From: a bacterium
GTDB taxonomy: Bacteria; Patescibacteriota; Patescibacteriia; 2-12-FULL-60-25
Direction of reading: 5' to 3'
Assembly (NCBI GenBank): GCA_021796435.1
Contig: JAJYXM010000016.1
Span: 874,625-938,624, forward strand
Length of the DNA stretch: 64,000 nt
The notes beneath the pieces were generated by a model. The model saw only the letters and a program-made list of their open reading frames with translations, did no database searches and was not told where the DNA came from. This document shows, piece by piece, positions 1-64,000 of this stretch. Position numbers and translations under genes: made by a program. Every line of letters begins with the position of its first letter. Position 1 is the first letter of the stretch.

Positions 1-677
1 TAGAGCTCCGGTGCGATGCGTAGGTAAAGGTCGATGTCCAATGCGTTATGGTGCGTGATGAAGGGGCGGGCATTGGCTCCGCCCGGAATAGATTGCAGGA
101 TCGGGGTTTCTACTTCGACGAAATTTCGGGCGTCGAGATATTGACGGAGCGAAGAGATCAGGCGGGAGCGGGCCAAAAAGCGTCCTTTGACCTCGGGATT
201 GCTGATCAGATCAAGCTCGCGTTCGCGATAGCGTTTTTCGACATCCTGCAGGCCATGCCACTTCTCCGGTAACGGCAAAAGCGCTTTGGAGAGGATGCGC
301 CATTCCTGGACTTCGAGCGACCTTTCGCCGCGCTTCGTCTGGAACAAGGTGCCTTTGGCTTCGACGATATCGCCCGGGTCGATAAGATCGCTGAAAATCT
401 TGAACGACTGTTCTCCGATCGTGTCCTGTTTGACCACGATCTGGATCTTACCGGTGCCATCGACCATGTCAGCGAAAAGCAACGAACCATGCAGGCGCGT
501 AGTCATGAGGCGTCCAGCCAAGGTCAATACCTTGGAAGAGGCACTCCAAGCGTCGAATTCGGCTAAGGCAGCGGAAATCTCCGTATCGCGTCTGCTCATG
601 ACCGGATAGGGTTCGATACCGAGCTCTTTGAGTTTAGCCAGCTTCTCTCGTCTGACTTGTATTTCGTCCTGCAACAT
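1..677 (-). CDS. lysS: Lysyl-tRNA synthetase, class II (3' part outside window)
   Basis: LysRS charges tRNA-Lys with lysine in the cytosol. The visible ~225 residues start at an ATG (CAT at 675-677) and read MLQDEIQVRREKLAKLKELG, the helical N-terminus common to bacterial LysRS. An OB-fold anticodon-binding domain follows (about residues 40-140). Class II motif 1 is then visible (FVEVETPILQ), followed by GGANARPF and LYLRIAPEL, which are characteristic of LysRS. Motifs 2 and 3 lie beyond the left edge. greA lies directly upstream, a common bacterial pairing, but a terminator-like hairpin at 778-809 separates them. I see no clear Shine-Dalgarno sequence before the ATG. The family call is secure; only the C-terminus cannot be judged. 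Confidence 0.93.
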   Translation of the reverse strand, partial: MLQDEIQVRREKLAKLKELGIEPYPVMSRRDTEISAALAEFDAWSASSKVLTLAGRLMTTRLHGSLLFADMVDGTGKIQIVVKQDTIGEQSFKIFSDLIDPGDIVEAKGTLFQTKRGERSLEVQEWRILSKALLPLPEKWHGLQDVEKRYRERELDLISNPEVKGRFLARSRLISSLRQYLDARNFVEVETPILQSIPGGANARPFITHHNALDIDLYLRIAPEL

Positions 678-777
678 ACGCTGGCAAGATTAACTGTTGG
701 TAAAAAAGAATGCAACGGAAAATATCAACACTTGGCTGGCACAGCCGTTCAAGGCTATTCTACTTGTCATGGCCAGC

Positions 778-809
778 AAAAAAGCTCATCCCGGCATTCG
801 AGCCGGGAT
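778..809 (-). terminator. Rho-independent terminator of greA
   Basis: An 8-bp stem, ATCCCGGC/GCCGGGAT (788-795 with 802-809), has a 6-nt loop. Read on the minus strand it is followed after four bases by a run of six T (complement of 778-783). It lies just after the greA stop and before lysS. The rest of 678-851 holds no gene that I can support. Confidence 0.7.
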
Positions 810-851
810 TTTGACTTTGATCAAATGAATGATTCTTGTTGAGCAGGACCG

Positions 852-1319
852 TCACGAGATTGATACAATTTTGTATTCTATCGTTCCACCTGGAGTCTCT
901 ACATCCACCTTCTCGCCTTTCTTGCGATCCAAAAATGCACTACCGAGCGGAGATTCGTTGGAGATCAAGCCATTCAACGGATCGGCTTCGTTGGAGCCGA
1001 CTATCTTGTAGGACTTCTTTTTGCCTCCAGAATATTCCAATTCCACTGTCGAACCGATGCGCACCGTGTCGGTTTCGCCTTCTGATGTGATGACGGAGAC
1101 GTTCTTCAACATCTCCTCTATCTGGCGGATACGGGCGTGGGTCATGGCCAAGTCATCCTTGGCATCGTGATATTCGGCATTTTCTGACAGATCGCCTAAA
1201 GACTTGGCTGCATCTACACGATTAGCCAACTCACGCAATCTGACGGTCTTCAGTTCCTCTAACTCGACTTTGAGTTTTTCCAAGCCGTCAGCGGTTATGT
1301 ATGTCACTTTGTCGGTCAT
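852..1319 (-). CDS. greA: Transcription elongation factor GreA
   Basis: GreA enters the secondary channel of RNA polymerase and stimulates cleavage of backtracked RNA. The 155-residue product has the usual length. Its N-terminal coiled coil carries the acidic-tip motif GDLSENAEYHDAKDD (around residues 40-55), and the C-terminal FKBP-like domain ends GGTIEYKIVSIS. I start at the ATG of MTDKVTYIT, because that matches other GreA proteins; an in-frame upstream ATG would add four residues. It lies between mrdA and lysS on the same strand, with a 104-bp gap from mrdA and a terminator after it. Confidence 0.95.
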   Translation of the reverse strand: MTDKVTYITADGLEKLKVELEELKTVRLRELANRVDAAKSLGDLSENAEYHDAKDDLAMTHARIRQIEEMLKNVSVITSEGETDTVRIGSTVELEYSGGKKKSYKIVGSNEADPLNGLISNESPLGSAFLDRKKGEKVDVETPGGTIEYKIVSIS

Positions 1320-1331
1320 ATAAATCATCAA

Positions 1332-1362
1332 ATACGCGCCGAATCAATCAGCGCGTACGTTT
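1332..1362. terminator. Possible terminator hairpin between mrdA and greA
   Basis: TACGCGC and GCGCGTA (1332-1338 and 1350-1356) form a 7-bp stem with an 11-nt loop. The strong T run (CGTTTTTT) follows on the plus strand, where no gene ends. On the minus strand only a weak TATTTGATGATTT follows. It may weaken readthrough from mrdA into greA. Confidence 0.35.
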
Positions 1363-1423
1363 TTTCTCTCTTATATACAGATTAGAACAAGGCCTGAAAC
1401 ATGTCAAATACGCCCTACAAAAA

Positions 1424-3355
1424 TCAATCACCTGCGGACTTATTCGCATACCAAGCCCTCAACACATCCATAGCCACAGGGATGGCGGTGCGCGAACCCT
1501 CATCCCCTTCTTCGAGCAATACCGTGACAACGATCTCTGGTTTATCGAAAGGCGCGAACGCCGTGAACCAGGCGTGATTCGGCCGGTCGTTACGCCACTG
1601 TGCCGTACCCGTTTTACCGGCGGCTTCAAACGGCAAGGCTTTCAGCGCCGTACCTGAACCGTAAACGACAGTATCGCGCATACCCAACCTGACCGTTTGG
1701 ATATAGCTCGGATCGGCTATGGTTTCCGTGGGCAAAGAGAAGCCATCTTGGGTCTTCACCACATGCGGAACCAATTTATGACCGCCGTTGGCGATCTCAC
1801 CGGTGAATAGCGCGACCTGCAACGGCGTAACAAGAAGATCGCCTTGGCCGATGGAAAGGTTGTACGTATCGCCGACATACCACCTCTCCCCTTTTGTCTT
1901 CTCTTTCCACTCGGCAGAAGGCACGAAACCGGAACTTTCTCCCGGCAGATCCAGACCCGTCTCACTCCCCAAGCCGAAACGGCGCATCCAGTCAGTCAAC
2001 CGATCCACGCCGAGTCCGGTGAAAGATTCATATCCGCCGCCGACGATATAGAAAAACGTATTCACCGACCAGGCGATGGCCCGGCGCACGTTGGTCACGC
2101 CGTGTCCGCCAGCTTTCCAGTCCGGGAAAAAGATAGAACCAAGACGGATTCCTCCGGTCGAGACCACTGTCGTCTGCGGGGTGATCACCTTCTCCGCCAA
2201 TGCACCTGTGGCGATGACCGGCTTGACCGTCGAGCCCGAAGGATACATACCAGCAAAGGCGCGCGGCAATAACGGTTTCTCCGGATCGGCTAAGAGCTTG
2301 GCGTAATAGGTGCTTGATACTGTACCGGAAAAATAGTTGTCGTCGTAAGCGGGCCACGACACCATGGCCAGTATGGAACCGTCCCGCGGATCCAAGGCTA
2401 TGACCGAGCCACGTTGTAGCTTGAACTTCGTGAGGTTTTCGCGCAGCGACTTTTCCGCTGCGCGTTGCAGATCCAAATCCAAGGATAGTCTGACCTCCGC
2501 CCCATCGACCGGCGGCTTGTTGCCCACCAGGGTCGTTATGGCGCCCATAGCATCTACTTCGTAGGTCTTTTCGCCAGCTTGCCCACGCAATGCAGATTCT
2601 TGGGAGTATTCGACCCCTGCTTTGCCGATGGAATCGGTCTGGCGATAACCCTGGTCGCTCCGGGAATCGAGTTCGGGACGCGAGATCGGACCGACGTAGC
2701 CGAGGATATGCGAAAGGCTGGGCAGCTGATCGGAAAAAGGATAGCGGCGTTTACTGCTGTTCACGACCTGGAAGGCCGAGGAATCATCCAGGAATATCTT
2801 CAGACCGACGGCTTTTTCGTAGGTCAGGTCATGGACCAAGGTCAGCGTCTCTCCGGGATCAGTGGATGAAGCTATCCTGCCTTGGATGTCGCCCATAGAC
2901 ATCGCGACTTGCCGTGCGACGCGACCAAGCAACTCTTGTCTGTCCTGCGGGTCAGGCGGAAGGTACCAGGGCGTGACCTGAAGATCGAAAGACGGCGTGT
3001 TGTCGGCCAACACATTCCCCTTGCTGTCGCGGATGATGCCGCGCATCGCCGGTTGGCGTTCATGCCTGATACGATTGCGATCGGCGAGTTCGATGTAGTC
3101 GTGGGGGCTCAATATCTGCATCCAGAAAGCCCGAGCTATCAGGATCAAAACCAGCGCCGCCGCAACTCCGGTCGCATACCAGAAACGCCGTGTAGCGATA
3201 GCAGGTCCCAAGAACATCTTACTGTCCTTAAGATGGGTGACCTCGTCCTCGAACAGGACCTCATGATGGAACAGCTCGTTCTTGCTTGAATCCAATCTCA
3301 AACCGACACCGTCCTGGTCATTGATGAATAACCTGCCGTGCTTATTCTCCTCCAT
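1424..3355 (-). CDS. mrdA: Penicillin-binding protein 2 (elongasome transpeptidase)
   Basis: This is a class B PBP that cross-links peptidoglycan during cell elongation. It is anchored in the inner membrane by one helix (about residues 57-78), with the catalytic domain outside. It has 643 residues. The PBP dimerisation domain begins near RNRIRHERQPAMRGIIRD. The serine motif STVK is at residues 375-378, the SVN motif at 430-432 and KTGT near residue 584. The stretch PDWKAGGHG is typical of PBP2. The first ~50 residues are an acidic cytosolic tail that is longer than in E. coli. The gene follows mreD by one base, within an mreB-mreC-mreD-mrdA block, which supports a role with MreB in rod-shape growth. 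Confidence 0.94.
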   Translation of the reverse strand: MEENKHGRLFINDQDGVGLRLDSSKNELFHHEVLFEDEVTHLKDSKMFLGPAIATRRFWYATGVAAALVLILIARAFWMQILSPHDYIELADRNRIRHERQPAMRGIIRDSKGNVLADNTPSFDLQVTPWYLPPDPQDRQELLGRVARQVAMSMGDIQGRIASSTDPGETLTLVHDLTYEKAVGLKIFLDDSSAFQVVNSSKRRYPFSDQLPSLSHILGYVGPISRPELDSRSDQGYRQTDSIGKAGVEYSQESALRGQAGEKTYEVDAMGAITTLVGNKPPVDGAEVRLSLDLDLQRAAEKSLRENLTKFKLQRGSVIALDPRDGSILAMVSWPAYDDNYFSGTVSSTYYAKLLADPEKPLLPRAFAGMYPSGSTVKPVIATGALAEKVITPQTTVVSTGGIRLGSIFFPDWKAGGHGVTNVRRAIAWSVNTFFYIVGGGYESFTGLGVDRLTDWMRRFGLGSETGLDLPGESSGFVPSAEWKEKTKGERWYVGDTYNLSIGQGDLLVTPLQVALFTGEIANGGHKLVPHVVKTQDGFSLPTETIADPSYIQTVRLGMRDTVVYGSGTALKALPFEAAGKTGTAQWRNDRPNHAWFTAFAPFDKPEIVVTVLLEEGDEGSRTAIPVAMDVLRAWYANKSAGD

Positions 3356-3356
3356 A

Positions 3357-3863
3357 TCATCTGGCGCCGGTCAGACGCTTAAAAACCCTGACCCCGACGA
3401 AGAACAGCACAGCGCAAACCGCTGTCTCGAGGATCAAAGTCAGGCCCATATCGCGCCACGTAAAATCTATCCGAGGGCAAGAAGCATACCAGCGGAAAAA
3501 CGTACCCACCGCGAAAGATGTCACGAAATCCAGGATACCGGCAAAAATTATGAGCGCCGTCGTGGCGTAGATCGAACGGTTGGTCAGGACCGATTTAGCC
3601 GTGGCATCGAGTATGGCCACGATGAGAAGCAGACGCCAGATCTGTAATCCGGGGCATTCTATCGAGTAGAGGTCCATCATGAGGCCAGCGGAGGCAGCTA
3701 GGGCATAAGCATATTGCGTCCTTTCGATGACCACAAAAAGGACCAGGAACGGCAAAAGAAAAGTCAGGTAATGCAGAGGGATGGGCAAAAAAGTCCGTAT
3801 CGTCGCTTCATACAATCCGACAAGCAGGCCTATGAAAATAACGCCCAGCCACTTGAACGCCAT
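3357..3863 (-). CDS. mreD: Rod shape-determining protein MreD
   Basis: A 168-residue, highly hydrophobic protein with about five predicted membrane helices. It starts with MAFKWLGVIFIGLLVGLYEA and has an inner stretch HYLTFLLPFLVLFVVI. MreD is the polytopic member of the elongasome, linking MreC/MreB to PBP2/RodA. Sequence conservation in this family is low, so the call leans on length, topology and position. It starts one base after the mreC stop and ends one base before mrdA, so it is almost certainly co-transcribed and translationally coupled with both. Confidence 0.85.
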   Translation of the reverse strand: MAFKWLGVIFIGLLVGLYEATIRTFLPIPLHYLTFLLPFLVLFVVIERTQYAYALAASAGLMMDLYSIECPGLQIWRLLLIVAILDATAKSVLTNRSIYATTALIIFAGILDFVTSFAVGTFFRWYASCPRIDFTWRDMGLTLILETAVCAVLFFVGVRVFKRLTGAR

Positions 3864-3864
3864 A

Positions 3865-4674
3865 TCATTGCGGGCTTAAGGCGGACGCCCTCAAGACGAC
3901 CACCATATTCAACGTATCCGGACTGACCAAGGGCAAGATGGTGGCGCTCTTGAAAGCTTCCGTGGGTCGGCTATCGACGCTGTCGACCAAAGCCAGCGCC
4001 AGGTTGGCCGGTATCTTCTCTTCCGTACCAGCCGTGACCACTATGTCATTACGATCAAGTTTTTCGCTCTGCGGGACAAGCGTCAGTTGAGCGACTCCAT
4101 TCCCCGCTCCCTGGATCAGACCGAACAACTTGTGTGCACCTGCCGGTGAAACGGCTATACGACTGCGTTCGTCGGTTATCAGCATGACGGTCGATACACG
4201 CTCGCTCAAGCTTATGATCTTACCCACCATGATGCCATCGCCGGCGATGACGGCCATACCTTTCTCTAATCCGTCTTTGCTGCCGCGGTCGATCAGGATG
4301 GTTGCGGTGTGCGAATCCATCTTGCGCCCGATGACACGAGCGCCTACGTAGTCATAGCCTGATGTGGAAAGGAATTTAGCGGTTTCACGCAATAGTCTGT
4401 TCTCCTCCTCCAGGCCGCGAAGTTTGACGTAATCGACGCTCGTCGCGGCCAGCCTATCCTCCAGATCCTTGACCTTGGTCTTGAGCGCACCGACGCTTTC
4501 CTGGTTAGTGGAATCCGCGACCTCGAAACCTACTGCCGCAGAGAACCTGACGAACGGCAACGAGGCATATCTGACTACATCGTCCAGATAGCCCAGGATC
4601 CCCGTACCATAAAGCACGGAAGCCACGACCATGGCTCCGATGATGAAGACGTAGATCGGTATGCGTCGTTTCAT
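3865..4674 (-). CDS. mreC: Rod shape-determining protein MreC
   Basis: A 269-residue bitopic protein. It has one N-terminal membrane helix (about residues 7-27), a coiled coil (about 60-100, VKDLEDRLAATSVDYVKLRG) and a periplasmic beta-barrel domain with the family motif DRGSKDGLEKGMAVIAGDGIM. MreC scaffolds the elongasome and activates PBP2. Its length and domain order are normal. It lies between mreB (87-bp gap) and mreD (one-base gap), in the conserved order. Confidence 0.93.
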   Translation of the reverse strand: MKRRIPIYVFIIGAMVVASVLYGTGILGYLDDVVRYASLPFVRFSAAVGFEVADSTNQESVGALKTKVKDLEDRLAATSVDYVKLRGLEEENRLLRETAKFLSTSGYDYVGARVIGRKMDSHTATILIDRGSKDGLEKGMAVIAGDGIMVGKIISLSERVSTVMLITDERSRIAVSPAGAHKLFGLIQGAGNGVAQLTLVPQSEKLDRNDIVVTAGTEEKIPANLALALVDSVDSRPTEAFKSATILPLVSPDTLNMVVVLRASALSPQ

Positions 4675-4761
4675 GGTCTGGGTCTAGTGAAGGTCTAAAG
4701 CGCCAAAAATACAGGGTCGTCCGCCTATTCAGGAACACGGCGGCTGAACAACAGATAAAAG

Positions 4762-5808
4762 TCAGGACATCGGGTCTGACGCCGGTAGTGCCACGTCATT
4801 CAGCAGAGCTTCATTCTCCAGCAACGTGCCGGCTCCCCGCGCCACGGCAGTCATGGCATCATCCGCGACTTTGACCGGCAAGCCTGTACCTTCCGCGATG
4901 GCACGGTCGATGCCGCGCAACAAGGCTCCTCCGCCGGTCAGGAAGATGCCGCGGCGATAGATGTCTGCGACCAATTCAGGCGGAGTGACTTCGAGGATGG
5001 ACTTGATGTGTTCGATGTTCGCTTTTATGGAGCGCGACAAGGCTTCACGTATCTGACCGTCGTTCACGATTATTTCGCGTGGGAGACCTGAAAGCAAATC
5101 ACGACCGCGCATCGGCACTTCTATCTTGTCGGCTAGAGCAATAGCCGAGCCAGCGGCGATTTTCACGTCTTCCGCGACACGCTCGCCCAACAGCATATTG
5201 AAGACGTCACGGGCGTACTGGATGATGTTCTTATTGAGTTCATCGCCTGCGATAGGGATGGATTTGGCGGTCACTACGCCATTCAGTGAGATGACCGCGA
5301 TTTCCGTAGTACCCCCTCCGAAATCCACCACCATATTACCTACCGGATCCGAGATAGGCAGGCCGATACCGACGGCAGAGGCGACAGGCTCTTCGACGAT
5401 GAAGACCTTGCGCGCTCCTGCAGACATGGCGGCGTCACCGACAGCCTTCCGTTCCACTTCAGTGATGTTCAACGGCACACCGATGACCACGCGAGGTCGC
5501 GGCATGAGCGCCGAGCTTTCGCGCTGGATCTTGTCGATGAAGTACTTCAACATCTTCTCGGTCACTTCGAAGTCGGCGATGATGCCGCGCTGCAGAGGTC
5601 GTGAAACGTGGATGTGCGGAGGAGTCTTGCCGATCATGTCCTTCGCATCCTCACCGACAGCGATAATCTGGCCAGTGCGCGTATTCACGGCGACGACCGA
5701 GGACTCACGTATGACTATGCCTTTTCCCTTAGCGAAAACCAAAGTATTAGCAGTACCTAAATCGATGCCCAAATCATGGGAAAAGCGATTGAAAAATGAT
5801 GGAAACAT
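4762..5808 (-). CDS. mreB: Actin-like shape protein MreB
   Basis: MreB is a membrane-bound actin homologue that polymerises under the inner membrane and orients cell-wall synthesis. The 348-residue sequence has the usual length. The phosphate-1 motif DLGTANTLV lies near residues 16-24, phosphate-2 DFGGGTTEIAVIS near 164-176 and the adenosine motif GGGALLRG near 290. The amphipathic-type N-terminus MFPSFFNRFSHDLG fits membrane binding. It is the first gene of the mreBCD-mrdA block. Confidence 0.97.
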   Translation of the reverse strand: MFPSFFNRFSHDLGIDLGTANTLVFAKGKGIVIRESSVVAVNTRTGQIIAVGEDAKDMIGKTPPHIHVSRPLQRGIIADFEVTEKMLKYFIDKIQRESSALMPRPRVVIGVPLNITEVERKAVGDAAMSAGARKVFIVEEPVASAVGIGLPISDPVGNMVVDFGGGTTEIAVISLNGVVTAKSIPIAGDELNKNIIQYARDVFNMLLGERVAEDVKIAAGSAIALADKIEVPMRGRDLLSGLPREIIVNDGQIREALSRSIKANIEHIKSILEVTPPELVADIYRRGIFLTGGGALLRGIDRAIAEGTGLPVKVADDAMTAVARGAGTLLENEALLNDVALPASDPMS

Positions 5809-5863
5809 ACGCTGGCCACATCTTACGCTGCTTGGCTGAATTTAGGCAAGAGTATGCTAAAGC

Positions 5864-6259
5864 TCAATCACGCCGGGAATGGCTGATGAGCATGAAAATA
5901 TATTCTATGGCTGCAGCTACAGCTATGAACACCAAAAGTATCCACCATGAGAACTTACCGACCGAAGAGAAAATCAAAGACAGTACACAGATCAAAGCCA
6001 ACAACACGGCGCGCCTGAAGGCCATCTTGACCTCGCGGATCAACAGCTCCCTCTTTTTCATCAGATGGACGTTTATCAACAGCTCCACCAGAGTGAGCAA
6101 GCCGACCATCCCCATGAAGAGAGTCACGTAAAAAGAAGTCAGCCCGAGCAGCCCAGCCTCCTTCGGATTGATGCGCAACAAAACCAATGCCCAACCCGAC
6201 CATGCCACTAAAGTGCCGGCCAACATAATGAGCAGATAGGAACGGTATGACATCGACAA
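5864..6259 (-). CDS. Small four-helix membrane protein, unknown function
   Basis: I do not recognise this 131-residue protein. It has about four hydrophobic helices (residues ~8-28, 38-60, 82-102, 105-125). A basic loop, MKKRELLIREVKMAFRRAV, lies between the second and third, and the tail is short and basic (SHSRRD). It lies between mreB and a DciA-like gene on the same strand. The start may be the first or third codon (MSMSYRS or MSYRS). No catalytic residues stand out. Confidence 0.6.
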   Translation of the reverse strand: MSMSYRSYLLIMLAGTLVAWSGWALVLLRINPKEAGLLGLTSFYVTLFMGMVGLLTLVELLINVHLMKKRELLIREVKMAFRRAVLLALICVLSLIFSSVGKFSWWILLVFIAVAAAIEYIFMLISHSRRD

Positions 6260-6283
6260 GATGATACCACATCAAGACCGCGC

Positions 6284-6589
6284 CTAAAATCCCTTAGTCT
6301 CGACGATTATCTTCTTGACCTCGAGCCTGCCTAACTTACGGTTTATCTCGTTCTTGATCCTGGCCTGCTCGAGCGTCATCTGCTGTTTGGCGGCAGGAGA
6401 ATCGGTCTGGAACTTAAGGCAACCCTCATTGAAAGAAACCGGTTTGAGGCACGCACCGCGTTCTTCTCCCCAACAAGCGGCAAGCACCGACCGAGACGCC
6501 TCAAAGATCCCAGCGATCGTAAGATCCTGCGAAACCTGCGCCGTCCCTAAGGAGCGCGACAGGATATTACGCATCGATTGGAAGGTCAT
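6284..6589 (-). CDS. DUF721 / DciA-like protein
   Basis: A 101-residue protein that resembles the DUF721 family, whose characterised member DciA loads the replicative helicase DnaB. The typical core is visible: a helical N-terminus (SMRNILSRSLGTAQVS), then the strand-rich stretch PVSFNEGCLKFQTDSPAAKQQMTLEQARIKNEINRKLG, in which a 'gcLkf.tdSpa..qql' pattern precedes a helix. Its ATG overlaps the stop of the upstream helicase gene by four bases, so the two are probably coupled. A role in helicase loading is inference from the family. Confidence 0.65.
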   Translation of the reverse strand: MTFQSMRNILSRSLGTAQVSQDLTIAGIFEASRSVLAACWGEERGACLKPVSFNEGCLKFQTDSPAAKQQMTLEQARIKNEINRKLGRLEVKKIIVETKGF

Positions 6590-9500
6590 AGCTGTTTGAA
6601 CTCGCAGACGTTACGGAAATCGCAGTAGCGGCAGGTAAAGGGAGACGGCTTTGGGTCGAAACGTGAAAGCAGGATCTCCTGCATGCGCCGCTGTATCTCC
6701 TCGCGGAATGCATCGCGCTTCTCGCCTTGTAGGATCTCCACATCAGCTTCGCTCCCGTCCAGCACGAACAGGTAAGCCAGCCGCCTGACATCCATCCCCT
6801 TCTCTTCCATGGCCAGTTGATAGATCCACAACTGCTCTTTCTGCTCACGCTGCAGATCTTCGGTCTTCTTCGGTTGGCTGGTCTTATAGTCAAAGATACC
6901 GTGCCCGCCCGTCGCCAAGACATCGATACGGTCGATAGCGCCTTTAAGCGAATGTTCGCCCAACTTCCAGTCGAAAGGCTGCTCCAACTGTATGACGTCC
7001 GGCGGTTTCTCGGACCACTTGGCGTGCATGGTGCGGATCGCCTTCTTGCCCTCGGCCTTGTATTCGTCGTGCCTCTCGCGACTTTCATACCATTCATCTA
7101 TCCATTTCTCTTCGTAGATGCGCAGCGCCTCTTCCAGGCTCACGCGCAGGCCGCTGGCCTGTTCCGCAGGGACACCGGTCTGAACGCCGAAAAGATCCCC
7201 TTGGGCTGCCCGACCTCTTTCGAGATGGAGCGACAGCACGTCGTGCAGAGTGAGATGGACCGATTGCCCGAAGCTCTTCTGTTGCGAGCCAAGGATCGGG
7301 ATCTTATAGACATGCGCGAATTTATACTGCAAAGGACAGCTACGGAAGGCGGCGAGCTGAGTGAAGGAGAACCTCCGTTTCAAAGCATAAATCTCCTGTT
7401 CCTTGAAATCCTCGACTTCGATCGACCGGTTGGTGCTCGTCAGGGTCAGCATCTCGCTGTTGGCGCGCGCCACGAGTTTTGACACATCCTGCCCGACCTC
7501 CCCCAAAAAAGCCGAGGGCTTCTTTTTGCGTGCCCCTCCATAATCCTCTGCCCCGGTGAGGAAGGCTTTCTCCTTGGCACGCGTCACGGCCACATAAAAC
7601 AACCTGCGTTCCTCCTCAAGATGTACGTCCCCTTCGGGCAGACGTTCGTTCACCAAGCCGTCCGGCAAGGGCAGGGCTTCGTGCCTGGCGCGCGAGGGGA
7701 AGCGTTGGTCCACCATGGAGACGATAAACACGTATTTGAATTCCAAGCCTTTGGCCGCATGCACGGTCATGACTTTGACCAACTCCGGGCCTTGGTCGGG
7801 ATCGGCGTGTAAAGCCCCCTCTTCCCCGCTTTCTATCTCGGCCCGCAGCTCTTCGAGGAAGCCGCGCATGCTCGGTCCGTGGATCGACTGCTCATAGCGC
7901 TTGATGCGGTTGACGAAAAGGTTCAGCAGGTCGATGGACTCCATCTTTTCCCTTTCCGGCAGGTCCATGATCGAGGCCAGAAGGTTCGTCTTATCCAACA
8001 ACAACTGGAAAACCTTGAGGGGCTTTTCACGTTTAGCGGCTTCAGCCAGGTTCTGCATGTGGCTGACCAAGGTCATGGCGCGTCTTACCGCGTCGGGGTT
8101 GTCGTTCATCAAAGCCTGCGCATTCTGCAGCGCGAGCCAGAGGGATGAACCCTTGCGCTGGGCGTATTGGAGGTAGGTCGAGATCTCGTGAGCCGGAAAG
8201 GCGTAACAAGGTGCAGTCATGGCGCGCCAGACGGCGGATGACTCATGATAGCCGTCCAGCAACGAAAGGAGCGCGATCAGATCAACGATCAGCGGTTTGT
8301 TATAGAGGCCGCGCATGGCCAAGTAATAGAACGGGACACTGTTCCTCTCGAGCGCCAGGATGAAGGGCTCCGTGCCGTCGTTGGAACGTGAGAGTATGGC
8401 GAAATCATTCCATGTCAGACTGACGTCGCTGGCTTTGATCTCCATTATCTTCTGCGCCACGGCTTCGGCTTCGTCCTCCAGCGACCTGTACCACATGACC
8501 TCTATCCCGCCACCATCCCCCAGGACGCTGGTGAGTTTCTTAGAGAGTCCGGTCGCGGAAAGCTTGACCTCAAGACGATTGGGATTGTTCAGGCAGATGC
8601 TGTCATAGGAAGCATCCAATACCTCTTGTCGTGAGCGGTAGTTGTGCGACAGCATGATCGTCTCGGCCGTCGGGAAATCATCCTTGAACTGCAGGATATT
8701 GGCGAGAGACGCACCACGGAATTTATAGATCGACTGGTCGTCATCGCCGACGACCGTGATGTTGGCCTTAGCCGCGTCCTCGCCGGACAAGAGCTTGATC
8801 AGGTCATACTGTGCCCAGTTGGTGTCTTGGAATTCATCCACCAGGACGTAACGGAACTGCTGCCTTAACTCCTTGAGGACTCGGGGCCGTTCGCGCAGCA
8901 GGCGCAAAGTCTCGACGATCAGGTCGCCGAAATCCAAAGCGCCCTCCTCGCGGAGGATCCTACGGTAAGCGAAATAGGCGTCGGCCAGCTCTTTGAGGCG
9001 TTTGCGTTCACTTGCTTCGAATCCTGCCCCGGGCGCAGACCCGGGGTCCGCATCGCCATCCAACGCGGAATTCTCGGCGAATTCGAGATATCTCTCCGGG
9101 GAGATGCCTTCGTCCTTGGCACGTGAAAAATGCCTGATCAGTTCAGAAAGGAATTTCGTCGGATTGCCCAGGGGACGATAATAGTCGAGCGGAAGTTCGG
9201 TGATGTGACGTTTAAGCAGCAGCCAGGCATCAGTCTCGTTCAGGAGCTTGAATTTCGTGGGCAGACCGATCTCCAATCCATACTGCTCTAGGATGCGCTG
9301 GCAAAAACCGTGGAAAGTGGAGATCCAGAAATCATAAGTGCCGTTCGGCAGGAGCTGCAGGATGCGGTCCTCCATCTCGCCGGCCGCCTTTTCGGTGAAG
9401 GTAAGGGCAAGGATATTGGCGGTAGACAAGGGTACTGCGTGCCGCGTACTTCGTTCTGAGCCGGATGAGCCTGTTTCATCGTACGCGGTACCCGGTACGC

Positions 9501-9642
9501 GGTACGAATTCAACAAATGGATATACCTCCTCGTCAGTACCATGGTCTTTCCGGTACCGGCGCCGGCGACAATCAACAAAGGCCCCTCGCCATGCATCAC
9601 GGCTTTGAGCTGCTCGGGATTGAGGTTTTCGAGATAATCCAT
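6586..9642 (-). CDS. UvrD-family helicase fused to a PD-(D/E)XK nuclease with Fe-S cysteines
   Basis: A 1018-residue superfamily 1A 3'-5' DNA helicase with a C-terminal nuclease. In order: Q motif NLNPEQLKAV, Walker A GAGTGKT (near residue 28), motif Ia TFTEKAAGEM, motif II VDEFQDTN, motif III GDDDQSIYKFRGA, motif V TVHAAKGLEF and motif VI YVAVTRAKEKAF. The last ~250 residues resemble the AddB/RecB-type nuclease (GAIDRID, then FDYKTS). Four cysteines are placed as for a [4Fe-4S] cluster (SCPLQYKF, then CRYCDFRNVC). The architecture suggests DNA-end processing like AddAB/AdnAB. I start at the ATG of MDYLENLNPE; an upstream TTG would add 12 residues. Two in-frame palindromic insertions lie at 9432-9505 and 9027-9046. 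Confidence 0.9.
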   Translation of the reverse strand: MDYLENLNPEQLKAVMHGEGPLLIVAGAGTGKTMVLTRRYIHLLNSYRVPGTAYDETGSSGSERSTRHAVPLSTANILALTFTEKAAGEMEDRILQLLPNGTYDFWISTFHGFCQRILEQYGLEIGLPTKFKLLNETDAWLLLKRHITELPLDYYRPLGNPTKFLSELIRHFSRAKDEGISPERYLEFAENSALDGDADPGSAPGAGFEASERKRLKELADAYFAYRRILREEGALDFGDLIVETLRLLRERPRVLKELRQQFRYVLVDEFQDTNWAQYDLIKLLSGEDAAKANITVVGDDDQSIYKFRGASLANILQFKDDFPTAETIMLSHNYRSRQEVLDASYDSICLNNPNRLEVKLSATGLSKKLTSVLGDGGGIEVMWYRSLEDEAEAVAQKIMEIKASDVSLTWNDFAILSRSNDGTEPFILALERNSVPFYYLAMRGLYNKPLIVDLIALLSLLDGYHESSAVWRAMTAPCYAFPAHEISTYLQYAQRKGSSLWLALQNAQALMNDNPDAVRRAMTLVSHMQNLAEAAKREKPLKVFQLLLDKTNLLASIMDLPEREKMESIDLLNLFVNRIKRYEQSIHGPSMRGFLEELRAEIESGEEGALHADPDQGPELVKVMTVHAAKGLEFKYVFIVSMVDQRFPSRARHEALPLPDGLVNERLPEGDVHLEEERRLFYVAVTRAKEKAFLTGAEDYGGARKKKPSAFLGEVGQDVSKLVARANSEMLTLTSTNRSIEVEDFKEQEIYALKRRFSFTQLAAFRSCPLQYKFAHVYKIPILGSQQKSFGQSVHLTLHDVLSLHLERGRAAQGDLFGVQTGVPAEQASGLRVSLEEALRIYEEKWIDEWYESRERHDEYKAEGKKAIRTMHAKWSEKPPDVIQLEQPFDWKLGEHSLKGAIDRIDVLATGGHGIFDYKTSQPKKTEDLQREQKEQLWIYQLAMEEKGMDVRRLAYLFVLDGSEADVEILQGEKRDAFREEIQRRMQEILLSRFDPKPSPFTCRYCDFRNVCEFKQL
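9027..9046. repeat. GC palindrome inside the helicase gene
   Basis: CCCCGGG and CCCGGGG (9027-9033 and 9040-9046) form a 7-bp inverted repeat with the loop CGCAGA. It encodes the low-complexity stretch DADPGSAPGAG between helicase subdomains. It looks like a second in-frame palindromic insertion, but the call rests on one copy. Confidence 0.45.
9432..9505. repeat. Imperfect palindromic insertion inside the helicase gene
   Basis: The arm GTACTGCGTGCCGCGTAC (9432-9449) pairs at 15 of 18 positions with GTACGCGGTACCCGGTAC (9481-9498). The right arm is itself two copies of GTACGCGGTAC three bases apart (9481-9505). It encodes about 24 extra residues between Walker A and motif Ia, where UvrD proteins normally have only about 12 residues in all. 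The frame is kept. Confidence 0.65.
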
Positions 9643-9782
9643 GCGTGGGAGTTTAACGGTCGAGGCTGGAGATGGCAATCAAAGCGAAAGCCCCGGTTCC
9701 GAGTCGCAAGGAAGGCGTGGGAAACGAGGCTTGAGGTGTAGTCAGACGTTACGGAAGGGGCCGATGGTTCAGAGGCCGAGCT

Positions 9783-11132
9783 TCACAGATCAGCTCCGGT
9801 CGCCACCAGCACGGGCCGCAGCGTCTCTTGGGACGAGACGGAAATGTAGAAGCGCAGGATATCCGGCGAAATAAGCCGCGGATCCGGCAGGCGCATCTTG
9901 GGTTCGACTAAATGTAAGGCGTGGCTCAAGTCGGCGAGGAACCGCTCCCTTATCTCCGCGCTCGTACTCGACGGAGGAGGGTTCGTAGTGAGCCGCGCAG
10001 TCCAGTCCGCCCGGATGGAACGAGCCAGAGCCATGGCCCGATGGACAGCACAAGTTCGGCTCAATCGATTGCCCGCCGCAAAGGGCACGTTCACATGGAA
10101 CGGGAGTGACAGCTGGTCATCCTTGTCCGCGTGCAACGCGAGGATAGAGTTGCGCAGCACGTACTTCCCTGAGATGTAGCACTCACGGTCGAGGTCTGGC
10201 GTAAGGTCGCTGACCTTGAAGTATTCGCCGACCTCATCCATCAGTTCCCAACCGCGGCCGACCAAGACGCGCCTACCCGCATGTCCGCTCTTGGACGGCG
10301 GCTGGCGTCCGGAGACGACCGGCTCGGCATACTCCATGTTGGCGACGAACATCTCCACCATCTGCTCGATGATGCTGTTCCAGACGGGCCGGGTGAGACC
10401 GCTGAAACGCAAGTCTGCGATAGGGAACGTCTTGCGGAAAGCATCGAAGATGCGACCAGTGAACACCGGGCTATCGAAGCTGAATCCTTGTAGTCGCATG
10501 AATTCCAACGGGTCGATTGCGCTGTGCTCACCGAACCAGACGTGTGTCTCGAGGTCGGTGTATGACTTCAACCTCACGGCGACCGCCAGACGTTGACGGA
10601 CCTCGTCATCCGTCCCCCTGATCACATAGTCGCGGTTGAAGCACCTGACCTGCTGGACGGCGTTCACATCGGCGGCCACCCCATTGTGCGACCAGGCGGC
10701 GCACGAATCGGTGTCGGGTTGCGACTTCGATTCGTGCGTGACGAAAGCAGGAAGCAGCAGCCGTCCTTCGGCCATCACCTCAGCCAGCGTGTCCTGGATC
10801 ATCTGTTCGTAGAGCGGGTTGTTGTCGCCTAACTTGTTGCCCGCAGTCTGGACGAAGACCGCCTCAACCGGCGAGAGCTTGAAGCTCAGAGGACCATCAG
10901 CCTCCTTTTCGTCCATGCATTTGTGGATTACAGGTAGGCATGGGCGCCTCTTGCCGCGTGCCAGAAACAGCGAGCGTCTGGTGACAAAGTCCTCGGACAG
11001 GCCGTTGGCCCTGATGTAGATAGCGGCATCCTTCGGAGGCAGCGTGCCAAGGTGGATCTCCCGGCCGATAATACGTCGCGGGTCCTGCGATGGGCTTGTC
11101 GATACCAAAGTGTCACCTATGAGTTGATGCAT
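9783..11132 (-). CDS. Unknown protein, 449 residues
   Basis: I do not recognise a family. The product is soluble-looking, with no signal peptide or membrane helix. It is cysteine- and histidine-containing (HKCMDEKE, DSCAAWSHNG, RTCAVHRAM) without a clear metal motif. I chose the ATG of MHQLIGDTLV because GGAGG sits five bases before it; two in-frame upstream ATGs lack this. A promoter reads TTGACT (complement of 11213-11218), 17 bp, TATATT (11190-11195). A short hairpin (AGGTC GCGT GACCT, 11162-11175) lies in the leader. Strong SD plus hairpin leader is shared with the 22.5 kb and 37.1 kb genes but not with most neighbours, so it may have been acquired. Confidence 0.7.
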   Translation of the reverse strand: MHQLIGDTLVSTSPSQDPRRIIGREIHLGTLPPKDAAIYIRANGLSEDFVTRRSLFLARGKRRPCLPVIHKCMDEKEADGPLSFKLSPVEAVFVQTAGNKLGDNNPLYEQMIQDTLAEVMAEGRLLLPAFVTHESKSQPDTDSCAAWSHNGVAADVNAVQQVRCFNRDYVIRGTDDEVRQRLAVAVRLKSYTDLETHVWFGEHSAIDPLEFMRLQGFSFDSPVFTGRIFDAFRKTFPIADLRFSGLTRPVWNSIIEQMVEMFVANMEYAEPVVSGRQPPSKSGHAGRRVLVGRGWELMDEVGEYFKVSDLTPDLDRECYISGKYVLRNSILALHADKDDQLSLPFHVNVPFAAGNRLSRTCAVHRAMALARSIRADWTARLTTNPPPSSTSAEIRERFLADLSHALHLVEPKMRLPDPRLISPDILRFYISVSSQETLRPVLVATGADL

Positions 11133-11189
11133 TCCATCCTCCATCAAGGGGATACATTTCAAGGTCACGCGACCTCAAAATGGAGCCTG

Positions 11190-11218
11190 AATATACTCCT
11201 TCTTGGATAAAAAGTCAA
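11190..11218 (-). promoter_or_regulatory. Sigma-70-type promoter of the 449-residue gene
   Basis: On the minus strand TTGACT (11213-11218) and TATATT (11190-11195) are 17 bp apart. The gene's GGAGG and ATG lie about 50 bp downstream, after a small hairpin. Confidence 0.7.
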
Positions 11219-11227
11219 TGCTTTTAT

Positions 11228-12352
11228 TTACAGCTTACCCTGTTCTATCGAAAGCCTGATGCGTCGCATCAATTCGAGATAAAAATGGATATTCGCTTGC
11301 GTAGCCAAACGATATCCGAGCATCTCATCTACTGCAAAAAGATGGCGTAAATAACCCAAAGACAGACTTTTCAGTTCTTCGATCGGACAATCTCCGACAA
11401 CAATCGGTTCCTTCGAGTACTTATACTGCTCATTCGTGATGTGTATGTACTCAAAGAAGTCTGGCTTTGATACATCTTGGTGTACAAAGCGATACAACGT
11501 TCCGTGGCGAGCATTCCTGGTCGGCAAGACGCAATCAAACATGTCTATTCCCCTTTTCACATATTCCACTATTTCGTTGGGTTGAGCTCCGCCCATAAAA
11601 TAGCGCGGACTTTCAGGCGGTAGCGCTCCATCCAAAGCTTCAACAATCCGACACGCATCAGGAAAAGGCTCGCCTACAGATAAGCCGCCGATGGCATATC
11701 CATCAAAGCCTATTTTCGATAGATCAGCGGCATGACGCAAACGCATTTCAGAATCAGTCCCTCCTTGATTTATGCCGAAGAGCAGTGAACCTGGATTGTT
11801 GGACGCTCCCCTTCCCTTCTCATGTTCTAGCTTCGATCTCTCTGCCCACCGGGTGGTACGGGCAACGGAATCCTCCATGTATTCGGCGGTGGATCCTGCA
11901 GGCGTGCATTCATCCAACACCATGATGATGTCGCTGCCGACCGTCTGTTGTATCTGGACGGACAATTCAGGCGTCAAAAGATGCTTGGAACCGTCGATGT
12001 GTGAGGCAAAAGTCGCACCTTCTTCGGTTATCTTGCGCATCTTACCGAGCGAAAAAACCTGGTATCCACCGGAGTCGGTAAGCAGCGCACCATCCCAGTC
12101 CATGAACCTGTGCAATCCGCCGAATTCGCGCATCACATCCATGCCAGGACGAAGATACAGGTGGTAAGTGTTAGACAAGACGATCGGGCTGCCCAAACGG
12201 CGGATATCGGTACTCGACAGCGTCTTCACCGCGCCTTTGGTAGCGATGGGCATGAAGAACGGCGTCTGGAGATCGCCGTGGGCCGTAGATAAAACACCGC
12301 GACGTGCGCGGCTGACAGGGCTTTGGGTAGTGAGTTCAAATTTTTTCGACAT
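11228..12352 (-). CDS. tgt: Queuine tRNA-ribosyltransferase (Tgt) with degraded zinc site
   Basis: Tgt exchanges guanine 34 of tRNAs with GUN anticodons for preQ1 (or queuine). The 374-residue sequence has the normal length and catalytic motifs: SNTYHLYLRPG, the LLTDSGGYQVFSL segment with the first active-site Asp, and FDCVLPTRNARHGTLY with the second. The C-terminal zinc site, CxCxxC...H in E. coli, reads GDCPIEELKSLSLGYLRHL...ATQANIHFY. By alignment three of the four ligands (two Cys and the His) are replaced by Ile, Leu and Ala. queH at 20.7 kb acts on a later step, so the pair fits a partial queuosine route. Its 5' end overlaps the TVP38 gene by 17 bp. Confidence 0.93.
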   Translation of the reverse strand: MSKKFELTTQSPVSRARRGVLSTAHGDLQTPFFMPIATKGAVKTLSSTDIRRLGSPIVLSNTYHLYLRPGMDVMREFGGLHRFMDWDGALLTDSGGYQVFSLGKMRKITEEGATFASHIDGSKHLLTPELSVQIQQTVGSDIIMVLDECTPAGSTAEYMEDSVARTTRWAERSKLEHEKGRGASNNPGSLLFGINQGGTDSEMRLRHAADLSKIGFDGYAIGGLSVGEPFPDACRIVEALDGALPPESPRYFMGGAQPNEIVEYVKRGIDMFDCVLPTRNARHGTLYRFVHQDVSKPDFFEYIHITNEQYKYSKEPIVVGDCPIEELKSLSLGYLRHLFAVDEMLGYRLATQANIHFYLELMRRIRLSIEQGKL

Positions 12353-13034
12353 CTGGTTTTTCGTCAGCTACAGAGAAGATCTTCTTGGACCAGCGCGAGC
12401 TCTTAAGGGCCAGACCAAGGGAAACGGTCGCGACCAAAAGGAATATGAACACTATCAAGGCACGAGGATTGACGAAGGCATCGCCCAGGAAAACCAGCGT
12501 CACGATGGCTGGCATCAATCCGATCAGAGTCGCTAGCTGATAACGCCAATAGGAAACACCGAACATACCACAGCCGTAGTTAACCAGATCGAAAGGGAAA
12601 TAGAACAGACGCATGAATAAGACGCTCAAGAAAGCATTCCGGCTCAATACTTCATCATAGCGCTTGATCCAAGCCGTCTCGTGATCGCTCACGAACCGGC
12701 GGCCAAGGAACCTACCGGTCGCGAAGCCAAAACCGGCCGTCAGGTTGTCGCCGATCACCGCCAAAACAAAACCGACCAGCGGCCCGTATAATGAGCTCGA
12801 AACGAGGATGAGGACAGTCGTGGGCACGAAGAAATACGTCCTGACGATATAGAGCAGTATGACGACCGCAGGCCCCCACATCCCGTAAGAACGAACTATG
12901 TCACGGATGATGCGCGGCAGGTGCCGCATGCTAACTCCGCTCCTCTCGAACCAGATATAGGCGACAATAAAACCGAAGAGCCATACAGCCCCGACGATGA
13001 TTTTCCACCAACGGTATCTGCTGGGCTGGGGCAT
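12336..13034 (-). CDS. TVP38/TMEM64 (VTT-domain, DedA-like) membrane protein
   Basis: A 232-residue polytopic inner-membrane protein of the VTT/SNARE-associated family. The core VPTTVLILVSSSLYGPLVGF is followed by the G-rich re-entrant segment DNLTAGFGFATGRFLGRRF and then YFPFDLVNYGCGMFGVSYW. Bacterial members are implicated in lipid scrambling and membrane homeostasis; the substrate here is not evident. It starts one base after the upstream 523-residue membrane protein and overlaps tgt at its 3' end, so the three are probably co-transcribed. Confidence 0.85.
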   Translation of the reverse strand: MPQPSRYRWWKIIVGAVWLFGFIVAYIWFERSGVSMRHLPRIIRDIVRSYGMWGPAVVILLYIVRTYFFVPTTVLILVSSSLYGPLVGFVLAVIGDNLTAGFGFATGRFLGRRFVSDHETAWIKRYDEVLSRNAFLSVLFMRLFYFPFDLVNYGCGMFGVSYWRYQLATLIGLMPAIVTLVFLGDAFVNPRALIVFIFLLVATVSLGLALKSSRWSKKIFSVADEKPDVEKI

Positions 13035-13035
13035 A

Positions 13036-14607
13036 TTACTGCAACTCCTCTTTCTTCTCCTTCATGAAGGCGAACCATTCTTCGAGGACCGAGAGCACCA
13101 TCTTGAAAGGCGCTTCGACCATGAAATCGAGGAAGAAAAGGAAGAAATTGATATGGGAGAGGCTACGCGATAACCATTGGCCGGCGCGCAAGATGGGGTA
13201 TGACAAGAAATCCAAGAGAACACCGTAGGTCCTATCCCTGCCCTGGACGATGATGTATTCCCGGGCGTTCTGACGCAGGCGGAAAGCGAAGAAGCTGACG
13301 ACACAGAGGAAGAAATAGAATATAGCGGCCGAGAGCCAGGTGAAATCCAATCTCATCAGGATGATGCCGATGCCACCGAATGTGATGACGAACATGGCGG
13401 CGTAGATGGTGGAAAGCAGGATCCTGGACTGCACCCCGCGCTTCTTGCGCGCGCGTATATCCCTGAACGGTATACCGTCCTTCTCCAAAAGACGGTTGGC
13501 ATACTCCTTGATGCGATCAGTGTTTTCCTTACCCGGGATGCGGATGAAGAGAGAAACCGTGAACATGAGCGCCGGCGGCAGGAGGATGTTGATCATGAGG
13601 GAAAGATAGGAAACGCGCTGGTACCACAGCATCTCCAACGGGACTTCCAACAGAAGCGCGATCAGCATCTTGGTGATGAACAGGTAGATCGTAGCCCTGA
13701 CAGCGCCGCGACGAAGCTTGCCGCGAGCTTCCTTGTAACGACGATCAGCCAGCCGCGCCAATACTGCATCAAGGGATCCGGTGTCGCTCAGCAGCTCCCT
13801 CGCCTGCTCAGGTCTGTCCTTGAGCGCATCACGCAGGAAATTCAACGAGACCGCCCATGGTTTAACGGCACGACGTATCCGCGGCGCCAGCGGGTTAGCC
13901 AAACTCAAACTGATACGCCGTTCCACACCGACCAAGCGTTCCGCCATGCCGCGCGGACTGGCGATCCAGTCCTCCGGCCGCAGCCATTCCGGCAGATAAG
14001 CCCGCATCAATTTATAAGCGAGGGTCTCATCATCCGATTTGAGCAATTCACGGCAACATGCCAGATAGACCTGCAACCGCATCTCGGGTTCCTTCATCAC
14101 TTCGCCCTGGATCAGGATCTTCCCGACCAGGCGTTCGTAAAGGAAGGTGACCAGAGATTTCTCCTCAAGGTGGTCTACCAGCAGTTCTTCGATCTCGACG
14201 GAAACCAAACCACGGAGCCAGGCGTAATGCCGCTCACTGCCCGCGTGGATCTTGGTCACAGCCTGAAGTTTAGCGATCCTTTCCGCCACTTCATCCAACA
14301 GGCTTTCAGGCAATTTATCGTTAGGCAGATAGCGTGCCCCGATCATCTCCTTGACCAGGTTGTTGGCGATGACGTGCGGGTCGCTTTCCAGGAGTATCTG
14401 GCGGTTCAGGATCCTCTTGAGAGCGGATTTACGCAAAAGATGCTCGTCCTTATAGTCGACGGCATTTCGGATGCGTTCATAGAGTACCGCAAAACGACTG
14501 ACTGCGGCGTGCACATGGATACGCGAATCATCCGATATTTCCGGCTGTTCTCCCGGCTGGACGGCTTTCAGGACCTGTTCAGTCAGACCTTTATAAAAGG
14601 CGGTCAT
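13036..14607 (-). CDS. Large membrane protein of unknown function
   Basis: A 523-residue protein I cannot place. The first ~300 residues are soluble, helical and charged (for example IHVHAAVSRFAVLYERIRNAV). About five hydrophobic helices follow (near TIYLFITKMLIALLLEV, LSLMINILLPPALMFTV, ILLSTIYAAMFVITFGGIG, LSAAIFYFFLCVVSFFAF and INFFLFFLDFMVEAPF), and it ends in a lysine-rich tail. It lies one base before the TVP38 gene. No enzymatic motif is visible. Confidence 0.7.
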   Translation of the reverse strand: MTAFYKGLTEQVLKAVQPGEQPEISDDSRIHVHAAVSRFAVLYERIRNAVDYKDEHLLRKSALKRILNRQILLESDPHVIANNLVKEMIGARYLPNDKLPESLLDEVAERIAKLQAVTKIHAGSERHYAWLRGLVSVEIEELLVDHLEEKSLVTFLYERLVGKILIQGEVMKEPEMRLQVYLACCRELLKSDDETLAYKLMRAYLPEWLRPEDWIASPRGMAERLVGVERRISLSLANPLAPRIRRAVKPWAVSLNFLRDALKDRPEQARELLSDTGSLDAVLARLADRRYKEARGKLRRGAVRATIYLFITKMLIALLLEVPLEMLWYQRVSYLSLMINILLPPALMFTVSLFIRIPGKENTDRIKEYANRLLEKDGIPFRDIRARKKRGVQSRILLSTIYAAMFVITFGGIGIILMRLDFTWLSAAIFYFFLCVVSFFAFRLRQNAREYIIVQGRDRTYGVLLDFLSYPILRAGQWLSRSLSHINFFLFFLDFMVEAPFKMVLSVLEEWFAFMKEKKEELQ

Positions 14608-14734
14608 ACGATTAGGGTATTAAACCAAAAAAGCCGACTTTTTTCAAGGTATGTGCGCGACTATTGAAAAACAAGGAAATGGATGTTAAATTATTTTTTC
14701 CTAAGGACGAAAGCTAACTACCGACTTTACAAAC

Positions 14735-15019
14735 ATGGATTCTTTCTGGATCAAGTTTTTCCACAACATGACATTCCCCTGGTCCCTGCTCATCGCCGGG
14801 ATTGTATTGGCGTTCGCCTATCTCATCAAACATGTGTTCTCGGAAACATTGGAGGACGAGAAATCCTTCGTGTGGATAGCCGCATCCTTCTTCGTCGTCT
14901 ATATCCTGGCCGCGTTAGCCATGAGCTTCCTTAATCCGCTCGACGAAATCAAAAGCACGTTCGCCGCCAGCAGCGACACTAAGACCGTCCTGGATTCCGA
15001 GGTTAGGATAGATCGTTGA
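14735..15019 (+). CDS. Small two-helix membrane protein, unknown
   Basis: A 94-residue product with two hydrophobic helices (about residues 15-34 and 47-66) and a polar C-terminal tail. It is the only plus-strand gene between 1 and 17 kb and is convergent with the next gene, whose stop lies three bases beyond. I do not recognise a family. Support is moderate because it is short, but the frame is open with a clean two-helix pattern. Confidence 0.5.
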   Translation: MDSFWIKFFHNMTFPWSLLIAGIVLAFAYLIKHVFSETLEDEKSFVWIAASFFVVYILAALAMSFLNPLDEIKSTFAASSDTKTVLDSEVRIDR

Positions 15020-15022
15020 CGC

Positions 15023-15448
15023 TTATTTTATCTTCAGGCTCTTGGAGCGCTGTTCGCGCATATCCACTTCGGCGACGTACTTCTTGAAGTTTTTCTTGTA
15101 ACGCGATTCTATCAATTTCTTGGTTTCCGTCTCGGGCAATTCCTGGCGCTTCGCTTTGGTCTCCTGCTCGACCTCTTGGGCGGCGCGATACCAAGCCCAT
15201 TCATCCGTGAAGGCATACCAGGCGAACTCCCAGAGCTCGGTCTCTAGAGCGCTTTCTGTCTTCTCTATTTCAGTCGCCTTATCGCCCAAAATGGCTTCGA
15301 TACGCTCAAGCAGGGGAAAACTACCGGCTTTCTCCAATCCCCTTTCACGGCGCAACTCGCTCTCCACCATGGCGCGTTGCAATAGGGCTTGATGGATTTC
15401 CTTCAGCTCTTCGCGCGACAATTGCAAACCAGCGAACTCGATCATCAT
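15023..15448 (-). CDS. Unknown charged helical protein
   Basis: A 141-residue, charged, helix-rich protein (IEFAGLQLSREELKEIHQAL; then LETELWEFAWYAFTDEWAWY, unusually Trp-rich; then a Lys/Arg-rich end). There is no signal peptide or membrane segment and I do not recognise a family. It starts 38 bp after the stop of the secreted-protein gene upstream and may belong to its transcript. The first codon could be either Met of MMIEF. Confidence 0.5.
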   Translation of the reverse strand: MMIEFAGLQLSREELKEIHQALLQRAMVESELRRERGLEKAGSFPLLERIEAILGDKATEIEKTESALETELWEFAWYAFTDEWAWYRAAQEVEQETKAKRQELPETETKKLIESRYKKNFKKYVAEVDMREQRSKSLKIK

Positions 15449-15486
15449 AGGAGTCGAAATTACCTGAAAAAGACTCGGCGGTCAAC

Positions 15487-17019
15487 CTAAGGGAGGAAAC
15501 CGATCAACTTATAGGAAGCCAGCAATTGTGACACCATGGATCGTTCCTGTCCGCTCAAATCCACCGGCGCTTCCAGGACCAATGCGATGACCTGCCCGGT
15601 AGCTTGGTTCGGCGCGATGATGACGTCATCCGTCACCCAGCCGTTGGCATCAGCTGTCCAACGGGTCATGGTGTAGCGCGCTCCGGCGACTTCGCCCGAG
15701 GCGTCTGTCGGCAGAGTGATATCGCTCACCAACGTTTCCCTGACTTGCTTCATGCCATCTACCGACACGGCACCGTCGACCAAAGCGGTCCTCAACATTT
15801 TCCACAAACCGTCGATGTTATGCGCGTCATCAAGCGTTTCGTCTATGGGCTGCGAATCCGCCCCGAACCTCAGTCTGTTCTGCGTATCCCAGCCAGCCGG
15901 GAACACCATGGCATAACCCAGGCCGTAATTAGTCACGGCTTCACTCTGGCCCTGCGCTGGTTCAGAGACAGCAGGCGTCTGCTCTTGCGTCGTCATGGTT
16001 CCCATGAACAAGCGCGTCAGGAGGAAGGCGAAGACAGCATTAAGATCGAGTGAGTTAGCTGGTTTGACGACCTCCCAATTTCCGTCGCGCATGAACGTCA
16101 GACCGATGTTATAGGTCGCTTTTACGGTAGTAGGCTTTCCGTCCTTGTCGGTGTTCGACCAATCCGCCCAACCCTGTATCTCCAGGCGCTCCAAGGTCTT
16201 GTTGGTCGAATTGACGGTCGCCGCGAACCACGTATGGGTCAGGCCACGGCGAAGGTCAGCGACGGAGATCTTGAATTTCTTGATGGCGTCAGCCTTATCG
16301 GCGCGAGTCGATTTATTGATCTCATCCAACCCATCCTTCTCATATTTTGCGATGGCGGCCGGGTTCACGCGCATGCTGTAGCGATAGACGACGTCGCCGT
16401 TCTTACGCTTTTCCGTCTTCAGGACTTTGACGACCTGCAGATCCTTAAGCCCCGTCGAATCGACTTTCTCGTCGGTGATGGGATTGTCCTTCAGGTCCAA
16501 AGCGGAACTGCCCAAAGACGTAGCGCTGTCTTTTATCTCTTGCGGCGAAGACTGCATCCACTGACCTATGAACGGAGTTATGTCGGGTCCCAAGAGCTGC
16601 GCAAGCTCATCCGGCAGCTTATCGGTCTTAAGGCGATAATAACCGGTGTCAGCTATCTTCTTCCATTCGATAGAGAGCGGATTCGACAGCTTGAAGGGCG
16701 CGGGCAACGATAAGCCGGAAGCGGAAAGCTTCTCGACCACCAACTGCCCTTCATAATCCTGCCGTGTACCGTTGTTCGGCCTACGGCGCGACATGAAGTG
16801 TATGGTCGTGTCGAGCTGCGATACCTGACGCTTATCGCTTATGCGCGTCTCTCCCAGTTTGACGTCGAAACGTGAATCTATGCGTAAAGCCGCATCTTTA
16901 TTGAAAGTCTCGGTGATAGCCGAGTCGAATACCTGCTGATTCGTCGCCGCCGAAGCCACGGAAGGCAACAGCATGAGCAATGAAACAGCCAAAAGTGAAT
17001 GGAGGTGGATTTTTTTCAT
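15487..17019 (-). CDS. Secreted protein of unknown function
   Basis: A 510-residue exported protein. The start MKKIHLHSLLAVSLLMLLPSV and the AxA site before ATNQQVF form a clear signal peptide; a further upstream ATG would add six residues. The mature part is polar and strand-rich, with a middle region resembling a lipoprotein-like beta fold (FDVKLGETRISDKRQV...IHFMSRR) and a C-terminal domain after a Q/E/A-rich linker (QEQTPAVSEPAQGQSEAV). No known domain is recognised. It is divergent from znuA, and its -10 is TACAAT (17028-17033) preceded by TGTGC. Confidence 0.7.
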   Translation of the reverse strand: MKKIHLHSLLAVSLLMLLPSVASAATNQQVFDSAITETFNKDAALRIDSRFDVKLGETRISDKRQVSQLDTTIHFMSRRRPNNGTRQDYEGQLVVEKLSASGLSLPAPFKLSNPLSIEWKKIADTGYYRLKTDKLPDELAQLLGPDITPFIGQWMQSSPQEIKDSATSLGSSALDLKDNPITDEKVDSTGLKDLQVVKVLKTEKRKNGDVVYRYSMRVNPAAIAKYEKDGLDEINKSTRADKADAIKKFKISVADLRRGLTHTWFAATVNSTNKTLERLEIQGWADWSNTDKDGKPTTVKATYNIGLTFMRDGNWEVVKPANSLDLNAVFAFLLTRLFMGTMTTQEQTPAVSEPAQGQSEAVTNYGLGYAMVFPAGWDTQNRLRFGADSQPIDETLDDAHNIDGLWKMLRTALVDGAVSVDGMKQVRETLVSDITLPTDASGEVAGARYTMTRWTADANGWVTDDVIIAPNQATGQVIALVLEAPVDLSGQERSMVSQLLASYKLIGFLP

Positions 17020-17027
17020 ACGGCCAT

Positions 17028-17036
17028 ATTGTAGCA
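17028..17036 (-). promoter_or_regulatory. Extended -10 promoter of the secreted-protein gene
   Basis: The minus strand reads TGCTACAAT, a TGn extended -10, ending nine bases before the ATG at 17019. I see no good -35. Confidence 0.45.
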
Positions 17037-17077
17037 CATCCTGGCTGGATGGCAGACTTTCCCTAACAAGAAGGCCC

Positions 17078-17086
17078 TGCTAGAAT
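17078..17086 (+). promoter_or_regulatory. Extended -10 promoter of znuA
   Basis: TGCTAGAAT ends seven bases before the znuA ATG, so the message would be nearly leaderless. No clear -35 or Zur/Fur palindrome is visible in the 74-bp divergent gap. Confidence 0.45.
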
Positions 17087-17093
17087 TAGTGCC

Positions 17094-18011
17094 ATGAAAA
17101 AACCGGTCAAAATTTTCGCGCTTATCCTTTTGGTGATAGCGGCATTTTTGGTCACTGCGTTTTTCCTTCTTCCGCAAAAGACGATGCAAACCTCGTCGAA
17201 ACCCAAGATCGCCGCCAGCATGTTCCCCGTAGCGGATATCGCCAGGCAAATCGCAGGCGATTCTTTAGATATAGTGACTATCCTGCCAAGAGGCGCCAGC
17301 CCCCATACCTACGCCGCTTCTCCCAGCGATCTGATGAAACTCCAAGGCTCAAAAGCTGTTTTCGTGATCGGTCACGCTCTGGACAATTGGGCTAGTGATC
17401 TTGCATCAGACATGCCTGACAGTAGAGTCGTGACTGTTGACAAGGGCATCGACCTTCTTAAGCCGGATGCGACCATCCTGATAGGCGTAGGAGACGGCGA
17501 AAGCGGTGCTGACCCGCACTATTGGCTGTCTGCCGAGAACGGCAAACAGATCGCACGGAACATCACGGACGAGCTGGTGAACATCGAGCCAGAAAAAGAG
17601 GGAATATTCCGGTCCAATCTCTCGCAATTCGAAGATAAGATGGACACGATAGACGCGGAAATAAAGGGCTTATTCAAGGACAAGAAAAATAAAAAAATCG
17701 TAACCCACCACGATGCCTGGCAGTACTTCACCAAAGCCTATGGGTTAGACTGGGTGGGTAGCATCGAGCCGTCACCAGGAAAAAGCCTGGCACCACAAGA
17801 ACTCGCCAAGCTCCAGGACCTCATCGTCAAAGACCATATCACGACGATTTTTGTGGAACCGCAGCTTGATCCTCAACTATCCTCTACCCTGGCACAAGAC
17901 CTCAAATTGAAGCTGATTACCGTGGATCCGACAGGTTCAGCGGAAGACACTAAGACATACGACGACCTGCTGAAATTGAACGCGGAGCGCATTGCAGCTA
18001 CACTAGAGTAG
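17094..18011 (+). CDS. znuA: Metal ABC transporter substrate-binding protein (ZnuA/TroA family)
   Basis: It binds Zn2+ or Mn2+ outside the membrane and delivers it to the ZnuB permease. The 305-residue sequence starts with a hydrophobic helix (about residues 6-26); there is no lipobox, so it is probably membrane-anchored. Ligand positions of the cluster A-I fold are visible: His in SPHTY, His in DPHYWL, His in THHDAW and Asp in TVDPTG. The His-rich loop of true ZnuA is missing, so the metal cannot be decided. It is the first gene of a three-gene importer, four bases before the ATPase. Confidence 0.9.
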   Translation: MKKPVKIFALILLVIAAFLVTAFFLLPQKTMQTSSKPKIAASMFPVADIARQIAGDSLDIVTILPRGASPHTYAASPSDLMKLQGSKAVFVIGHALDNWASDLASDMPDSRVVTVDKGIDLLKPDATILIGVGDGESGADPHYWLSAENGKQIARNITDELVNIEPEKEGIFRSNLSQFEDKMDTIDAEIKGLFKDKKNKKIVTHHDAWQYFTKAYGLDWVGSIEPSPGKSLAPQELAKLQDLIVKDHITTIFVEPQLDPQLSSTLAQDLKLKLITVDPTGSAEDTKTYDDLLKLNAERIAATLE

Positions 18012-18015
18012 AAAC

Positions 18016-18711
18016 ATGAAAATCCTAAGCCTCAAGAACCTGTCCGTATCTTTCGGCGACAAGACGGTGTTAAGCAACGTCAGCTTCGATATCAAGACGG
18101 GTGAAATCGCGGCTATAATCGGGCCGAATGGTTCAGGAAAATCCACATTGTTCAAAGCGATCTTGGGATTGGTGCCCTTCTCAGGGTCGATCCGGATAAG
18201 CGGCCACAGTATCGCGGAAGAACTGCATGAAGTCGGCTATGTGCCGCAATATTTCGATTTCGATCGGACGATGCCGATCACTGTCGGTGAACTTTTAAGT
18301 TTCACCCGCAGACGCACAGCCCACAAGGAGTCAGAGGAAATCTGCAAAGAAGTACGCGTGGATTTGCTTGTCGATAAACTCATAGGGACTTTGTCCGGTG
18401 GCCAGCTCCAGCGGGTGTTGATAGCCCAAGCTCTGCTGAAAAAACCGAAGCTCCTTCTTTTGGATGAACCCGCCTCCGGCATCGACATCGAGGGCGCTAA
18501 AGCGTTCTACGAGCTTATACGACATCTGAACCATGAGCATAATCTGACGGTGCTGATAATCAGCCACGAAATAAATACTGTCTACGATTTCGCGGATCAG
18601 GTGATCTGCCTGAATCGTAACATGGTGTGCTTCGGGCCGCCGCACACAACCCTGGATTCAGCCACCATCGAAAAACTCTACGGCACCAAGATGACGGCGC
18701 ACCTCCATTGA
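18016..18711 (+). CDS. znuC: Metal ABC transporter ATPase
   Basis: A 231-residue ABC ATPase that powers metal import. Walker A GPNGSGKST lies near residue 37, the Q-loop near VPQYFDFDRTMP, the signature LSGGQLQR near 128 and Walker B LLLLDEPASGID near 150, with the H-loop at ISHEINTV. Sequence and position fit the ZnuC/MntB family. Its stop and the permease start are one base apart. Confidence 0.93.
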   Translation: MKILSLKNLSVSFGDKTVLSNVSFDIKTGEIAAIIGPNGSGKSTLFKAILGLVPFSGSIRISGHSIAEELHEVGYVPQYFDFDRTMPITVGELLSFTRRRTAHKESEEICKEVRVDLLVDKLIGTLSGGQLQRVLIAQALLKKPKLLLLDEPASGIDIEGAKAFYELIRHLNHEHNLTVLIISHEINTVYDFADQVICLNRNMVCFGPPHTTLDSATIEKLYGTKMTAHLH

Positions 18712-18712
18712 T

Positions 18713-19540
18713 ATGCTGGACATCCTCGCCTACCCCTTCATGCAAAAAGCCCTGATAACCGGGCTGTTTCTTGGCATTGTTCTTTCGTTGATCGGAGTTT
18801 TCGTGATCTTACGCAGGATGGCTTTCTTCAGCGACGGAATAGCACACGCCTCGCTTTCAGGCGCAGCTTTGGGCTATCTACTGAACACGAACCCTCTGGC
18901 TGTTTCGATATTCTTCTCCGCTGTCTTCGCGGTGGTGATCGCGCAACTGGAAAAACGCGTCAAACTATCGTCAGATGCGGTGATCGGGCTGATTTTCACT
19001 TCCGGCATGGCCATCGGCATACTCTTATTGAGCCTGGGCGGAGGTTACAGACCAGAGCTGACGACTTTCCTGTTCGGCGACATCTTGGCCATAAAGTGGT
19101 CGGAAGTCTTCCTTATCGTAGGTCTCGGCTCGATGAACATAATATTTATACTTTGGAACTACAAACGCTTGGCTCTCATGGTCTTGAACGAGGATTTAGC
19201 CTACGTGAACGGGATAAAAGTCGATTGGCTGCGCAACCTATTATATGTCTCGATAGCCGTGACTGTCGTGATGGGAATGAAGGTCTTGGGGATCATACTA
19301 GTCAGCGCGCTACTCATTATCCCGATCGTCAGCGCCAAGATAATCGCCCGTTCGTTCCATGCGCTTATGGCGACTTCCGTGACGATCGGCGTGATAACAG
19401 TGCTTCTGGGCATAATGACCTCGGTACGTTTCGATTTGCCGACAGGTGCGACCATAGTCCTGATCGGTATGGGCATCTTCGCGATACTGGCGATATATTC
19501 CACTTTGCGACAGCAGCTTCTTTCGCAAGGCAAAGGATGA
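18713..19540 (+). CDS. znuB: Metal ABC transporter permease (ABC-3 family)
   Basis: A 275-residue inner-membrane permease with about eight helices. The N-terminus carries the family pattern FMQKALITGLFLGIVLSLIGVFVILRRMAFFSDGIAHASLSG, of which RRMAFFSDGIAHASLSG is the ABC-3 hallmark facing the ATPase. It forms the channel for the ZnuA/ZnuC system directly upstream. The last gene of the apparent operon may be the DUF389 gene that starts 12 bases later. Confidence 0.93.
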   Translation: MLDILAYPFMQKALITGLFLGIVLSLIGVFVILRRMAFFSDGIAHASLSGAALGYLLNTNPLAVSIFFSAVFAVVIAQLEKRVKLSSDAVIGLIFTSGMAIGILLLSLGGGYRPELTTFLFGDILAIKWSEVFLIVGLGSMNIIFILWNYKRLALMVLNEDLAYVNGIKVDWLRNLLYVSIAVTVVMGMKVLGIILVSALLIIPIVSAKIIARSFHALMATSVTIGVITVLLGIMTSVRFDLPTGATIVLIGMGIFAILAIYSTLRQQLLSQGKG

Positions 19541-19552
19541 TAATATCGATAT

Positions 19553-20251
19553 ATGGATAAACCTAAATTCTTCGACCTGGACTACAAGGCCAGACAAGAC
19601 GTGATAGTCAGTCTAATGGATTCAAGCCGTCCGAAGGGTGAGTTCTATCTGCTCTTGAGCCTCTCGATTGTGATCGTGGCGACAGGCCTGCTCATGAATA
19701 ACGCACCAGCGATAATCGGAGGTATGGTCGTCGCACCGCTGCTCTCCCCCATCTTGAGTTTGGCCATGGGCGTAGTGTTGGCAGACTTCCACATCATCAG
19801 ACGATCGGTCCAAACGATACTTTATGCCCTGCTCCTGACCGTCGGATTCTCTTTGCTCATATCGTTGTTCTATGCCGACAAGCAGATGAACGGAGAGATA
19901 CTCGGACGTTCCTATGCTTCGCTCGGTCACCTGACCATCGCCATCGCTTCGGGTGTCGCAGCCGCTTTTGCTTTAGCCTTGCCCAACATCTCGAACACGA
20001 TCACGGGTATCGCAGTCTCGGTCTCGTTGCTGCCTCCGTTGGCGGTAGCGGGTATCGGCATCGGTTTCGCCGACTGGCGGATAATCGCTGGATCCCTGGT
20101 CCTCTTCATCATCAATCTCGTAGGAATAGTGATTTCTGCGACCATAGTCTTTTCGCTTTACGGTTTTTATCCGCTGCGCAATAAGGCCGAAAAAGAACTC
20201 AGTAAGGAAGAAGAACAGCCGATCTCTCCGCCACCCAAGCCGCAGGCATAA
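19553..20251 (+). CDS. DUF389 membrane protein
   Basis: A 232-residue protein with about six membrane helices. It has the DUF389 signature NNAPAIIGGMVVAPLLSPILSLAMG and the second-half repeat ALPNISNTITGIAVSVSLLPPLAVAGIG. The function of the family is not established. A cytosolic acidic/proline-rich tail ends the protein. It follows znuB by 12 bases and may be co-transcribed with the metal importer; the hairpin at 20267-20294 ends the unit. Confidence 0.88.
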   Translation: MDKPKFFDLDYKARQDVIVSLMDSSRPKGEFYLLLSLSIVIVATGLLMNNAPAIIGGMVVAPLLSPILSLAMGVVLADFHIIRRSVQTILYALLLTVGFSLLISLFYADKQMNGEILGRSYASLGHLTIAIASGVAAAFALALPNISNTITGIAVSVSLLPPLAVAGIGIGFADWRIIAGSLVLFIINLVGIVISATIVFSLYGFYPLRNKAEKELSKEEEQPISPPPKPQA

Positions 20252-20266
20252 TCCACAGCACGGGAC

Positions 20267-20300
20267 AGTACGCGTGTGCTAGAATACGCGTACTTTTAAT
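20267..20300 (+). terminator. Terminator hairpin with a -10-like loop
   Basis: AGTACGCG (20267-20274) pairs with CGCGTACT (20287-20294) and is followed by TTTTAAT, so it can end the znu/DUF389 transcript. The 12-nt loop contains TGCTAGAAT (20277-20285), the same extended -10 seen before znuA. It could therefore start the next transcript. Confidence 0.6.
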
Positions 20301-20323
20301 CTGTACAACTTTACGATCGACCT

Positions 20324-20677
20324 ATGCCAGACATACAAGAAGTCTTCTCACGCATCCAGACAAAGAAGAAAGAGAAAAAGAAGATCAAGTCGAGCTTGCG
20401 CGACGCCTTCGCCACATCAAAACCGCTGCAGGACCTGCTGGACGAATTACGTAGGATGAAGGACAAGAAAAAAGGCCTGGAGAACGAAATCAAGGCGCAG
20501 TTCGAGAGCGAGATGGCGGAGATGGAGAAGATCGAGTCTGACGTGAAATCCGATAACGAACTGCTGAACGATCTGGCGTTGAACTCGTTGATCAAAGGCG
20601 AGCCGGTAGAGATAACCGACGAAAACGACACGAAATACGAGCCTGTGCTGAACGTGAAATTCCGCAAGATGGGCTGA
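20324..20677 (+). CDS. Charged coiled-coil protein, unknown
   Basis: A 117-residue, lysine/glutamate-rich protein that is helical and probably coiled-coil over residues ~10-80. A short strand-rich C-terminus follows (GEPVEITDENDTKYEPVLNVKF). There is no membrane segment and no known family. It lies between the DUF389 gene and queH on the same strand, 34 bases before the queH GTG. Confidence 0.6.
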   Translation: MPDIQEVFSRIQTKKKEKKKIKSSLRDAFATSKPLQDLLDELRRMKDKKKGLENEIKAQFESEMAEMEKIESDVKSDNELLNDLALNSLIKGEPVEITDENDTKYEPVLNVKFRKMG

Positions 20678-20711
20678 TGACAAATAACGGGTTTTGGGTT
20701 AAGTTCTTTGA

Positions 20712-21263
20712 GTGAATAGACCAAAACTCCTGCTGCATGCCTGTTGCGGCGTCTGCAGCTCTTATGTACCGGAACTCTTGATCCCGGAGTTTGAAGTCTG
20801 CGTGTATTACGAAAATTCCAACATCTATCCGCAAGAGGAATATTTCAAACGGCGTGAGGCCGCACGAACCATGGCCGAGGGTTTCGGTCTTCCCTTCATC
20901 GAAGCGGAATACTCCCCGGATGCTTGGGATGAAGCGACCCTCGGGCACGCGGAAGACGCAGAGAGAGGCCCGCGCTGTAAGCTCTGCATCAACTTCAGGC
21001 TGGATCGGACGTTCGCTTTTGCGCGACAGGAGGGTTTCGACTGGGTAGCGACCACGCTCAGCGTAAGCCGCAGGAAAAGCGTCGATCAGATAAATGAAGT
21101 CGGTGCGTTACTGGCAAAAAATTACGGCGTCTCTTTTTTGGGGCGCGATTGGAAAAAGAAGAATGGCGAGAACATATCACAGGAGCGCGCCAAAGATGCT
21201 GGCATATATCGGCAGGACTATTGCGGCTGCAAATATTCTCTGAAAAAACGTATCGGAGAATAG
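20712..21263 (+). CDS. queH: Epoxyqueuosine reductase QueH
   Basis: QueH reduces epoxyqueuosine in tRNA to queuosine, the last step of the pathway. It replaces the cobalamin-dependent QueG in many bacteria. The 183-residue product starts at GTG and has the family's metal ligands: HACCGVCS near residues 9-16, CKLC near 97 and YCGC near 172, as for a [4Fe-4S] cluster plus a nearby iron. It also has the ATTLSVSRRKS segment. tgt lies about 8 kb away on the other strand. I see no genes for preQ1 synthesis or queA in the window, so the substrate may come from elsewhere in the genome or from salvage. Confidence 0.92.
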   Translation: MNRPKLLLHACCGVCSSYVPELLIPEFEVCVYYENSNIYPQEEYFKRREAARTMAEGFGLPFIEAEYSPDAWDEATLGHAEDAERGPRCKLCINFRLDRTFAFARQEGFDWVATTLSVSRRKSVDQINEVGALLAKNYGVSFLGRDWKKKNGENISQERAKDAGIYRQDYCGCKYSLKKRIGE

Positions 21264-21330
21264 CAGGCTAGGCTTTTGATCAGCCGCGAGGTATCCTAAG
21301 AAAGACAAGCTTTAAGCTTAAGGTAAAAAT

Positions 21331-21654
21331 ATGAATAACGAGAGACACCCGGCAGTGATCGCCCTGATCCAGGCCTTGGGCCTATCAGCTTATATAGCTC
21401 TGGTCGCCAGCCTGATGTACAGAATCGGCGATCTGATGCCTACACCTAATTCACCTATACTGGGCATCAGTTTCATGCTGATGCTGTTCGTCCTCTCCGC
21501 GCTGGTCTGCGGAAGCATCATGCTCGGCTATCCCCTGCTCCTCGCAAAGGAGGGAAAAATCAAGAAGGCCATAGAGATCGTAGGCTTCAGCATGATCTGG
21601 ATCTTCGTCATCATGCTGCTTGGCATATTGAGCATACTGGCGACACAGGTTTGA
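21331..21654 (+). CDS. Small three-helix membrane protein, unknown
   Basis: A 107-residue product with three hydrophobic helices (about residues 14-32, 43-67 and 80-105) and short polar loops. No family is recognised. A strong terminator starts 13 bases after the stop. It may be a separate transcript, as 67 bp separate it from queH. Confidence 0.55.
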   Translation: MNNERHPAVIALIQALGLSAYIALVASLMYRIGDLMPTPNSPILGISFMLMLFVLSALVCGSIMLGYPLLLAKEGKIKKAIEIVGFSMIWIFVIMLLGILSILATQV

Positions 21655-21666
21655 ATGAAAAAGACG

Positions 21667-21703
21667 AACGCCCCGCAGCCAGGACGGCTAGGGGCGTTTT
21701 TTA
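21667..21703. terminator. Bidirectional terminator
   Basis: ACGCCCC and GGGGCGT (21668-21674 and 21691-21697) form a stem whose loop can pair further (AGCC/GGCT). A T run follows on the plus strand, and on the minus strand the complement of GAAAAAG gives a T run too. It separates the convergent genes at 21654 and 21701. Confidence 0.85.
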
Positions 21704-22501
21704 TAGGTTGGCGTCGGCGATGTAGATGTTGCAGCGACCGACTTTCTTTTCCCGGACAACGCTGTTCAGGGTGGAGAGGCACCTGTCGGTAGCTTCGCCT
21801 CCGACCAGGTCGGGAAGGATGCGTTCCAGACGCGCCCAGCGCATCGCGAATTTCCCTGATCCATTGAGCGCTTCCCAGAAATCCATCGAGATAGTCTCCC
21901 CAGCTCTGACGAACGCAACCTCAAGGCGTCCGTTCTCCGTGTCGGAAAAGGCTTCTTGATGGTTCTGGCTAAGTATCCTGCGATGTCGATCGCATAACAG
22001 GCTGGATTCGAGGCGCTGGCCGGCACCGATGATGCGTTCGAAGAGCAGCGCCTCGGCGTACGGGATGCGATCTTCCGGCCTGCCAATCCGGATGATCGTC
22101 TGCCCTTCGCGTGTATGCAGGAACGGCCATGCATAGACCTGTGCCGTGAGACTTCCCAAGCCGAAGTTCGGGTGTTCACGGATGGCACAGATCGGAACGA
22201 TATTGAGTCCGAGAGTCGCCGAGAACAGATAGGCGGCGAACTGCCGCTTAGCGTGCTGCTCCAGAGGCACCGGGCTGAACATGGCTTCGATGCCGAACGA
22301 TTCAGCCCTGAAGGTGGCCTTGAGCCCATCCGCCATCGCGCAGTCGAACTCGGTGATACTGGGACGTTTGAGTCCGCGGTCACCGATTTGGCCGAGTATG
22401 ACCGTCGACGGCAGCCACTTCTTGAAAGCCCCTTCGCGGATGATGCGTTCCACGGCGTGTGCGTCGGTCGGTTCCACGTATCTGTAATCGATGGGTAGCA
22501 C
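21701..22501 (-). CDS. Unknown protein with a possible PI3/4-kinase/HipA-like fold
   Basis: A 266-residue soluble protein. The stretch QFAAYLFSATLGLNIVPICAIRE, followed by GLGSLTAQVYAW, resembles the 'E-AAYll...lGl-lVP-tv...GSvq-wv' pattern of PI3/4-kinase-like and HipA-like proteins. However, I cannot find the catalytic Asp/Asn or the DxG equivalents, so it may be inactive or unrelated. It starts at GTG, seven bases after an excellent AAGGAGGT. It follows the gene at 22571-22906 by 69 bp and is probably co-transcribed from the promoter at 22947-22975. Confidence 0.6.
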   Translation of the reverse strand: MLPIDYRYVEPTDAHAVERIIREGAFKKWLPSTVILGQIGDRGLKRPSITEFDCAMADGLKATFRAESFGIEAMFSPVPLEQHAKRQFAAYLFSATLGLNIVPICAIREHPNFGLGSLTAQVYAWPFLHTREGQTIIRIGRPEDRIPYAEALLFERIIGAGQRLESSLLCDRHRRILSQNHQEAFSDTENGRLEVAFVRAGETISMDFWEALNGSGKFAMRWARLERILPDLVGGEATDRCLSTLNSVVREKKVGRCNIYIADANL

Positions 22502-22570
22502 GTAGAGGACCTCCTTAAAGCAGAAGAGCCGCCCTGGAGAGAGCGACTCGGGGGGTGGAGAGAAGAGCCA

Positions 22571-22906
22571 TCAAGCCACCGAAGCCGGCGGCAAGCTGTG
22601 ATGAGGCGACGGGAACTGCCGCCGCAGACGGTCGAGCTCGCGCTCGTCAGCCCATGCGAGCGGCATGGATGCGAAGACGTGCTGGCACGCCTCGTGGAAG
22701 ACTTGCCCCTGATCGGGCAAGATCGTCACGAACTCGCCATCGTCGCACATGACGGAGACGCCGTCATTCTGCAACCCTGCGAGGAACTCGGGATCGCAAC
22801 GCTTCTCATCGAAGATGATGATGCCGTCGTCGGTCAGCCGATAGGCGGCAAGCGTCTTCGGCTCGTCGCCATCGTATCCCTCGGGGTATCCATGGATGAT
22901 GAACAT
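22571..22906 (-). CDS. Unknown small soluble protein
   Basis: A 111-residue acidic protein (MFIIHGYPEGYDGDEPKTLA...GIIIFDEKRCDPEF). It has no membrane segment and no known family. I start at the ATG preceded by GGAGGAGGTAGA, a near-perfect Shine-Dalgarno, rather than at an in-frame upstream ATG. It is the first gene of a two-gene unit with the kinase-fold-like protein. Its GC-rich codons and strong SD resemble the 9.8 kb and 37.1 kb genes. Confidence 0.6.
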   Translation of the reverse strand: MFIIHGYPEGYDGDEPKTLAAYRLTDDGIIIFDEKRCDPEFLAGLQNDGVSVMCDDGEFVTILPDQGQVFHEACQHVFASMPLAWADERELDRLRRQFPSPHHSLPPASVA

Positions 22907-22946
22907 TCTACCTCCTCCTGGAGCGTAAAGAGCGGTTTGTGATTCC

Positions 22947-22975
22947 AAAATAAATCAAAAACCTCTTTTTGTCAA
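22947..22975 (-). promoter_or_regulatory. Consensus promoter of the 22.9 kb operon
   Basis: On the minus strand TTGACA (22970-22975), a 17-bp spacer and TATTTT (22947-22952) precede the gene at 22906 by about 40 bases. Confidence 0.75.
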
Positions 22976-23028
22976 TACTCGGCTTACAGAAGATGTGTAG
23001 AGTACAACGGAAAAACATGACAAAAATC

Positions 23029-23060
23029 AGACCCAAACGATGTTCGGGCCTGATCCTTAT
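23029..23060 (-). terminator. Terminator of the MacAB-like operon
   Basis: On the minus strand ATCAGGCCCGAAC and GTTTGGGTCTGAT pair with G-T and one or two imperfect positions around an ATC loop, followed by TTTTTGT. It lies 16 bases after the stop of the gene at 23076. Confidence 0.7.
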
Positions 23061-23075
23061 CTTATCTTGTCTGAA

Positions 23076-23552
23076 TTACTGTTGAGGCGCAGAACTCGGC
23101 CGTTGTCCGCCAAAACCGATGGGTGCAGAACCGGCTGGTCTGATCTGGATCGTGTTAGCCGTGATGCTGCCGTCTGAGTTGCTTGCGCCTGTCACGACGA
23201 TGGAAGTCCCTTGGGATAGGTCATCCTTGGAACCTTCAGCCATCTTCCCGATTGTGGTCGAGGAAGCATAATAGACATTCTTAGAACTGCCATCAGAAAG
23301 TTTTACGGTCAAGCCGTTAGCATCGCTCGTCACGACTTCCCCGCTCGTCATACCGCCACCATTAGCACCGCGAAATTGGCCTCCGGCTCCCGTTCGCATT
23401 CCGCCTGCCGCACCACCAGCGCGCATGGCAGCGAACTGGCCTGAAGCATTCGAGCTTGATTTAGACTGAGCGTATTTCATACCGCCGAAGAAGCCTGCAC
23501 CACCGAAGAGCAGCGCCGTAATGACCAGAGGAAGGATGAGTTTGTTGTTCAT
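23076..23552 (-). CDS. Membrane-anchored Gly-rich protein with DUF5666-like domain
   Basis: A 158-residue protein with one N-terminal hydrophobic helix (about residues 5-25), a glycine/alanine/methionine-rich linker (~35-68) and a strand-rich C-terminal domain (GEVVTSDANGLTVKLSDGSS...TSIVVTGASNSDGSITANTI). The last part resembles the OB-like DUF5666 domains found beside efflux systems. It is the last gene of the MacA-MacB operon, 40 bp after the permease, so a periplasmic accessory role is likely (inference). It ends in a Pro/Gln-rich tail. Confidence 0.65.
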   Translation of the reverse strand: MNNKLILPLVITALLFGGAGFFGGMKYAQSKSSSNASGQFAAMRAGGAAGGMRTGAGGQFRGANGGGMTSGEVVTSDANGLTVKLSDGSSKNVYYASSTTIGKMAEGSKDDLSQGTSIVVTGASNSDGSITANTIQIRPAGSAPIGFGGQRPSSAPQQ

Positions 23553-23592
23553 ATTTTTCGTGAATGAATAATGATGAATAAATTTTTGATGT

Positions 23593-24813
23593 TTATTCGA
23601 ACCTTAACGCCTCAATAGGGTTCAATCTTGATGCGCGCCTGGCCGGATAGTAACCGAAGATCAATCCGATGGCTGCAGAGACGCCAAATGCCATACCCAC
23701 GGATGACCACGCGACCTGTGTCGTGAGAGACATGAACTTACTCAGACCGAGCGAAATGCCATAGCCGAGCATGATGCCGATGCCTCCTCCGATCAAAGTA
23801 AGCATGATGGCTTCACCCAGAAACTGGCCTACGATCTCCCCCTTTTCGGCTCCGATAGCTTGGCGCAGACCGATTTCACGCGTGCGTTCCGTCACATTGG
23901 TCAACATCATATTCATGATGCCGATGCCGCCGACCAACAATGAGATGCCGGCGATAGAAGCAAGAAGCAAGGTGAACGTGTTGGTGACGCTTGAAGCGGC
24001 GCTGACTATATCCGACTGGTTCATGACGCTGAAGTCGGCCAACGCGGCGTTGGAGATGTGGTGGCGTTCCATGAGGATAGCCGTAACGCTATCCTGTGCC
24101 AAAGTCATCGATGCTTGATCGGCAGCCTGTACACTTATCGTGCTCACGGAATCTCCGCCGTTAAGATACGTGGACATGGCCGAGATGGGTATGTAGATCA
24201 TGTCGTCCTGGTTAGAGAAGCCTGATCCGCCTTTTGCGACGGTCATGCCGATGACGTTGAAATTCATGCCGTTGATCCTGATCTGCTGACCGATTGGATT
24301 TGAGCCTTCCCCGAAAAGGTCGTCCCTGACCGTAGGCCCGATGACAGCAACCTTGGAACGCGAGGTGACTTGAGATTCGGTAAAAAATGATCCGGAGTCC
24401 ATCGCCAGGCTCCTGACCGTCAGGTATTGAGGCGTAGTCCCTATTACCTGGGTGTTGGTGTTTGTCCCTTTAGCCGTGACCTGAAAACGCTTGGATGTAT
24501 CCGGGGCGACAGCTCCGACGCCGTCCGCTCCCTGCAGTGCTGTCGCATCTTCGAGCGTCAAAGTCTGTGCAGAACCTCGACCGGCACTGACAGTCGATCC
24601 GAAACCGCGCTGCATACCCGGAGAGACCATCAACAAGTTGGAACCTATGGACTGGATGTTGGATTCGATCTGGGCTTTCGCCCCTTGGCCGATGGACAAC
24701 ATGGCGATGACGGAAGCGATACCGATCACGATACCGAGCATGGTCAAGCCAGACCGCGCCTTGTTGGACGAGATACCCAAATAGATCTCCTCGAATAAAT
24801 CAGCTGTTTTCAT
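23593..24813 (-). CDS. MacB-type ABC transporter permease
   Basis: A 406-residue member of the MacB/FtsX-type VII exporter family. One N-terminal helix (SGLTMLGIVIGIASVIAMLSIGQG) is followed by a large extracytoplasmic MacB_PCD domain (~50-270) and three C-terminal helices (near residues 280, 335 and 370). The motif NMMLTNVTERTREIGLRQAIGAEK is the coupling segment. The ATPase is a separate gene upstream whose 3' end overlaps this start by 14 bp. With the adaptor it would export peptides, lipids or antibiotics; the substrate is unknown. Confidence 0.92.
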   Translation of the reverse strand: MKTADLFEEIYLGISSNKARSGLTMLGIVIGIASVIAMLSIGQGAKAQIESNIQSIGSNLLMVSPGMQRGFGSTVSAGRGSAQTLTLEDATALQGADGVGAVAPDTSKRFQVTAKGTNTNTQVIGTTPQYLTVRSLAMDSGSFFTESQVTSRSKVAVIGPTVRDDLFGEGSNPIGQQIRINGMNFNVIGMTVAKGGSGFSNQDDMIYIPISAMSTYLNGGDSVSTISVQAADQASMTLAQDSVTAILMERHHISNAALADFSVMNQSDIVSAASSVTNTFTLLLASIAGISLLVGGIGIMNMMLTNVTERTREIGLRQAIGAEKGEIVGQFLGEAIMLTLIGGGIGIMLGYGISLGLSKFMSLTTQVAWSSVGMAFGVSAAIGLIFGYYPARRASRLNPIEALRFE

Positions 24814-25516
24814 ATTGGGCGATGTGCGTGATACGTTCGGCGTTGATCTTATCCTCCACCAATAACCCGTCCTTGACCGTCAAAATGCGTTCAGCGTGGC
24901 CTGCGACATAAGGCTCATGTGTGATCAACACGACTATCCTGCCCTGGGCGTGCAGCGATTGGAAAGTATCGAGCACGAGGTCACCTGTCTTAGAGTCCAA
25001 GTTGCCGGTAGGTTCATCCGCCAAGATTATGGACGGGTCGTTGACTAAGGCACGCGCAATGGCCACGCGCTGCATCTGCCCGCCGGAAAGCTGGTTGGAC
25101 AGATGTTCGTGACGTGATTCATCCAAGCCAGCCGCTATCAAGGCTTCTTTGGCGCGTTTCGTGCGCTCTTCCCTATCGACGCCGCTGTATATAAGAGGCA
25201 GTTCCACGTTCCGCAAGACGGTCGCGCGAGGCAAGAGATGGAAGGCCTGGAAAACGAAGCCGATCTTCTGTTTACGTATTCGAGCTAACTCGTCCGGATC
25301 GAGTGATGAGACGTCGTTGCCGTCCAACGTGTAAGTACCGCTAGTCGGGACATCCAAAGCTCCTATGATATGCATAAGAGTGGACTTACCTGAACCGGAA
25401 GGGCCCATGATAGCCACGAACTCCCCTTTCTTGATGCTGAATGAGATATTCTTAAGGACATGGGTAGTTTCCTCCCCATTCACATAATCCTTAACGATAT
25501 CTTTGATCTCAATCAT
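24800..25516 (-). CDS. MacB-type ABC transporter ATPase
   Basis: A 238-residue LolD/MacB-type ATPase. Walker [10 protein letters not shown] lies near residue 38, the Q-loop at [10 protein letters not shown], the signature [16 protein letters not shown] near 142 and Walker [13 protein letters not shown] near 163, with the H-loop at VLITHEP. I start at [11 protein letters not shown], which matches the family; the open frame extends 28 codons further upstream into the adaptor gene. The cognate permease overlaps its 3' end. Confidence 0.92.
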
Positions 25517-25535
25517 AAGACTGGAAGGCAAAATC

Positions 25536-27530
25536 TTATCTGCCTCCGAAGCCGCCGCCCATACCAGGTATGCGCAAGGCTGAGCCGCCGGTCGATGCAC
25601 CTGTACGACTGGTTGCGCTTTGTGTCGTGGCTGCTGTCGTGCCTGCAGCTTGGGTGACCGTGCGCGAAACCACGATGTCGCCTTCTGCCAAACCGCTCAC
25701 TATCTCGGTGGATTCGTCGTTAGACAGGCCGATCTCTATCTGTTTAGTCTCTGGTTCGGTAGCAGACGTTATACCCTGCGTGTTGCTCAAATCCGACTGT
25801 TTGGCGTTGGGCAGCACCTTGACCGTAGATACGCCGTTTGCGCTAGTCTGGACCGCACCGTTGGGCAAAAGTAGTGCGTCGGTCTTGATATTGGTAACAA
25901 TCACGGCGTTCACGCTCATACCCGGCTTGACCCGATCGTCTTCGGTCAAGAAAGCCAGCTTGACGTTATAGTTGACCACACCCTGGGTCACGGTTCCGAT
26001 GGAATCGATTTCGCTGACTGTCGCGGCGATGGAAAGATCAGGCACGGCATCGAAGGTCAAAGTAGCTTTCTGACCCAAGGCGACCTTGGCGGCGTCCACC
26101 TCATTCAACGAAAGAGTAGCGATCTTAGCTTTAGTCAGGATCGTGGCGACTGCCGTCGAGGGAGATGCAGAATCAGCCTCTTGCGCCGAGATTTTCGCGA
26201 TTACGCCATCGAACGGAGCCTTGACCGTATAATCATCCAGAGTCTCTTGAGCATCGCTAAGCTTGGTCTGCGCGGCGAGCAGGGACGATTTACGTTGCGC
26301 TAGAGTGTTCTGCTGGATGGCTGCATCTATCGGATCCATAGGAGCAGTCAGTTTGTCATATGAGGCTTGTGCAGCCCGCACCCTCTCCTCCGCGCTAGCC
26401 AAGGAATTCGCCGTTGCACCTTCCTTGAGCTTATCGAGATCGTTCTGGGCTTTGTCGACATTCAACAGCGATGTCTGGTAGGTGGTTCGCGCTTGATCCA
26501 ATGACTGCTTCTGATTAGTGATACTGGTGAGTTTGGATGAGACGCTGTTGCGATCGGATTGGATCGTGTTACGTAAAGAATCAAGGCTGCTCTGGCTGAA
26601 CGAAGCCGACGAAATGGTGTTGCTGAGCACGTCCTGCATGTCCTGCATGAGTGGCTCAACTGCTTTTAGACTGTCCTGAGCGTCCTGTAACGCCGTGTCG
26701 ATATTGGCGGTGCTCTCACCCGAGACCTGAAGACCATCAGCCACCTTCTTCAAAGCATCCACGGAGTTCCTGGCTATACGGTAATCCGCTTTAGCGGCGA
26801 ACAGTTTAGAAGTATCCAAAACGGACAAAAGACTCTCATAGCTGTCGTTCAGGTTCGTCGTATCTATGCCTAAGATGGCATCAGAATCCCTGACTGCCTG
26901 ATCCAATGTCTGATATACGCTTTTGACGACCGGCACTGCCTGATCATAAGAATCGCGCACGATCTGCGGCGTTACGCCGTCATCGGACATCTTGGTGTTC
27001 TGGAGTTGGATATTCAGTGAATTCTGAGCCTGTTTGATGTCGATATCATCCGTCCCCGCCTGCAGATCAGCCAAATCGCGTTTAGCTTGATTCAAAGAAT
27101 TCTCCGCTTGGATCACGGAGACTTCATCCGGCGGCTGTTGAACCTGTTTATACGACAGCAACGCGGAGTCATATGAGAGCTGGCTGTCGGCCACCGCACG
27201 TGAAGCGTCCCTGACGGTCTTCAGAGCTGACGTCCTGTCTATATCCAAAATAGGAGTTCCTGCAGTGACTTCTTCGCCTGGCTCGACCAGGATCTTGACG
27301 ACATCACCAGAAACTTTTGGCTTTATATCTACCTGGTTAAGGCCGGAGACCTGTCCGCTGGCGCTGATCGTGTTCACCAGGGTTCCTTTGGTGACTGACG
27401 TTAAAACATAACGGGTCTCTGCGGCAGCTTTGTTGAACTGCGTTTGATACACCGTACCAGCCACAACCGCGACCGCAAAAAAGCCGATGACCGACTTTTT
27501 CTTGGCAATTTTCTTGATTTTCTTCATCAT
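25536..27530 (-). CDS. MacA-like periplasmic adaptor with very long coiled coil
   Basis: A 664-residue HlyD/MacA-type membrane fusion protein. One N-terminal helix (~13-30) is followed by a lipoyl half (KPKVSGDVVKILVEPGEEVTAG), then about 330 residues of heptad-rich coiled coil with repeated QA.sL-type segments, then the second lipoyl half (KAPFDGVIAKISAQEAD) and the beta-barrel and MP domains. The hairpin is much longer than in E. coli MacA (371 residues in all). A glycine-rich tail ends it. It starts a three- or four-gene efflux operon. A Patescibacteria-type envelope without an outer membrane would make this a cell-surface adaptor (inference). Confidence 0.87.
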   Translation of the reverse strand: MMKKIKKIAKKKSVIGFFAVAVVAGTVYQTQFNKAAAETRYVLTSVTKGTLVNTISASGQVSGLNQVDIKPKVSGDVVKILVEPGEEVTAGTPILDIDRTSALKTVRDASRAVADSQLSYDSALLSYKQVQQPPDEVSVIQAENSLNQAKRDLADLQAGTDDIDIKQAQNSLNIQLQNTKMSDDGVTPQIVRDSYDQAVPVVKSVYQTLDQAVRDSDAILGIDTTNLNDSYESLLSVLDTSKLFAAKADYRIARNSVDALKKVADGLQVSGESTANIDTALQDAQDSLKAVEPLMQDMQDVLSNTISSASFSQSSLDSLRNTIQSDRNSVSSKLTSITNQKQSLDQARTTYQTSLLNVDKAQNDLDKLKEGATANSLASAEERVRAAQASYDKLTAPMDPIDAAIQQNTLAQRKSSLLAAQTKLSDAQETLDDYTVKAPFDGVIAKISAQEADSASPSTAVATILTKAKIATLSLNEVDAAKVALGQKATLTFDAVPDLSIAATVSEIDSIGTVTQGVVNYNVKLAFLTEDDRVKPGMSVNAVIVTNIKTDALLLPNGAVQTSANGVSTVKVLPNAKQSDLSNTQGITSATEPETKQIEIGLSNDESTEIVSGLAEGDIVVSRTVTQAAGTTAATTQSATSRTGASTGGSALRIPGMGGGFGGR

Positions 27531-27597
27531 AATCTAAAGATTTTCTATAAAAGTAATACGCATCATAGACTAAAAATGGTTCAGACACAAAATTAGC

Positions 27598-27618
27598 CTA
27601 AAAATACGTAATTTTTAG
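27598..27618. repeat. AT-rich perfect palindrome
   Basis: CTAAAAAT and ATTTTTAG (27598-27605 and 27611-27618) flank ACGTA. A further CTAAAAAT lies nearby at 27570-27577. It sits between the MFS stop and the adaptor start and could be a weak terminator or an operator for the efflux operon. Confidence 0.4.
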
Positions 27619-27651
27619 ACTTTTTCTTTTCTGACTACCTTTCAAAAATCC

Positions 27652-28140
27652 TTATTTTTTGTGCTTTGGTGCGTGCACTCGGACCACCTTCTTACGACGC
27701 TCCTGTTCTTGGATGAAAAAAAGGAACATGCAACCGATGAAAGATATCGCTCCGACTGTCATGAAAGTCAGGTTGAAACCCAAGAATTCAGCCATCAAAG
27801 CACCTGAAGCAGCCGCAACAGCTGTTCCGATACCGGTGATCGTAGAATAAAGGCTCCATTCGTAGGCAGTATAGACGAACGGAACAGTAGCGATGCAAAG
27901 CGATCCGATGATCAACCATAGGGCCTTCCTGTTATGGCTGTCCACATAGCGCGAAAAAGGAAGCTGCACCAGGGATTTGGTCAAAAGAAAGATAGTGCTG
28001 GCGATCCCAGCGGCGTAGATCTCGCCGCCGACCAGGCTATCCTTGATGAAGATGGCTAAAATAGGGTCAATCAAACCGAATCCGGTAATGATGAAGACAT
28101 CAGACAAGAGCAACAAAAGTATGACTCTATTCACAATCAA
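27652..28140 (-). CDS. Reduced, about six-helix MFS-like protein
   Basis: A 162-residue protein with MFS-like features: VILLLLLSDVFIITGFGLIDPILAIFIKD at the N-terminus and the inter-helix motif LPFSRYVDSHNRKALW. The second part, AYEWSLYSTITGIGTAVAAA, is normally found well after the fourth helix. MFS proteins usually have 12 helices and ~400 residues, so this is at most a half-size protein, perhaps with a further internal loss. Function is unclear. The -10 TATAAT (28147-28152) lies only seven bases before the TTG start, so a GTG two codons later is an equally good start. Confidence 0.65.
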   Translation of the reverse strand: MIVNRVILLLLLSDVFIITGFGLIDPILAIFIKDSLVGGEIYAAGIASTIFLLTKSLVQLPFSRYVDSHNRKALWLIIGSLCIATVPFVYTAYEWSLYSTITGIGTAVAAASGALMAEFLGFNLTFMTVGAISFIGCMFLFFIQEQERRKKVVRVHAPKHKK

Positions 28141-28146
28141 GTATAT

Positions 28147-28155
28147 TATAGCACC
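28147..28155 (-). promoter_or_regulatory. Extended -10 promoter of the MFS-like gene
   Basis: The minus strand reads TGCTATAAT, a perfect extended -10, a few bases before the start codon, so the mRNA would be nearly leaderless. Confidence 0.6.
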
Positions 28156-28175
28156 CCGTCAATCACCCGGCATTT

Positions 28176-28204
28176 GCAGTGTACGATGATTTTCTACATA
28201 ATAG
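28176..28204 (+). promoter_or_regulatory. Promoter of the ferritin-like gene
   Basis: TTGCAG (28176-28181) and CATAAT (28199-28204) are 17 bp apart, about 30 bp before the ATG at 28234. Confidence 0.6.
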
Positions 28205-28233
28205 CTAAAGATTAATCACGAAAGTAACATCAT

Positions 28234-28512
28234 ATGTTAAGTGACATCCCCAAGAAACTGGCTAGTCTAAGTCCGGAACAGGTAGATCAGGAGATCTGCC
28301 GCGCCGGCATCATCGCCGAGCTCGATGCAGTCAACCTGTACGATCAGATGGCGGCTTATGCCCAAGACCCTAAGTTGAAGGCCATGCTGGCGGATATAGC
28401 CAAGGAAGAAAAGACGCATATCGGAGAATTCCAAGCGATGTTGCTGCAGAAAGACCCGGAACAAGTCGCGGAATTGGCGAACGGAAAGAAAGAAGTCGAG
28501 GAAAGGCAATGA
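28234..28512 (+). CDS. Encapsulated-ferritin (EncFtn)-like protein
   Basis: A 92-residue, two-helix iron-binding protein. The stretch ELDAVNLYDQMAAYAQDPKL, followed by EEKTHIGEF, resembles the Rhodospirillum rubrum encapsulated ferritin. Its ligands E32, E62 and H65 align with E29, E59 and H62 here. Family members oxidise Fe2+ as ring-shaped oligomers and are usually packed in an encapsulin shell. No encapsulin gene lies in this window and no obvious cargo-loading tail is visible (the C-terminus is KKEVEERQ). It is monocistronic, with its own promoter and a strong terminator. Confidence 0.8.
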   Translation: MLSDIPKKLASLSPEQVDQEICRAGIIAELDAVNLYDQMAAYAQDPKLKAMLADIAKEEKTHIGEFQAMLLQKDPEQVAELANGKKEVEERQ

Positions 28513-28528
28513 TCAGCCAGACCTAAAC

Positions 28529-28557
28529 AAAACACCCCGAGGCAAACGGGGTGTTTT
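28529..28557. terminator. Bidirectional terminator
   Basis: AAAACACCCCG and CGGGGTGTTTT (28529-28539 and 28547-28557) form an 11-bp stem with the loop AGGCAAA. It separates the convergent ferritin-like and methyltransferase genes. Confidence 0.88.
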
Positions 28558-28571
28558 CGGTTATGAGCGGA

Positions 28572-31010
28572 TCAAAAACCGAGCTCTTCCATCTTATCGT
28601 CGATCGCTTGGCGGATCCTCTCCGGATCTTCACCCTCCGCTTCCTGCACGATCGTCGTGATGACGCGGTTTATGTCTCCCAGCATGTTCTTCGGCACCGG
28701 TGGCTTGCCGCTCTTGGCACGATTCTGGAGATACAGGTCTTGGCGTCCACCGCAATCTCCGAAGATCCGTTTGACCAGCTCCTTCTGCGCCTTCTTCCGC
28801 TCTTTTTCGGCCGCTTCCTTCTTAGCCTTGATGTCTTGTTCGAGTTTGCGCTTGTAGGCTTCAGTCGCCTGGTTACGCCGCTTCTCTACCCTTTCCTTCT
28901 CCTTGGCTACCCTGGCCGGGCTCAAGCGATCGAGCATCTCATTGAAATCATCATCGATCCACTTCTCGCCGAATTCGGAATTCCTCATGCCTTGATAATC
29001 CCCGCCTTTCGACAACTTGGATAAGCGCGAGACGATGTTATCGAACTTGACCGGTTCGCTCTTCTCCATAGCCTGAAGTTCAGCCAGCTTTTCCATGAAA
29101 TTAGACGGCAAGCGGCGCGCTATGATCACGTCTCCCTTGGGGAATTTATGGTTTATCTTGAGTTCGGCCTTGAAGCCATGCCGACGCAGATAATCCACGC
29201 GCGCCATATCCAGACCAAGCATGGCCTGCTGACCTTCATGCAGCTTCTTGGCGGCAATATCATGGGCCTTGCCTGGTTCTTCGGGGACTTCAGTGTTCGT
29301 CAAACCTGAACAGGTACACAGGTTCTTCCATTTTTCCTGGCCTAAGCCGTATGAAGCCGGATCATCCTGCGCTTTCTCCTGGCAGCACGTCATGGCGATG
29401 AGCATCGGAGAATCGCTCTCGACGAATTGTTTGATGATGGCATCGGTCAACGAACCGCAGGCGTGCTTGGCGACGACCACGGAATCAGGCCTAATGTGCG
29501 CATCCTGCAAGTAACCGTTATTGTGTCGCGCGACCTTCTCCAGATCACGACGGAACGGCAGATGCTCGATGATGTTCTGCATGAAATCCTCGGTCCCCTC
29601 CTGCGGATCCACTATCTCTATGTCGTTTATCTCTCGGCCCTGGGTCATCAACTTGGTCCCGACGGCCAGGCCCAAGTCGCCTGCTCCGCCCGCCAAATCG
29701 ATGACGCTATGTATCCCCTGCGGCAGTCTGTCGCCCATCTCATCGATCAACTCGTTCACGTACCGCAGCTCATCCACTTTCTGCGCCATCTTCTCCCATG
29801 TCTTGCGCGAGATGTCCTCCAGATCGTCCGAAATGAGGGGTTTTCCGCCCTTCTTCTTGCGGTCCTGCTTGGCCTTCTTTACGGCATCCAGATAGACATA
29901 CATGCCACGGATGTACAGCATGTCATCATAGAACTCGTCTTGCGGACGGGATAGCGCGGTAGTTTCCGCAGAGCCCTCGGCGCGATCAGGACGGCGCAAA
30001 AACTGTTTCCTTTGCCAATGTTCCAATGCCTCTTCCGGAGTCTCGGCCTCATCCCTTTCGCCCTCGCTGGTTTGGGTGACACGTTTGTGCTTTATCGCGT
30101 CTTCGGTCAGATGCATGATGGATTGATGGTCCCTGACGGCCTCAGCGATCGCCTGCGCCAGATCGAAGCTACGCGACAGGATGACGAGCAGACCGCGATG
30201 CACTTTCTTGACCACCTCTTGTCCGTCCTTGTTCAGGTAAAACGTGACTTTCCGTTTCGGATCCCGAGGATCGGGCCTGACATCACGCTTAAGCCCGCAT
30301 GATTCGATGAGCCTGTCGCCGATCATGCCTTGAGCGCCGACATAAACCCAACCTTCGGCGTCCTGGACGATGCCCACTTCGTAACCTTTGAGCGCCATAG
30401 GTAAAAAAGTTCCCAAGCCTTCACCGCGTGGGATGTACCTATGTTCCGGATCGCTCTTATCGAAGTCCTTAGCTTTACGGTCATCTTCGCTGTAATAGAT
30501 GGCGGCTTCCGCCTTTTCGATAGCATGTTCGCGAGCGGCTTGCATGAACCCCTCGGGATCCGCGATGCCTTCCTTGAGGTGCCCTTTGATCCTGTCGATC
30601 TCTTCCATCAATTCAGGCTCCTCCAGGTCATGTTCGCTCTCATAACCTAGGCTGACGGCCGCATTCAACATGTACCAAGCCTTTACCTCTGGAGATTCGG
30701 CTTGAGCCAGGACCTCGGCATAATCCCATGGTCCATGCTGCTGCATGTCCAAGGTCATGTCGACGAGGTTGTTGTAGATCATCTGTGCGTCGCTTTCATC
30801 GACGGCGAGCGTCCCGCACAGCTCCTGGACAAGCTTCCTCGTGTCCTCGAAGCCCAAGGCCGCGGCTTCGTTCAAACCGATGCGCAATCGATCGCGCAAG
30901 GATTTGATGCCGTGCTTTTCGACGAAGGCGTCGAGCTGACGACCTATCTCTTCTTTCGTAATTTTTATTGACACCTCCCTGGAGGAGTCGGGTGGAAAAG
31001 GATGGTCCAT
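28572..31010 (-). CDS. Large TRM13/METTL25-like methyltransferase (Methyltransf_32)
   Basis: An 812-residue protein. The N-terminal ~170 residues are helical and unknown. A middle part (EGLGTFLPMALKGYEVGIVQ...DAEGWVYVGAQGM) may be a small beta domain. A Rossmann methyltransferase follows, with SAM motif I VIDLAGGAGDLGLAVG (~435-450), KHACGSLTDAIIKQF and the CCQ motif MTCCQEK. These are typical of the Methyltransf_32 group that includes tRNA methyltransferase TRM13 and METTL25. A lysine/glutamate-rich coiled coil and a C-terminal helical domain end it. RNA methylation is plausible but the substrate is not shown. Its -10 is TGCTATAAT (31022-31030), 12 bases before the ATG. Confidence 0.78.
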   Translation of the reverse strand: MDHPFPPDSSREVSIKITKEEIGRQLDAFVEKHGIKSLRDRLRIGLNEAAALGFEDTRKLVQELCGTLAVDESDAQMIYNNLVDMTLDMQQHGPWDYAEVLAQAESPEVKAWYMLNAAVSLGYESEHDLEEPELMEEIDRIKGHLKEGIADPEGFMQAAREHAIEKAEAAIYYSEDDRKAKDFDKSDPEHRYIPRGEGLGTFLPMALKGYEVGIVQDAEGWVYVGAQGMIGDRLIESCGLKRDVRPDPRDPKRKVTFYLNKDGQEVVKKVHRGLLVILSRSFDLAQAIAEAVRDHQSIMHLTEDAIKHKRVTQTSEGERDEAETPEEALEHWQRKQFLRRPDRAEGSAETTALSRPQDEFYDDMLYIRGMYVYLDAVKKAKQDRKKKGGKPLISDDLEDISRKTWEKMAQKVDELRYVNELIDEMGDRLPQGIHSVIDLAGGAGDLGLAVGTKLMTQGREINDIEIVDPQEGTEDFMQNIIEHLPFRRDLEKVARHNNGYLQDAHIRPDSVVVAKHACGSLTDAIIKQFVESDSPMLIAMTCCQEKAQDDPASYGLGQEKWKNLCTCSGLTNTEVPEEPGKAHDIAAKKLHEGQQAMLGLDMARVDYLRRHGFKAELKINHKFPKGDVIIARRLPSNFMEKLAELQAMEKSEPVKFDNIVSRLSKLSKGGDYQGMRNSEFGEKWIDDDFNEMLDRLSPARVAKEKERVEKRRNQATEAYKRKLEQDIKAKKEAAEKERKKAQKELVKRIFGDCGGRQDLYLQNRAKSGKPPVPKNMLGDINRVITTIVQEAEGEDPERIRQAIDDKMEELGF

Positions 31011-31021
31011 ATTTTGGGTCT

Positions 31022-31030
31022 ATTATAGCA
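31022..31030 (-). promoter_or_regulatory. Extended -10 promoter of the methyltransferase gene
   Basis: The minus strand reads TGCTATAAT, identical to the boxes before the MFS-like gene and the SH3 gene at 59.3 kb. Confidence 0.6.
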
Positions 31031-31117
31031 AACTTCGCGAGCGCAGCATGAAGTCGGCGTCAAAATCATGCTTTAATGTCAATCCTCTACCCCAAGGGGT
31101 GATATCGTCTGGAAGAT

Positions 31118-31195
31118 ATGAGGAGGAAACCATTAAATCACGCGATAACCGAGATATCCCTTTCACAGGGATATTTTTTTATCTATGAAAGATAA
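31118..31195 (+). promoter_or_regulatory. Leader with SD, small reading frame and terminator hairpin
   Basis: An AGGAGG lies at 31121-31126. A 25-codon frame starting at 31118 (MRRKPLNHAITEISLSQGYF...) overlaps the next gene's start by 11 bases. A second possible frame from an ATT ends in TGA overlapping the gene's ATG. Between them lies the hairpin ATATCCCT/AGGGATAT followed by seven T (31153-31180). This could be an attenuator for the synthetase-like gene, or simply the terminator of a short RNA. I cannot tell which. Confidence 0.4.
31153..31180 (+). terminator. Terminator-like hairpin just before a start codon
   Basis: ATATCCCT and AGGGATAT around the loop TTCAC, followed by TTTTTTT, end only four bases before the ATG at 31185. 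No Shine-Dalgarno lies between hairpin and ATG. Confidence 0.75.
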
Positions 31196-32042
31196 CTACA
31201 TCGGCGAGCCGGACATCAACGGCTTCAGCACAGCCGTAAATGCGCTACGTTCCTTCTTTTTGGCTCGTGGCTTCATCGAGGTCCATACACAAGACCGTCT
31301 GAGCATCTTGGCGGCCTGTGAAGATCCGACGACAGTCGCGAGTTATTATTATGCCGACGAGCTATGGCCTTTGCCTCAGACCGGCCAGATGTGGCTCGAA
31401 TACGAACTTCTGACCCACCCGGATGCAGCCGGTGTCTTCTGCGTCAGCACGAGTTTCCGTCAGGAACCTAACCCAGTCCCGGGGCGGCACCGTATCCTGT
31501 TCCCCATGTTCGAGTTCGAATCACGCGGCGCCATAGATGACCTCCGTCGTCTGGAGTCAGGATTGCTGGAGCATCTCGGATATGGGAGCCATGATTCATT
31601 CACGCACATCGAGTATACGGAAGCGGCAAAGCGTTACGGCGTAATAGACATGTCGCACGCCGAAGAGGCACGATTGCATGAAGATTTCGGACGCGCCGTT
31701 TTCCTCGAATATTTTCCGGAATATACGGCACCCTTCTGGAACATGAAACGTCGTGCTGACGGAACGTCGTGCAAAATAGACGTGATCATCGATGGCCAAG
31801 AGACGATCGGGAGTGCGGAGCGTGATTGCGACGCGGAAAGGATGCGCAAGTCTTTCCATACGATTAACGACGGAAAATACGCCGAACGGCTCTTCACATT
31901 GTTCGGCAAAGACAGGGTCGAAAAAGAGCTCGAAGAATTCCTCTCGCTCCCCTTCTGTCCGCGGCACGGCGGAGGCATAGGTATGACCCGACTGATTAAA
32001 TCCCTGAAAAACTCACCCAACCCCGTGCGATCGACTGGCTGA
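31185..32042 (+). CDS. AsnRS/AspRS-like class II synthetase core (possible AS-AR type asparagine synthetase)
   Basis: A 285-residue protein comprising only a class IIb catalytic domain. Motif 2 is TSFRQEPN...RHRILFPMFEFE (~95-120). The AsnRS-like stretch APFWNMKRRADG and GQETIGSAERDCDAERM follow, and motif 3 is GGGIGMTRLIKSL (~262-275). There is no OB-fold anticodon-binding domain. Archaeal proteins of this build (AS-AR) make asparagine from aspartate, and other stand-alone cores modify tRNA or other substrates. Its function is open, but the three motifs look intact, so adenylation is likely. The only start in frame is this ATG, directly after a terminator hairpin. Confidence 0.78.
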   Translation: MKDNYIGEPDINGFSTAVNALRSFFLARGFIEVHTQDRLSILAACEDPTTVASYYYADELWPLPQTGQMWLEYELLTHPDAAGVFCVSTSFRQEPNPVPGRHRILFPMFEFESRGAIDDLRRLESGLLEHLGYGSHDSFTHIEYTEAAKRYGVIDMSHAEEARLHEDFGRAVFLEYFPEYTAPFWNMKRRADGTSCKIDVIIDGQETIGSAERDCDAERMRKSFHTINDGKYAERLFTLFGKDRVEKELEEFLSLPFCPRHGGGIGMTRLIKSLKNSPNPVRSTG

Positions 32043-32118
32043 TGGAAGAGTCAAGGATGGGTTGCGAGCGTGGTGAAGTTGTTCTAATCTCTCATAAGAG
32101 AACGAAAGGAGCTCTTTC

Positions 32119-32334
32119 ATGGTCATGATCACGGGAGTGCGTAGGGGCCAGCCCAAGTCAGTACTCGAACTACAAGACGAACGGCCGGAAGAATTCGAGG
32201 CGACGGCTAGGGAGATACAGCGGCGCGTCGGGGAAGAACAACAAAGGCGAGATGTCGGCTGGCTGCGCCAGACACCATGCGAATCATCCACATTCTCCAA
32301 CTCGGGAGGAACACCAGGGAACCCCAAGGTCTGA
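32119..32334 (+). CDS. Small hydrophilic protein, unknown
   Basis: A 71-residue, charged product (LELQDERPEEFEATAREIQRR and a Ser/Gly/Pro-rich tail). No family is recognised. Support comes from its setting: a hairpin (TCTCT CATA AGAGA, 32088-32101), then AAAGGAG eight bases before the ATG, and a clear terminator after the stop. A -35/-10 pair, TTGCGA and TAATCT 17 bp apart, may drive it. Confidence 0.5.
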   Translation: MVMITGVRRGQPKSVLELQDERPEEFEATAREIQRRVGEEQQRRDVGWLRQTPCESSTFSNSGGTPGNPKV

Positions 32335-32351
32335 TCAGGGCCTCCAACTAG

Positions 32352-32385
32352 CCCCGTGGCACATTTGTCACGGGGTGCAATTTTT
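32352..32385 (+). terminator. Terminator of the 71-residue gene
   Basis: CCCCGTG and CACGGGG (32352-32358 and 32369-32375) form a stem with a 10-nt loop, followed by TGCAATTTTT. Confidence 0.75.
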
Positions 32386-32387
32386 AT

Positions 32388-32424
32388 AAAAAAACAGCCC
32401 GGCCATCAGACCGGGTTGTTTTTA
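32388..32424. terminator. Terminator of the DUF2680-like gene
   Basis: AACAGCCCGG and CCGGGTTGTT (32393-32402 and 32411-32420) form a 10-bp stem with one G-T pair. The minus strand continues into seven T; the plus strand also has a short T run. Confidence 0.85.
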
Positions 32425-32448
32425 CCTTTATACGTTTGCTGCTATGAA

Positions 32449-33015
32449 TTATTGCTGCTCTGTCGCGGTAGTCGGGGCAGCTCCTTTGTTCCAGCCGCCA
32501 CGCATCTCGCCCATGCCGCGGCCACCGAAACCTTCATGTCCGCCCATCATCCCACGACCTGGGCCGAAACCCATGGGGAGGTAACCCTCCGGGATGTTGT
32601 TGTCGGTCGCCCACTGCTTGAGCGAGTCCATCTCGGTCTTCAAGGCAGCTTGGCGATCCGCGACTGTCTTATCTTTCAGGCTTTCCATGAAAGTCTGGAC
32701 TTCCTGATGTTTGGCTGTGACCAGGTCAGATTGTGCTTGAGTCAGCTTACCGTCCTTTACGGCTTGCGCCAGCCTGTCGGTGAATCGTTGTTCGTTCTTG
32801 GCCTGCATGTCAGCCTGTTGCTGCGCACGCTGGTCATCAAAGACCTTCTGTACGTCTGCGGTGTTAAGGTTGAACTTAGAGGCGATAGCCTGGACTAAAG
32901 CGCTGGTACGGTTCTGGAAAGTCCCAGGGACCTGAGCGGCGTAGACGCTCGTACCGAGCGCTATGGCACCGACCAAGGCTGCAGCCGCTATGGCGAATGA
33001 TTTGGTGAATTTCAT
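32449..33015 (-). CDS. Secreted DUF2680-like / Spy-like helical protein
   Basis: A 188-residue exported protein. The signal peptide MKFTKSFAIAAAALVGAIAL ends at VYAAQ. The mature part is a helical stretch of the DUF2680 type (ALVQAIASKFNLNTADVQKV...QQADMQAKNEQRFTDRLAQA). A Gly/Met/His-rich tail follows (GPGRGMMGGHEGFGGRG), which might bind metal or simply be disordered. The family function is not established; CpxP/Spy-like stress roles are only an analogy. It is monocistronic with a strong terminator. Confidence 0.72.
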   Translation of the reverse strand: MKFTKSFAIAAAALVGAIALGTSVYAAQVPGTFQNRTSALVQAIASKFNLNTADVQKVFDDQRAQQQADMQAKNEQRFTDRLAQAVKDGKLTQAQSDLVTAKHQEVQTFMESLKDKTVADRQAALKTEMDSLKQWATDNNIPEGYLPMGFGPGRGMMGGHEGFGGRGMGEMRGGWNKGAAPTTATEQQ

Positions 33016-33189
33016 AGATTAAATTATGTTAGTCGTGATTTATGTCGGCAGACTTCCGTTTGCCGTGCCCGAGACCGCCTGATGACACCCTGAACTGCCG
33101 GCGGACAGAGCGCATCGAACGATGTTCGGGAACCCATGCTTGGGGGTTCACTTGTTATTACGCAACGTCTTTGGGTTTTCGTTCATGCA

Positions 33190-33222
33190 AGAAAATAACC
33201 GCAAAATTGCGGATATTTTCTT
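33190..33222 (-). terminator. Terminator of the 64-residue gene
   Basis: GAAAATA-CCGCAA and TTGCGG-TATTTTC pair with one mismatch around a two-base loop; the A/T arms give T runs on both strands. The rest of 33016-33245 holds nothing that I can support. Confidence 0.65.
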
Positions 33223-33245
33223 GACCCTAAGGACTACGGCCAGAT

Positions 33246-33440
33246 TCACTTGATATGTTTCTTGATGAGAGCAGACAATTCCTTGATGTGGCCTTCCTTA
33301 TCCTTCTTCATCTTGGCCCAGAATGCCTTGCACTCTTTGCAGTTCTTGGCATCCTTCACATAAGCGTGATTGATGCGCCATAAGCTCTTGTCCTCTTGGA
33401 CAAGCTGACACATCAGGTTGTAGAGATGGTTCTCGTGCAT
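33246..33440 (-). CDS. Small cysteine-containing protein, unknown
   Basis: A 64-residue, lysine-rich protein (MHENHLYNLMCQLVQEDKSL...KNCKECKAFWAKMKKDKEGH). It carries a CxxC pair plus several His that could bind metal, but this is not proven. It is helical and cytosolic. I do not recognise a named family. It is a single-gene unit with its own terminator. Confidence 0.6.
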   Translation of the reverse strand: MHENHLYNLMCQLVQEDKSLWRINHAYVKDAKNCKECKAFWAKMKKDKEGHIKELSALIKKHIK

Positions 33441-33491
33441 AAAATATGATTTAGGGTTGTTTAAATGCTATCCATGTCAAGTATAACTGAA

Positions 33492-34691
33492 TCATGGTTC
33501 ATCCGCGAACCCTCGTGAGACCTTTCGTCTTGAAAAGGAATGCGACAGGGATAGGACGACAAAGCCAAAGAGTGAACCCGCTGCTGCGATACGGAACGCA
33601 AGTTCGGGCGAGAAAGTGTCCCAGAGATGCCCTAGGACATATCCGCCAAAAATTACCGAGAGTCCGACCAGGGTGTGAAAGATGGCGTAAGCACGGCCTC
33701 GCGATTCGGCGTCGACCAGATCCGCGATGAACGCACGTCCAGAGCCCTCGGTCAGGGCGTAAAACAGTCCGAATAGGGCGAACAACCCTAAAGTCACAGG
33801 CAAGGATGGGTAATACGAAAACGAAAATTCCACCAGAGCCAAGACCAACCAACCGGCCGCGATGAGCGGGAGCTTACCGATGCGATCGCTCAAGATACCG
33901 AGAGGATAAGACAAAAGGGCGTACAGCAAAGTGAAACCGCCGAACAGGATCGGTATCCAGACTTGCGGGATGCCGGCATCCGCGGCACGCAGCAGGAACA
34001 AGGAATCGTTTATCTTAGACATCATGGCAATGCCTGTACCTAGCGTAAAGATCCAAAAAACTATAGGCAGCTTCGCCTTAGCGGTCTGCAGCGTGCTCCT
34101 GGGCCGTGCCTTCTCGCGAATGCCGAACCAGATCAGGAGCAAAGCGACGGCTCCGGGGATTACGGCCAACGTGAATATGAGACGGTATGTGACCAGCGAA
34201 GCACCTAGCCAGATCAGCAGCGCACCGGCGAGCAACGGCCCGAAGACCGAACCGGCGGTATCCACCAGACGCTGGAAACCGAATGCCCGACCATGGATCT
34301 CGCGACGTGACGAGTCAGCCACCAAGGCGTCACGCGGCGCGTCCTTCATCCCCTTGCCGGCGCCGTCGATGCTGCGCAGCGTAGCGATGGCCAAGAATCC
34401 GTTACTCAAAGCAAGCAACGGTCTGGCCAAGGCGGACAACGCATAACCTAAAAAGATGAAACGCTTGCGTTCATGGAAACGATCGGACAAGAAACCGGAG
34501 ATGAAACGGAACAGGCTGGTCATCCCCTGCAGAAGACCGTCGATCAAACCGATTCCCGCATGCGAGACTCCGATGAGCGCCAAAAAACCCGGAAGGACCG
34601 GCGTAATCATGTCCTGCCCGAAACCGGACGCCAAAGCGACGAATGCTACGACAAGTACGTTCCGCGGTATTTTTCTGCGCGCTTTCTCCAC
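33492..34691 (-). CDS. MFS transporter
   Basis: A 12-helix major-facilitator protein of about 399 residues. The first part has the loop motif GFLSDRFHERKRFIFLGYAL and the second half the repeat LGILSDRIGKLPLIAAG. The helix-5 region (KDAPRDALVADS) resembles a group of bacterial drug/metabolite exporters. I start at the GTG of VEKARRKIPRN, because a TATAAT (complement of 34698-34703) ends seven bases before it. The frame is open 12 codons further upstream, but that part would lie before the promoter. Confidence 0.85.
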   Translation of the reverse strand: MEKARRKIPRNVLVVAFVALASGFGQDMITPVLPGFLALIGVSHAGIGLIDGLLQGMTSLFRFISGFLSDRFHERKRFIFLGYALSALARPLLALSNGFLAIATLRSIDGAGKGMKDAPRDALVADSSRREIHGRAFGFQRLVDTAGSVFGPLLAGALLIWLGASLVTYRLIFTLAVIPGAVALLLIWFGIREKARPRSTLQTAKAKLPIVFWIFTLGTGIAMMSKINDSLFLLRAADAGIPQVWIPILFGGFTLLYALLSYPLGILSDRIGKLPLIAAGWLVLALVEFSFSYYPSLPVTLGLFALFGLFYALTEGSGRAFIADLVDAESRGRAYAIFHTLVGLSVIFGGYVLGHLWDTFSPELAFRIAAAGSLFGFVVLSLSHSFSRRKVSRGFADEP

Positions 34692-34697
34692 GCCGCC

Positions 34698-34703
34698 ATT
34701 ATA
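34698..34703 (-). promoter_or_regulatory. -10 box of the MFS gene
   Basis: A perfect TATAAT on the minus strand, seven bases before the GTG, implies a leaderless or nearly leaderless message. It decides the start codon. Confidence 0.55.
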
Positions 34704-34793
34704 CAGCAACCGGACGCCTTCGGGCATCTCTTCCTAAACATCATCGCCTGGCAGAAACTTCAATCGGATGCTAGTCTTACGTCTGAAAAACAT

Positions 34794-35459
34794 ATGCGAC
34801 ATCATTTCCTTATCCTGGGTTACGGCTTACCAAAAAATATCCTCTTGGACGAGAATTACGGCATCTACCTGAAGACAGTCTTCAACCACATCTTCGAGTC
34901 ATGCTCAGCTTCAAAAGACTGGAGCCCTTCGATAATCTTCTCCGGTGGAAGGACGGATATGGTCAAGCCATACCGCAGGACCGAGGCTCAAGAGATGATG
35001 CGGTATTTCAAGATGCTGATGCGCCGGCCGTCGGTCAGCAAAAGCGTGAAGAATTGGAGGCTTGTGCCGGAAAAGAGATCATATTCGACTTTAGACAATT
35101 TTCTGTTTGCAGCCGAAATAATCAATGGGTTTAAAGGGGGTCAGGTCACTGTATTCGGAGAAAAAACCCGTCATAGACGAATCTCCACGCTGGCCAAAAA
35201 GGTCATTCCAGGAGCAAAAGTGACGGTCGTTGACTTTGATCAATCAGCGAACCGATATCTGGATCCGGAATTCCTGCATCATAAAGAGTCAGAAGTCTTG
35301 AAATTCGACCTCTGGGCGCTGAAAAGTCCGGCCAACCTCAAAAAGCATAGCGAGTTATTCAAAAAGAAATTCGCCTATCTACGCAAGGCAGGACCGGACA
35401 AGCATGTGGATGCCGTAAAGCAATGGTGGTTGCAGGAGCTCAAAAAAATCGAAAAGTAG
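34794..35459 (+). CDS. DUF218 / YdcF-ElyC-like protein
   Basis: A 221-residue protein with the DUF218 pattern. An N-terminal strand (HFLILGYGLPKN) is followed by SPSIIFSGGRTDM, then TEAQEMMRYF, and the serine/threonine segment EKRSYSTLDNFLFAAE. VTVFGEKTRHRRI then resembles the second half of the Rossmann-like fold. ElyC and SanA, relatives in E. coli, affect envelope and undecaprenyl-phosphate metabolism; YdcF binds SAM. No membrane helix is present here. I start at the ATG at 34794, since the longer frame upstream overlaps the MFS gene on the other strand. Confidence 0.68.
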   Translation: MRHHFLILGYGLPKNILLDENYGIYLKTVFNHIFESCSASKDWSPSIIFSGGRTDMVKPYRRTEAQEMMRYFKMLMRRPSVSKSVKNWRLVPEKRSYSTLDNFLFAAEIINGFKGGQVTVFGEKTRHRRISTLAKKVIPGAKVTVVDFDQSANRYLDPEFLHHKESEVLKFDLWALKSPANLKKHSELFKKKFAYLRKAGPDKHVDAVKQWWLQELKKIEK

Positions 35460-35963
35460 TTAACGTCGTATTTCCGTGTTCGTGAGCTTAGCTGCAATCT
35501 GGTCTAGATCCTGTTTTGAGTATTGATTGCCCGAGATATCGAGGATGCGGAGCTGGGTCAGATTACCAAGTTCGAGAGGAAGCCCGGTGAGACGGTTATT
35601 CGAGACATCAAGGACTTCGAGGTTTTTGAGTTGGCCCAGCTCCGCCGGCAGACCTGTAAGCTGATTATCGCTCAAATCAAGGTTTTTCAGTTTCTGCAGA
35701 TGCCTGATCTCGGCTTGAGGAGCACCCGTCAGACGGTTGCCCGACAGATCCAGACTCTCCAAATCAGTTCGATTGAAGACATCAGAAGGTATCGAGGTTA
35801 ATCCTCGATTGCTCAAATCCAGCACAGAGGCGCTGCCGACAGCTGGCGTCGTGCCGACGCTTGTCGGTTTGACGGGCGAGTTTGCGGCAGGCGTCGCTTG
35901 GTCCGTAGAACAACCGCTGCCGAGCAGGATGACTGACACGAGGAACAAAGTAAGAATCTTCAT
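35460..35963 (-). CDS. Leucine-rich-repeat lipoprotein
   Basis: A 167-residue surface protein. A signal peptide with lipobox LLGSGC (Cys18) and a Thr/Pro/Ala-rich linker precede five leucine-rich repeats with the consensus LxxLxxLDLSxNxLTGLPxEL. Such repeats make a curved binding surface; the partner is unknown. It is convergent with the DUF218 gene, with stops one base apart. LRR lipoproteins of this size are frequent in Patescibacteria. Confidence 0.85.
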   Translation of the reverse strand: MKILTLFLVSVILLGSGCSTDQATPAANSPVKPTSVGTTPAVGSASVLDLSNRGLTSIPSDVFNRTDLESLDLSGNRLTGAPQAEIRHLQKLKNLDLSDNQLTGLPAELGQLKNLEVLDVSNNRLTGLPLELGNLTQLRILDISGNQYSKQDLDQIAAKLTNTEIRR

Positions 35964-35983
35964 ATCGATACATTAGCACAAAG

Positions 35984-36484
35984 TCAGGATTTACTCTCCC
36001 CTTTTCTTCTCCAGCTTTTGATGAGTACTATAAAGGCCCAAAGGATAATCGCGATCTCGACCAAAAAAGTCCAGTGGAACGCGAAATTCTCGCCCCAAAA
36101 CGGATAGCGTGCCGGGACAGTGAAGAGACGTAAGCTCACATGTGAAAACGGGTACAGCCAAAGTATACCTGCGACGAAAGTATCGAGAATCAGGTGGAGG
36201 AAGATGTTGGCCAAGAAGATCGTCGAGATGAGAAGGAATCTGCGATTTTTAGTGAAAAAGAAAATCAAGACGGCGAGAAATGAGACAGACAGCCAAAAAA
36301 TAGGCAGATGGATCCAGTATTCGTGATGCAGGGTCTGACGATGGTCGATGAGATAGAAATACGGAAGGTCAAAGTCAGGCAAAATACTCGCCAACAAGCC
36401 GATCCAAAGATATTTGGTCGTCTTAAGCTTGCGCTGCAGAAAGCGCGTCAAAAGATATCCGGCCGGTAAGTGGGCGATGAACAT
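35984..36484 (-). CDS. Membrane-bound metal-dependent hydrolase (DUF457/YdjM-like)
   Basis: A 166-residue membrane protein with about four helices. It has the family's histidine/aspartate pattern: MFIAHLPAGYLL at the start, LLASILPDFDLPYFY, DHRQTLHHEYWIH and FLHLILDTFVAG. The His and Asp residues are placed as in YdjM/DUF457 proteins, which are annotated as membrane hydrolases without a firm substrate. It lies just upstream of the LRR lipoprotein on the same strand, with a 20-bp gap. Confidence 0.75.
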   Translation of the reverse strand: MFIAHLPAGYLLTRFLQRKLKTTKYLWIGLLASILPDFDLPYFYLIDHRQTLHHEYWIHLPIFWLSVSFLAVLIFFFTKNRRFLLISTIFLANIFLHLILDTFVAGILWLYPFSHVSLRLFTVPARYPFWGENFAFHWTFLVEIAIILWAFIVLIKSWRRKGESKS

Positions 36485-36550
36485 GACGATATCCAGTCTT
36501 ACACATCCGTCGTCAAAACGAAAATGAAACGAATCACGCGTAAAACATTA

Positions 36551-36584
36551 CGCCCCGGACATGCGCTTGATGCAAGCCGGGGCG
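36551..36584 (-). terminator. Terminator of the nucleotidylyltransferase gene
   Basis: CGCCCCGG and CCGGGGCG (36551-36558 and 36577-36584) with an inner CTTG/CAAG hairpin; the minus strand continues TAATGTTTT. Confidence 0.6.
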
Positions 36585-36592
36585 AGCAGAGA

Positions 36593-37132
36593 CTACTTCT
36601 TGCGGAGAGCGGCCCAACGGACGTCGAAGCGCTGCCTCACAATCTCGATTATGCGCGGATCGACAAGCCCCTCGATGGTGCGATGTTCGATCAGCGCGTC
36701 GCGCACCTCGGTAGCGCTGATCCTGGGGCTCGTGCCGTCGAAGCGATTGATGATCTCCACGTTCCTGCCGCGGTCGATGAAGAATTCGATATCCTCATGG
36801 CATCCGCCGATGAAGGTCGTATCGTCTGGAGAGACGTGATGCAGCGCCAACGTATCGTCGAGCAGGCTGAACCACTCTTCATCATCATCGAAGTCAGGCA
36901 GGCCGGTCACCCGAGCTTGAGGATACACGGTACGGATGAATTCGCAGCGGTCATTGTAGGTGAACAGGTGGCGGAAAGATATCCCGTGGTTGCAGCTTCC
37001 CACCAAGATGAGATGACGCTCGCCGTACGCCTCGAGCAGCTTGTCGATGAGCACCTGGTGACCCAAGTGCAAAGGCGAGAATCGCCCGACGTAAACACCG
37101 AAGCTGTCGCGTTTTGAAGTTTGGACCGGCAT
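36593..37132 (-). CDS. Nicotinamide-nucleotide adenylyltransferase-like protein (NadM/NadR type)
   Basis: A 179-residue nucleotidylyltransferase. The N-terminal GVYVGRFSPLHLGHQVLIDK contains the HxGH motif (HLGH), and ISATEVRDAL corresponds to the ISxTxxR motif near the C-terminus. Together they fit NMN adenylyltransferases of NAD synthesis, which act in the cytosol. FDDDEEWFSLLDDTL and TTFIGGCHEDIEFF resemble the NadM-Nudix N-terminal domain, but no Nudix domain follows. I start at the ATG five bases after GGAGGG. The promoter and a 5' hairpin lie immediately upstream. Confidence 0.82.
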   Translation of the reverse strand: MPVQTSKRDSFGVYVGRFSPLHLGHQVLIDKLLEAYGERHLILVGSCNHGISFRHLFTYNDRCEFIRTVYPQARVTGLPDFDDDEEWFSLLDDTLALHHVSPDDTTFIGGCHEDIEFFIDRGRNVEIINRFDGTSPRISATEVRDALIEHRTIEGLVDPRIIEIVRQRFDVRWAALRKK

Positions 37133-37149
37133 GACTCCCTCCGAACTGG

Positions 37150-37200
37150 AAAGACCGTGGCTGACCACGGTCTTTAACCATTTTTTAGATGTTTCGTCAA
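37150..37200 (-). promoter_or_regulatory. Promoter and 5' hairpin of the nucleotidylyltransferase gene
   Basis: On the minus strand TTGACG (37195-37200), 17 bp and TTAAAG (37172-37177) form a promoter. The transcript would begin almost directly with AAGACCGTGG-TCAG-CCACGGTCTT (37150-37173), which precedes the GGAGGG and ATG. A hairpin this close to the 5' end could protect the message or regulate it. Confidence 0.65.
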
Positions 37201-37302
37201 TCCGGGAAGTTTGGATGATCCACTGACATGAAAATCTGATTACTTTGATTGACTTCCCTGACTTTTATGTCTAGGCTTGATCTTGGAGCCACTGATCAAC
37301 TA

Positions 37303-37941
37303 ATGGATAATCATATGAACAGATTCGAGTTTTTCGATCGGATCCCGGCGATGACGCAGCGAGAGCGCCAGCGTATCCATTGGGCGTATAATCTGGCAAA
37401 AAAGTGGCATGACGGGCAAGCACGAGACACGGGCGAGCGCTACTTCGACCACGTGAGGCACGTGGCATCAATCCTAATCGACCATGGCTATGTTGATTCG
37501 GAACACATCATACTGGCGATACTCCACGACAGCCTGGAGGATACCTACATCTCGCTATCCATGCTCGAGCAGCTTTTCGGACCGGAGCTGGCGCGCGAGA
37601 TACTGACCGTATCCAAGATCTATGGGCTTGAGGATCCCTTGACCGGATTCGTCACGCATTCTACGGCACGTACGAAGCCTGAATATTTCGAAGCCATAAA
37701 ACGTTGCGGCAGACGCGCAGCGGTAGCCAAATGCGCTGACCGCATACATAATCTTTCAGATCTCGTGGAGGAGCCTGCACCGGGATCGAGATGGAACCCG
37801 GAAAAAAGGCTCGAGCAGGTAGCGGAAACTCGTGAATGGATCTTGCCTTTAGCTAAGATGTACGAACCGCGATTCGCGGAAGAGCTAGAGCACCTGTGCA
37901 ATATAATCGAGTTGAAGGCGAAGCAGACTCTAGGGCTTTGA
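37303..37941 (+). CDS. HD-domain hydrolase, RelA/SpoT-type
   Basis: A 212-residue protein (from this ATG) with an HD domain: YFDHVRHVASILID, AILHDSLEDTYIS and KCADRIHNLSDL supply the metal-binding His/Asp set in the order of SpoT-like (HD_4) phosphohydrolases. No synthetase or TGS domain is attached, so it may be a small ppGpp or other nucleotide hydrolase; the substrate is unproven. The start is uncertain: in-frame ATGs lie at 37249, 37303 and 37315 and none has a clear SD. A second such protein lies at 48.1 kb. Confidence 0.72.
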   Translation: MDNHMNRFEFFDRIPAMTQRERQRIHWAYNLAKKWHDGQARDTGERYFDHVRHVASILIDHGYVDSEHIILAILHDSLEDTYISLSMLEQLFGPELAREILTVSKIYGLEDPLTGFVTHSTARTKPEYFEAIKRCGRRAAVAKCADRIHNLSDLVEEPAPGSRWNPEKRLEQVAETREWILPLAKMYEPRFAEELEHLCNIIELKAKQTLGL

Positions 37942-37960
37942 GACCAAAATACAGTAAAAC

Positions 37961-38500
37961 CTAATGGCCCGATGTTTCGAGCTCAGCTAATTTTATCGTG
38001 TCCTGGATAAAGGCCGCCTTGGCGTTCGTGTAGCTAGCGCGGTCGTCGGAGAATTTCCGGAGCAGGTCATGCTTGAGTTTCCTATAGGCTTCGGCGCGAT
38101 CCGGATGATTTATCAGGTGGTCGCGGAATAAAAGGTGCTCATGCCAGAATCTAGTTCCGAGGGTCGTAAGCTTGAGATAGTGGGTACGACATTCGTCCGG
38201 TCCTTTGACGAAGAGTATATGTTCCTGCTCGCTCCGGTTGTCCCGCATGAACGAATATCCCAGCTTCTTCAGGCTTATCATGAATTCAGAATAATCGTCG
38301 ATTTGCTTCACAGCGACCATCAAGTCAAGGATAGGTTTAGCATCCATGCCTGGTATGGCTGTAGAACCGATGTGCTCGATGCCCAATGCATCATCCTTGA
38401 GTACATCTTGTATACTTATTTTTTCCTGCTCGAACAAGCGTGCCCATTCCGGATCGTATGGCATGAGTTCGACAGTTCCGCGTTTGAGGCCTAAAGACAT
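37961..38500 (-). CDS. GrpB family nucleotidyltransferase-like protein
   Basis: A 179-residue GrpB/COG2320 protein. The N-terminal GTVELMPYDPEWARLFEQEK is followed by IEHIGSTAIPGMDAKPILDLMVAV, the nucleotidyltransferase-like core with the GST-x-A-PG..AKPI-D pattern. HYLKLTTLGTRFWHEHLLFRDHL then follows. Members are related to minimal nucleotidyltransferases (CoaE fusions are known) and their substrate is unclear. The chosen ATG matches family starts; the open frame extends 57 codons further upstream into the DUF4015 gene. Confidence 0.85.
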   Translation of the reverse strand: MSLGLKRGTVELMPYDPEWARLFEQEKISIQDVLKDDALGIEHIGSTAIPGMDAKPILDLMVAVKQIDDYSEFMISLKKLGYSFMRDNRSEQEHILFVKGPDECRTHYLKLTTLGTRFWHEHLLFRDHLINHPDRAEAYRKLKHDLLRKFSDDRASYTNAKAAFIQDTIKLAELETSGH

Positions 38501-38504
38501 AATC

Positions 38505-39740
38505 TCATTTAAGATAATCCATCGACGTATAGACGTTACGTGCGTTCCAGATGAGCCAGCCGGAAGCCCCGGCGTCGCGTGCAGCTTTGATTTCGGCTTG
38601 TACCTTGGCCGCATCGTATGTCGCACCGAGGTTGAAATCCTGGATCCAGGGACGGCTCGTATTGCGGACAACCCCCTCTTCTGTAGAGGTGGCTAAGGCC
38701 ATCATCTTTGCCGTACCTTTATCTAAGGTGATTTTCACGACTTCGTACGGATACAGCGCCGGATTAGCGAAGCCTTGGAATCCCTTGGCGTAGTGCGAAG
38801 GATAAGCCATGGGCGAGATGAAATCGGCGTAGGGATAGACATCCGTCAAAAGCTGACCGATCCCGAGATCGTCTTCCGCGCAATAAGTCAGGCCGAACAA
38901 GTCGAACGAGACAGGAATCCCCTCCATGCGTAGCGCGCCGCCTACTTTCTTGAAGAAATCGCGCATAACTTCGGCTTTGGGGAGCTTGCCATTATAGACG
39001 GGATAACGTATGGCGGACAGTTTTCCGTCAGACGCAAAACGCACGTAATCGAATTGGACCTCGTCGAAACCGCGAGCGTAAGCCTCATGCGCCAAGGCCA
39101 AGGCGTATTCCGAGACTTTCGGCGCTGCCGGATCAAGCCACTGCATACCCGTATTATCCCGCCATACTCCCCCATCCGGATTACGCAACGCGACTTCGGG
39201 ATGGAGCTGACCGAATGTCTTGTCGCGCATGACCGCTATACGTGCGATGCGATATATGCCCTGTTCCTTAAGTCGCGAGAGCAAGGCGTCCAGATCGCGG
39301 ATCGCGGGATCGGTCGGGATAAGTTCATGCAAAGCAGTATCATGCGGGACGAAGGCCAGAGCTCCGTCATCCAATTTTAGATCGATGACGAAGGTATTGA
39401 GATGAGAGGATAAGGCGTAAGAAAGCAAACTTTCGGCACGGTGTGAACCCGCCGTGTATCCGGTCAAATAGATGCCACGTACCTCTTTAGGCAAAGCAAC
39501 GTGGACGATTTGCGGTACTTCCTCGACCGGCTCGGTGCTGGATGGGACGATGATCCCGATCGTCGAGCTGGGAGTGCTTACGACGTTTTCCGTCTGGCTA
39601 AGCCAAGAATCCAATCGCTGGCCAAAAACCACGGCGCCGATGCCGCCCAACAAGATCAGACCGACTAAAGAACCGGCGACATAAAAACCAAGCGCGTTCC
39701 CTGGCGTTGGGGTGGTTGCCTGGCCCTGCTCGGTGTCCAT
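38505..39740 (-). CDS. DUF4015 putative glycoside hydrolase, membrane-anchored
   Basis: A 411-residue protein. One N-terminal helix (about residues 22-45) anchors it, followed by a Ser/Thr/Pro/Glu linker and a TIM-barrel-like DUF4015 domain. Motifs seen are VRGIYLTGYTAGS, TFVIDLKLDDG, FDEVQFDYVRFASDG, DFISPMAYPSHY and GWLIWNARNVYTS. The acidic residues in DEVQFDYVRF are candidates for catalysis by analogy with other GH-like barrels. The domain would face the outside; its substrate is not known. It precedes the GrpB gene by four bases on the same strand. Confidence 0.85.
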   Translation of the reverse strand: MDTEQGQATTPTPGNALGFYVAGSLVGLILLGGIGAVVFGQRLDSWLSQTENVVSTPSSTIGIIVPSSTEPVEEVPQIVHVALPKEVRGIYLTGYTAGSHRAESLLSYALSSHLNTFVIDLKLDDGALAFVPHDTALHELIPTDPAIRDLDALLSRLKEQGIYRIARIAVMRDKTFGQLHPEVALRNPDGGVWRDNTGMQWLDPAAPKVSEYALALAHEAYARGFDEVQFDYVRFASDGKLSAIRYPVYNGKLPKAEVMRDFFKKVGGALRMEGIPVSFDLFGLTYCAEDDLGIGQLLTDVYPYADFISPMAYPSHYAKGFQGFANPALYPYEVVKITLDKGTAKMMALATSTEEGVVRNTSRPWIQDFNLGATYDAAKVQAEIKAARDAGASGWLIWNARNVYTSMDYLK

Positions 39741-39795
39741 GTATGGATATTAGCACCCTTAAGGAGAATCAGCACAAACCGGCGCCTGATACTGG

Positions 39796-40764
39796 CTAAT
39801 CCAACAAATAATTGAACAGAAAACCGGTGAAAATTATCCCCGCGCCGACAGTCCCGGCGAATATCAGGATCAGCTTGGGTCTCATGATTTTTTTCAGGAT
39901 CATGAATTCAGGCAAGGACAGTGCCGTAACAGACATCATGAACGCCAAGGTCGTGCCCATAGCAACGCCTTTTTCGGCCAGAGCGGAGACAAGCGGGATG
40001 ACGCCGGCAGCGTTGGAATAAAGCGGGATGCCGATCAGGACAGCCACTAGGACGCCGTACCATTTATCCCTGCCTGCGTAGCGGGCGAGGAAATCAGCCG
40101 GCACATAACCATGTATCCATGCTCCGACGCCGATACCGATCAAGACATAGGGCCAAACTTTCTTCAGGATATCGATCGTGTAATCCAGTGCGTATAGGGC
40201 GCGTCGCCTGTGGTCCATCCTGGGTAAATCAGCGACGTCTTTAACCGTATGACGATAGACGAACGGTTCGACCAGACTCTCTACCTTCATCTTCCCGATG
40301 AGGACTCCAGCGATGACGGCGATCATCAATCCACTGAAGATGTACAACAACGCTATTTCCCATCCGAACATCCCTAAAAGCAGGACCAGGGCGACTTCAT
40401 TGATCATCGGCGAGGCGACAAGAAAAGAGAAAGTCACGCCAAGCGGGACTCCGGCCTGGATGAATCCGAGGAATAACGGGATGGCGGAGCAGGAACAGAA
40501 CGGCGTAACGATGCCGAGTAAGGCGGAGATGAGGTTGCCGAAATAAGGATTTTTCCTGGCCAAGACGAAACGGATCTTCTCCGGAGGCAGGTACGATCGG
40601 ATGACAGAAACGGCAAAGATGATGACCGTCAAAAGAATGAGGATCTTCAACGTGTCAAAGATGAAAAAATCCACCGCACCGGCAAACGATGAATCGTGGG
40701 CTATACGGAAAACGCCATAAGTAAGCCAATCAGCCAGCAATTGCAATGGATAGAAGATGCTCAT
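39796..40764 (-). CDS. Permease of the COG0701 (DUF318) family
   Basis: A 322-residue membrane permease with about eight to ten helices. The signature TPFCSCSAIPLFLGFIQAGVPLGV lies near residue 90, and the second half carries GIPLYSNAAGVIPLVSALAEKG. COG0701 permeases often sit with ArsR regulators and are linked to arsenic compounds or other metals/metalloids. Here an ArsR gene and a thioredoxin-like gene precede it, with gaps of only a few bases. The operon thus probably exports or transports a thiol-binding metal or metalloid. Confidence 0.85.
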   Translation of the reverse strand: MSIFYPLQLLADWLTYGVFRIAHDSSFAGAVDFFIFDTLKILILLTVIIFAVSVIRSYLPPEKIRFVLARKNPYFGNLISALLGIVTPFCSCSAIPLFLGFIQAGVPLGVTFSFLVASPMINEVALVLLLGMFGWEIALLYIFSGLMIAVIAGVLIGKMKVESLVEPFVYRHTVKDVADLPRMDHRRRALYALDYTIDILKKVWPYVLIGIGVGAWIHGYVPADFLARYAGRDKWYGVLVAVLIGIPLYSNAAGVIPLVSALAEKGVAMGTTLAFMMSVTALSLPEFMILKKIMRPKLILIFAGTVGAGIIFTGFLFNYLLD

Positions 40765-40767
40765 GCC

Positions 40768-41025
40768 TTATTCCGACAGATTACGCTCGAGCAGTTCGAT
40801 GATCTGATCCTTATTCGGCACAGACCCGGCCATGATGGCCGTGCCATCGACTGCCAATACGGGACTCTGCATGACTCCCATGTCGATGATTTTTTGGATG
40901 TCGGTGATATATTCGACTTCCGCGTCCAGACCCATCGTCTCAACAGCCTGTCGCGTAGTCTCGAAAAGACGTTTACACGAAGGACAGCCGGAACCAAGGA
41001 CCTGGATGGTCGTATTATTTTTCAT
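40768..41025 (-). CDS. Small thioredoxin-like redox protein
   Basis: An 85-residue protein of the 'redox-active disulfide protein' family (thioredoxin fold). QVLGSGCPSCKRLFETTRQAV carries the CPSC active site near residue 14, and MQSPVLAVDGTAIMAGSVPN supplies the cis-Pro (SPVLAVDG). It is sandwiched between an ArsR regulator (11-bp overlap) and a COG0701 permease (three-base gap), a widespread trio. It may pass metal or electrons to the permease's Cys pair. Confidence 0.88.
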   Translation of the reverse strand: MKNNTTIQVLGSGCPSCKRLFETTRQAVETMGLDAEVEYITDIQKIIDMGVMQSPVLAVDGTAIMAGSVPNKDQIIELLERNLSE

Positions 41026-41332
41026 AGGAGAGGAGGAATTCGTTCAAGGATGAGTTAAACATAGACATGGCTTTTTTATTTATCGAATAATAGACCTTAA
41101 GACCATCTTTGCGTGCCGTGATGAGACCGAAATCCTTCAGGACCTTGAGGTGGTGTGACGCCAGGTTCTGCGGCAAACCGAGGTACTGCCAGATGTCACA
41201 GACGCACCTGTCGCCTTCCCTCAGCATACAAAGGATCTTAAGCCTGTTCTCTTCGGCTATGACCTTAAGGAATTCAACGGTCGAAGCGAGACCATCCGTC
41301 GTCCCTTTGTTACGGCAACATTTTGGCTGCAT
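41015..41332 (-). CDS. ArsR-family transcriptional regulator
   Basis: A 105-residue winged-helix repressor (from this ATG). The helix-turn-helix is DIWQYLGLPQNLASHHLKVL, with the wing RKDGLKVYYSINKKAMS. The box EGDRCVCDIW matches the metal-sensing CVCDL of ArsR, and an extra N-terminal MQPKCCRNKG adds a Cys pair. It probably senses As(III), Sb(III) or a similar thiophilic metal. I chose this ATG because the promoter-operator lies at 41348-41377, which rules out the 15-codon-longer frame. It leads the ArsR-thioredoxin-permease operon and should repress itself. Confidence 0.88.
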   Translation of the reverse strand: MQPKCCRNKGTTDGLASTVEFLKVIAEENRLKILCMLREGDRCVCDIWQYLGLPQNLASHHLKVLKDFGLITARKDGLKVYYSINKKAMSMFNSSLNEFLLSYEK

Positions 41333-41347
41333 AAGCGTTTCTGAACA

Positions 41348-41377
41348 GACTATATCAATATATTTTGATATAGTCAA
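41348..41377 (-). promoter_or_regulatory. Promoter with embedded ArsR operator
   Basis: On the minus strand TTGACT (41372-41377), exactly 17 bp, then TATAGT (41349-41354). Overlaying both is the 10-bp inverted repeat GACTATATCA-N8-TGATATAGTC (41348-41375). Its core ATCAA-N6-TTGAT is the classical ArsR/SmtB site. Bound repressor would cover -35 and -10. The start codon is 15 bases downstream. Confidence 0.85.
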
Positions 41378-41462
41378 AAGAGTCTTCAGTTACTGTATTG
41401 TCGGCTGAAGAACGTTTATACAAAATCTTACTTATGGACCTGCCGTTTCAACTACACGATTC

Positions 41463-42077
41463 TTATTCCCCTAGCACCATCGACAAAATAGTCTTGATGT
41501 CGCCCTCAAAATCTTTGGTGCGTTCTTCGTATTTGAGTCGGTTGCGTTCCGCTTCGGTTTTGATGTGAGCGCTGAATGCAGCGACGAACGCCGCTAGCTG
41601 CGAAATCACCTCTGGATTAGCGTCTTTCATCCAGTTATCAGAGCTTGTGTTCTTCGCGATGCCTTCGGCGACATCCGCAACATCTCGAGATCCGACGAAG
41701 ACAGCACGGATGCGTCGTGGTCCAAACTCCGCAATCAGCCTATCGACATATTCAGGGATGAGATGCACTCCTTCGATGACAAGCGGTTCGTCGATCGCAA
41801 TCGCCTTGCGGATCACCTCATCCAACTCCGGCCATAAAGATGCCGCTTCGATGAGTTGAAGACGGGTCAGTTCGTCCGACGTCAAAGTGTTCTCCGAGGC
41901 GGTGCCGGAAAATCCTGGGAACGGGTATTTTTCCTTCCTTTCGCTTTCTGTCAGCTCTTTTACAGACTCACTCCAAAGGTCGTCGGTGGATATAAGATCA
42001 GCACCGGTCTCTTGCGCCAATCTGCGTGCGATGATGCTTTTACCGACACGTGGTGCGCCGCCGATGAGATAAACCAT
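41463..42077 (-). CDS. P-loop kinase-like protein
   Basis: A 204-residue P-loop NTPase with Walker A GGAPRVGKS (residues 6-14), a following LISTDDLWSE typical of small-molecule kinases, and LVIEGVHLIPEYVD (strand 3, with the acidic residue). AVFVGSRDVADVAEGIAKNT and a basic helical end follow. It resembles 2-phosphoglycerate kinase-like or nucleoside kinase-like proteins, but the substrate cannot be read from the sequence. It is a single-gene unit on this strand. Confidence 0.7.
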   Translation of the reverse strand: MVYLIGGAPRVGKSIIARRLAQETGADLISTDDLWSESVKELTESERKEKYPFPGFSGTASENTLTSDELTRLQLIEAASLWPELDEVIRKAIAIDEPLVIEGVHLIPEYVDRLIAEFGPRRIRAVFVGSRDVADVAEGIAKNTSSDNWMKDANPEVISQLAAFVAAFSAHIKTEAERNRLKYEERTKDFEGDIKTILSMVLGE

Positions 42078-42167
42078 AATGAGAGGCTAACACAAAATCC
42101 GTCTTGCGACGACTTTTGTTCATCCCAACGATTGACTTTTCTGGCTTATTTCGCTTAATATTGCAGC

Positions 42168-42758
42168 ATGAAATTCATCTGTATTGAGCGTCAGATCCCT
42201 GCACAAGAAGTCGTCCAGATGATCCGTAACGTAAGATTGACCAATCATCCGGACATACAGCCTTATAAGAACGCCGACATCAATATTGTTTCGGCGGCTT
42301 TATTCGAACCCTCGGCTTTTTATGTACTCAAAAGCCGTCTAGCGTTCGCTAGAGACGTACGCGACAAGCTCATCGTCTCCACTGGTATCGACATATTCAA
42401 AATGCAGGGAGGTGCAGAGATCTCTATTGACGGAGGTCCTGTATATCAGTTGGTCCCACCGATCGTCGAAGCTACACCAGAAGGAGACAAGATTCTGCTC
42501 GACGGGATACACCGTGCAGCAGTAGCCCGTGAGCTGAGGATACCGCTGACGGTCATCGAGATAAGCAATGTAGATCCAGAATGGCCCGCCTATTCGAAAG
42601 CCAACCCGAACGGATGGTCAGACCTTCACGAATGCGACACGGTGCCAGCAGTAAAGAAGATCTATAGGGATATACCTGAACGTCAGCTGAACTATCGGGA
42701 TCTTTACCGCGACCTCCCTGGCACGACCGGGATAAGAGAAGTGGGAGCAAAAGAATAG
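42168..42758 (+). CDS. ParB/sulfiredoxin-fold domain protein
   Basis: A 196-residue protein with the ParB-like DGxHR motif in ILLDGIHRAAVARELRIPLTVIEI (~118-140), the CTP/ATP-binding element of the ParB/Srx superfamily. No helix-turn-helix domain follows, so it is not a chromosome-partition ParB. Stand-alone ParB-fold proteins include kinases and nucleases; the role here is unknown. A plain leader with no clear SD precedes it. Confidence 0.6.
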   Translation: MKFICIERQIPAQEVVQMIRNVRLTNHPDIQPYKNADINIVSAALFEPSAFYVLKSRLAFARDVRDKLIVSTGIDIFKMQGGAEISIDGGPVYQLVPPIVEATPEGDKILLDGIHRAAVARELRIPLTVIEISNVDPEWPAYSKANPNGWSDLHECDTVPAVKKIYRDIPERQLNYRDLYRDLPGTTGIREVGAKE

Positions 42759-42803
42759 GTTTCACACCGCCCTTGGTTCGACACTACACATTCCCTGTAA
42801 CAG

Positions 42804-42835
42804 AAATACCGACGGAACAAATCCCGTCGGTATTT
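42804..42835 (-). repeat. Second copy of the tRNA-Trp terminator hairpin
   Basis: AAATACCGACGG/CCGTCGGTATTT, identical to the hairpin after tRNA-Trp at 43690-43721. It is also followed by the same CCATGGCAGGGGCT that forms the 3' end of tRNA-Trp. The shared block is about 48 bp and flanks an ~880-bp segment holding the DHFR-like gene. Confidence 0.85.
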
Positions 42836-42837
42836 CC

Positions 42838-42890
42838 ATGGCAGGGGCTCGTGGAAGACGTTCGGACGCTGGTAATGGTGGAGATGTCAG
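42838..42890 (-). pseudogene. Decayed tRNA-Trp 3' fragment
   Basis: ATGGCAGGGGCT matches the encoded CCA end and acceptor of tRNA-Trp exactly. Downstream similarity fades (CGTGGAAGACGTTCGGACGCTGGTAATGGTGGAG aligns loosely with the T-arm and anticodon-stem part). No complete cloverleaf can form. Confidence 0.5.
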
Positions 42891-42909
42891 GTGCATTTTC
42901 CATCGGCCT

Positions 42910-43461
42910 TCATGCAGCGTAACTCAAAAGGACGTTTCCGTTACCGAATTTTTTTGTTTCGATAAGTGTTAGTTTTTTGGTTTTTTCTACGGTTGAGAAA
43001 ACTGTTCTCCCTTTCCCTAGAATCACCGGATTGACAATGAATCGGAACTCGTCGATCACGCCAAGAGGGAAGAGTTGTTCGATTATTTTCCCACTCCCAA
43101 AAATCGCAATGTCTTTGCCGGGCATCTCTTTCATTTTTTGGATATCGTCGGCATTGATCTCATTCAGAATTGTCGAATTGTTCCAGAGCTTTTTTTCTTG
43201 ACCCTTTGAAAAATAAACTTTCTTCAGTGCGTTCATCCTGCTTGCGACACGCGGATCGTCCCTCAGCGCCGCCTCTGTGGGCCAGTAACTCGCCATGAGT
43301 TCATAGGTCACACGGCCGAACAACAGAGTGTCGATGGTGTCGAGAAACGCCGCCGCCATCTCGTTGAATTCCGCGTCGACATTGTGCCAGTCGATTTCGC
43401 CGTTGGGGCCGCAAAAAAATCCATCAACGGAAAGCATTTCTTGAACAATAATTTTTTTCAT
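42910..43461 (-). CDS. Dihydrofolate reductase-like (RibD C-terminal) protein
   Basis: A 183-residue protein of the RibD_C/YwjB/YyaP family. It starts KKIIVQEMLSVDGFFCGPNG, with TLLFGRVTYELMASYWP (NADPH-site strand and helix), VYFSKGQEK, IAIFGSGKIIEQLFPLGVIDEFRF and GKGRTVFSTVEK. Such proteins are predicted NADPH-dependent reductases with unknown substrates; they are too divergent to call FolA. It lies between two copies of the tRNA-Trp terminator and 3' end, so it looks like cargo of an insertion at that tRNA. Confidence 0.85.
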   Translation of the reverse strand: MKKIIVQEMLSVDGFFCGPNGEIDWHNVDAEFNEMAAAFLDTIDTLLFGRVTYELMASYWPTEAALRDDPRVASRMNALKKVYFSKGQEKKLWNNSTILNEINADDIQKMKEMPGKDIAIFGSGKIIEQLFPLGVIDEFRFIVNPVILGKGRTVFSTVEKTKKLTLIETKKFGNGNVLLSYAA

Positions 43462-43550
43462 ATTCTCAGTATAACATTCTTTGAGAAGTTCTACTCCTTC
43501 TTGGCCCCCTACGAAAAAAAGCCACGTGGTTACGCGACAATTTACGTGAC

Positions 43551-43673
43551 AGGGGCTGTAGGAACGTCACTCGCTTCGCTCTTGGGAACCCCTCGGTTCC
43601 CAGTTCGCTGCGCTCACTCCCTCCGCCACGGGAACCTACCGGTTCCCATCGCCCTCCCCGTTCGATTCCTACA
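43551..43673. repeat. tRNA-Trp-associated palindromic element
   Basis: The left end, AGGGGCTGTAGGAA (43551-43564), copies the 3' part of tRNA-Trp. The right end, TTCGATTCCTACA (43661-43673), is its T-arm in inverted orientation; TGTAGGAA and TTCCTACA pair. Inside lie CACTCGCTTCGCTC and two hairpins, GGGAACC-CCTC-GGTTCCC (43584-43601) and GGGAACC-TACC-GGTTCCC (43630-43647). The same plan is found at the tRNA-Tyr locus with different but paired bases. No gene is supported in 43462-43724. Confidence 0.7.
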
Positions 43674-43689
43674 CATCTCGCCGTAATAG

Positions 43690-43721
43690 AAATACCGACG
43701 GAACAAATCCCGTCGGTATTT
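43690..43721 (-). terminator. Terminator of tRNA-Trp
   Basis: A 12-bp stem, AAATACCGACGG/CCGTCGGTATTT, with the loop AACAAATC, ends three bases from the encoded CCA of tRNA-Trp on the minus strand. Confidence 0.8.
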
Positions 43722-43724
43722 CCA

Positions 43725-43798
43725 TGGCAGGGGCTGTAGGAATCGAACCTACGTCGCTGGTTTTGGAGACCAGCGTCCTACCATTGAACGAAGCCCCC
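43725..43798 (-). tRNA. tRNA-Trp (anticodon CCA)
   Basis: It folds as a complete cloverleaf of 74 nt including the encoded CCA. The acceptor is GGGGGCT/AGCCCCT (one G-T pair), the anticodon stem CTGGT/ACCAG with loop CTCCAAA (anticodon CCA), and the T-arm GTAGG TTCGATT CCTAC. The discriminator base is G. It is followed by its terminator at 43690-43721. Upstream, only three bases separate it from the end of a GIY-YIG gene, which implies processing from a common transcript or an unseen promoter inside that gene. Confidence 0.95.
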
Positions 43799-43801
43799 TT
43801 G

Positions 43802-44053
43802 CTACGATCTTTCACCCAACCTTTTCAGCAAACCTACATATGAAGAACCGAACTGCTTAAGCTTACTTTCACGCTGTCTGGCCATAGCCTCCTCGGCATA
43901 TGCCTCATAGTAGATCAGCTCGATGGGTCGTCGATTCTTGGTAGAATCCACTGACCCATCTTGATGCTCTATTATCCTTTTCTGAATATCACCAGTAAAT
44001 CCAATGTAATAACCATTATCTACATGCGACCTGAGGACATATGTGAACCACAT
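43802..44053 (-). CDS. Small GIY-YIG nuclease domain protein
   Basis: An 83-residue single-domain GIY-YIG protein of the YhbQ/UvrC-like group. The motif is split as TYVLRS (GIY part) and GYYIGFTGD (YIG part), with RIIEHQDGS and ELIYYEAYAEEAMARQRESKLK following. The basic-residue helix and the Glu needed for metal binding (YYEAYAE) are present. Small members are predicted endonucleases with poorly known targets. The gene starts eight bases after a fragment of tRNA-Trp (CCAGCTACC TAATTTGT ATG on the minus strand) and ends three bases before an intact tRNA-Trp. This suggests that it homes to, or travels with, that tRNA. Confidence 0.85.
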   Translation of the reverse strand: MWFTYVLRSHVDNGYYIGFTGDIQKRIIEHQDGSVDSTKNRRPIELIYYEAYAEEAMARQRESKLKQFGSSYVGLLKRLGERS

Positions 44054-44065
44054 ACAAATTAGGTA

Positions 44066-44151
44066 GCTGGTTTTGGACCCCGCCGCTCGCGAGCAGCGGG
44101 ACTACCATTGCTTGCCCCGCCTTTCGCGAAAGGCGGCGGAACGAAGCCCCC
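44066..44151 (-). pseudogene. Broken tRNA-Trp 5' part carrying two GC palindromes
   Basis: The minus strand reads GGGGGCTTCGTT, then a perfect 20-nt palindrome centred on TCGCGA (44117-44136), CAATGGTAG, then a 22-nt near-perfect palindrome with the same centre (44079-44100), and TCCAAAACCAGC. The tRNA segments match intact tRNA-Trp; the palindromes sit in the D-arm and in place of GACGCTGGTC. The 3' half is missing. It cannot fold as a tRNA. Confidence 0.8.
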
Positions 44152-44285
44152 TTGCTATTTGTCCGCAGAGATTATCACCAATCCCTATGCCAATCAAGTA
44201 GTCAGGCCAGTATGCCGATGCCCTACCCTTGCAGAAACAGGCTTTTTGTGTAAAGTATTAATGTCCTTTCACTGCGAGGTTCGTG

Positions 44286-45011
44286 ATGTGCAAAGTCAGA
44301 CAGCTCGTCATCGCCGCCGGGGGTGTGGGTTCGCGCATGAGCCCAGAGCTGAATCCCCTGCGCAGCAAAGCCCTGATGACTTTCCGCGGGGAACCCCTCA
44401 TCCACTACGTCATCAGTTGGGCCAAGGAGGCTGGCTTCGACCAGTTCTTCGTCAGCGTCAATGAGCACAATCTGGGTGCTATAGCGAGAGTAGTCGACCG
44501 GCTCCGCATCAACGCCGAACTACGACAGACGGCCCACTGCTTCGCCGCAGTGCCGTCCCTGTTCAAAGACTTGTTGGACGACCGCTTTGCCGTGACGTGC
44601 GGCCATTGTCCGGTGCCGTCCAGCCACTGGATCAGGCTGCTCAAGGCTGCGCAGGTACACGAATGCGTGAATACCGCCTACAGCAACCCCGCCAACCCGA
44701 CGACGAACTTGCGGCGGATCCTGCTCAAGAGGCGCGGCCTGCAGGAATACTACAGCTCGGCTGATCTGGCGTTCGATGTCGTGCCGGATGACCACACCTA
44801 CACCCGGAATCCCTACGTCGTCACCAAGACCATCATCGACGAAGTGGAACGGGACAGCTTCAGACGGACAGCGGGGTATTTCATCTACGAGCACTGGCGA
44901 CGGGGCGGATCGATGAGCTCGATACCCGCCTGCATGCCGGTCGAGTTCGATCACGACTCCGAATGGGAGCGCACCCTGCGCTTCCTGAGCGAGCAACGCG
45001 CGGCAGCATGA
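44286..45011 (+). CDS. Nucleotidyltransferase-like protein (sugar-1-phosphate type)
   Basis: A 241-residue protein with a GT-A-type nucleotidyltransferase start. QLVIAAGGVGSRMSPELNPLRSKALMTFRGEPLIHYVISWAKEAGF matches the G-x-G-x-R-x...P-K-ALM pattern of sugar-nucleotide pyrophosphorylases. The later VTCGHCPVP replaces the usual D-x-x metal segment, so activity is uncertain. It is about 50 residues shorter than RmlA/GlmU-type enzymes at the C-terminus. I start at the ATG preceded by GAGG. Its GC-rich codons resemble the 36.6 kb gene. A terminator follows. Confidence 0.72.
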   Translation: MCKVRQLVIAAGGVGSRMSPELNPLRSKALMTFRGEPLIHYVISWAKEAGFDQFFVSVNEHNLGAIARVVDRLRINAELRQTAHCFAAVPSLFKDLLDDRFAVTCGHCPVPSSHWIRLLKAAQVHECVNTAYSNPANPTTNLRRILLKRRGLQEYYSSADLAFDVVPDDHTYTRNPYVVTKTIIDEVERDSFRRTAGYFIYEHWRRGGSMSSIPACMPVEFDHDSEWERTLRFLSEQRAAA

Positions 45012-45027
45012 CCATCTTCCTACCAAT

Positions 45028-45056
45028 ACCCAGCCTCTCGGCTGGGTTAAGCATTT
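45028..45056 (+). terminator. Terminator of the nucleotidyltransferase-like gene
   Basis: ACCCAGCC and GGCTGGGT (45028-45035 and 45040-45047) with the loop TCTC, followed by a T-rich tail (TAAGCATTTATTTT). Confidence 0.78.
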
Positions 45057-45069
45057 ATTTTCCAGAGGT

Positions 45070-45930
45070 TCATCGTACGCCGCGAAGGAAATTGGCGTCA
45101 GATATCGCCTTTTGCGGATCTGATCCTAGATGATAGGGCATGCTCCATAACGCCTCCAGACTGGCGCAAAAAACGATATCTCCTTCCGGAACGGAGTCGT
45201 TATATCCCTCGAGCAGCCACGCGAATGTCGTCTGTCGATCCAGGACCCGATATGGCCTCGCGAATTCGAATGCAGCCGGTCCGATGAAGAGGTCACCATA
45301 ATCGATGATACCCGTGATCCTGCCGTCCTTCACCAATACGTTCCACGGGACGATATCACCATGCAACAGCCGCGTGTCATCGAATTTATTTGCGAGCAAG
45401 CCCTGACGGAGATATGCCAAAAGCAAATCACACTCCTGTTCGTTTAAAGTCCCCTGCTTACGAACTACAGCCGTATTCTTTTCCAGCCAATCCTTTGCCC
45501 AAGCCAAAAAAGAAGGGAAAGCCGCACGACCACCCTGCTCCACCAGCCCTCCGCCAGCCATATGAATAGAATGCATCTTCCGTGTCAGCGAACCAAGTTC
45601 GTTGAATATGGCACGTTTCGTCCGACCGTCCAACACCGCATCGCTCAAACGTTCGCCTTCGATATATTCCTGGATGATGATCCGGTCGTCGCTGTAGAAC
45701 GGTCTGGGCATCGGGACCATCCCATGGAGATGCTCATACGCAAAAAGCTCTCGAGTGATCTTTACGGACCATTGAGGGATCTTGACGACGTACATGCCGT
45801 GCTCACCGCGGACGATCTTCACCACCGAGTGGGCGCCGCGCTCTTCGCCGGTGAAATCGATCCTGCGCTCATCCAAGTTGGCGGCAAAAACATCACGCAA
45901 TGTCTTGTCCGAAATATCTAGTTGTGACAT
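45070..45930 (-). CDS. Aminoglycoside phosphotransferase (APH)-like kinase
   Basis: A 286-residue protein with the APH/choline-kinase fold. HSVVKIVRGEHGMYVVKIPQ is the nucleotide-binding lobe with its Lys, and IIIQEYIEGERLSDAV the hinge. LLHGDIVPWNVLVKDGRI supplies the catalytic loop (HGDxxPxN), and GIIDYGDLFIGPAAFE the DxD-type metal site. Families with this fold phosphorylate aminoglycosides, choline, homoserine or sugars; drug resistance should not be assumed. It is a single gene, convergent with the gene before it. Confidence 0.85.
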   Translation of the reverse strand: MSQLDISDKTLRDVFAANLDERRIDFTGEERGAHSVVKIVRGEHGMYVVKIPQWSVKITRELFAYEHLHGMVPMPRPFYSDDRIIIQEYIEGERLSDAVLDGRTKRAIFNELGSLTRKMHSIHMAGGGLVEQGGRAAFPSFLAWAKDWLEKNTAVVRKQGTLNEQECDLLLAYLRQGLLANKFDDTRLLHGDIVPWNVLVKDGRITGIIDYGDLFIGPAAFEFARPYRVLDRQTTFAWLLEGYNDSVPEGDIVFCASLEALWSMPYHLGSDPQKAISDANFLRGVR

Positions 45931-46021
45931 GGAGAATACAGTATAACCCGCCCTGCTTTTTCACAAGGTGGAAGTCATAAGTTGCCGTGGGGTTCTTTTT
46001 TTGCAGAATAACCTTTAAACT

Positions 46022-46645
46022 ATGAAAATGTTCGGACTGACAAAAGAGGAATCATCATTACTCAAGAAGCTGGATACTCCACCCAAGATCCAGGCATACC
46101 TCGACTCCTTCACCATAAACCACGAAGAGGAGGGTGATACTTGCCTTTCACCCCGACGCGTAATGCGCGAAAGAAGAGCGCATTGCATCGAAGGTGCGAT
46201 GCTGGCGGCCCTGGCTTTCCGTATCCACGGTCAGCCGCCTTTGGTGTTGGATCTGACGAGTGATCCGCGGGATTTCGACCATGTCATCGCCTTATTCAAA
46301 CGATATGGTTGTTGGGGCGCGGTATCCAAGTCGAATCATGCCGTGCTGCGCTATCGTGAACCCATCTACCGTACACTGCGTGAGCTGGTACTGTCGTATT
46401 TCCATGAATACTTCAACGACGATGGTTATAAGACCCTGCGTAGCTATTCCTGTCCGGTGAACTTGGCGCAGTTCGATAAACAAGGATGGATCACCAGTGA
46501 AGAGGATGTGTGGTTCGTAGAGCGCCGTCTGTATGACGTGAAACATTACCCACTGCTCAACAAACGCCAAATCGCGACATTGCAGAAAGCCCATCCGATG
46601 GAAATGAAAGCCGGAGCGTTAGTCGAATGGAAGTCGCCGAAATGA
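46022..46645 (+). CDS. Transglutaminase-like conserved protein
   Basis: A 207-residue protein. RRAHCIEGAMLAALAFRIHG, LVLDLTSDPRDFDHVIALFK and AVSKSNHAVLRYREPIYRTLRELVLSYFHEY form a Cys-His-Asp-like pattern of the transglutaminase-like superfamily. The family is widespread in bacteria and lacks an assigned function. It has no signal peptide or membrane helix. No operon partner is apparent; the DHH-like gene 52 bp downstream has its own promoter. Confidence 0.65.
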   Translation: MKMFGLTKEESSLLKKLDTPPKIQAYLDSFTINHEEEGDTCLSPRRVMRERRAHCIEGAMLAALAFRIHGQPPLVLDLTSDPRDFDHVIALFKRYGCWGAVSKSNHAVLRYREPIYRTLRELVLSYFHEYFNDDGYKTLRSYSCPVNLAQFDKQGWITSEEDVWFVERRLYDVKHYPLLNKRQIATLQKAHPMEMKAGALVEWKSPK

Positions 46646-46683
46646 CCCTCGTAAGCCAGCTGGCCTAAAGCCAGGCACCTGCG

Positions 46684-46689
46684 TATAAT
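46684..46689 (+). promoter_or_regulatory. -10 box of the DHH-like gene
   Basis: A perfect TATAAT lies eight bases before the ATG at 46698, implying a nearly leaderless message and deciding that start over the TTG at 46689. Confidence 0.55.
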
Positions 46690-46697
46690 TGCCGGAT

Positions 46698-48107
46698 ATG
46701 GCTTACGAACAAGAGAATAACGACTTAAAAAATAACGGCCCCGTACAAGAAAAAGAACCTGTTTGGAGAGTAATCTTCGATCCGGATCGGGACGCGCCGA
46801 CGCTCGGAAAAGGACAAAGCGCAGAGAACCTGCCGCCTAACGTGCTGGCTTTGGACACAGGTACTCCCCTGCCTCCTCCCGAGGACTTACGGGATCCCGA
46901 AAACCAAACGCAGGTAGATGCAGTCTATCGTGAAACGATCGGTCGCGGCATAATCGACCATCACTCCATCGACCACACGGTCAACATCCCTTCCGAACAG
47001 CGCCGTTGCACGACCGCGATGCTGGCGGATTTCCCGGCGGACGTCCTGGTGATGATGGCGGAACGAGGGATCGATCGAGTGACCTCGCATCATGATAGCG
47101 ACCTGGATTCGACGTGCTCCACTTATCTCGCCAAGTCATTGCTGCAATATGGCCGCTTGCCACAGATAGCCTCCAGACTGTCAGAATTCGTGAACAAAGT
47201 CGACTATGGCCGTTTCAGGGAAAACGACCCGGATAAATTCCTGCACAGCCTGCAAGGCGCCTTTTCGGCCATCAAGCACACTCACACCAACCAGAGGGAC
47301 TTTGAGATGAAGAAGATCTGGACGGACGTAAATTCCACGACGCAAGAAAAGATCAAACTGTCCGATCTTTGCCGCGACAAGTACCAAGGCCTGATCCTCA
47401 GGGATATGTTCGACCTTTTGAATTCTGCGGAAGAACAGCTGGAAAAAGGCGCAGAGGTGGATTTCGAGGATTTCGCCTTCGAGGACCTGCCCGTCAGCCA
47501 AGAGATCCGCGATGCGCTCATTTCCGGAGGTCCTGAAGTCAAAGAGGATTTCGTGCGCTTCGAACGCGTTTTCGAGAAAGCCGAAACTACCACGATCAAA
47601 GTACAAGGCAAAGACGGAAAATCGCATGAGGTACAGCTTTTCATAGTCGATTCGTCGAGCGAACCGGATATCAGTCCTCTTGGCGTAGCGAGCATCGCCT
47701 ATCAACGCGTACCTGCGGAATCCATAATAGCCGTGTGGGCAGGCTCTAGCCGCAGAAAGGGTGGCGACAACTATGACATCGGCATGAAACCGGAGAGCAC
47801 CGAGATCTTCACCCTTAAATTCCTGGAAGCTGCCTTGAACGACGCAGAGGAAGAGAAGCGGCAACCTATACTCGCTGATCTGGAACGGAAAAACGCGGAC
47901 GGGACGATCACCGAGGAAGAAAAGAAGACCCTAACGGCCTGGAGAACGCCACGTGAAGGTTTCGAATATCTAGGTCATGGCGATCCGACGGTATGCGTCG
48001 CCGGAGGAAGCCTTGTCGCTGCCTCGAATACGTCCCTTTTGGGCTTTGAGGATTTCAGGCTGGCTTTATTGAAGGCGAAAAGCCTTGCGGAAAAGCCTAG
48101 ATCTTAG
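46698..48107 (+). CDS. DHH-like phosphoesterase-fold protein
   Basis: A 469-residue soluble protein. Motifs typical of DHH-type phosphoesterases are recognisable: GIIDHHSIDHT (the DHH tetrad area) and VTSHHDSDLDSTCSTYLAKSLL (H-x-D-x-D). In usual DHH proteins the H.D.D motif comes first, so the order here is reversed or the domain is divergent. The C-terminal half (YQRVPAESIIAVWAGSSRRKGGDNYDIGMKP) recalls a DHHA1-like GGG-containing substrate part. Nuclease or nucleotide phosphoesterase activity is possible but unproven. Confidence 0.55.
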   Translation: MAYEQENNDLKNNGPVQEKEPVWRVIFDPDRDAPTLGKGQSAENLPPNVLALDTGTPLPPPEDLRDPENQTQVDAVYRETIGRGIIDHHSIDHTVNIPSEQRRCTTAMLADFPADVLVMMAERGIDRVTSHHDSDLDSTCSTYLAKSLLQYGRLPQIASRLSEFVNKVDYGRFRENDPDKFLHSLQGAFSAIKHTHTNQRDFEMKKIWTDVNSTTQEKIKLSDLCRDKYQGLILRDMFDLLNSAEEQLEKGAEVDFEDFAFEDLPVSQEIRDALISGGPEVKEDFVRFERVFEKAETTTIKVQGKDGKSHEVQLFIVDSSSEPDISPLGVASIAYQRVPAESIIAVWAGSSRRKGGDNYDIGMKPESTEIFTLKFLEAALNDAEEEKRQPILADLERKNADGTITEEEKKTLTAWRTPREGFEYLGHGDPTVCVAGGSLVAASNTSLLGFEDFRLALLKAKSLAEKPRS

Positions 48108-48648
48108 AGACCTTTTTGAGCAATTCATTCTGCAGACCGACAAGCGGCGACTTGATCTTCTTTTTTATGAGTCCGAAGATCGCCTGTTCATAAGCCAACT
48201 TATGTTCCCTATCGCCGTTGAACATGCGCCAGACGTCCGGTGATGCTTTGGAGGCTTCAAGCAGGCTGCGCAGGTTGCTTACATGATCGGCACACTTGAT
48301 GAGTAACGCCTCTTTTGAGGCTTTTGACAACGAAACCAGGAATGCGTCCTTGCGTTTTTGCCAGTCTTTGATCGATTTTGGCTCGCTGACCTCCATCACC
48401 AGACGCGCGACTTTCGGATTAGTCGCCAGGACCAGGTTCTTCTCGGTCACGGAGCTATCCTCGACGACATCATGCAGGATCCCTGCAGCTATCACATGTT
48501 CCGGCGCACCGACGGATTGCAGAAGATAACCGACTTGTACCGGGTGTGCGATGTACGGGATTACCTCCAGAGGATGCTTACGTTTTTGGCCCAGATGCCA
48601 GACGGCCGCGAGCTCCAAAGAGCGCATGACGAGATCGGGTAATTTCAT
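48097..48648 (-). CDS. HD-domain hydrolase, RelA/SpoT-type
   Basis: A 183-residue protein with an HD set like SpoT's hydrolase: PYIAHPVQVGYLLQ, AAGILHDVVEDSSV and LLIKCADHVSNLRSLL. No synthetase domain follows. I start at the ATG that overlaps the upstream stop as ATGA; two in-frame ATGs further upstream lie within the upstream gene. The first helix LELAAVWHLGQKRK is typical of the family. The substrate is unknown; ppGpp or another nucleotide is likely by analogy. Its 3' end overlaps the convergent DHH-like gene by 11 bp. Confidence 0.78.
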   Translation of the reverse strand: MKLPDLVMRSLELAAVWHLGQKRKHPLEVIPYIAHPVQVGYLLQSVGAPEHVIAAGILHDVVEDSSVTEKNLVLATNPKVARLVMEVSEPKSIKDWQKRKDAFLVSLSKASKEALLIKCADHVSNLRSLLEASKASPDVWRMFNGDREHKLAYEQAIFGLIKKKIKSPLVGLQNELLKKVSKI

Positions 48649-48974
48649 GTTCTTGTTTTTTGGTTTAAGTGATTTTTCCATAATCCATTCCTGAAGATGT
48701 AATAGACGGCCCAATATCCGCTACTTACGCCCATCCAGGCAGCCAAGAGAATACTGCCAATAGCGATCACCAAAGCATGGCCCGATTCAGCGATGGCCCC
48801 TGCATACAACCAGCGCAAGAGCCAAAAGACCAGTTCATAACCCACGATCCACAGTGCCATGGAGACCAAATAAAAGATGACGACAACCCTACGGTCCGTC
48901 GGCAAAAGATCTTTAGGCAATGGTTTACAGGTCGGCTTCTGGATCAGCGGGGGTGGCTTGGGAAAACCTGGCAT
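48645..48974 (-). CDS. Small two-helix membrane protein, unknown
   Basis: A 109-residue protein with a proline-rich N-terminus (MPGFPKPPPLIQKPTCKPLP), two hydrophobic helices (about 30-52 and 66-90) and a basic tail. It overlaps the HD gene start by four bases (ATGA), which suggests translational coupling. No family is recognised. Confidence 0.6.
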   Translation of the reverse strand: MPGFPKPPPLIQKPTCKPLPKDLLPTDRRVVVIFYLVSMALWIVGYELVFWLLRWLYAGAIAESGHALVIAIGSILLAAWMGVSSGYWAVYYIFRNGLWKNHLNQKTRT

Positions 48975-49005
48975 GCGGTAAGTTTAGACGAAAAACACCG
49001 ACAAC

Positions 49006-49027
49006 ACAAAAACGGCCTAGCGGCCGT
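49006..49027 (-). terminator. Terminator of rpmG
   Basis: ACGGCC-TAGC-GGCCGT (49012-49027); the minus strand continues TTTTTGTG. It ends six bases after the rpmG stop. Confidence 0.75.
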
Positions 49028-49032
49028 CTTCG

Positions 49033-49188
49033 TTATTTGGTCTCCTTGTGATCCGTGCGCGTCCTGCAGCTTTTGCAGAATTTCTTGAGTTCCAAGCGCG
49101 TCTTCAAGGTCTTCTTGTTTTTCTTCGAGTGATAGTTGACCTTGCGGCATTCTTTGCACTCGAACTTGATCATGTTGTCTTGCGGCAT
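49033..49188 (-). CDS. rpmG: Ribosomal protein bL33
   Basis: A 51-residue large-subunit protein. FECKECRKVNYHSKKNKKTL and ELKKFCKSCRTRTDHKETK show the two CxxC pairs of the zinc-binding bL33 form. I start at MPQDNMIKFEC, which gives the normal family length; the open frame continues 33 codons upstream into the tRNA region without support. It has its own terminator and is followed on the minus strand by unrelated genes. Confidence 0.92.
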   Translation of the reverse strand: MPQDNMIKFECKECRKVNYHSKKNKKTLKTRLELKKFCKSCRTRTDHKETK

Positions 49189-49252
49189 AAATTTTTTGGT
49201 TGTGTGATTTCTACTTACCGATTGACTACGGTTTACCCGCCTGCCGAACGCC

Positions 49253-49327
49253 TGGAGCCGGGAACAGGGATTGAACCTGCGACCCACGGTTTACAAAACC
49301 GTTGCTCTACCACTGAGCTATCCCGGC
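49253..49327 (-). tRNA. tRNA-Thr (anticodon TGT)
   Basis: A complete cloverleaf of 75 nt including encoded CCA: acceptor GCCGGGA/TCCCGGC, D-arm GCTCAGTGGTAGAGC, anticodon stem ACGGT/ACCGT with loop TTTGTAA (TGT), T-arm CAGG TTCAATC CCTG. The discriminator base is T. A partial tRNA-like 5' half lies directly upstream. Confidence 0.95.
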
Positions 49328-49384
49328 GCCCGGCGATTGGCGGGCAGGCAAAACCGTTGCACTACCGCTGAGCCGTGCGGGCTC
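49328..49384 (-). pseudogene. tRNA-like 5' half with palindrome
   Basis: The minus strand reads GAGCCCGCACGGCTCAGCGGTAGTGCAACGGTTTTG, matching the 5' half of tRNA-Thr(TGT) through the anticodon 5' bases. It then switches to GCCCGCCAATCGCCGGGC (49328-49345), an imperfect palindrome, and runs straight into the intact tRNA. The 3' half is missing. Nothing else is supported in 49385-49531. Confidence 0.7.
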
Positions 49385-49531
49385 AAGCGACTGCAGGAGA
49401 GCGTTTAAAAGGCACGCCGAATGATACAATTTTACACGGAATAAGTCAATAATTGGCGTTTTTGGTCTATTTTATGATTTTGAAGCTGTTTCTTTTGATT
49501 ATTAGCTGATTTTCAGGCATAGTTTGCTTAT

Positions 49532-50143
49532 ATGAAGAAATACATTTTCCTCGTTCTGGCTGTCGGTATATCCATTCTTGCGCTGCTTGGCGCGGGCTAT
49601 TGGCTAGGGATCCGGACAGCCGCCCCAAAACAAGCACTCCGCACGGAGATCAGTTCGCAAAGCATACTAACAGCCCTGCATGATAGGGGTTTTCTTGTGA
49701 CACAGACATATTTCTTCGACCAACCCGTAGTCATCAACAAGACAACCGGAAGCGCATTCCAGGATTTCTTCTTCGGTCAGACAATCACGGCCAGAGGGCT
49801 GATGGAGATCAATCTGGGCACTGACCTGGCTAAGATCACCCAAGACGATGTCGTGATAGACGGCGACAATATAACCGTGACCATACCGAAGGCGACCCTC
49901 TTCAACTCGCGCCTGGTCGGGCCTATGGAGGTAAAGAACGAAAAGGGACTGCTTAAGAAAATCACGGATTCCGACAGCGGATATAACGAAGCATTACAGG
50001 TTCTCAACCAGCAAGCGGAACAGAACGCCCAAACCGCAGACATGCTAGAGCGTGCTGACGCGCGAGCGATCGAAGATACGACGCAACTTCTGGGTTTCGT
50101 GGCTCAAGGCAAAAAAATTACGGTGATCACGGCTGATCGTTAG
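49532..50143 (+). CDS. DUF4230 membrane-anchored protein
   Basis: A 203-residue protein with one N-terminal helix (about 4-25) and a DUF4230 domain: FLVTQTYFFDQPVVINK, FGQTITARGLMEINLGTDLAKI, ITVTIPKATLFNSRLVG and a helical C-terminus. The function of DUF4230 is unknown; members are membrane-anchored with the domain outside. It is convergent with the sensor-kinase gene; their stops are one base apart, with no terminator hairpin visible between them. Confidence 0.82.
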   Translation: MKKYIFLVLAVGISILALLGAGYWLGIRTAAPKQALRTEISSQSILTALHDRGFLVTQTYFFDQPVVINKTTGSAFQDFFFGQTITARGLMEINLGTDLAKITQDDVVIDGDNITVTIPKATLFNSRLVGPMEVKNEKGLLKKITDSDSGYNEALQVLNQQAEQNAQTADMLERADARAIEDTTQLLGFVAQGKKITVITADR

Positions 50144-50144
50144 C

Positions 50145-52262
50145 TTAAGCCGCGTCTTCATCGCTCTGGGAATGGGTGGATAGCCCACAGGGCGGGAACA
50201 ACAGCGTAAACCTGCTCCCCTTGCCCATGGCGGATTCGACTGAAATGCTGCCCCTGTGTGCTTCGACGATGAGCTTGACCAGGTGCAGACCGAGGCCGAT
50301 GCCGTTTTCGTTCTTGTCGTTGCTGGCACGATAAAAACCTTTGAAGATCTTTTCTTGTTCGTTCTTAGGTATCCCTATCCCGCTGTCAGCGAAGGTAACC
50401 GCAAGACGGCCATTTTTTCTTTCGCACGAGATATCTATGACTCCGCCTATTTTGCTGTATTTCACCGCGTTGCCCATCAGAATCTCAAAAACCCGACGGA
50501 TCTCCTTCTTGTCACCAAGGATGCAACATCCTGGTTTGAGGCTCGTATTGACGCGAATCCTCTTGTCGGCCATACCCTTTTCCGATTCGTGCATGATTTC
50601 CTTGACCAGGACTGAAACGCCGAGGTGTCTGGCTTTACCGATGGGATTCTTACCGGCTTCAAGCGCGGTCACGATGGACAGGTCATCCATCGTGCGGAGC
50701 AGACCTTCCGCTGATTTCCTGATCTCCTGCATCGCCTCCCGCTGTTCGATAGAAGAACCGGTGAGTTCGCGCGTAAGGAATTCGAGATACCAAGTGATTT
50801 TCTCCAGCGGTCGTGTCATGTACCTGGATGCAGTCGCCAAAAAACTGGCACGTGTCGTCTCCAGTGCTTTTTCCCGGCTAGTATCACGACAGACAAAAAC
50901 ACCAGCGACCGGTTTTCCGTCCTGAATTATCGGCACGGCATGCAGATGGATCGGCATCTCATCTCCGTTCTTGTGCTGCACGAAAAGACCTTCAGGTATA
51001 TCCAGGCTTGATCCGACATCGAGGACCCGTGACATGACATCAAGCCTGACAGCGCGTGTCCTGGAGTCATAGAAGCTGATCTTAGTGCCGGCTTTGACCC
51101 GGCCTTCCCTGTCCGTCTTCAAACCGATCAACCTGCACATCGACTTATTCACAAGGATTATCCTCCCATCTTTTTCGCTGACGAAAATACCTTCGCCTAA
51201 GCTGTCGGCGACTCGATTAAGCCTATTCTTCTCGACCATCAGGTGTTCAAGGATCAAGGAAAAGTCACGAGAAAGCCCGGAAATCTCGTCACGCCCCGGG
51301 ATCAATTCCATCTTATCGCCAGAAAATTCAGCTCGGCTAGCCTGTTTTGAAAGTCTGGACAGCCTGGATAAAACAAGCTTCTCCAACAAAAGTTGGATGA
51401 CAGCCACCAAAAGCAAAGACAGCAGGATGAGCGAGAGGATTGCATTCACTATCAGATTGTGTCCCTCGGTATAGACGGCTCTGGTGTTATCTACTTTGAG
51501 CAAAACCGCAGGATGTCCGTATAGATCATCGGCCAAACTAGCCCCGGTAGCCTGATCTGGCCCCATTACGACATAAGCCATGCCGCTCTCCGTAGATATT
51601 TCGTTCGCCTTGAACCACTTTAGGTTATCGATGCTCAATGCGGAAATTTCGATCTTTTCCCTCAATAATTCCGAGAACGTTTGTTTTAATGCGCCATCCA
51701 ACAGCCTGCCCATGACCAAAGTTCCATGCACCGATCCGCTATCATCGCTCTTCAGGATTGGGCGTGCGGCGACCAAGTATATATTCCCGTCCTGGACGAA
51801 AATTCCCGACACCTTGTCTGTGGGATGCGAAAAATGCATCAACCCAGAATCTTCGGTCAACATCTCACGTATACCCGAAGGCACGTTTTGCGGTGACTTA
51901 TCCGTGAGGTCCCAACCTTTCTCCATCAGGATCTTGCCTTTGGTATCAGAGATTGCGGCGAAAGAAACATATATCGAAGACAAACCATAATCGGGGAAAT
52001 TGATGTCGACGAATTCCTGGTTGGGTTGGGCGGCAAAAGCGTAAGCGTCGTCCCAAGAGGCGTTATCCAGGACGTGAAGTGTTATCCTGTCCACCTCGCT
52101 GTCCAACAAACCCTTCAAGACACCTAACTTATCGCTGACCTCGCTCACTTCGATTTCCCTGAAGTGTTGATCGAAATCATGGTACAGGAGGTAAGAACGA
52201 GCGGCTATGAACAAGACCGACAGGCTGATTATCCCTAACGCAACCTTGGATCGGATACTCAT
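50145..52262 (-). CDS. Sensor histidine kinase-like protein lacking the phospho-acceptor His
   Basis: A 705-residue protein. An N-terminal helix, an extracytoplasmic CHASE4-type domain (DSEVDRITLHVLDNASWDDAYAFA) and a second helix (~270-293) precede a HAMP-like linker and a PAS domain (~355-460). The dimerisation segment reads FLATASRYMTRPLEKITWY, where the sister kinase has SHQLRSPL; the phosphorylated His is Arg here. The ATPase boxes are intact: NAVKYS, DSGIGIP, GIGLGLHLVK. It may act only as a phosphatase or as a partner of the upstream kinase. Its ATG overlaps the stop of that kinase by four bases. Confidence 0.88.
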   Translation of the reverse strand: MSIRSKVALGIISLSVLFIAARSYLLYHDFDQHFREIEVSEVSDKLGVLKGLLDSEVDRITLHVLDNASWDDAYAFAAQPNQEFVDINFPDYGLSSIYVSFAAISDTKGKILMEKGWDLTDKSPQNVPSGIREMLTEDSGLMHFSHPTDKVSGIFVQDGNIYLVAARPILKSDDSGSVHGTLVMGRLLDGALKQTFSELLREKIEISALSIDNLKWFKANEISTESGMAYVVMGPDQATGASLADDLYGHPAVLLKVDNTRAVYTEGHNLIVNAILSLILLSLLLVAVIQLLLEKLVLSRLSRLSKQASRAEFSGDKMELIPGRDEISGLSRDFSLILEHLMVEKNRLNRVADSLGEGIFVSEKDGRIILVNKSMCRLIGLKTDREGRVKAGTKISFYDSRTRAVRLDVMSRVLDVGSSLDIPEGLFVQHKNGDEMPIHLHAVPIIQDGKPVAGVFVCRDTSREKALETTRASFLATASRYMTRPLEKITWYLEFLTRELTGSSIEQREAMQEIRKSAEGLLRTMDDLSIVTALEAGKNPIGKARHLGVSVLVKEIMHESEKGMADKRIRVNTSLKPGCCILGDKKEIRRVFEILMGNAVKYSKIGGVIDISCERKNGRLAVTFADSGIGIPKNEQEKIFKGFYRASNDKNENGIGLGLHLVKLIVEAHRGSISVESAMGKGSRFTLLFPPCGLSTHSQSDEDAA

Positions 52263-55162
52263 ATCCTCTTTCTATTAACTGCTGCGGCAGATTTTTTTGG
52301 CTGTCCGGAGCTATTCCGTAAACTGAAGAAGAACGTAGTGCCACGGCCTTCCTTTGATTCGAACCATATCTTGCCCCCGTGACCTTCGACTATGGCTTTG
52401 GCGATATATAGACCCAATCCGGTACCCTCGGCATCTACTCTGGCGACGTTACCGGCACGGAAGAACTTCTCGAAAATCTTCTTTTGCTCCGCTTGAGGTA
52501 TGCCTATACCATCATCTTTAACGCTGAACACATCTTCTTCCCCGTTATGGGCATAACCCACGGTCACGTGTCCGTCCTTGAGTGTGTATTTGATCGCGTT
52601 GGAGATGAGGTTCTTGAATACCTCGCGGATCTTCTCCTGGTCAGCGTTGATCAGCAGGGACTTGGGCATAGAGCCGGCGACGGATACAGACACCTGCTTC
52701 TGCTGGGACAATCTAGCCATCTCCTTCAACAGATCGTCCAATACCGGTATGACGTCGAAATCCTTCTTTTCGATAGTGAACTTACGGCCCGTCTCGATGC
52801 GCGAGACGTCCAACAGGTCTTCGACCAGCTGGATCATCCTTTCGTTGCTGGTGTCGATTTCCTCAAGGTATTCACGCTGATCAGGTTTGAGCTTGCCTGT
52901 GTCGTTCAGCACCAACTCGATCAGCCATTTGATGCCGGACAGGGGCGAACGCAACTGATGCGAGGCTACGGATACGAACTCAGTCTTCATCTGATCGATC
53001 TCCCGCTCTTTCGTGGCATCCCGGAAAACCAGGACACAGCCCGTTATGTGGCCCTCCGAATCCTTTATCGGCGCCGCCGATTCGGCTACAGGCAATTGCG
53101 AACCATCTTTCTTGACCATGAGCGTCTTACCTGTAGGCGCATGTATCTCCCCTTTCTCCAAAGCTTGGTCGATGAAGTCCAATTCCTTGTCGCTGGTCTG
53201 TGACTTAAACCTAAGGAGGCCGTGGAATTCATGGCCGATCGTCTCAAACAGGTTCAGGTCACATAAATCCGCCGCGACGGAATTGATCAGCTGGACCTTG
53301 CCGTCGCGAGAGATGACGACCACTGCGTCCGCGATGCTATGCAGGATGACGTCGAGTTTTTCGCGTTCACTCCTTATTTTTTCGTTCCAGTCGCGTAATG
53401 CCTGTTCCGTCTTCTTCTGTTCGGTTATATCGCGCAGGATCTTAATGCGGAAAGGCTTGCCCTGCCTATATTCGGTGTGGCCTGAAATGTACAACGGATA
53501 TCTTTCGCCGCTCTTCTTTAAGCCACTGACTTCATATGGCGCCTCTTGGCTAAGCGCTATGTGATCCAAGACCTTCTTCCTGTCTTCCGGTGCGACCAGG
53601 TCCATAACGGTCTTACCAATAAGGTCATTGCCCGAAAATCCGGTCATACGCACCGCTGTTTCGTTGAAATCCTCGATCTTGTCGCCCTCGATTATCAATA
53701 CACCTTCCAAGGTTGCATTGGACAAGGTCTTGAAGCGTTTTTCGCTTTCGCGCAAGTCAGCTTCAGCGCGCTTAATGTCGCTCATGTCGCGCAAAGAAGA
53801 TATCCTGATTTTTCGGTTACCATATTTGAGGGTGCTGCCGGATACGACGCTGGGATATTCTTCACCGTTCTTACGGAGCAAGGTGACCTCATAAGGTTTT
53901 GAGATAGCCTGTGCGATATTCGTCTTGGCTTTCTCACGGGATTCCGGAGCGACCAGATCCAGCAAGGACATGCCTTTCAGCTCTTCATGGGTGTAGCCGG
54001 TTATCTTACTCGCAGTTTCATTTGTTTCGACAATCTTACCGTTGCTGCTCATGAAGATGCCGTCCTGGGACGCAGCCGAAAGCATGGCGAACCTTTTTTC
54101 GCTTTCCTTGATCGCTTGTCTGCTTTTTTCCAGCGCATCAAAAGCATCGACGACGTCGCCTGAAAGCGCAGAGACTTCGTCTTTACCCGGGAGACGTAAC
54201 CTCTCTACCTTACCACCGGAGGACATCAACCTGACCCTGGAAGCCATCGCCTTGATACGTGAGATGACCAAACGTTGCATCAAAAGCATGAGCAACAGGA
54301 TAAGGACCAGATCAAAAGCGGAAAGGAGCAAAACAACGAAGCGGACCGAATCTAATGCCTGTTGGGAATAAATACGCGGCAGCTCGGCCCGGACGATCAA
54401 CACAGGTTGGCCGAATACGTCTTTCAACAACAGACTCCCGCGATAAGATGCCGCGCCGCTATCCTCTATCTTATACATGGCGAACGGATCAGAGGGAACA
54501 GGCTTGAAGAAAGAAGTTTCGTCGCTAGAGATATCTACCTCGTAACCACTCACGGGCAACCTGACGCGATCCCCGAGTGCTGAAGCGTATGCTGTATCGA
54601 GATGGCGCGCCATGAGCATGGTACCGAGGACCGGACCCTTCTTATCGCTGGTGATAATCGGCGCGGCTGCCACAAGGAACACGGCATGTTGCGTATAGAA
54701 CAAACCGACTTTCTTTTGTTGCGGTTCGGTGAAACGGAAAATCGATTGCGGTTTCTTCACTTGATCCAGCAGCTCCTGCGGCAGCGGATCATCTTCTTCG
54801 GTCTCCAGGTTGGCATGACGACTGAAAAGAATATTGCCTTTCTGGTCGCTGATGATGGCCAAATCCAGCTTCAAAGAAACGAAATTCTCGACCAAAAAGT
54901 TACTGTGTATGAATTCGTCATTAGGATGCTGAACATAGTTATAAGCGTCATCCCAACCACCATAATCAGCCGCTGTCTCGTAAAGACGCCCTTCTTCCGC
55001 AAGGACGGCCTCATCATACCTCTGCAGATTCTTGTAACCGGAATCGACCTCCAACTCCCCGAAGCGCTGCGTCAAATAATACGAAAGTATGCCGTACATC
55101 GACACGGTAAGTATGCTAATGGTCAAGCCTATGGCTAATGTGGTCTTGGCGGTTATACGCAT
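52259..55162 (-). CDS. Sensor histidine kinase with CHASE4 and three PAS domains
   Basis: A 967-residue membrane sensor. A first helix, a CHASE4-type sensing domain (ETAADYGGWDDAYNYVQHPN), a second helix and a HAMP-like linker are followed by three PAS domains (starting near SEKRFAMLSAASQDGIF, SEKRFKTLSNATLEGVL and DVILHSIADAVVV). Then come the HisKA box SVASHQLRSPLSGIKW with the phospho-acceptor His and the ATPase boxes NAIKYT, DDGIGIP and GTGLGLYIAK. It follows a response regulator; the ATG at 55162 lies three bases after that stop. The full-length kinase probably controls the regulator. Confidence 0.93.
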   Translation of the reverse strand: MRITAKTTLAIGLTISILTVSMYGILSYYLTQRFGELEVDSGYKNLQRYDEAVLAEEGRLYETAADYGGWDDAYNYVQHPNDEFIHSNFLVENFVSLKLDLAIISDQKGNILFSRHANLETEEDDPLPQELLDQVKKPQSIFRFTEPQQKKVGLFYTQHAVFLVAAAPIITSDKKGPVLGTMLMARHLDTAYASALGDRVRLPVSGYEVDISSDETSFFKPVPSDPFAMYKIEDSGAASYRGSLLLKDVFGQPVLIVRAELPRIYSQQALDSVRFVVLLLSAFDLVLILLLMLLMQRLVISRIKAMASRVRLMSSGGKVERLRLPGKDEVSALSGDVVDAFDALEKSRQAIKESEKRFAMLSAASQDGIFMSSNGKIVETNETASKITGYTHEELKGMSLLDLVAPESREKAKTNIAQAISKPYEVTLLRKNGEEYPSVVSGSTLKYGNRKIRISSLRDMSDIKRAEADLRESEKRFKTLSNATLEGVLIIEGDKIEDFNETAVRMTGFSGNDLIGKTVMDLVAPEDRKKVLDHIALSQEAPYEVSGLKKSGERYPLYISGHTEYRQGKPFRIKILRDITEQKKTEQALRDWNEKIRSEREKLDVILHSIADAVVVISRDGKVQLINSVAADLCDLNLFETIGHEFHGLLRFKSQTSDKELDFIDQALEKGEIHAPTGKTLMVKKDGSQLPVAESAAPIKDSEGHITGCVLVFRDATKEREIDQMKTEFVSVASHQLRSPLSGIKWLIELVLNDTGKLKPDQREYLEEIDTSNERMIQLVEDLLDVSRIETGRKFTIEKKDFDVIPVLDDLLKEMARLSQQKQVSVSVAGSMPKSLLINADQEKIREVFKNLISNAIKYTLKDGHVTVGYAHNGEEDVFSVKDDGIGIPQAEQKKIFEKFFRAGNVARVDAEGTGLGLYIAKAIVEGHGGKIWFESKEGRGTTFFFSLRNSSGQPKKSAAAVNRKRI

Positions 55163-55164
55163 AG

Positions 55165-55608
55165 TCAAAGGACTACTCTTGCCTTAGGAGTCGTACCGGA
55201 CTTGCAGCCTAAGACACTTTTCACTTCGTCGACGATGGTATTGAGTTTAGTAGTGGACTTGATGAGATAATCGCTTATCCCAAGTTCCTTGCCCCGACGC
55301 CTGTCTTCATCGGTCCCATAATTAGACAAAATGACGACCGGCGTATTTTTGGTCGCCCGCTCTTCCCTCATGTCACGCAAAACGGCAAAGCCGTCTTTTT
55401 TGGGCATGACCAGATCCAACAGCACCAAATCCGGTTTTTTTGACCTGATCATTTCACTCGCCTCTTCACCGTCAGTCGCCAGCATGGTGCGAAAGCCCGC
55501 ATTCTTAAGCTTCACTTCAAGGACGCGCGAAAGTACCGCCTCATCCTCTACGATGGCGACTGTCACGTCGGATGATTTTTTTTTCAAATTCTTAGCACGC
55601 TGTGCCAT
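55165..55608 (-). CDS. Single-domain response regulator
   Basis: A 147-residue CheY-like receiver. VAIVEDEAVLSRVLEVKLK carries the acidic pocket (ED), LVLLDLVMPKKDG the phospho-acceptor Asp, VVILSNYGTDED the Ser switch and YLIKSTTKL the conserved Lys. No output domain follows, so it signals by protein contact. I start at the ATG of MAQRAKNLKKK; a TATAAT (complement of 55613-55618) lies just upstream, and a GTG six codons earlier is less likely. It is the first gene of a regulator-kinase-kinase operon. Confidence 0.93.
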   Translation of the reverse strand: MAQRAKNLKKKSSDVTVAIVEDEAVLSRVLEVKLKNAGFRTMLATDGEEASEMIRSKKPDLVLLDLVMPKKDGFAVLRDMREERATKNTPVVILSNYGTDEDRRRGKELGISDYLIKSTTKLNTIVDEVKSVLGCKSGTTPKARVVL

Positions 55609-55680
55609 CAGAATATTATACACCAATCAGCATCAATCCTGAATCCCAAACGGAAAAAATCGACGCTCCTAGATCGAACG

Positions 55681-57120
55681 TCAGCGATGTACGCTCACCG
55701 GAGTCCCTACCTGTGCCCAAGCGTAGATCCAATCGGAATCGGCATTACCGACGTTGATGCAGCCGTGGCTCATCGGATGACCGAAATTATGATGCCAAAA
55801 CGCATAGTGGATGAGGATGGCCCCGCGGATACGCAAGTTGTTCTTCACGTTCTTGATGAAGTAGTTGTCGGGATTATTCGGACCATAATAGCCGCGGTAA
55901 TCCATCATCGGGATCTTTTCCTGTACGCTGGTCTCCATGATAGGTGTCGGATGACGACTGACGCCCGACGATATAAGGAAAGATCGCGCCAAACGGCCGT
56001 GGTCGTAGGCGAATAGACGTTGCTGCGTAAGGTTGACGTCGATCAGAGTCTCCCTGTCTGTGGGACCGATGACAGTCGGGAAAACCGGAGCCGTGGCGAT
56101 ACGATTACCGTCGCGCGTCTTCAGGCTGGTTGCGGTTATGGCTCCGCGAAATGTCGGATCGTACGCCATGTATTTGCCCAACAAAGCACCCGCCACGTCG
56201 TAGATCCTCAACTCCGGAGCAGCTGAACCATTTTGGGAAAGCGCAATCTCATCATATCCATCGCCGTCCTCATCCAGAGCGCTGACCATCAGACCGTTAC
56301 GTGAACTGCTGGCGAAACCTTCGAATTCGGCCGTCTGCCTGCTCGGATCAGCTGCGTCGAAGACGCGGACGAAGCTCGGCGACCAGCTGGCAGGCGAGAC
56401 TGCGATCCGATAACCTTCATGAGTATTAAGTACGTCAAACGTGACTCCGTCGTGCCGAGCGGCATCAAAGGCGAGGAACTCGGATTTGACCTTTAGTGCG
56501 ACTCCATCCCATATCTTGATGCGCGGCTCTAATCCGGCATCCGGTGCCGTCAGGACCTCCGCCTTGCCGTCACCGTCGATGTCGGCGCTGCGGACGCTTA
56601 TCCCACCCAAGAAAGCTGCATCATAAGCCAGGAATTCCTTCAACTTAGGTTTGCCCATGCCGTCGAAGAACCTGATCACCGGCTTATATCCTTCGCCCGG
56701 GGCGACGATGATCTCGCGGTTCCCGTCTCCGTCAACATCTCCGATTGCGACCCTTACGCCACCGCGAAAGTCTGCGGGATAAGCCAAAAAAGAGAGTATC
56801 TTGTTCCCTGAAGCGTCAAAAATCCTTACTTCCGGCTTGTTCCCGGCTCCGGCGCCAACCACCAGCTCTTCGATTCCGTCGTGCCCCAAATCACCTGCGG
56901 CGATCCAAACGCCTTCGTTCTGCGTCTTCGGAAAAGCCGCGAACCTGACACGGCCGGAAAAATCGTTCTGCCAGACAGATACTTCTGGCCTTGAAAAGAC
57001 GTTTCGCGACAATCCAACGGGATACAGACCTTGAGCATCCGCCGAATTCGCCCAGAGCAATGGAGCGAGGAGCAGGGCAACCGCAAAAAACGCTTTATCC
57101 AGAGTGATTTTCATCTTCAC
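55681..57120 (-). CDS. L,D-transpeptidase with FG-GAP/VCBS repeats
   Basis: A 479-residue exported protein. The signal peptide ends near NSADAQ. Residues ~60-340 hold five or six FG-GAP/VCBS-type repeats with Ca-binding DxDGDG loops (GDVDGDGNREIIVAPG, ADIDGDGKAEVLTAPD, DEDGDGYDEIALS). A C-terminal YkuD domain follows (~360-479) with HYAFWHHNFGHPMSHGCINV, in which HGC holds the catalytic Cys. It would form 3-3 cross-links or attach proteins to peptidoglycan outside the cell, while the repeats may bind other surface partners. It leads the 55.7-60.5 kb envelope cluster. Confidence 0.93.
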   Translation of the reverse strand: MKMKITLDKAFFAVALLLAPLLWANSADAQGLYPVGLSRNVFSRPEVSVWQNDFSGRVRFAAFPKTQNEGVWIAAGDLGHDGIEELVVGAGAGNKPEVRIFDASGNKILSFLAYPADFRGGVRVAIGDVDGDGNREIIVAPGEGYKPVIRFFDGMGKPKLKEFLAYDAAFLGGISVRSADIDGDGKAEVLTAPDAGLEPRIKIWDGVALKVKSEFLAFDAARHDGVTFDVLNTHEGYRIAVSPASWSPSFVRVFDAADPSRQTAEFEGFASSSRNGLMVSALDEDGDGYDEIALSQNGSAAPELRIYDVAGALLGKYMAYDPTFRGAITATSLKTRDGNRIATAPVFPTVIGPTDRETLIDVNLTQQRLFAYDHGRLARSFLISSGVSRHPTPIMETSVQEKIPMMDYRGYYGPNNPDNYFIKNVKNNLRIRGAILIHYAFWHHNFGHPMSHGCINVGNADSDWIYAWAQVGTPVSVHR

Positions 57121-57129
57121 AGCTATGGA

Positions 57130-58293
57130 CTATTTAGTCTTCATTACGGCTTCCTTGGTTGCCATGAACAAGTGTCCGAAGACGGAGACGAACACAAGCA
57201 ACATAGCCAGCCAGCCCAAGACCGGGATAAGACAAAGCAGCTCGAACACCAACGAACCGACGAGGATGATCTTCCAATCGATGTTGTTCGGCATCTTCTT
57301 TAGGAACAATCTCCAGATCAAAGCGCCGATGAAGATGACCGACATGACTTTCGCCAACACCATCACGAGGCCGAAAGCCGTCAAAAGCGCAATGCCTACG
57401 ATGGATCCGAGGAGGGTAAGCACCAGCAACAACCCGACTATCGGGACCACGATGGCCGCGACAAAACCCCAACCAAGGTTGGGCCAGAATCTCTGGTAGC
57501 TTTCGATCACATGTTTACGCGTAAATTGCTTGAACCCATAACCCAAGACAAGTGCAGCCACGAGGAGCGCCAAGAATTTGATGAAACCGATCGCCACCAT
57601 TCCGCCCGCTAAGGCTCCGAAGGCGCGCGCTTCCGGCTTGATGGCAGCAGCGCGGTGGTATTGGCTCGCGGTGTATTCATAGCTCTGGGCAAGTACTGCA
57701 CCATCCTCGACTACCGGTTGCTTAGGGCTTTGGAGCTTTACCGTACCGTGCAGATCAGCGCCGCGCTGGATCTTCAATTCCTCTTCAGAGCTTGCATCGA
57801 CGTTACCCGTGACGGATCCACCCAAAATTGCGCTACCTGACCTCACATAGACATTGCCTTCGACATTGCCGTACAGGATGACGGAACCGCCTGCGACATA
57901 AACGTCGCCTTTGACCGTCGCGCCTGGAAGCAGTTGCACCATGCCGCCAGCAGCGACCAGGTCGCCCCCGATCTGCGCGCCAATATTCACCTTGCCGCCA
58001 ACCACACGCACGTCGTCCCCTACATTGCCGTTTATGTCTACAGTACCTCCAGCGGCAAAGACATCTTGTGCCACGTCGCCACTGGAAACGACATCACCTC
58101 CGGCAGCCAAGAAATCACCACCCACTCGTCCAGCGGCCACAAGGTTGCCGGCGGATGCATAAAGATCACCTGGCACGGCTTCGGCTTGGCCGAGACTAAG
58201 GGTTTCCCCAGAGACCATGGTCGCAGCGCTGGCTGGCAACGCAATAAGCGACAGGAGGGCTAGACTGAACAGGGCTGTAGCTAGTCTTTTCAT
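57130..58293 (-). CDS. Bactofilin-like beta-solenoid protein with C-terminal membrane helices
   Basis: A 387-residue protein. After a signal peptide (ends SAAT), residues ~30-185 are a right-handed beta-solenoid with ~17-residue repeats such as GGDFLAAGGDVVSSGDVAQD and VFAAGGTVDINGNVGDDVRV. This resembles polymer-forming bactofilins. Then come about five hydrophobic helices (~225-385). The solenoid would lie outside, facing the wall. Bactofilins are usually cytosolic, so an exported, membrane-linked form is notable. It starts upstream of the L,D-transpeptidase gene on the same strand (9-bp gap). Confidence 0.83.
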   Translation of the reverse strand: MKRLATALFSLALLSLIALPASAATMVSGETLSLGQAEAVPGDLYASAGNLVAAGRVGGDFLAAGGDVVSSGDVAQDVFAAGGTVDINGNVGDDVRVVGGKVNIGAQIGGDLVAAGGMVQLLPGATVKGDVYVAGGSVILYGNVEGNVYVRSGSAILGGSVTGNVDASSEEELKIQRGADLHGTVKLQSPKQPVVEDGAVLAQSYEYTASQYHRAAAIKPEARAFGALAGGMVAIGFIKFLALLVAALVLGYGFKQFTRKHVIESYQRFWPNLGWGFVAAIVVPIVGLLLVLTLLGSIVGIALLTAFGLVMVLAKVMSVIFIGALIWRLFLKKMPNNIDWKIILVGSLVFELLCLIPVLGWLAMLLVFVSVFGHLFMATKEAVMKTK

Positions 58294-58358
58294 AGTTTTT
58301 CGTCATTAAAATTATTTCGTGCTGATTATACCAATAATTCCGTGCTTTTGACGAATCT

Positions 58359-58898
58359 TCAGCTCTCTTTCGCCCATTGCTTATATCTTTGCCAGAAATG
58401 TTGTAGCTTGGGATTGATGACAAGCTGGCAATAAGGTTCGTCAGGGTGATGTGCGAAATAGTCCCGATGATAGTCCTCCGCGGGGTAAAACGCTTCATAT
58501 GGTACGACTTCCGTGACTATAGGCTTGGGGAATTCGCCCTGAGCACCTAGTTTCTTGATATATTCTTCAGTCGTTTTCTTCTGTGCCTCGTCGACATAGA
58601 AAACGACGGAGCGATATTGCGTGCCTATGTCGTTCCCCTGCCGATTAAGGCTCGTCGGATCATGAGTGTGGAAAAAGACGTCCAGAAGGCGCTCATAGGG
58701 AAGGATTTCAGCGTCGAATACGATTTTGATGGTCTCTGCATGCCCCGTATCCCCGCTTGAGACTTGCTCATAGCTCGGATTTGCAACGGATCCCCCACAA
58801 TAGCCCGGCTCGACGGAAATGACGCCTTTCAGGTTCTTGAAGACGGCTTCCGTACACCAGAAACAACCGCCCCCGAAATATGCCTCTTTTATAGCCAT
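58359..58898 (-). CDS. msrA: Peptide methionine sulfoxide reductase MsrA
   Basis: A 179-residue enzyme that reduces methionine-S-sulfoxide. The active site GGGCFWCTEAVFKNL is at residues 9-23, with the catalytic Cys in GCFWC. YCGGSVANPSYEQVSSGDTGHAE follows, and the resolving part is near VINPKLQHFW. The length is normal. It is one base from msrB upstream, so both stereoisomers of oxidised Met are handled by one operon. Confidence 0.96.
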   Translation of the reverse strand: MAIKEAYFGGGCFWCTEAVFKNLKGVISVEPGYCGGSVANPSYEQVSSGDTGHAETIKIVFDAEILPYERLLDVFFHTHDPTSLNRQGNDIGTQYRSVVFYVDEAQKKTTEEYIKKLGAQGEFPKPIVTEVVPYEAFYPAEDYHRDYFAHHPDEPYCQLVINPKLQHFWQRYKQWAKES

Positions 58899-58899
58899 A

Positions 58900-59265
58900 T
58901 CATGTCTTGTCTGGGATGAATCTCATGGATAATGAGTTGACGCAATGACGAGTGTCTTTCGGCGTCATCCTCTCGCCTAAGAAGACGTGACCGAGATGGG
59001 CACCGCAGGTGGCGCAGCTGATTTCGGTACGCAGGCCATCAGGATCCGGAGTGCGTTTCACCGCACCAGGCATCTCCTGATCGAAACTCGGCCAACCGCA
59101 GTGCGCATCGAATTTATCGTCAGAACGATAGAGCGGCGAGTTGCAGCGACGGCAGACGTAAGTGCCGGGCAAGAAGAAATCGTCATACTCGCCGGAAAAC
59201 GGCGCTTCAGTGCCTTTACCGACGATTACCCTCTCTTCTTCAGGCGTGAGTTTGTTGAATTCCAT
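58900..59265 (-). CDS. msrB: Peptide methionine-R-sulfoxide reductase MsrB
   Basis: A 121-residue enzyme (from this ATG) that reduces methionine-R-sulfoxide. Two zinc CxxC pairs are seen (CRRCNSPLY and CATCGAHLGHVF), as are the FDAHCGWPSF segment and the catalytic Cys in RHCVNSLSMRFI. I start at MEFNKLTPEEE, as in other MsrB proteins; an in-frame ATG lies eight codons upstream. It is paired with msrA. Confidence 0.96.
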   Translation of the reverse strand: MEFNKLTPEEERVIVGKGTEAPFSGEYDDFFLPGTYVCRRCNSPLYRSDDKFDAHCGWPSFDQEMPGAVKRTPDPDGLRTEISCATCGAHLGHVFLGERMTPKDTRHCVNSLSMRFIPDKT

Positions 59266-59293
59266 GGTTTTAGACGGTTCGTGAAGCAATGTT

Positions 59294-59302
59294 TGCTATA
59301 AT
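59294..59302 (+). promoter_or_regulatory. Extended -10 promoter of the SH3/FN3 gene
   Basis: TGCTATAAT (59294-59302) lies 32 bases before the ATG at 59335. The same nine-base box is found before the MFS-like and methyltransferase genes. Confidence 0.6.
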
Positions 59303-59334
59303 GTAGCATGATATTAATCCTAACGAGAATCCGT

Positions 59335-60549
59335 ATGAAACAAACGCTAATCTTATCCACAGCGGCACTGTTGATCGGGCTTTGTCTGACCGCGCCGACA
59401 ACTAACGCCGAAACCTTTACCTGCAACAGCGATCCTTTCTATTCACGAACCGGCACCGGCGTAACTACGGTAGCGTCAAGATTGCGTAGTCAGCCCTGTA
59501 TGGACGACTCGGAGATCCTGACAGTCATCCCCGCCAACAAAGAGATCGAACTCCTGGGCGAGATGGACGGCTGGTATAAGGTCAAATTCGGCGAGACATA
59601 TGGGTGGGTCGGAAGTCGTTTAATCAATGCTGGGAATTCGACAAAAGCAACGACCGCTCAAGAGAAGACCGAGACGAAGGCTGCCACCAAGACGGTCAAT
59701 GTCCTGCTGAAAGATGTCATCGGTATAAATGAGGCTAATTATTCATTGCTGCTTAACGGTAATCCCGGGCTCTTAAAGCGCCTGAAGAACAAGATCGTGA
59801 TGCGCGTACATGCACATGGCGAGCTGTATCAGGTCAACACCAACGGCCTGCAGAAGGTGACGATCAAGATGCTGGAAGACACGACTGACGACAGCCCTTC
59901 GACCGAGACAGATAAGCCGGCAGAAACCGGAGATACACAATCCGATACAGCTAAGCTGACCCTCAGCGCAAAACTGGTCAACAACATCGCCGTGCAACTC
60001 AATTGGACCGCTGAAGGCTCGGAATTCGAACAGGGCTTCAAGGTCGTAGTCTCAGAATCGCCCAATCCAGTCTACCCCGGAAATACGTACCACTATTTCA
60101 GCAACCGGAATATGCGCATGGATACATGGTTCTCCGGTTTTGAGGCTGGTCATACCTATCATTTTCGCGTTTGTGAGTACTTAGGCGGCAGCTGCGGAGC
60201 ATATAGCAACGATGTTTCCATCACTTGGCCAGGATCCACGGTCGAGACGCCCTCTACCTCAAACACGGATAAATCGATCTCTTTGACTGTCGGAACATAC
60301 GACGGCAAAGCATCCTTAAATTGGAGCGTTTCGGGCTTCACGTCTGAAATGGGCTTTAAAGTGGTCGTATCCGAGAACCCTAACCCGGTTTATCCAGGAA
60401 ATGACTATCACTATTATTCGGAATCCGAAAAAAGGAGCGATACTTGGGGTGGGTTCGAATCTGGCAATACCTACCACTTCCGAGTTTGTGAATATCTAGG
60501 AGGAAAATGTGGAGTCTATAGCAATGACGTGAGTTGGGTCGCACCATAA
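59335..60549 (+). CDS. Secreted protein with SH3b domain and two FN3-like repeats
   Basis: A 404-residue protein. The signal peptide MKQTLILSTAALLIGLCLTA is followed by an SH3b domain (~30-95: TTVASRLRSQPCMDDSEILT, then ELLGEMDGWYKVKFGETYGWV), typical of cell-wall binding. A middle helical part precedes two ~85-residue FN3-like repeats. Each repeat has NW, GFKVVVSE.PNPVYPGN.YHYFS and a Cys-containing end (RVCEYLGGSCGAYSNDV, then RVCEYLGGKCGVYSNDV). The paired Cys could form a disulfide within each repeat. A strong terminator follows. No anchor is visible, so it is likely held by wall binding. Confidence 0.85.
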   Translation: MKQTLILSTAALLIGLCLTAPTTNAETFTCNSDPFYSRTGTGVTTVASRLRSQPCMDDSEILTVIPANKEIELLGEMDGWYKVKFGETYGWVGSRLINAGNSTKATTAQEKTETKAATKTVNVLLKDVIGINEANYSLLLNGNPGLLKRLKNKIVMRVHAHGELYQVNTNGLQKVTIKMLEDTTDDSPSTETDKPAETGDTQSDTAKLTLSAKLVNNIAVQLNWTAEGSEFEQGFKVVVSESPNPVYPGNTYHYFSNRNMRMDTWFSGFEAGHTYHFRVCEYLGGSCGAYSNDVSITWPGSTVETPSTSNTDKSISLTVGTYDGKASLNWSVSGFTSEMGFKVVVSENPNPVYPGNDYHYYSESEKRSDTWGGFESGNTYHFRVCEYLGGKCGVYSNDVSWVAP

Positions 60550-60566
60550 AAAATGAAGTTCGAGAT

Positions 60567-60600
60567 AACACAAAACCCGCTTTCGCGGGTTTTGTGTTGA
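60567..60600 (+). terminator. Terminator, copy 1 (after the SH3/FN3 gene)
   Basis: AACACAAAACCCGC and GCGGGTTTTGTGTT form a 14-bp stem with a TTTC loop. The central 26 bases are identical to the terminator of tRNA-Tyr at 60757-60783. Confidence 0.85.
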
Positions 60601-60616
60601 TCACGTTTAACGTGAT
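60600..60616. repeat. TTRRA-loop hairpin 1
   Basis: ATCACG TTTAA CGTGAT; the minus-strand loop is TTAAA. It is one of four short hairpins of the same plan between 60.6 and 61.0 kb. Confidence 0.6.
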
Positions 60617-60744
60617 GGTGGGCAGGCAAGGATTGACCGCACTCGCTCCGCTCGCTTCACGAAAGGGCTCCCGCCCTCTCGTGAGCTCTCCCCTGCAACG
60701 GTGAAAACCTGCCGGTTTTCAAACTTTCCCTGTTCGAATCCTTG
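60616..60744. repeat. tRNA-Tyr-associated palindromic element
   Basis: The left end, TGGTGGGCAGGCAAGGATT (60616-60634), is identical to the 3' end of tRNA-Tyr (60787-60805). The right end, TTCGAATCCTTG (60733-60744), is its T-arm inverted; CAAGGATT pairs with AATCCTTG. Inside lie ACTCGCTCCGCTCGC, a CACGA-AGGGC hairpin (60657-60684) and TGAAAACC-TGCC-GGTTTTCA (60702-60721). The plan matches the tRNA-Trp element, with paired base changes. No gene is supported here. Confidence 0.7.
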
Positions 60745-60756
60745 CAATGCAGATAT

Positions 60757-60783
60757 GACAAAACCCGCTTTCGCGGGTTTTGT
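60757..60783 (-). terminator. Terminator of tRNA-Tyr (copy 2)
   Basis: ACAAAACCCGC-TTTC-GCGGGTTTTGT, read on the minus strand directly after the CCA end of tRNA-Tyr. Confidence 0.85.
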
Positions 60784-60786
60784 TGC

Positions 60787-60873
60787 TGGTGGGCAGGCAA
60801 GGATTCGAACCTTGGAAGGCGCAAGGCCAACAGATTTACAGTCTGTCCCGTTTGACCGCTTCGGTACCTGCCC
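60787..60873 (-). tRNA. tRNA-Tyr (anticodon GTA)
   Basis: An 87-nt tRNA with long variable arm and encoded CCA. The acceptor is GGGCAGG/CCTGCCC, the anticodon stem ACAGA/TCTGT with loop CTGTAAA (GTA), a variable arm follows (TGGCCTTGCGCCTTCCA region) and the T-arm is CAAGG TTCGAAT CCTTG. The discriminator base is A. Confidence 0.95.
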
Positions 60874-60877
60874 ATGT

Positions 60878-60892
60878 TCGCGTTAGACGCGA
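60878..60892. repeat. TTRRA-loop hairpin 2
   Basis: TCGCG TTAGA CGCGA, immediately upstream of the 5' end of tRNA-Tyr. Confidence 0.5.
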
Positions 60893-60913
60893 CCTCTCTT
60901 TGAATCATCGGCA

Positions 60914-60930
60914 GCGACGTTCAACGTCGC
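60914..60930. repeat. TTRRA-loop hairpin 3
   Basis: GCGACG TTCAA CGTCGC; the minus-strand loop is TTGAA. Confidence 0.6.
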
Positions 60931-60950
60931 ATCAAATAATTCCAGAAGAA

Positions 60951-60967
60951 ATCGCGTCCAACGCGAT
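60951..60967 (-). terminator. Hairpin after tRNA-Thr(GGT)
   Basis: ATCGCG TCCAA CGCGAT directly follows the CCA of tRNA-Thr on the minus strand, with TTTCTT after it. It has the same plan as the other TTRRA-loop hairpins (minus loop TTGGA) and may be that tRNA's terminator. Confidence 0.6.
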
Positions 60968-61042
60968 GGAGCCGTTGTCGGGATTTGAACCCGAGACCTT
61001 CTCCTTACCATGGAGATGCTCTACCAGCTGAGCTACAACGGC
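60967..61042 (-). tRNA. tRNA-Thr (anticodon GGT)
   Basis: A 76-nt cloverleaf with encoded CCA: acceptor GCCGTTG/CAACGGC, D-arm AGCTCAGCTGGTAGAGC, anticodon stem TCTCC/GGAGA with loop ATGGTAA (GGT), T-arm TCGGG TTCAAAT CCCGA. The discriminator base is T. Confidence 0.95.
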
Positions 61043-61062
61043 ATGAAATGTGAGGGACGTTC

Positions 61063-61161
61063 TCCGTTGTCGGGATTTGAACCCGAGACCTCCCCGGTGG
61101 CCACCGGGGTGCTCTACGCCACGGGCTGATCCGCCTCTGGCGGAAGCTGAGCTACAACGGC
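61063..61161 (-). pseudogene. tRNA-Thr copy with palindromic D-loop insertion
   Basis: The minus strand keeps GCCGTTGTAGCTCAGC, GTAGAGC and the whole T-arm TCGGGTTCAAATCCCGA of tRNA-Thr(GGT). A 27-nt insertion with the hairpin TCCGCC-TCT-GGCGGA (61130-61144) interrupts the D-loop. The anticodon arm has become CCCCGG-TGGCCA-CCGGGG, with no usable 7-nt loop. The acceptor ends ACAACGGAGAA, with a G1-A72 mismatch and no CCA. It cannot work as a normal tRNA. Confidence 0.8.
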
Positions 61162-61163
61162 AT

Positions 61164-61283
61164 GTGGACTTCCCCCTTTGGCGCATAACTTCGTCTAAGT
61201 CCTCGCTACTCGCTCAACGTACGCTCCAGTACGCTTCGCTCCGTGGCTCGGCTCTTCCTCGTTCTGCATCCAAAGGCGAAAGT
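61164..61283. repeat. Third palindromic element beside the broken tRNA-Thr
   Basis: GGACTTCCCCCTTTGG (61165-61180) is an inverted match, at 14 of 16 positions, of CCAAAGGCGAAAGTCC (61268-61283). Inside are CTACTCGCTC and CTTCGCTCC, as in the Trp and Tyr elements, and the hairpin CGTAC-GCTCCA-GTACG (61219-61234). The outer arms are not tRNA-derived here. No gene is supported. Confidence 0.5.
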
Positions 61284-61318
61284 CCTTTATGGTTTGCGAA
61301 TGAGCTTATCCGGGGAGG

Positions 61319-61340
61319 AAAAAAGAAGCCGCAAAGCTTC
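61319..61340 (-). terminator. Terminator of the tpiA-TPR unit
   Basis: On the minus strand GAAGC-TTTGCG-GCTTC followed by six T. The stem touches the TPR gene's stop codon (61341-61343). Confidence 0.88.
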
Positions 61341-62234
61341 CTATGCCTTCTGTCCGATCGCTTCGATCTTATCTTTCAAGGACTGGAGTCGTGGACGATC
61401 GTCTGAGACCAACCGCAGCTTATCATACTTTCCCTGCGCTTCCCTGCGGTTGCCGAGGAGTATAGCAGCTTCCACGGATAGTTCAAGATACCTCGCCGAC
61501 TTGGGATCCAGCTCCGTACTAGACTTGGCGTATTGCCAGGCTTTTTCGGCCTCTTTGCGGTCAAGATAGAACTCAGCCAGGTCAGCATGACGGTTTGCGA
61601 GGCGCGGCCGCACCTCCAAGGCCTTCAGGTGCATCGCCTCGGCTTTAGCCCAATCCTCCTCGGCTTCGGCGATTTCGGCCAATCCGGCATAACAGACATC
61701 ATCCGCCTTCTTCATCTTATCCATGAACTCGAAAGTCTCCTTGGCCTGTGGATAAAGCTTCTGTTTGAGATAGATGGTCGCCAAACCTCTGTAGGCGTCC
61801 CAGTTCTGACGATCAAGCGCCAAAACTTCGAGATATCGTTTTTCGGCTTCAGCCCAGTGCAGGTCACGCGCCTGCGAACGGGCATCATCAAGCATCACCT
61901 TAAGCCGCTCTTTCTGTGAGGGTGCGATGTTGGCGAAGGGTGCTTTGGCCTGCTTGTAATATCTTTCGAGGCGGATCAGACGGATGTACAAAGCGTGGAA
62001 TATCGTCTTACCGTATGTCATCAGGCGTTTAGAGACCAACATGAGCGGCCCTATCTTGTCTGACTTGATGCGATTCAGACGGTTCAGCATCAGCTGGTCA
62101 CGTTTGCGCTTGTCGAGCTCTTCCTTGATCGATTCGGGGTTTATGAGACGGATTTTTTTCCAATGCCGTAAAACGACCACGATGATGGTCAGAAGCGCCA
62201 GGGCGGCGATTATCAGGGCTATTATGTATAGCAT
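61341..62234 (-). CDS. Membrane-anchored TPR protein
   Basis: A 297-residue protein (from this ATG). One N-terminal helix MLYIIALIIAALALLTIIVV, a basic linker (~25-85) and four or five TPR motifs (~125-285) are seen; WAEAEKRYLEVLALDRQNWDAYRGLATIYLKQ and WAKAEAMHLKALEVRPRLANRHADLAEFYL match the TPR consensus. TPRs bind partner proteins; the partner is unknown. It follows tpiA by 10 bases and is probably co-transcribed. The open frame extends 24 codons upstream into tpiA, so I use the ATG at 62234. Confidence 0.82.
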   Translation of the reverse strand: MLYIIALIIAALALLTIIVVVLRHWKKIRLINPESIKEELDKRKRDQLMLNRLNRIKSDKIGPLMLVSKRLMTYGKTIFHALYIRLIRLERYYKQAKAPFANIAPSQKERLKVMLDDARSQARDLHWAEAEKRYLEVLALDRQNWDAYRGLATIYLKQKLYPQAKETFEFMDKMKKADDVCYAGLAEIAEAEEDWAKAEAMHLKALEVRPRLANRHADLAEFYLDRKEAEKAWQYAKSSTELDPKSARYLELSVEAAILLGNRREAQGKYDKLRLVSDDRPRLQSLKDKIEAIGQKA

Positions 62235-62244
62235 GCGGTCTTCA

Positions 62245-63000
62245 TCAGGCGATGACTGCGGCGCGGCACAACAAGCCGAAGTTGCGCGGATCGAGCGAAG
62301 CGCCACCTACCAGTGCGCCATCGATACCTGTAGTCGAGAGATACTCCCCGACATTACGCGCATCCACCGAACCGCCATAGATGATGCGTATGTTGTCCGC
62401 CGTCTTGCCGAATTTCTTTTCCAAGATGCCGCGGATCAGGGCGTGCATGGACTTTGCGTCTTCGGGTGCGCAGGCTTTTCCGGTACCGATGGCCCAAACA
62501 GGTTCATATGCGATGATGGCTGGCGCCCGGCCGTCGCCGACCAGATCCTTGAGGGCAGCCTGAAGCTGTGTGCGGACGACCTTGTTGGCTTCACCTTTCT
62601 TCCGCTGTAGCGCGTTCTCACCCACGCAGATGACAGGCGAGATCCCGGCTTTCTGCAGAGCGACGGCTTTCTTGGCCACCATCTCATCGGTCTCTCCCAG
62701 ATGGATGCGGCGTTCACTGTGTCCAGCCAAACCATAAGCGACTCCGAATTCGACCAGCATGGCCGGCGCTATCTCTCCGGTAAAGGGACCTTCCTCGGCC
62801 CAGAAGCTGTTCTGCGAAGCTAAGGCCGGGATGGAAGCACGACCCAATGAAGCTCGAGCTGCGGCCAGCGAGATATGCGGTACGGCTATGGCGATATCCA
62901 CATCCTTAGGCAGCCGTTCGCGACGGAAAGCCCTGACCCAAGCTCCGGCCTTGATGGGACCGTAGTTCATCTTCCAATTGGCGATCAAAATTTTTTTCAT
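62245..63000 (-). CDS. tpiA: Triosephosphate isomerase
   Basis: Interconverts DHAP and glyceraldehyde-3-phosphate in glycolysis. The 251-residue TIM barrel has ANWKMN with the catalytic Lys (residue 10), GLAGHSERR with the catalytic His (near 95) and AYEPVWAIGTGKAC with the catalytic Glu (near 165). The phosphate loop is IRIIYGGSVDARN, with LVGGASLDPRNF at the C-terminus. All are intact and length is normal. It lies between an M16 peptidase gene (16-bp gap) and a TPR gene on the same strand. Confidence 0.97.
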   Translation of the reverse strand: MKKILIANWKMNYGPIKAGAWVRAFRRERLPKDVDIAIAVPHISLAAARASLGRASIPALASQNSFWAEEGPFTGEIAPAMLVEFGVAYGLAGHSERRIHLGETDEMVAKKAVALQKAGISPVICVGENALQRKKGEANKVVRTQLQAALKDLVGDGRAPAIIAYEPVWAIGTGKACAPEDAKSMHALIRGILEKKFGKTADNIRIIYGGSVDARNVGEYLSTTGIDGALVGGASLDPRNFGLLCRAAVIA

Positions 63001-63016
63001 AATGCTTTTTGTTTAT

Positions 63017-64000
63017 TTACCAACGGATCATCTTCTGTACCTGATCCTTGGTCCGATATGGTCCGATGACGGCCGTCGCCATGTGAGCAGGATTGAATAT
63101 CTGCTTAGCCAGCTTCTGCACGTCTTGTTTAGTGACTTTAGCGAAACGTCGCATGCGTTCTTCGGGAGTTTCCACACGGCCGCGGAACAACCAATCCTTG
63201 CCGTACCATTCGGCCTGCGCCGCGGAATCCTCGAAAGCCAACCTGACACGGCCGCGGATATTGTCCTTGGCGCGTTTCAATTCTTCGTCAGTTATGCCGT
63301 TTTTAGCCACATCCTTAAGCTCGTGGATGATGGCTTTGATGGCTTCCGGCATGCGCGTTTTATCCAATCCAGCCAAAATAGTAAAGAGCCCGACGTCTTC
63401 CCTGGCCTGATGTCCGCTGTTTATGGAGTAACACAAGCCACGGCGCTCCCGGATCTGGATGAAAAGGCGCGATGACATCGTCCCGCCCATGATGGTCGAG
63501 AGTAGGCCGGCTGCGGGCAGCCTCGGGTCCTGCATCTTGAGACCATGGAATGACATCGCGAATTGCACCTGCTCCGTAGCTTTGTTCTGCAGTCCGGTCG
63601 CGTGACGCAATCTTTTAGGCGCCTTGAAGACGTCGAAACGCTTATCGTGACCCGCGGGTCGCGTGACCGAACCGAACGTCTTATCCAGCATCTTGAGCGC
63701 ATCCGGAGAGACTTTTCCGGCCATCACGACGGTCATGCGCCTCGGAATGTAATACGCATCACGATAGGCTATAAGTTCATCGCGCGAGACTTTGCGGATA
63801 TTCTCGCGCGGACCGGCGATGTTCCAGCCGAGCGTGGAATCAGGGAAAAGCTCCTCTTCCACCAGATCATCGACATGCATGCGCGGGTTATCCTCGTACA
63901 TGTTGATCTCCTCGATGATGACTCCCCTTTCACGTTCTATCTCGACCGGATCGTACTTGGAATGGAACAGCATGTCGTAAAGCATATCCACGGCAAGCGC
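63017..64000 (-). CDS. M16 family zinc peptidase (5' part outside window)
   Basis: The visible ~327 residues are the middle and C-terminal parts of an M16 (insulinase/pitrilysin-like) peptidase. GVIIEEINMYEDNPRMHVDDL carries the downstream zinc-ligand Glu region of the active half. DAYYIPRRMTVVMAGKVS, GTMSSRLFIQIRERRGLCYSI (the R/Y pair of the second half) and DNIRGRVRLAFEDSA follow. The HxxEH motif must lie beyond the right edge. PMPs of this type process or clear peptides; in Patescibacteria the target is unknown. It ends 16 bp before tpiA. Confidence 0.9.
   Translation of the reverse strand, partial: ALAVDMLYDMLFHSKYDPVEIERERGVIIEEINMYEDNPRMHVDDLVEEELFPDSTLGWNIAGPRENIRKVSRDELIAYRDAYYIPRRMTVVMAGKVSPDALKMLDKTFGSVTRPAGHDKRFDVFKAPKRLRHATGLQNKATEQVQFAMSFHGLKMQDPRLPAAGLLSTIMGGTMSSRLFIQIRERRGLCYSINSGHQAREDVGLFTILAGLDKTRMPEAIKAIIHELKDVAKNGITDEELKRAKDNIRGRVRLAFEDSAAQAEWYGKDWLFRGRVETPEERMRRFAKVTKQDVQKLAKQIFNPAHMATAVIGPYRTKDQVQKMIRW

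Follow-up and report, generated by a model that had tools for sequence, protein, structure and literature searches.

Small GIY-YIG nuclease genes flanked by broken and intact tRNA genes in Patescibacteriota suggest a tRNA-directed class of selfish element

In a 64,000-nucleotide stretch of a Patescibacteriota genome (contig JAJYXM010000016.1 of assembly GCA_021796435.1; hereafter, the window), a gene encoding a small GIY-YIG nuclease separates two copies of tRNA-Trp, one broken and one intact. Small GIY-YIG genes abound in these genomes and have no assigned role, and the arrangement raises the question of whether the nuclease is involved in breaking one tRNA and supplying the other. The first-pass annotation of the window had proposed that an insertion split the tRNA after its anticodon stem and brought a replacement copy with it.

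The tRNA-Trp locus and its nuclease

Analysis of the locus corroborated the annotated order. On the minus strand, the broken tRNA-Trp is followed by 12 bases, an 83-aa GIY-YIG open reading frame, the intact tRNA-Trp and a terminator, and only three bases (CAA) separate the TAG stop of the nuclease from the start of the intact tRNA. ARAGORN makes a single call on the locus, the intact tRNA-Trp (43725-43798), and does not call the broken copy. The shared block that had been noticed ahead of both tRNA copies is part of an exact 19-bp direct repeat (43786-43804 and 44139-44157), which flanks both hairpins, the tRNA-Trp pieces and the nuclease ORF. Since this repeat takes in 6 bp of tRNA leader (TAGCAA), the TAG of which is the nuclease stop, the stop codon of the nuclease is itself part of the duplicated block. 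The features of the locus, in minus-strand order, are:

44139-44157, minus: 19-bp direct repeat, copy 1 (leader TAGCAA and tRNA-Trp 5' end), broken copy
44111-44139, minus: palindromic hairpin with core CCGCCTTTCGCGAAAGGCGG, in the D-arm of the broken tRNA-Trp
44102-44110, minus: tRNA-Trp positions 14-22 of the broken copy
44078-44101, minus: second palindromic hairpin, in place of the 5' strand of the anticodon stem
44066-44077, minus: tRNA-Trp positions 32-43 of the broken copy
43802-44053, minus: small GIY-YIG nuclease gene (83 aa, PF01541) of the tRNA-Trp-linked clade
43786-43804, minus: 19-bp direct repeat, copy 2, its TAG being the nuclease stop codon
43725-43798, minus: intact tRNA-Trp (CCA), the only tRNA-Trp found in the genome
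43689-43723, minus: terminator hairpin of the intact tRNA-Trp
43660-43673, minus: inverted tRNA-Trp T-arm (reverse complement of positions 51-64)
43566-43659, minus: hairpin-rich repeat body, recurring 3' of other tRNA genes in the same genome
43547-43565, minus: 3' tRNA-Trp piece, starting at about position 55
43512-43546, minus: second terminator 3' of the intact tRNA-Trp
42803-42848, minus: third partial copy (tRNA-Trp 3' end and 35-bp terminator), beyond the RibD_C ORF

The broken copy does carry the tRNA 5' end, but it is not the plain 5' part that had been described: two palindromic hairpins interrupt it, separating positions 1-13 from 14-22 and 14-22 from 32-43. Past the terminator of the intact tRNA, an inverted T-arm and a hairpin-rich body lead to a partial tRNA-Trp, comprising its 3' part, and a second terminator (together 43512-43565); these two resemble the corresponding end of tRNA-Trp and its terminator in a genus relative, G001 (82%). 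Because hairpin insertions and a 3' piece are both present, one split after the anticodon stem is an oversimplification, and the locus points to several events. The third partial copy ends in a 35-bp terminator (42803-42837) identical in sequence to that of the intact tRNA-Trp. Between these two identical terminators with their tRNA 3' ends (42803-43723, minus) lies a RibD_C (dihydrofolate reductase-like) gene (42910-43461), a possible cargo of a larger tRNA-end duplication.

The 83-aa protein matches PF01541 with 49.2 bits, well above the curated cut-off of 22.6, and presents the catalytic residues Y5, Y16, G18, R26 and E62. Among members of its clade (see below), all five catalytic positions (Y, YxG, R, E) are intact in 107 of 110, so these proteins are probably active nucleases. 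They are small (~80-90 aa) and consist of a single GIY-YIG domain, with no separate DNA-binding domain; the nearest solved folds include the structure-specific SLX1. The UPF0213 structures 1zg2 and 1ywl are likewise single-domain GIY-YIG proteins of similar size and sequence profile, but the YhbQ-like subfamily forms a clade apart in these genomes, mostly without tRNA linkage. The source genome contains 14 PF01541 matches, and five of its GIY-YIG genes adjoin a tRNA accompanied by broken copies of the same tRNA (Val-GAC, Arg-GCG, Pro-GGG, Trp and Phe), the nuclease copy at tRNA-Phe being frameshifted. Searches of phage and viral contig collections with the window protein and a consensus-like clade query returned no relatives, and a contig scan with a single protein as query yielded only four loci, one of them a copy of locus L068.

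Linkage of the nuclease clade to tRNA genes

The arrangement in the window is not a chance one, because the same pattern recurs at many other loci. Phylogenetic analysis of 80 small GIY-YIG proteins from 19 same-class relatives revealed a split into two clades (100/98). Within the clade of the window nuclease, 39 of 46 genes are tRNA-adjacent, compared with 4 of 34 among the remaining small GIY-YIG proteins of these relatives, comprising YhbQ-like ones and a subfamily with flanking inverted repeats (Fisher p = 3e-11). A profile of the clade found matches in 105 of 145 genomes sampled across the phylum, and 120 ORFs at 110 loci, representing the better-scoring matches rather than a random draw, were analyzed. 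Of these ORFs, 72 lie within 500 bp of a tRNA, against an expectation of ~8-9% from the background of 0.063 tRNA per kb (binomial p about 1e-45, related genes not being fully independent), and every linked nuclease (72/72) is co-oriented with its tRNA. Nineteen tRNA isotypes are represented phylum-wide. The enrichment near tRNAs that the first-pass reading had put forward as a check is very strong for this clade in both samples. The remaining 48 of the 120 clade members have no nearby tRNA; several in this unlinked subset (L107, L113, L129, L172 and similar) share the pattern YTGSTNNLRKR...YYEACLN...DAR.

A check outside the phylum covered three genomes, those of loci L103-L105. In Marivirga arenosa (Bacteroidota), the profile has six matches, five of which adjoin tRNA-Met, tRNA-Val or tRNA-Asn in the same orientation, four of these being arranged as tandem pairs, and a Chlorobiaceae genome presents one clade match, at tRNA-Asn. 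Tandem nuclease copies beside one or more tRNAs were observed at L070 (tRNA-Pro), L206 (tRNA-Ser) and, in Marivirga, L342 and L348. At L070, identical units of nuclease and tRNA piece lie 386 bp apart, recalling the segmental amplification driven by the phage nuclease SegB (PMC13096335).

The loci follow two mirror layouts, with the nuclease either 5' of the intact tRNA (layout I) or 3' of the intact tRNA and its terminator (layout II). In layout I, the ORF ends within 25 nt of the tRNA start at 45 of 58 loci and inside the tRNA at 21 of 58, and a broken piece of the same tRNA stands directly upstream of the nuclease at 46 of 58 (at most 1 of 100 shuffles). Layout II loci have a 3' piece of their tRNA beyond the nuclease in 18 of 56 cases and no piece in 38. 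Some pieces are exactly complementary halves, as in Gln (16-34 and 35-72), Val (1-22 and 23-59) and Pro (1-17 and 18-77). Of 125 breakpoints, 34 fall in stems, where 54 would be expected and 400 random draws gave no fewer than 35; the D- and T-loops are favored.

Isotype and layout were mapped onto a tree of the 110 tRNA-linked nucleases, which is built on few columns and leaves many forks open. On this tree, isotype changes 61 times (shuffled mean 79.4, minimum 74 of 500) and layout 17 times (shuffled mean 37.1, minimum 27). Because both track the nuclease tree, the choice of tRNA and the side of insertion are largely passed on with the nuclease, with frequent retargeting. The window nuclease itself clusters with three layout-I tRNA-Trp nucleases of other genera (97/84).

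Empty sites and tRNA pieces without a nuclease

Gene order is kept on both sides of many tRNAs in G001. At tRNA-Val(GAC), this relative has one tRNA and a terminator, constituting an empty orthologous site. The corresponding region of the source genome contains the intact tRNA, a terminator copy, the nuclease, tRNA positions 45-77 (a piece with its anticodon arm swapped for CCCCGGTGGACACCGGGG), a second terminator copy and the shared flank. The G001 site is also empty at tRNA-Phe (GAA), where, in the source genome, the flank shared on the upstream side runs into the broken 5' copy and the one shared on the downstream side comes after the outer 3' piece. Since G001 has orthologous empty sites, genome comparison shows insertion, with a regenerated tRNA, at the nuclease-bearing tRNA-Val and tRNA-Phe. 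Three genus relatives carry a single clean tRNA-Trp, 100% identical and without a nuclease, but in a different gene context, and no orthologous empty site for the Trp locus was found among the genus relatives compared. The proposed insertion with a replacement tRNA is thus borne out at Val and Phe, but the Trp locus itself offers only the nuclease-free relatives with their single tRNA. Presence of the nuclease is patchy, and the isotype involved differs between genomes of the same genus.

Broken same-strand pieces within 400 bp of a tRNA were found at 25 of 36 tRNAs in the source genome, 2 of 37 in G001, 5 of 37 in G005 and 12 of 40 in G041, with a shuffled expectation of 0 to 0.4. No clade member reaches E<=1e-9 in G005, and about 20 tRNAs in the source genome present pieces or nested copies without a nuclease. 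It follows from these counts that broken pieces are lineage-specific, and they occur also outside nuclease loci; because many nuclease-free tRNAs have them, not every locus requires the nuclease.

All four tRNA genes in the window have broken copies. Many tRNAs here share a recurring downstream unit comprising an inverted T-arm, variable hairpins and a direct copy of the tRNA 3' end at about +150, and a nuclease-free repeat with an inverted T-arm lies 3' of many tRNAs in both the source genome and G005. The unit behind tRNA-Trp is found again 3' of tRNA-Tyr (60616-60745, minus), with an inverted T-arm, a hairpin-rich body and a 3' tRNA-Tyr piece. A near-complete broken tRNA-Thr(GGT) (61064-61161, minus) presents a hairpin in the D-loop, and CCCCGGTGGCCACCGGGG takes the place of its anticodon arm; an almost identical hairpin stands in for the anticodon arm of broken Val and Arg copies elsewhere. 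No Rfam family matched the downstream repeat, which had been considered as a structural RNA or intron, and no intron family matched at 20 loci with tRNA pieces, one of them the Trp locus of the window. A consensus fold derived from a 13-row alignment, with the Lys row shortened by hand and arbitrary hairpin arms, is descriptive only.

At tRNA-Ile(GAT) and tRNA-Thr(TGT), an intact tRNA sits inside the anticodon loop of a split tRNA, bounded by terminal inverted repeats (CCTGCCCGCC and GGCAGGCGGG) and without a nuclease. The nested tRNA-Thr(TGT) (49253-49327) lies within a split, native-like tRNA-Thr (halves 49349-49382 and 49217-49235; 49217-49382, minus), where the genus relative has a single tRNA. 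Its outer halves resemble the tRNA of the relative and the inner tRNA differs, being identical to it at 60 of 75 positions. Import of a foreign tRNA by an element was considered by comparing pieces with inner and relative tRNAs, and fits only Thr-TGT. Because the pieces at Ile and other loci match the inner tRNA, local duplication is more likely than foreign import outside Thr-TGT.

A tRNA-directed element and alternative explanations

The linkage to tRNAs, the shared strand, the duplications, the empty orthologous sites and the intact catalytic residues make it reasonably probable, in our judgment, that this clade of small GIY-YIG nucleases constitutes selfish, tRNA-directed, homing-like elements, with an intact tRNA regenerated at each insertion. 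We infer cleavage, repair, co-transcription and mobility along the following lines. The nuclease would cut the tRNA gene, mostly in or beside a loop, and repair would copy or duplicate a segment containing the nuclease gene together with some or all of the tRNA. The nuclease would then be bracketed by direct repeats of the tRNA 5' part, when it lies upstream, or of the 3' part and terminator, when it lies downstream. One intact tRNA would be left after each insertion, as insertions destroying a single-copy tRNA would be lethal. Because the nuclease is always on the strand of its tRNA, it may be transcribed from the tRNA promoter, with RNase P releasing the tRNA behind it. The same process would also yield the hairpin insertions and the nuclease-free nested copies, as by-products or as miniature derivatives.

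This reading has three weak points: the intact target beside the gene, the nuclease-free pieces and the unlinked clade members (48/120). It further counts against the reading that a tRNA piece is missing from most layout II loci (38/56). An intact, identical tRNA persists next to the nuclease gene, and a purely tRNA-internal target would remain there; the logic of ordinary homing, in which insertion destroys the target, therefore needs an extra assumption. This problem would disappear if the target extended from the tRNA into its flank, 5' in layout I and 3' in layout II.

The nuclease-free pieces could instead reflect an unrelated process, combining palindromic repeat insertion and tandem duplication, that breaks tRNAs and creates places where small GIY-YIG genes merely settle. 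The flanks of tRNA genes are classic insertion hot spots, which favors such a process, as do the pieces and hairpin insertions at many nuclease-free tRNAs of the source genome and the nuclease-free inverted-T-arm repeat that this genome shares with G005. Passive settlement, however, does not sit well with isotype and layout following the nuclease tree, with all 72 linked genes lying on the tRNA strand, with ORF ends that abut or enter the tRNA, or with the lack of tRNA linkage in other small GIY-YIG clades of the same genomes, and we regard it as unlikely. We give still less weight to a host gene co-transcribed with the tRNA and acting in tRNA turnover, defence or the processing of structured nucleic acids, with the broken copies serving as leader or decoys. 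Strict co-orientation, conserved catalytic residues and the presence of SLX1 among the nearest folds agree with a host function, and the near-identical replacement hairpin in broken Val, Thr and Arg copies could signify one, but the patchy presence of the gene, differing by isotype between same-genus genomes, the use of 19 isotypes across the phylum and the frameshift in the nuclease copy at tRNA-Phe argue against it.

Integrative elements use tRNA genes as attachment sites and leave an intact tRNA and a displaced tRNA end, a likeness that extends to the insertions described here. The direct repeats of tRNA ends resemble attL and attR, and GIY-YIG enzymes are often intron-encoded, so the loci could be taken for remnants of integrase-type genomic islands or of group I introns in tRNA genes. 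We consider this origin highly improbable: the repeats of the window Trp locus enclose only an 83-aa ORF in about 350 bp, with none of integrase size, the repeats across loci duplicate tRNA 5' ends as well as 3' ends, and Rfam detected no intron at the 20 tRNA-piece loci.

A tRNA-directed homing-like element, the reading we favor, has its closest experimental precedent in SegB, a free-standing GIY-YIG homing endonuclease of phages T4 and T6 (PMC13096335). T6 SegB cuts inside tRNA genes at RAWTSGAAC, a motif resembling an inverted T-arm, and generates tandem copies of the tRNA together with its own gene, and the association of SegB with phage tRNAs was shown statistically (PMC13096335). Both systems place a small GIY-YIG nuclease beside tRNA genes, and by analogy a similar cut in the tRNA gene may be inferred here. 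The available part of that report nevertheless describes SegB in phage genomes, with no isotype favored and no split tRNA with a regenerated copy (PMC13096335), whereas the clade of the window nuclease resides in cellular genomes, its isotype and layout follow the nuclease clade, and its members are single domains of 80-90 aa. We group the window element with free-standing, SegB-like nuclease elements: the gene adjoins a tRNA, its putative cleavage target, there are empty alleles for Val and Phe, and target specificity is inherited to the extent that isotypes cluster on the tree, yet with many switches. A search of the literature outside subscription papers found the phage SegB work and no account of small cellular GIY-YIG genes associated with split tRNAs, and the nuclease family beside broken and intact tRNAs suggests a previously unreported class of selfish element.

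If correct, a tRNA-directed selfish cycle would give the whole clade a role, account for the tRNA debris and extend the phage SegB-tRNA association to cellular chromosomes. It predicts that each nuclease cuts the neighboring tRNA gene, and the approximately 110 nuclease-target pairs, spanning 19 isotypes, provide material on how one small domain shifts its target. It also calls for caution in annotation and in tRNA-based surveys of integration sites.

More tentatively, and on balance with some doubt, the loci may belong to an integrase-less class of mobile element comprising GIY-YIG-driven units and nuclease-free, palindrome-bounded miniatures, which would insert at tRNA loops and rebuild a whole tRNA each time. 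Such a class would have moved through the majority of the tRNA genes here and dispersed across the phylum, with relatives in Bacteroidota and Chlorobiota. REP/RAYT systems, in the available portions of the reports describing them, similarly combine a single nuclease-type gene with short palindromes scattered in one genome and nuclease-free derivatives, but RAYT is a tyrosine transposase rather than a GIY-YIG enzyme and REPs are extragenic, not in tRNA genes (PMC2817692, PMC3116915).

The other small GIY-YIG subfamily (TGVTNDL...GFTxKY; L010, L012, L014 and similar) is not linked to tRNAs and has inverted repeats such as GTCATCCCGG...CCGGGATGAC on its flanks. Inverted-repeat flanks exceeding all 60 shuffles were detected for 13 of 24 genes of this subfamily, compared with 10 of 114 tRNA-linked genes, and the subfamily looks REP-like, with a nuclease replacing the transposase.
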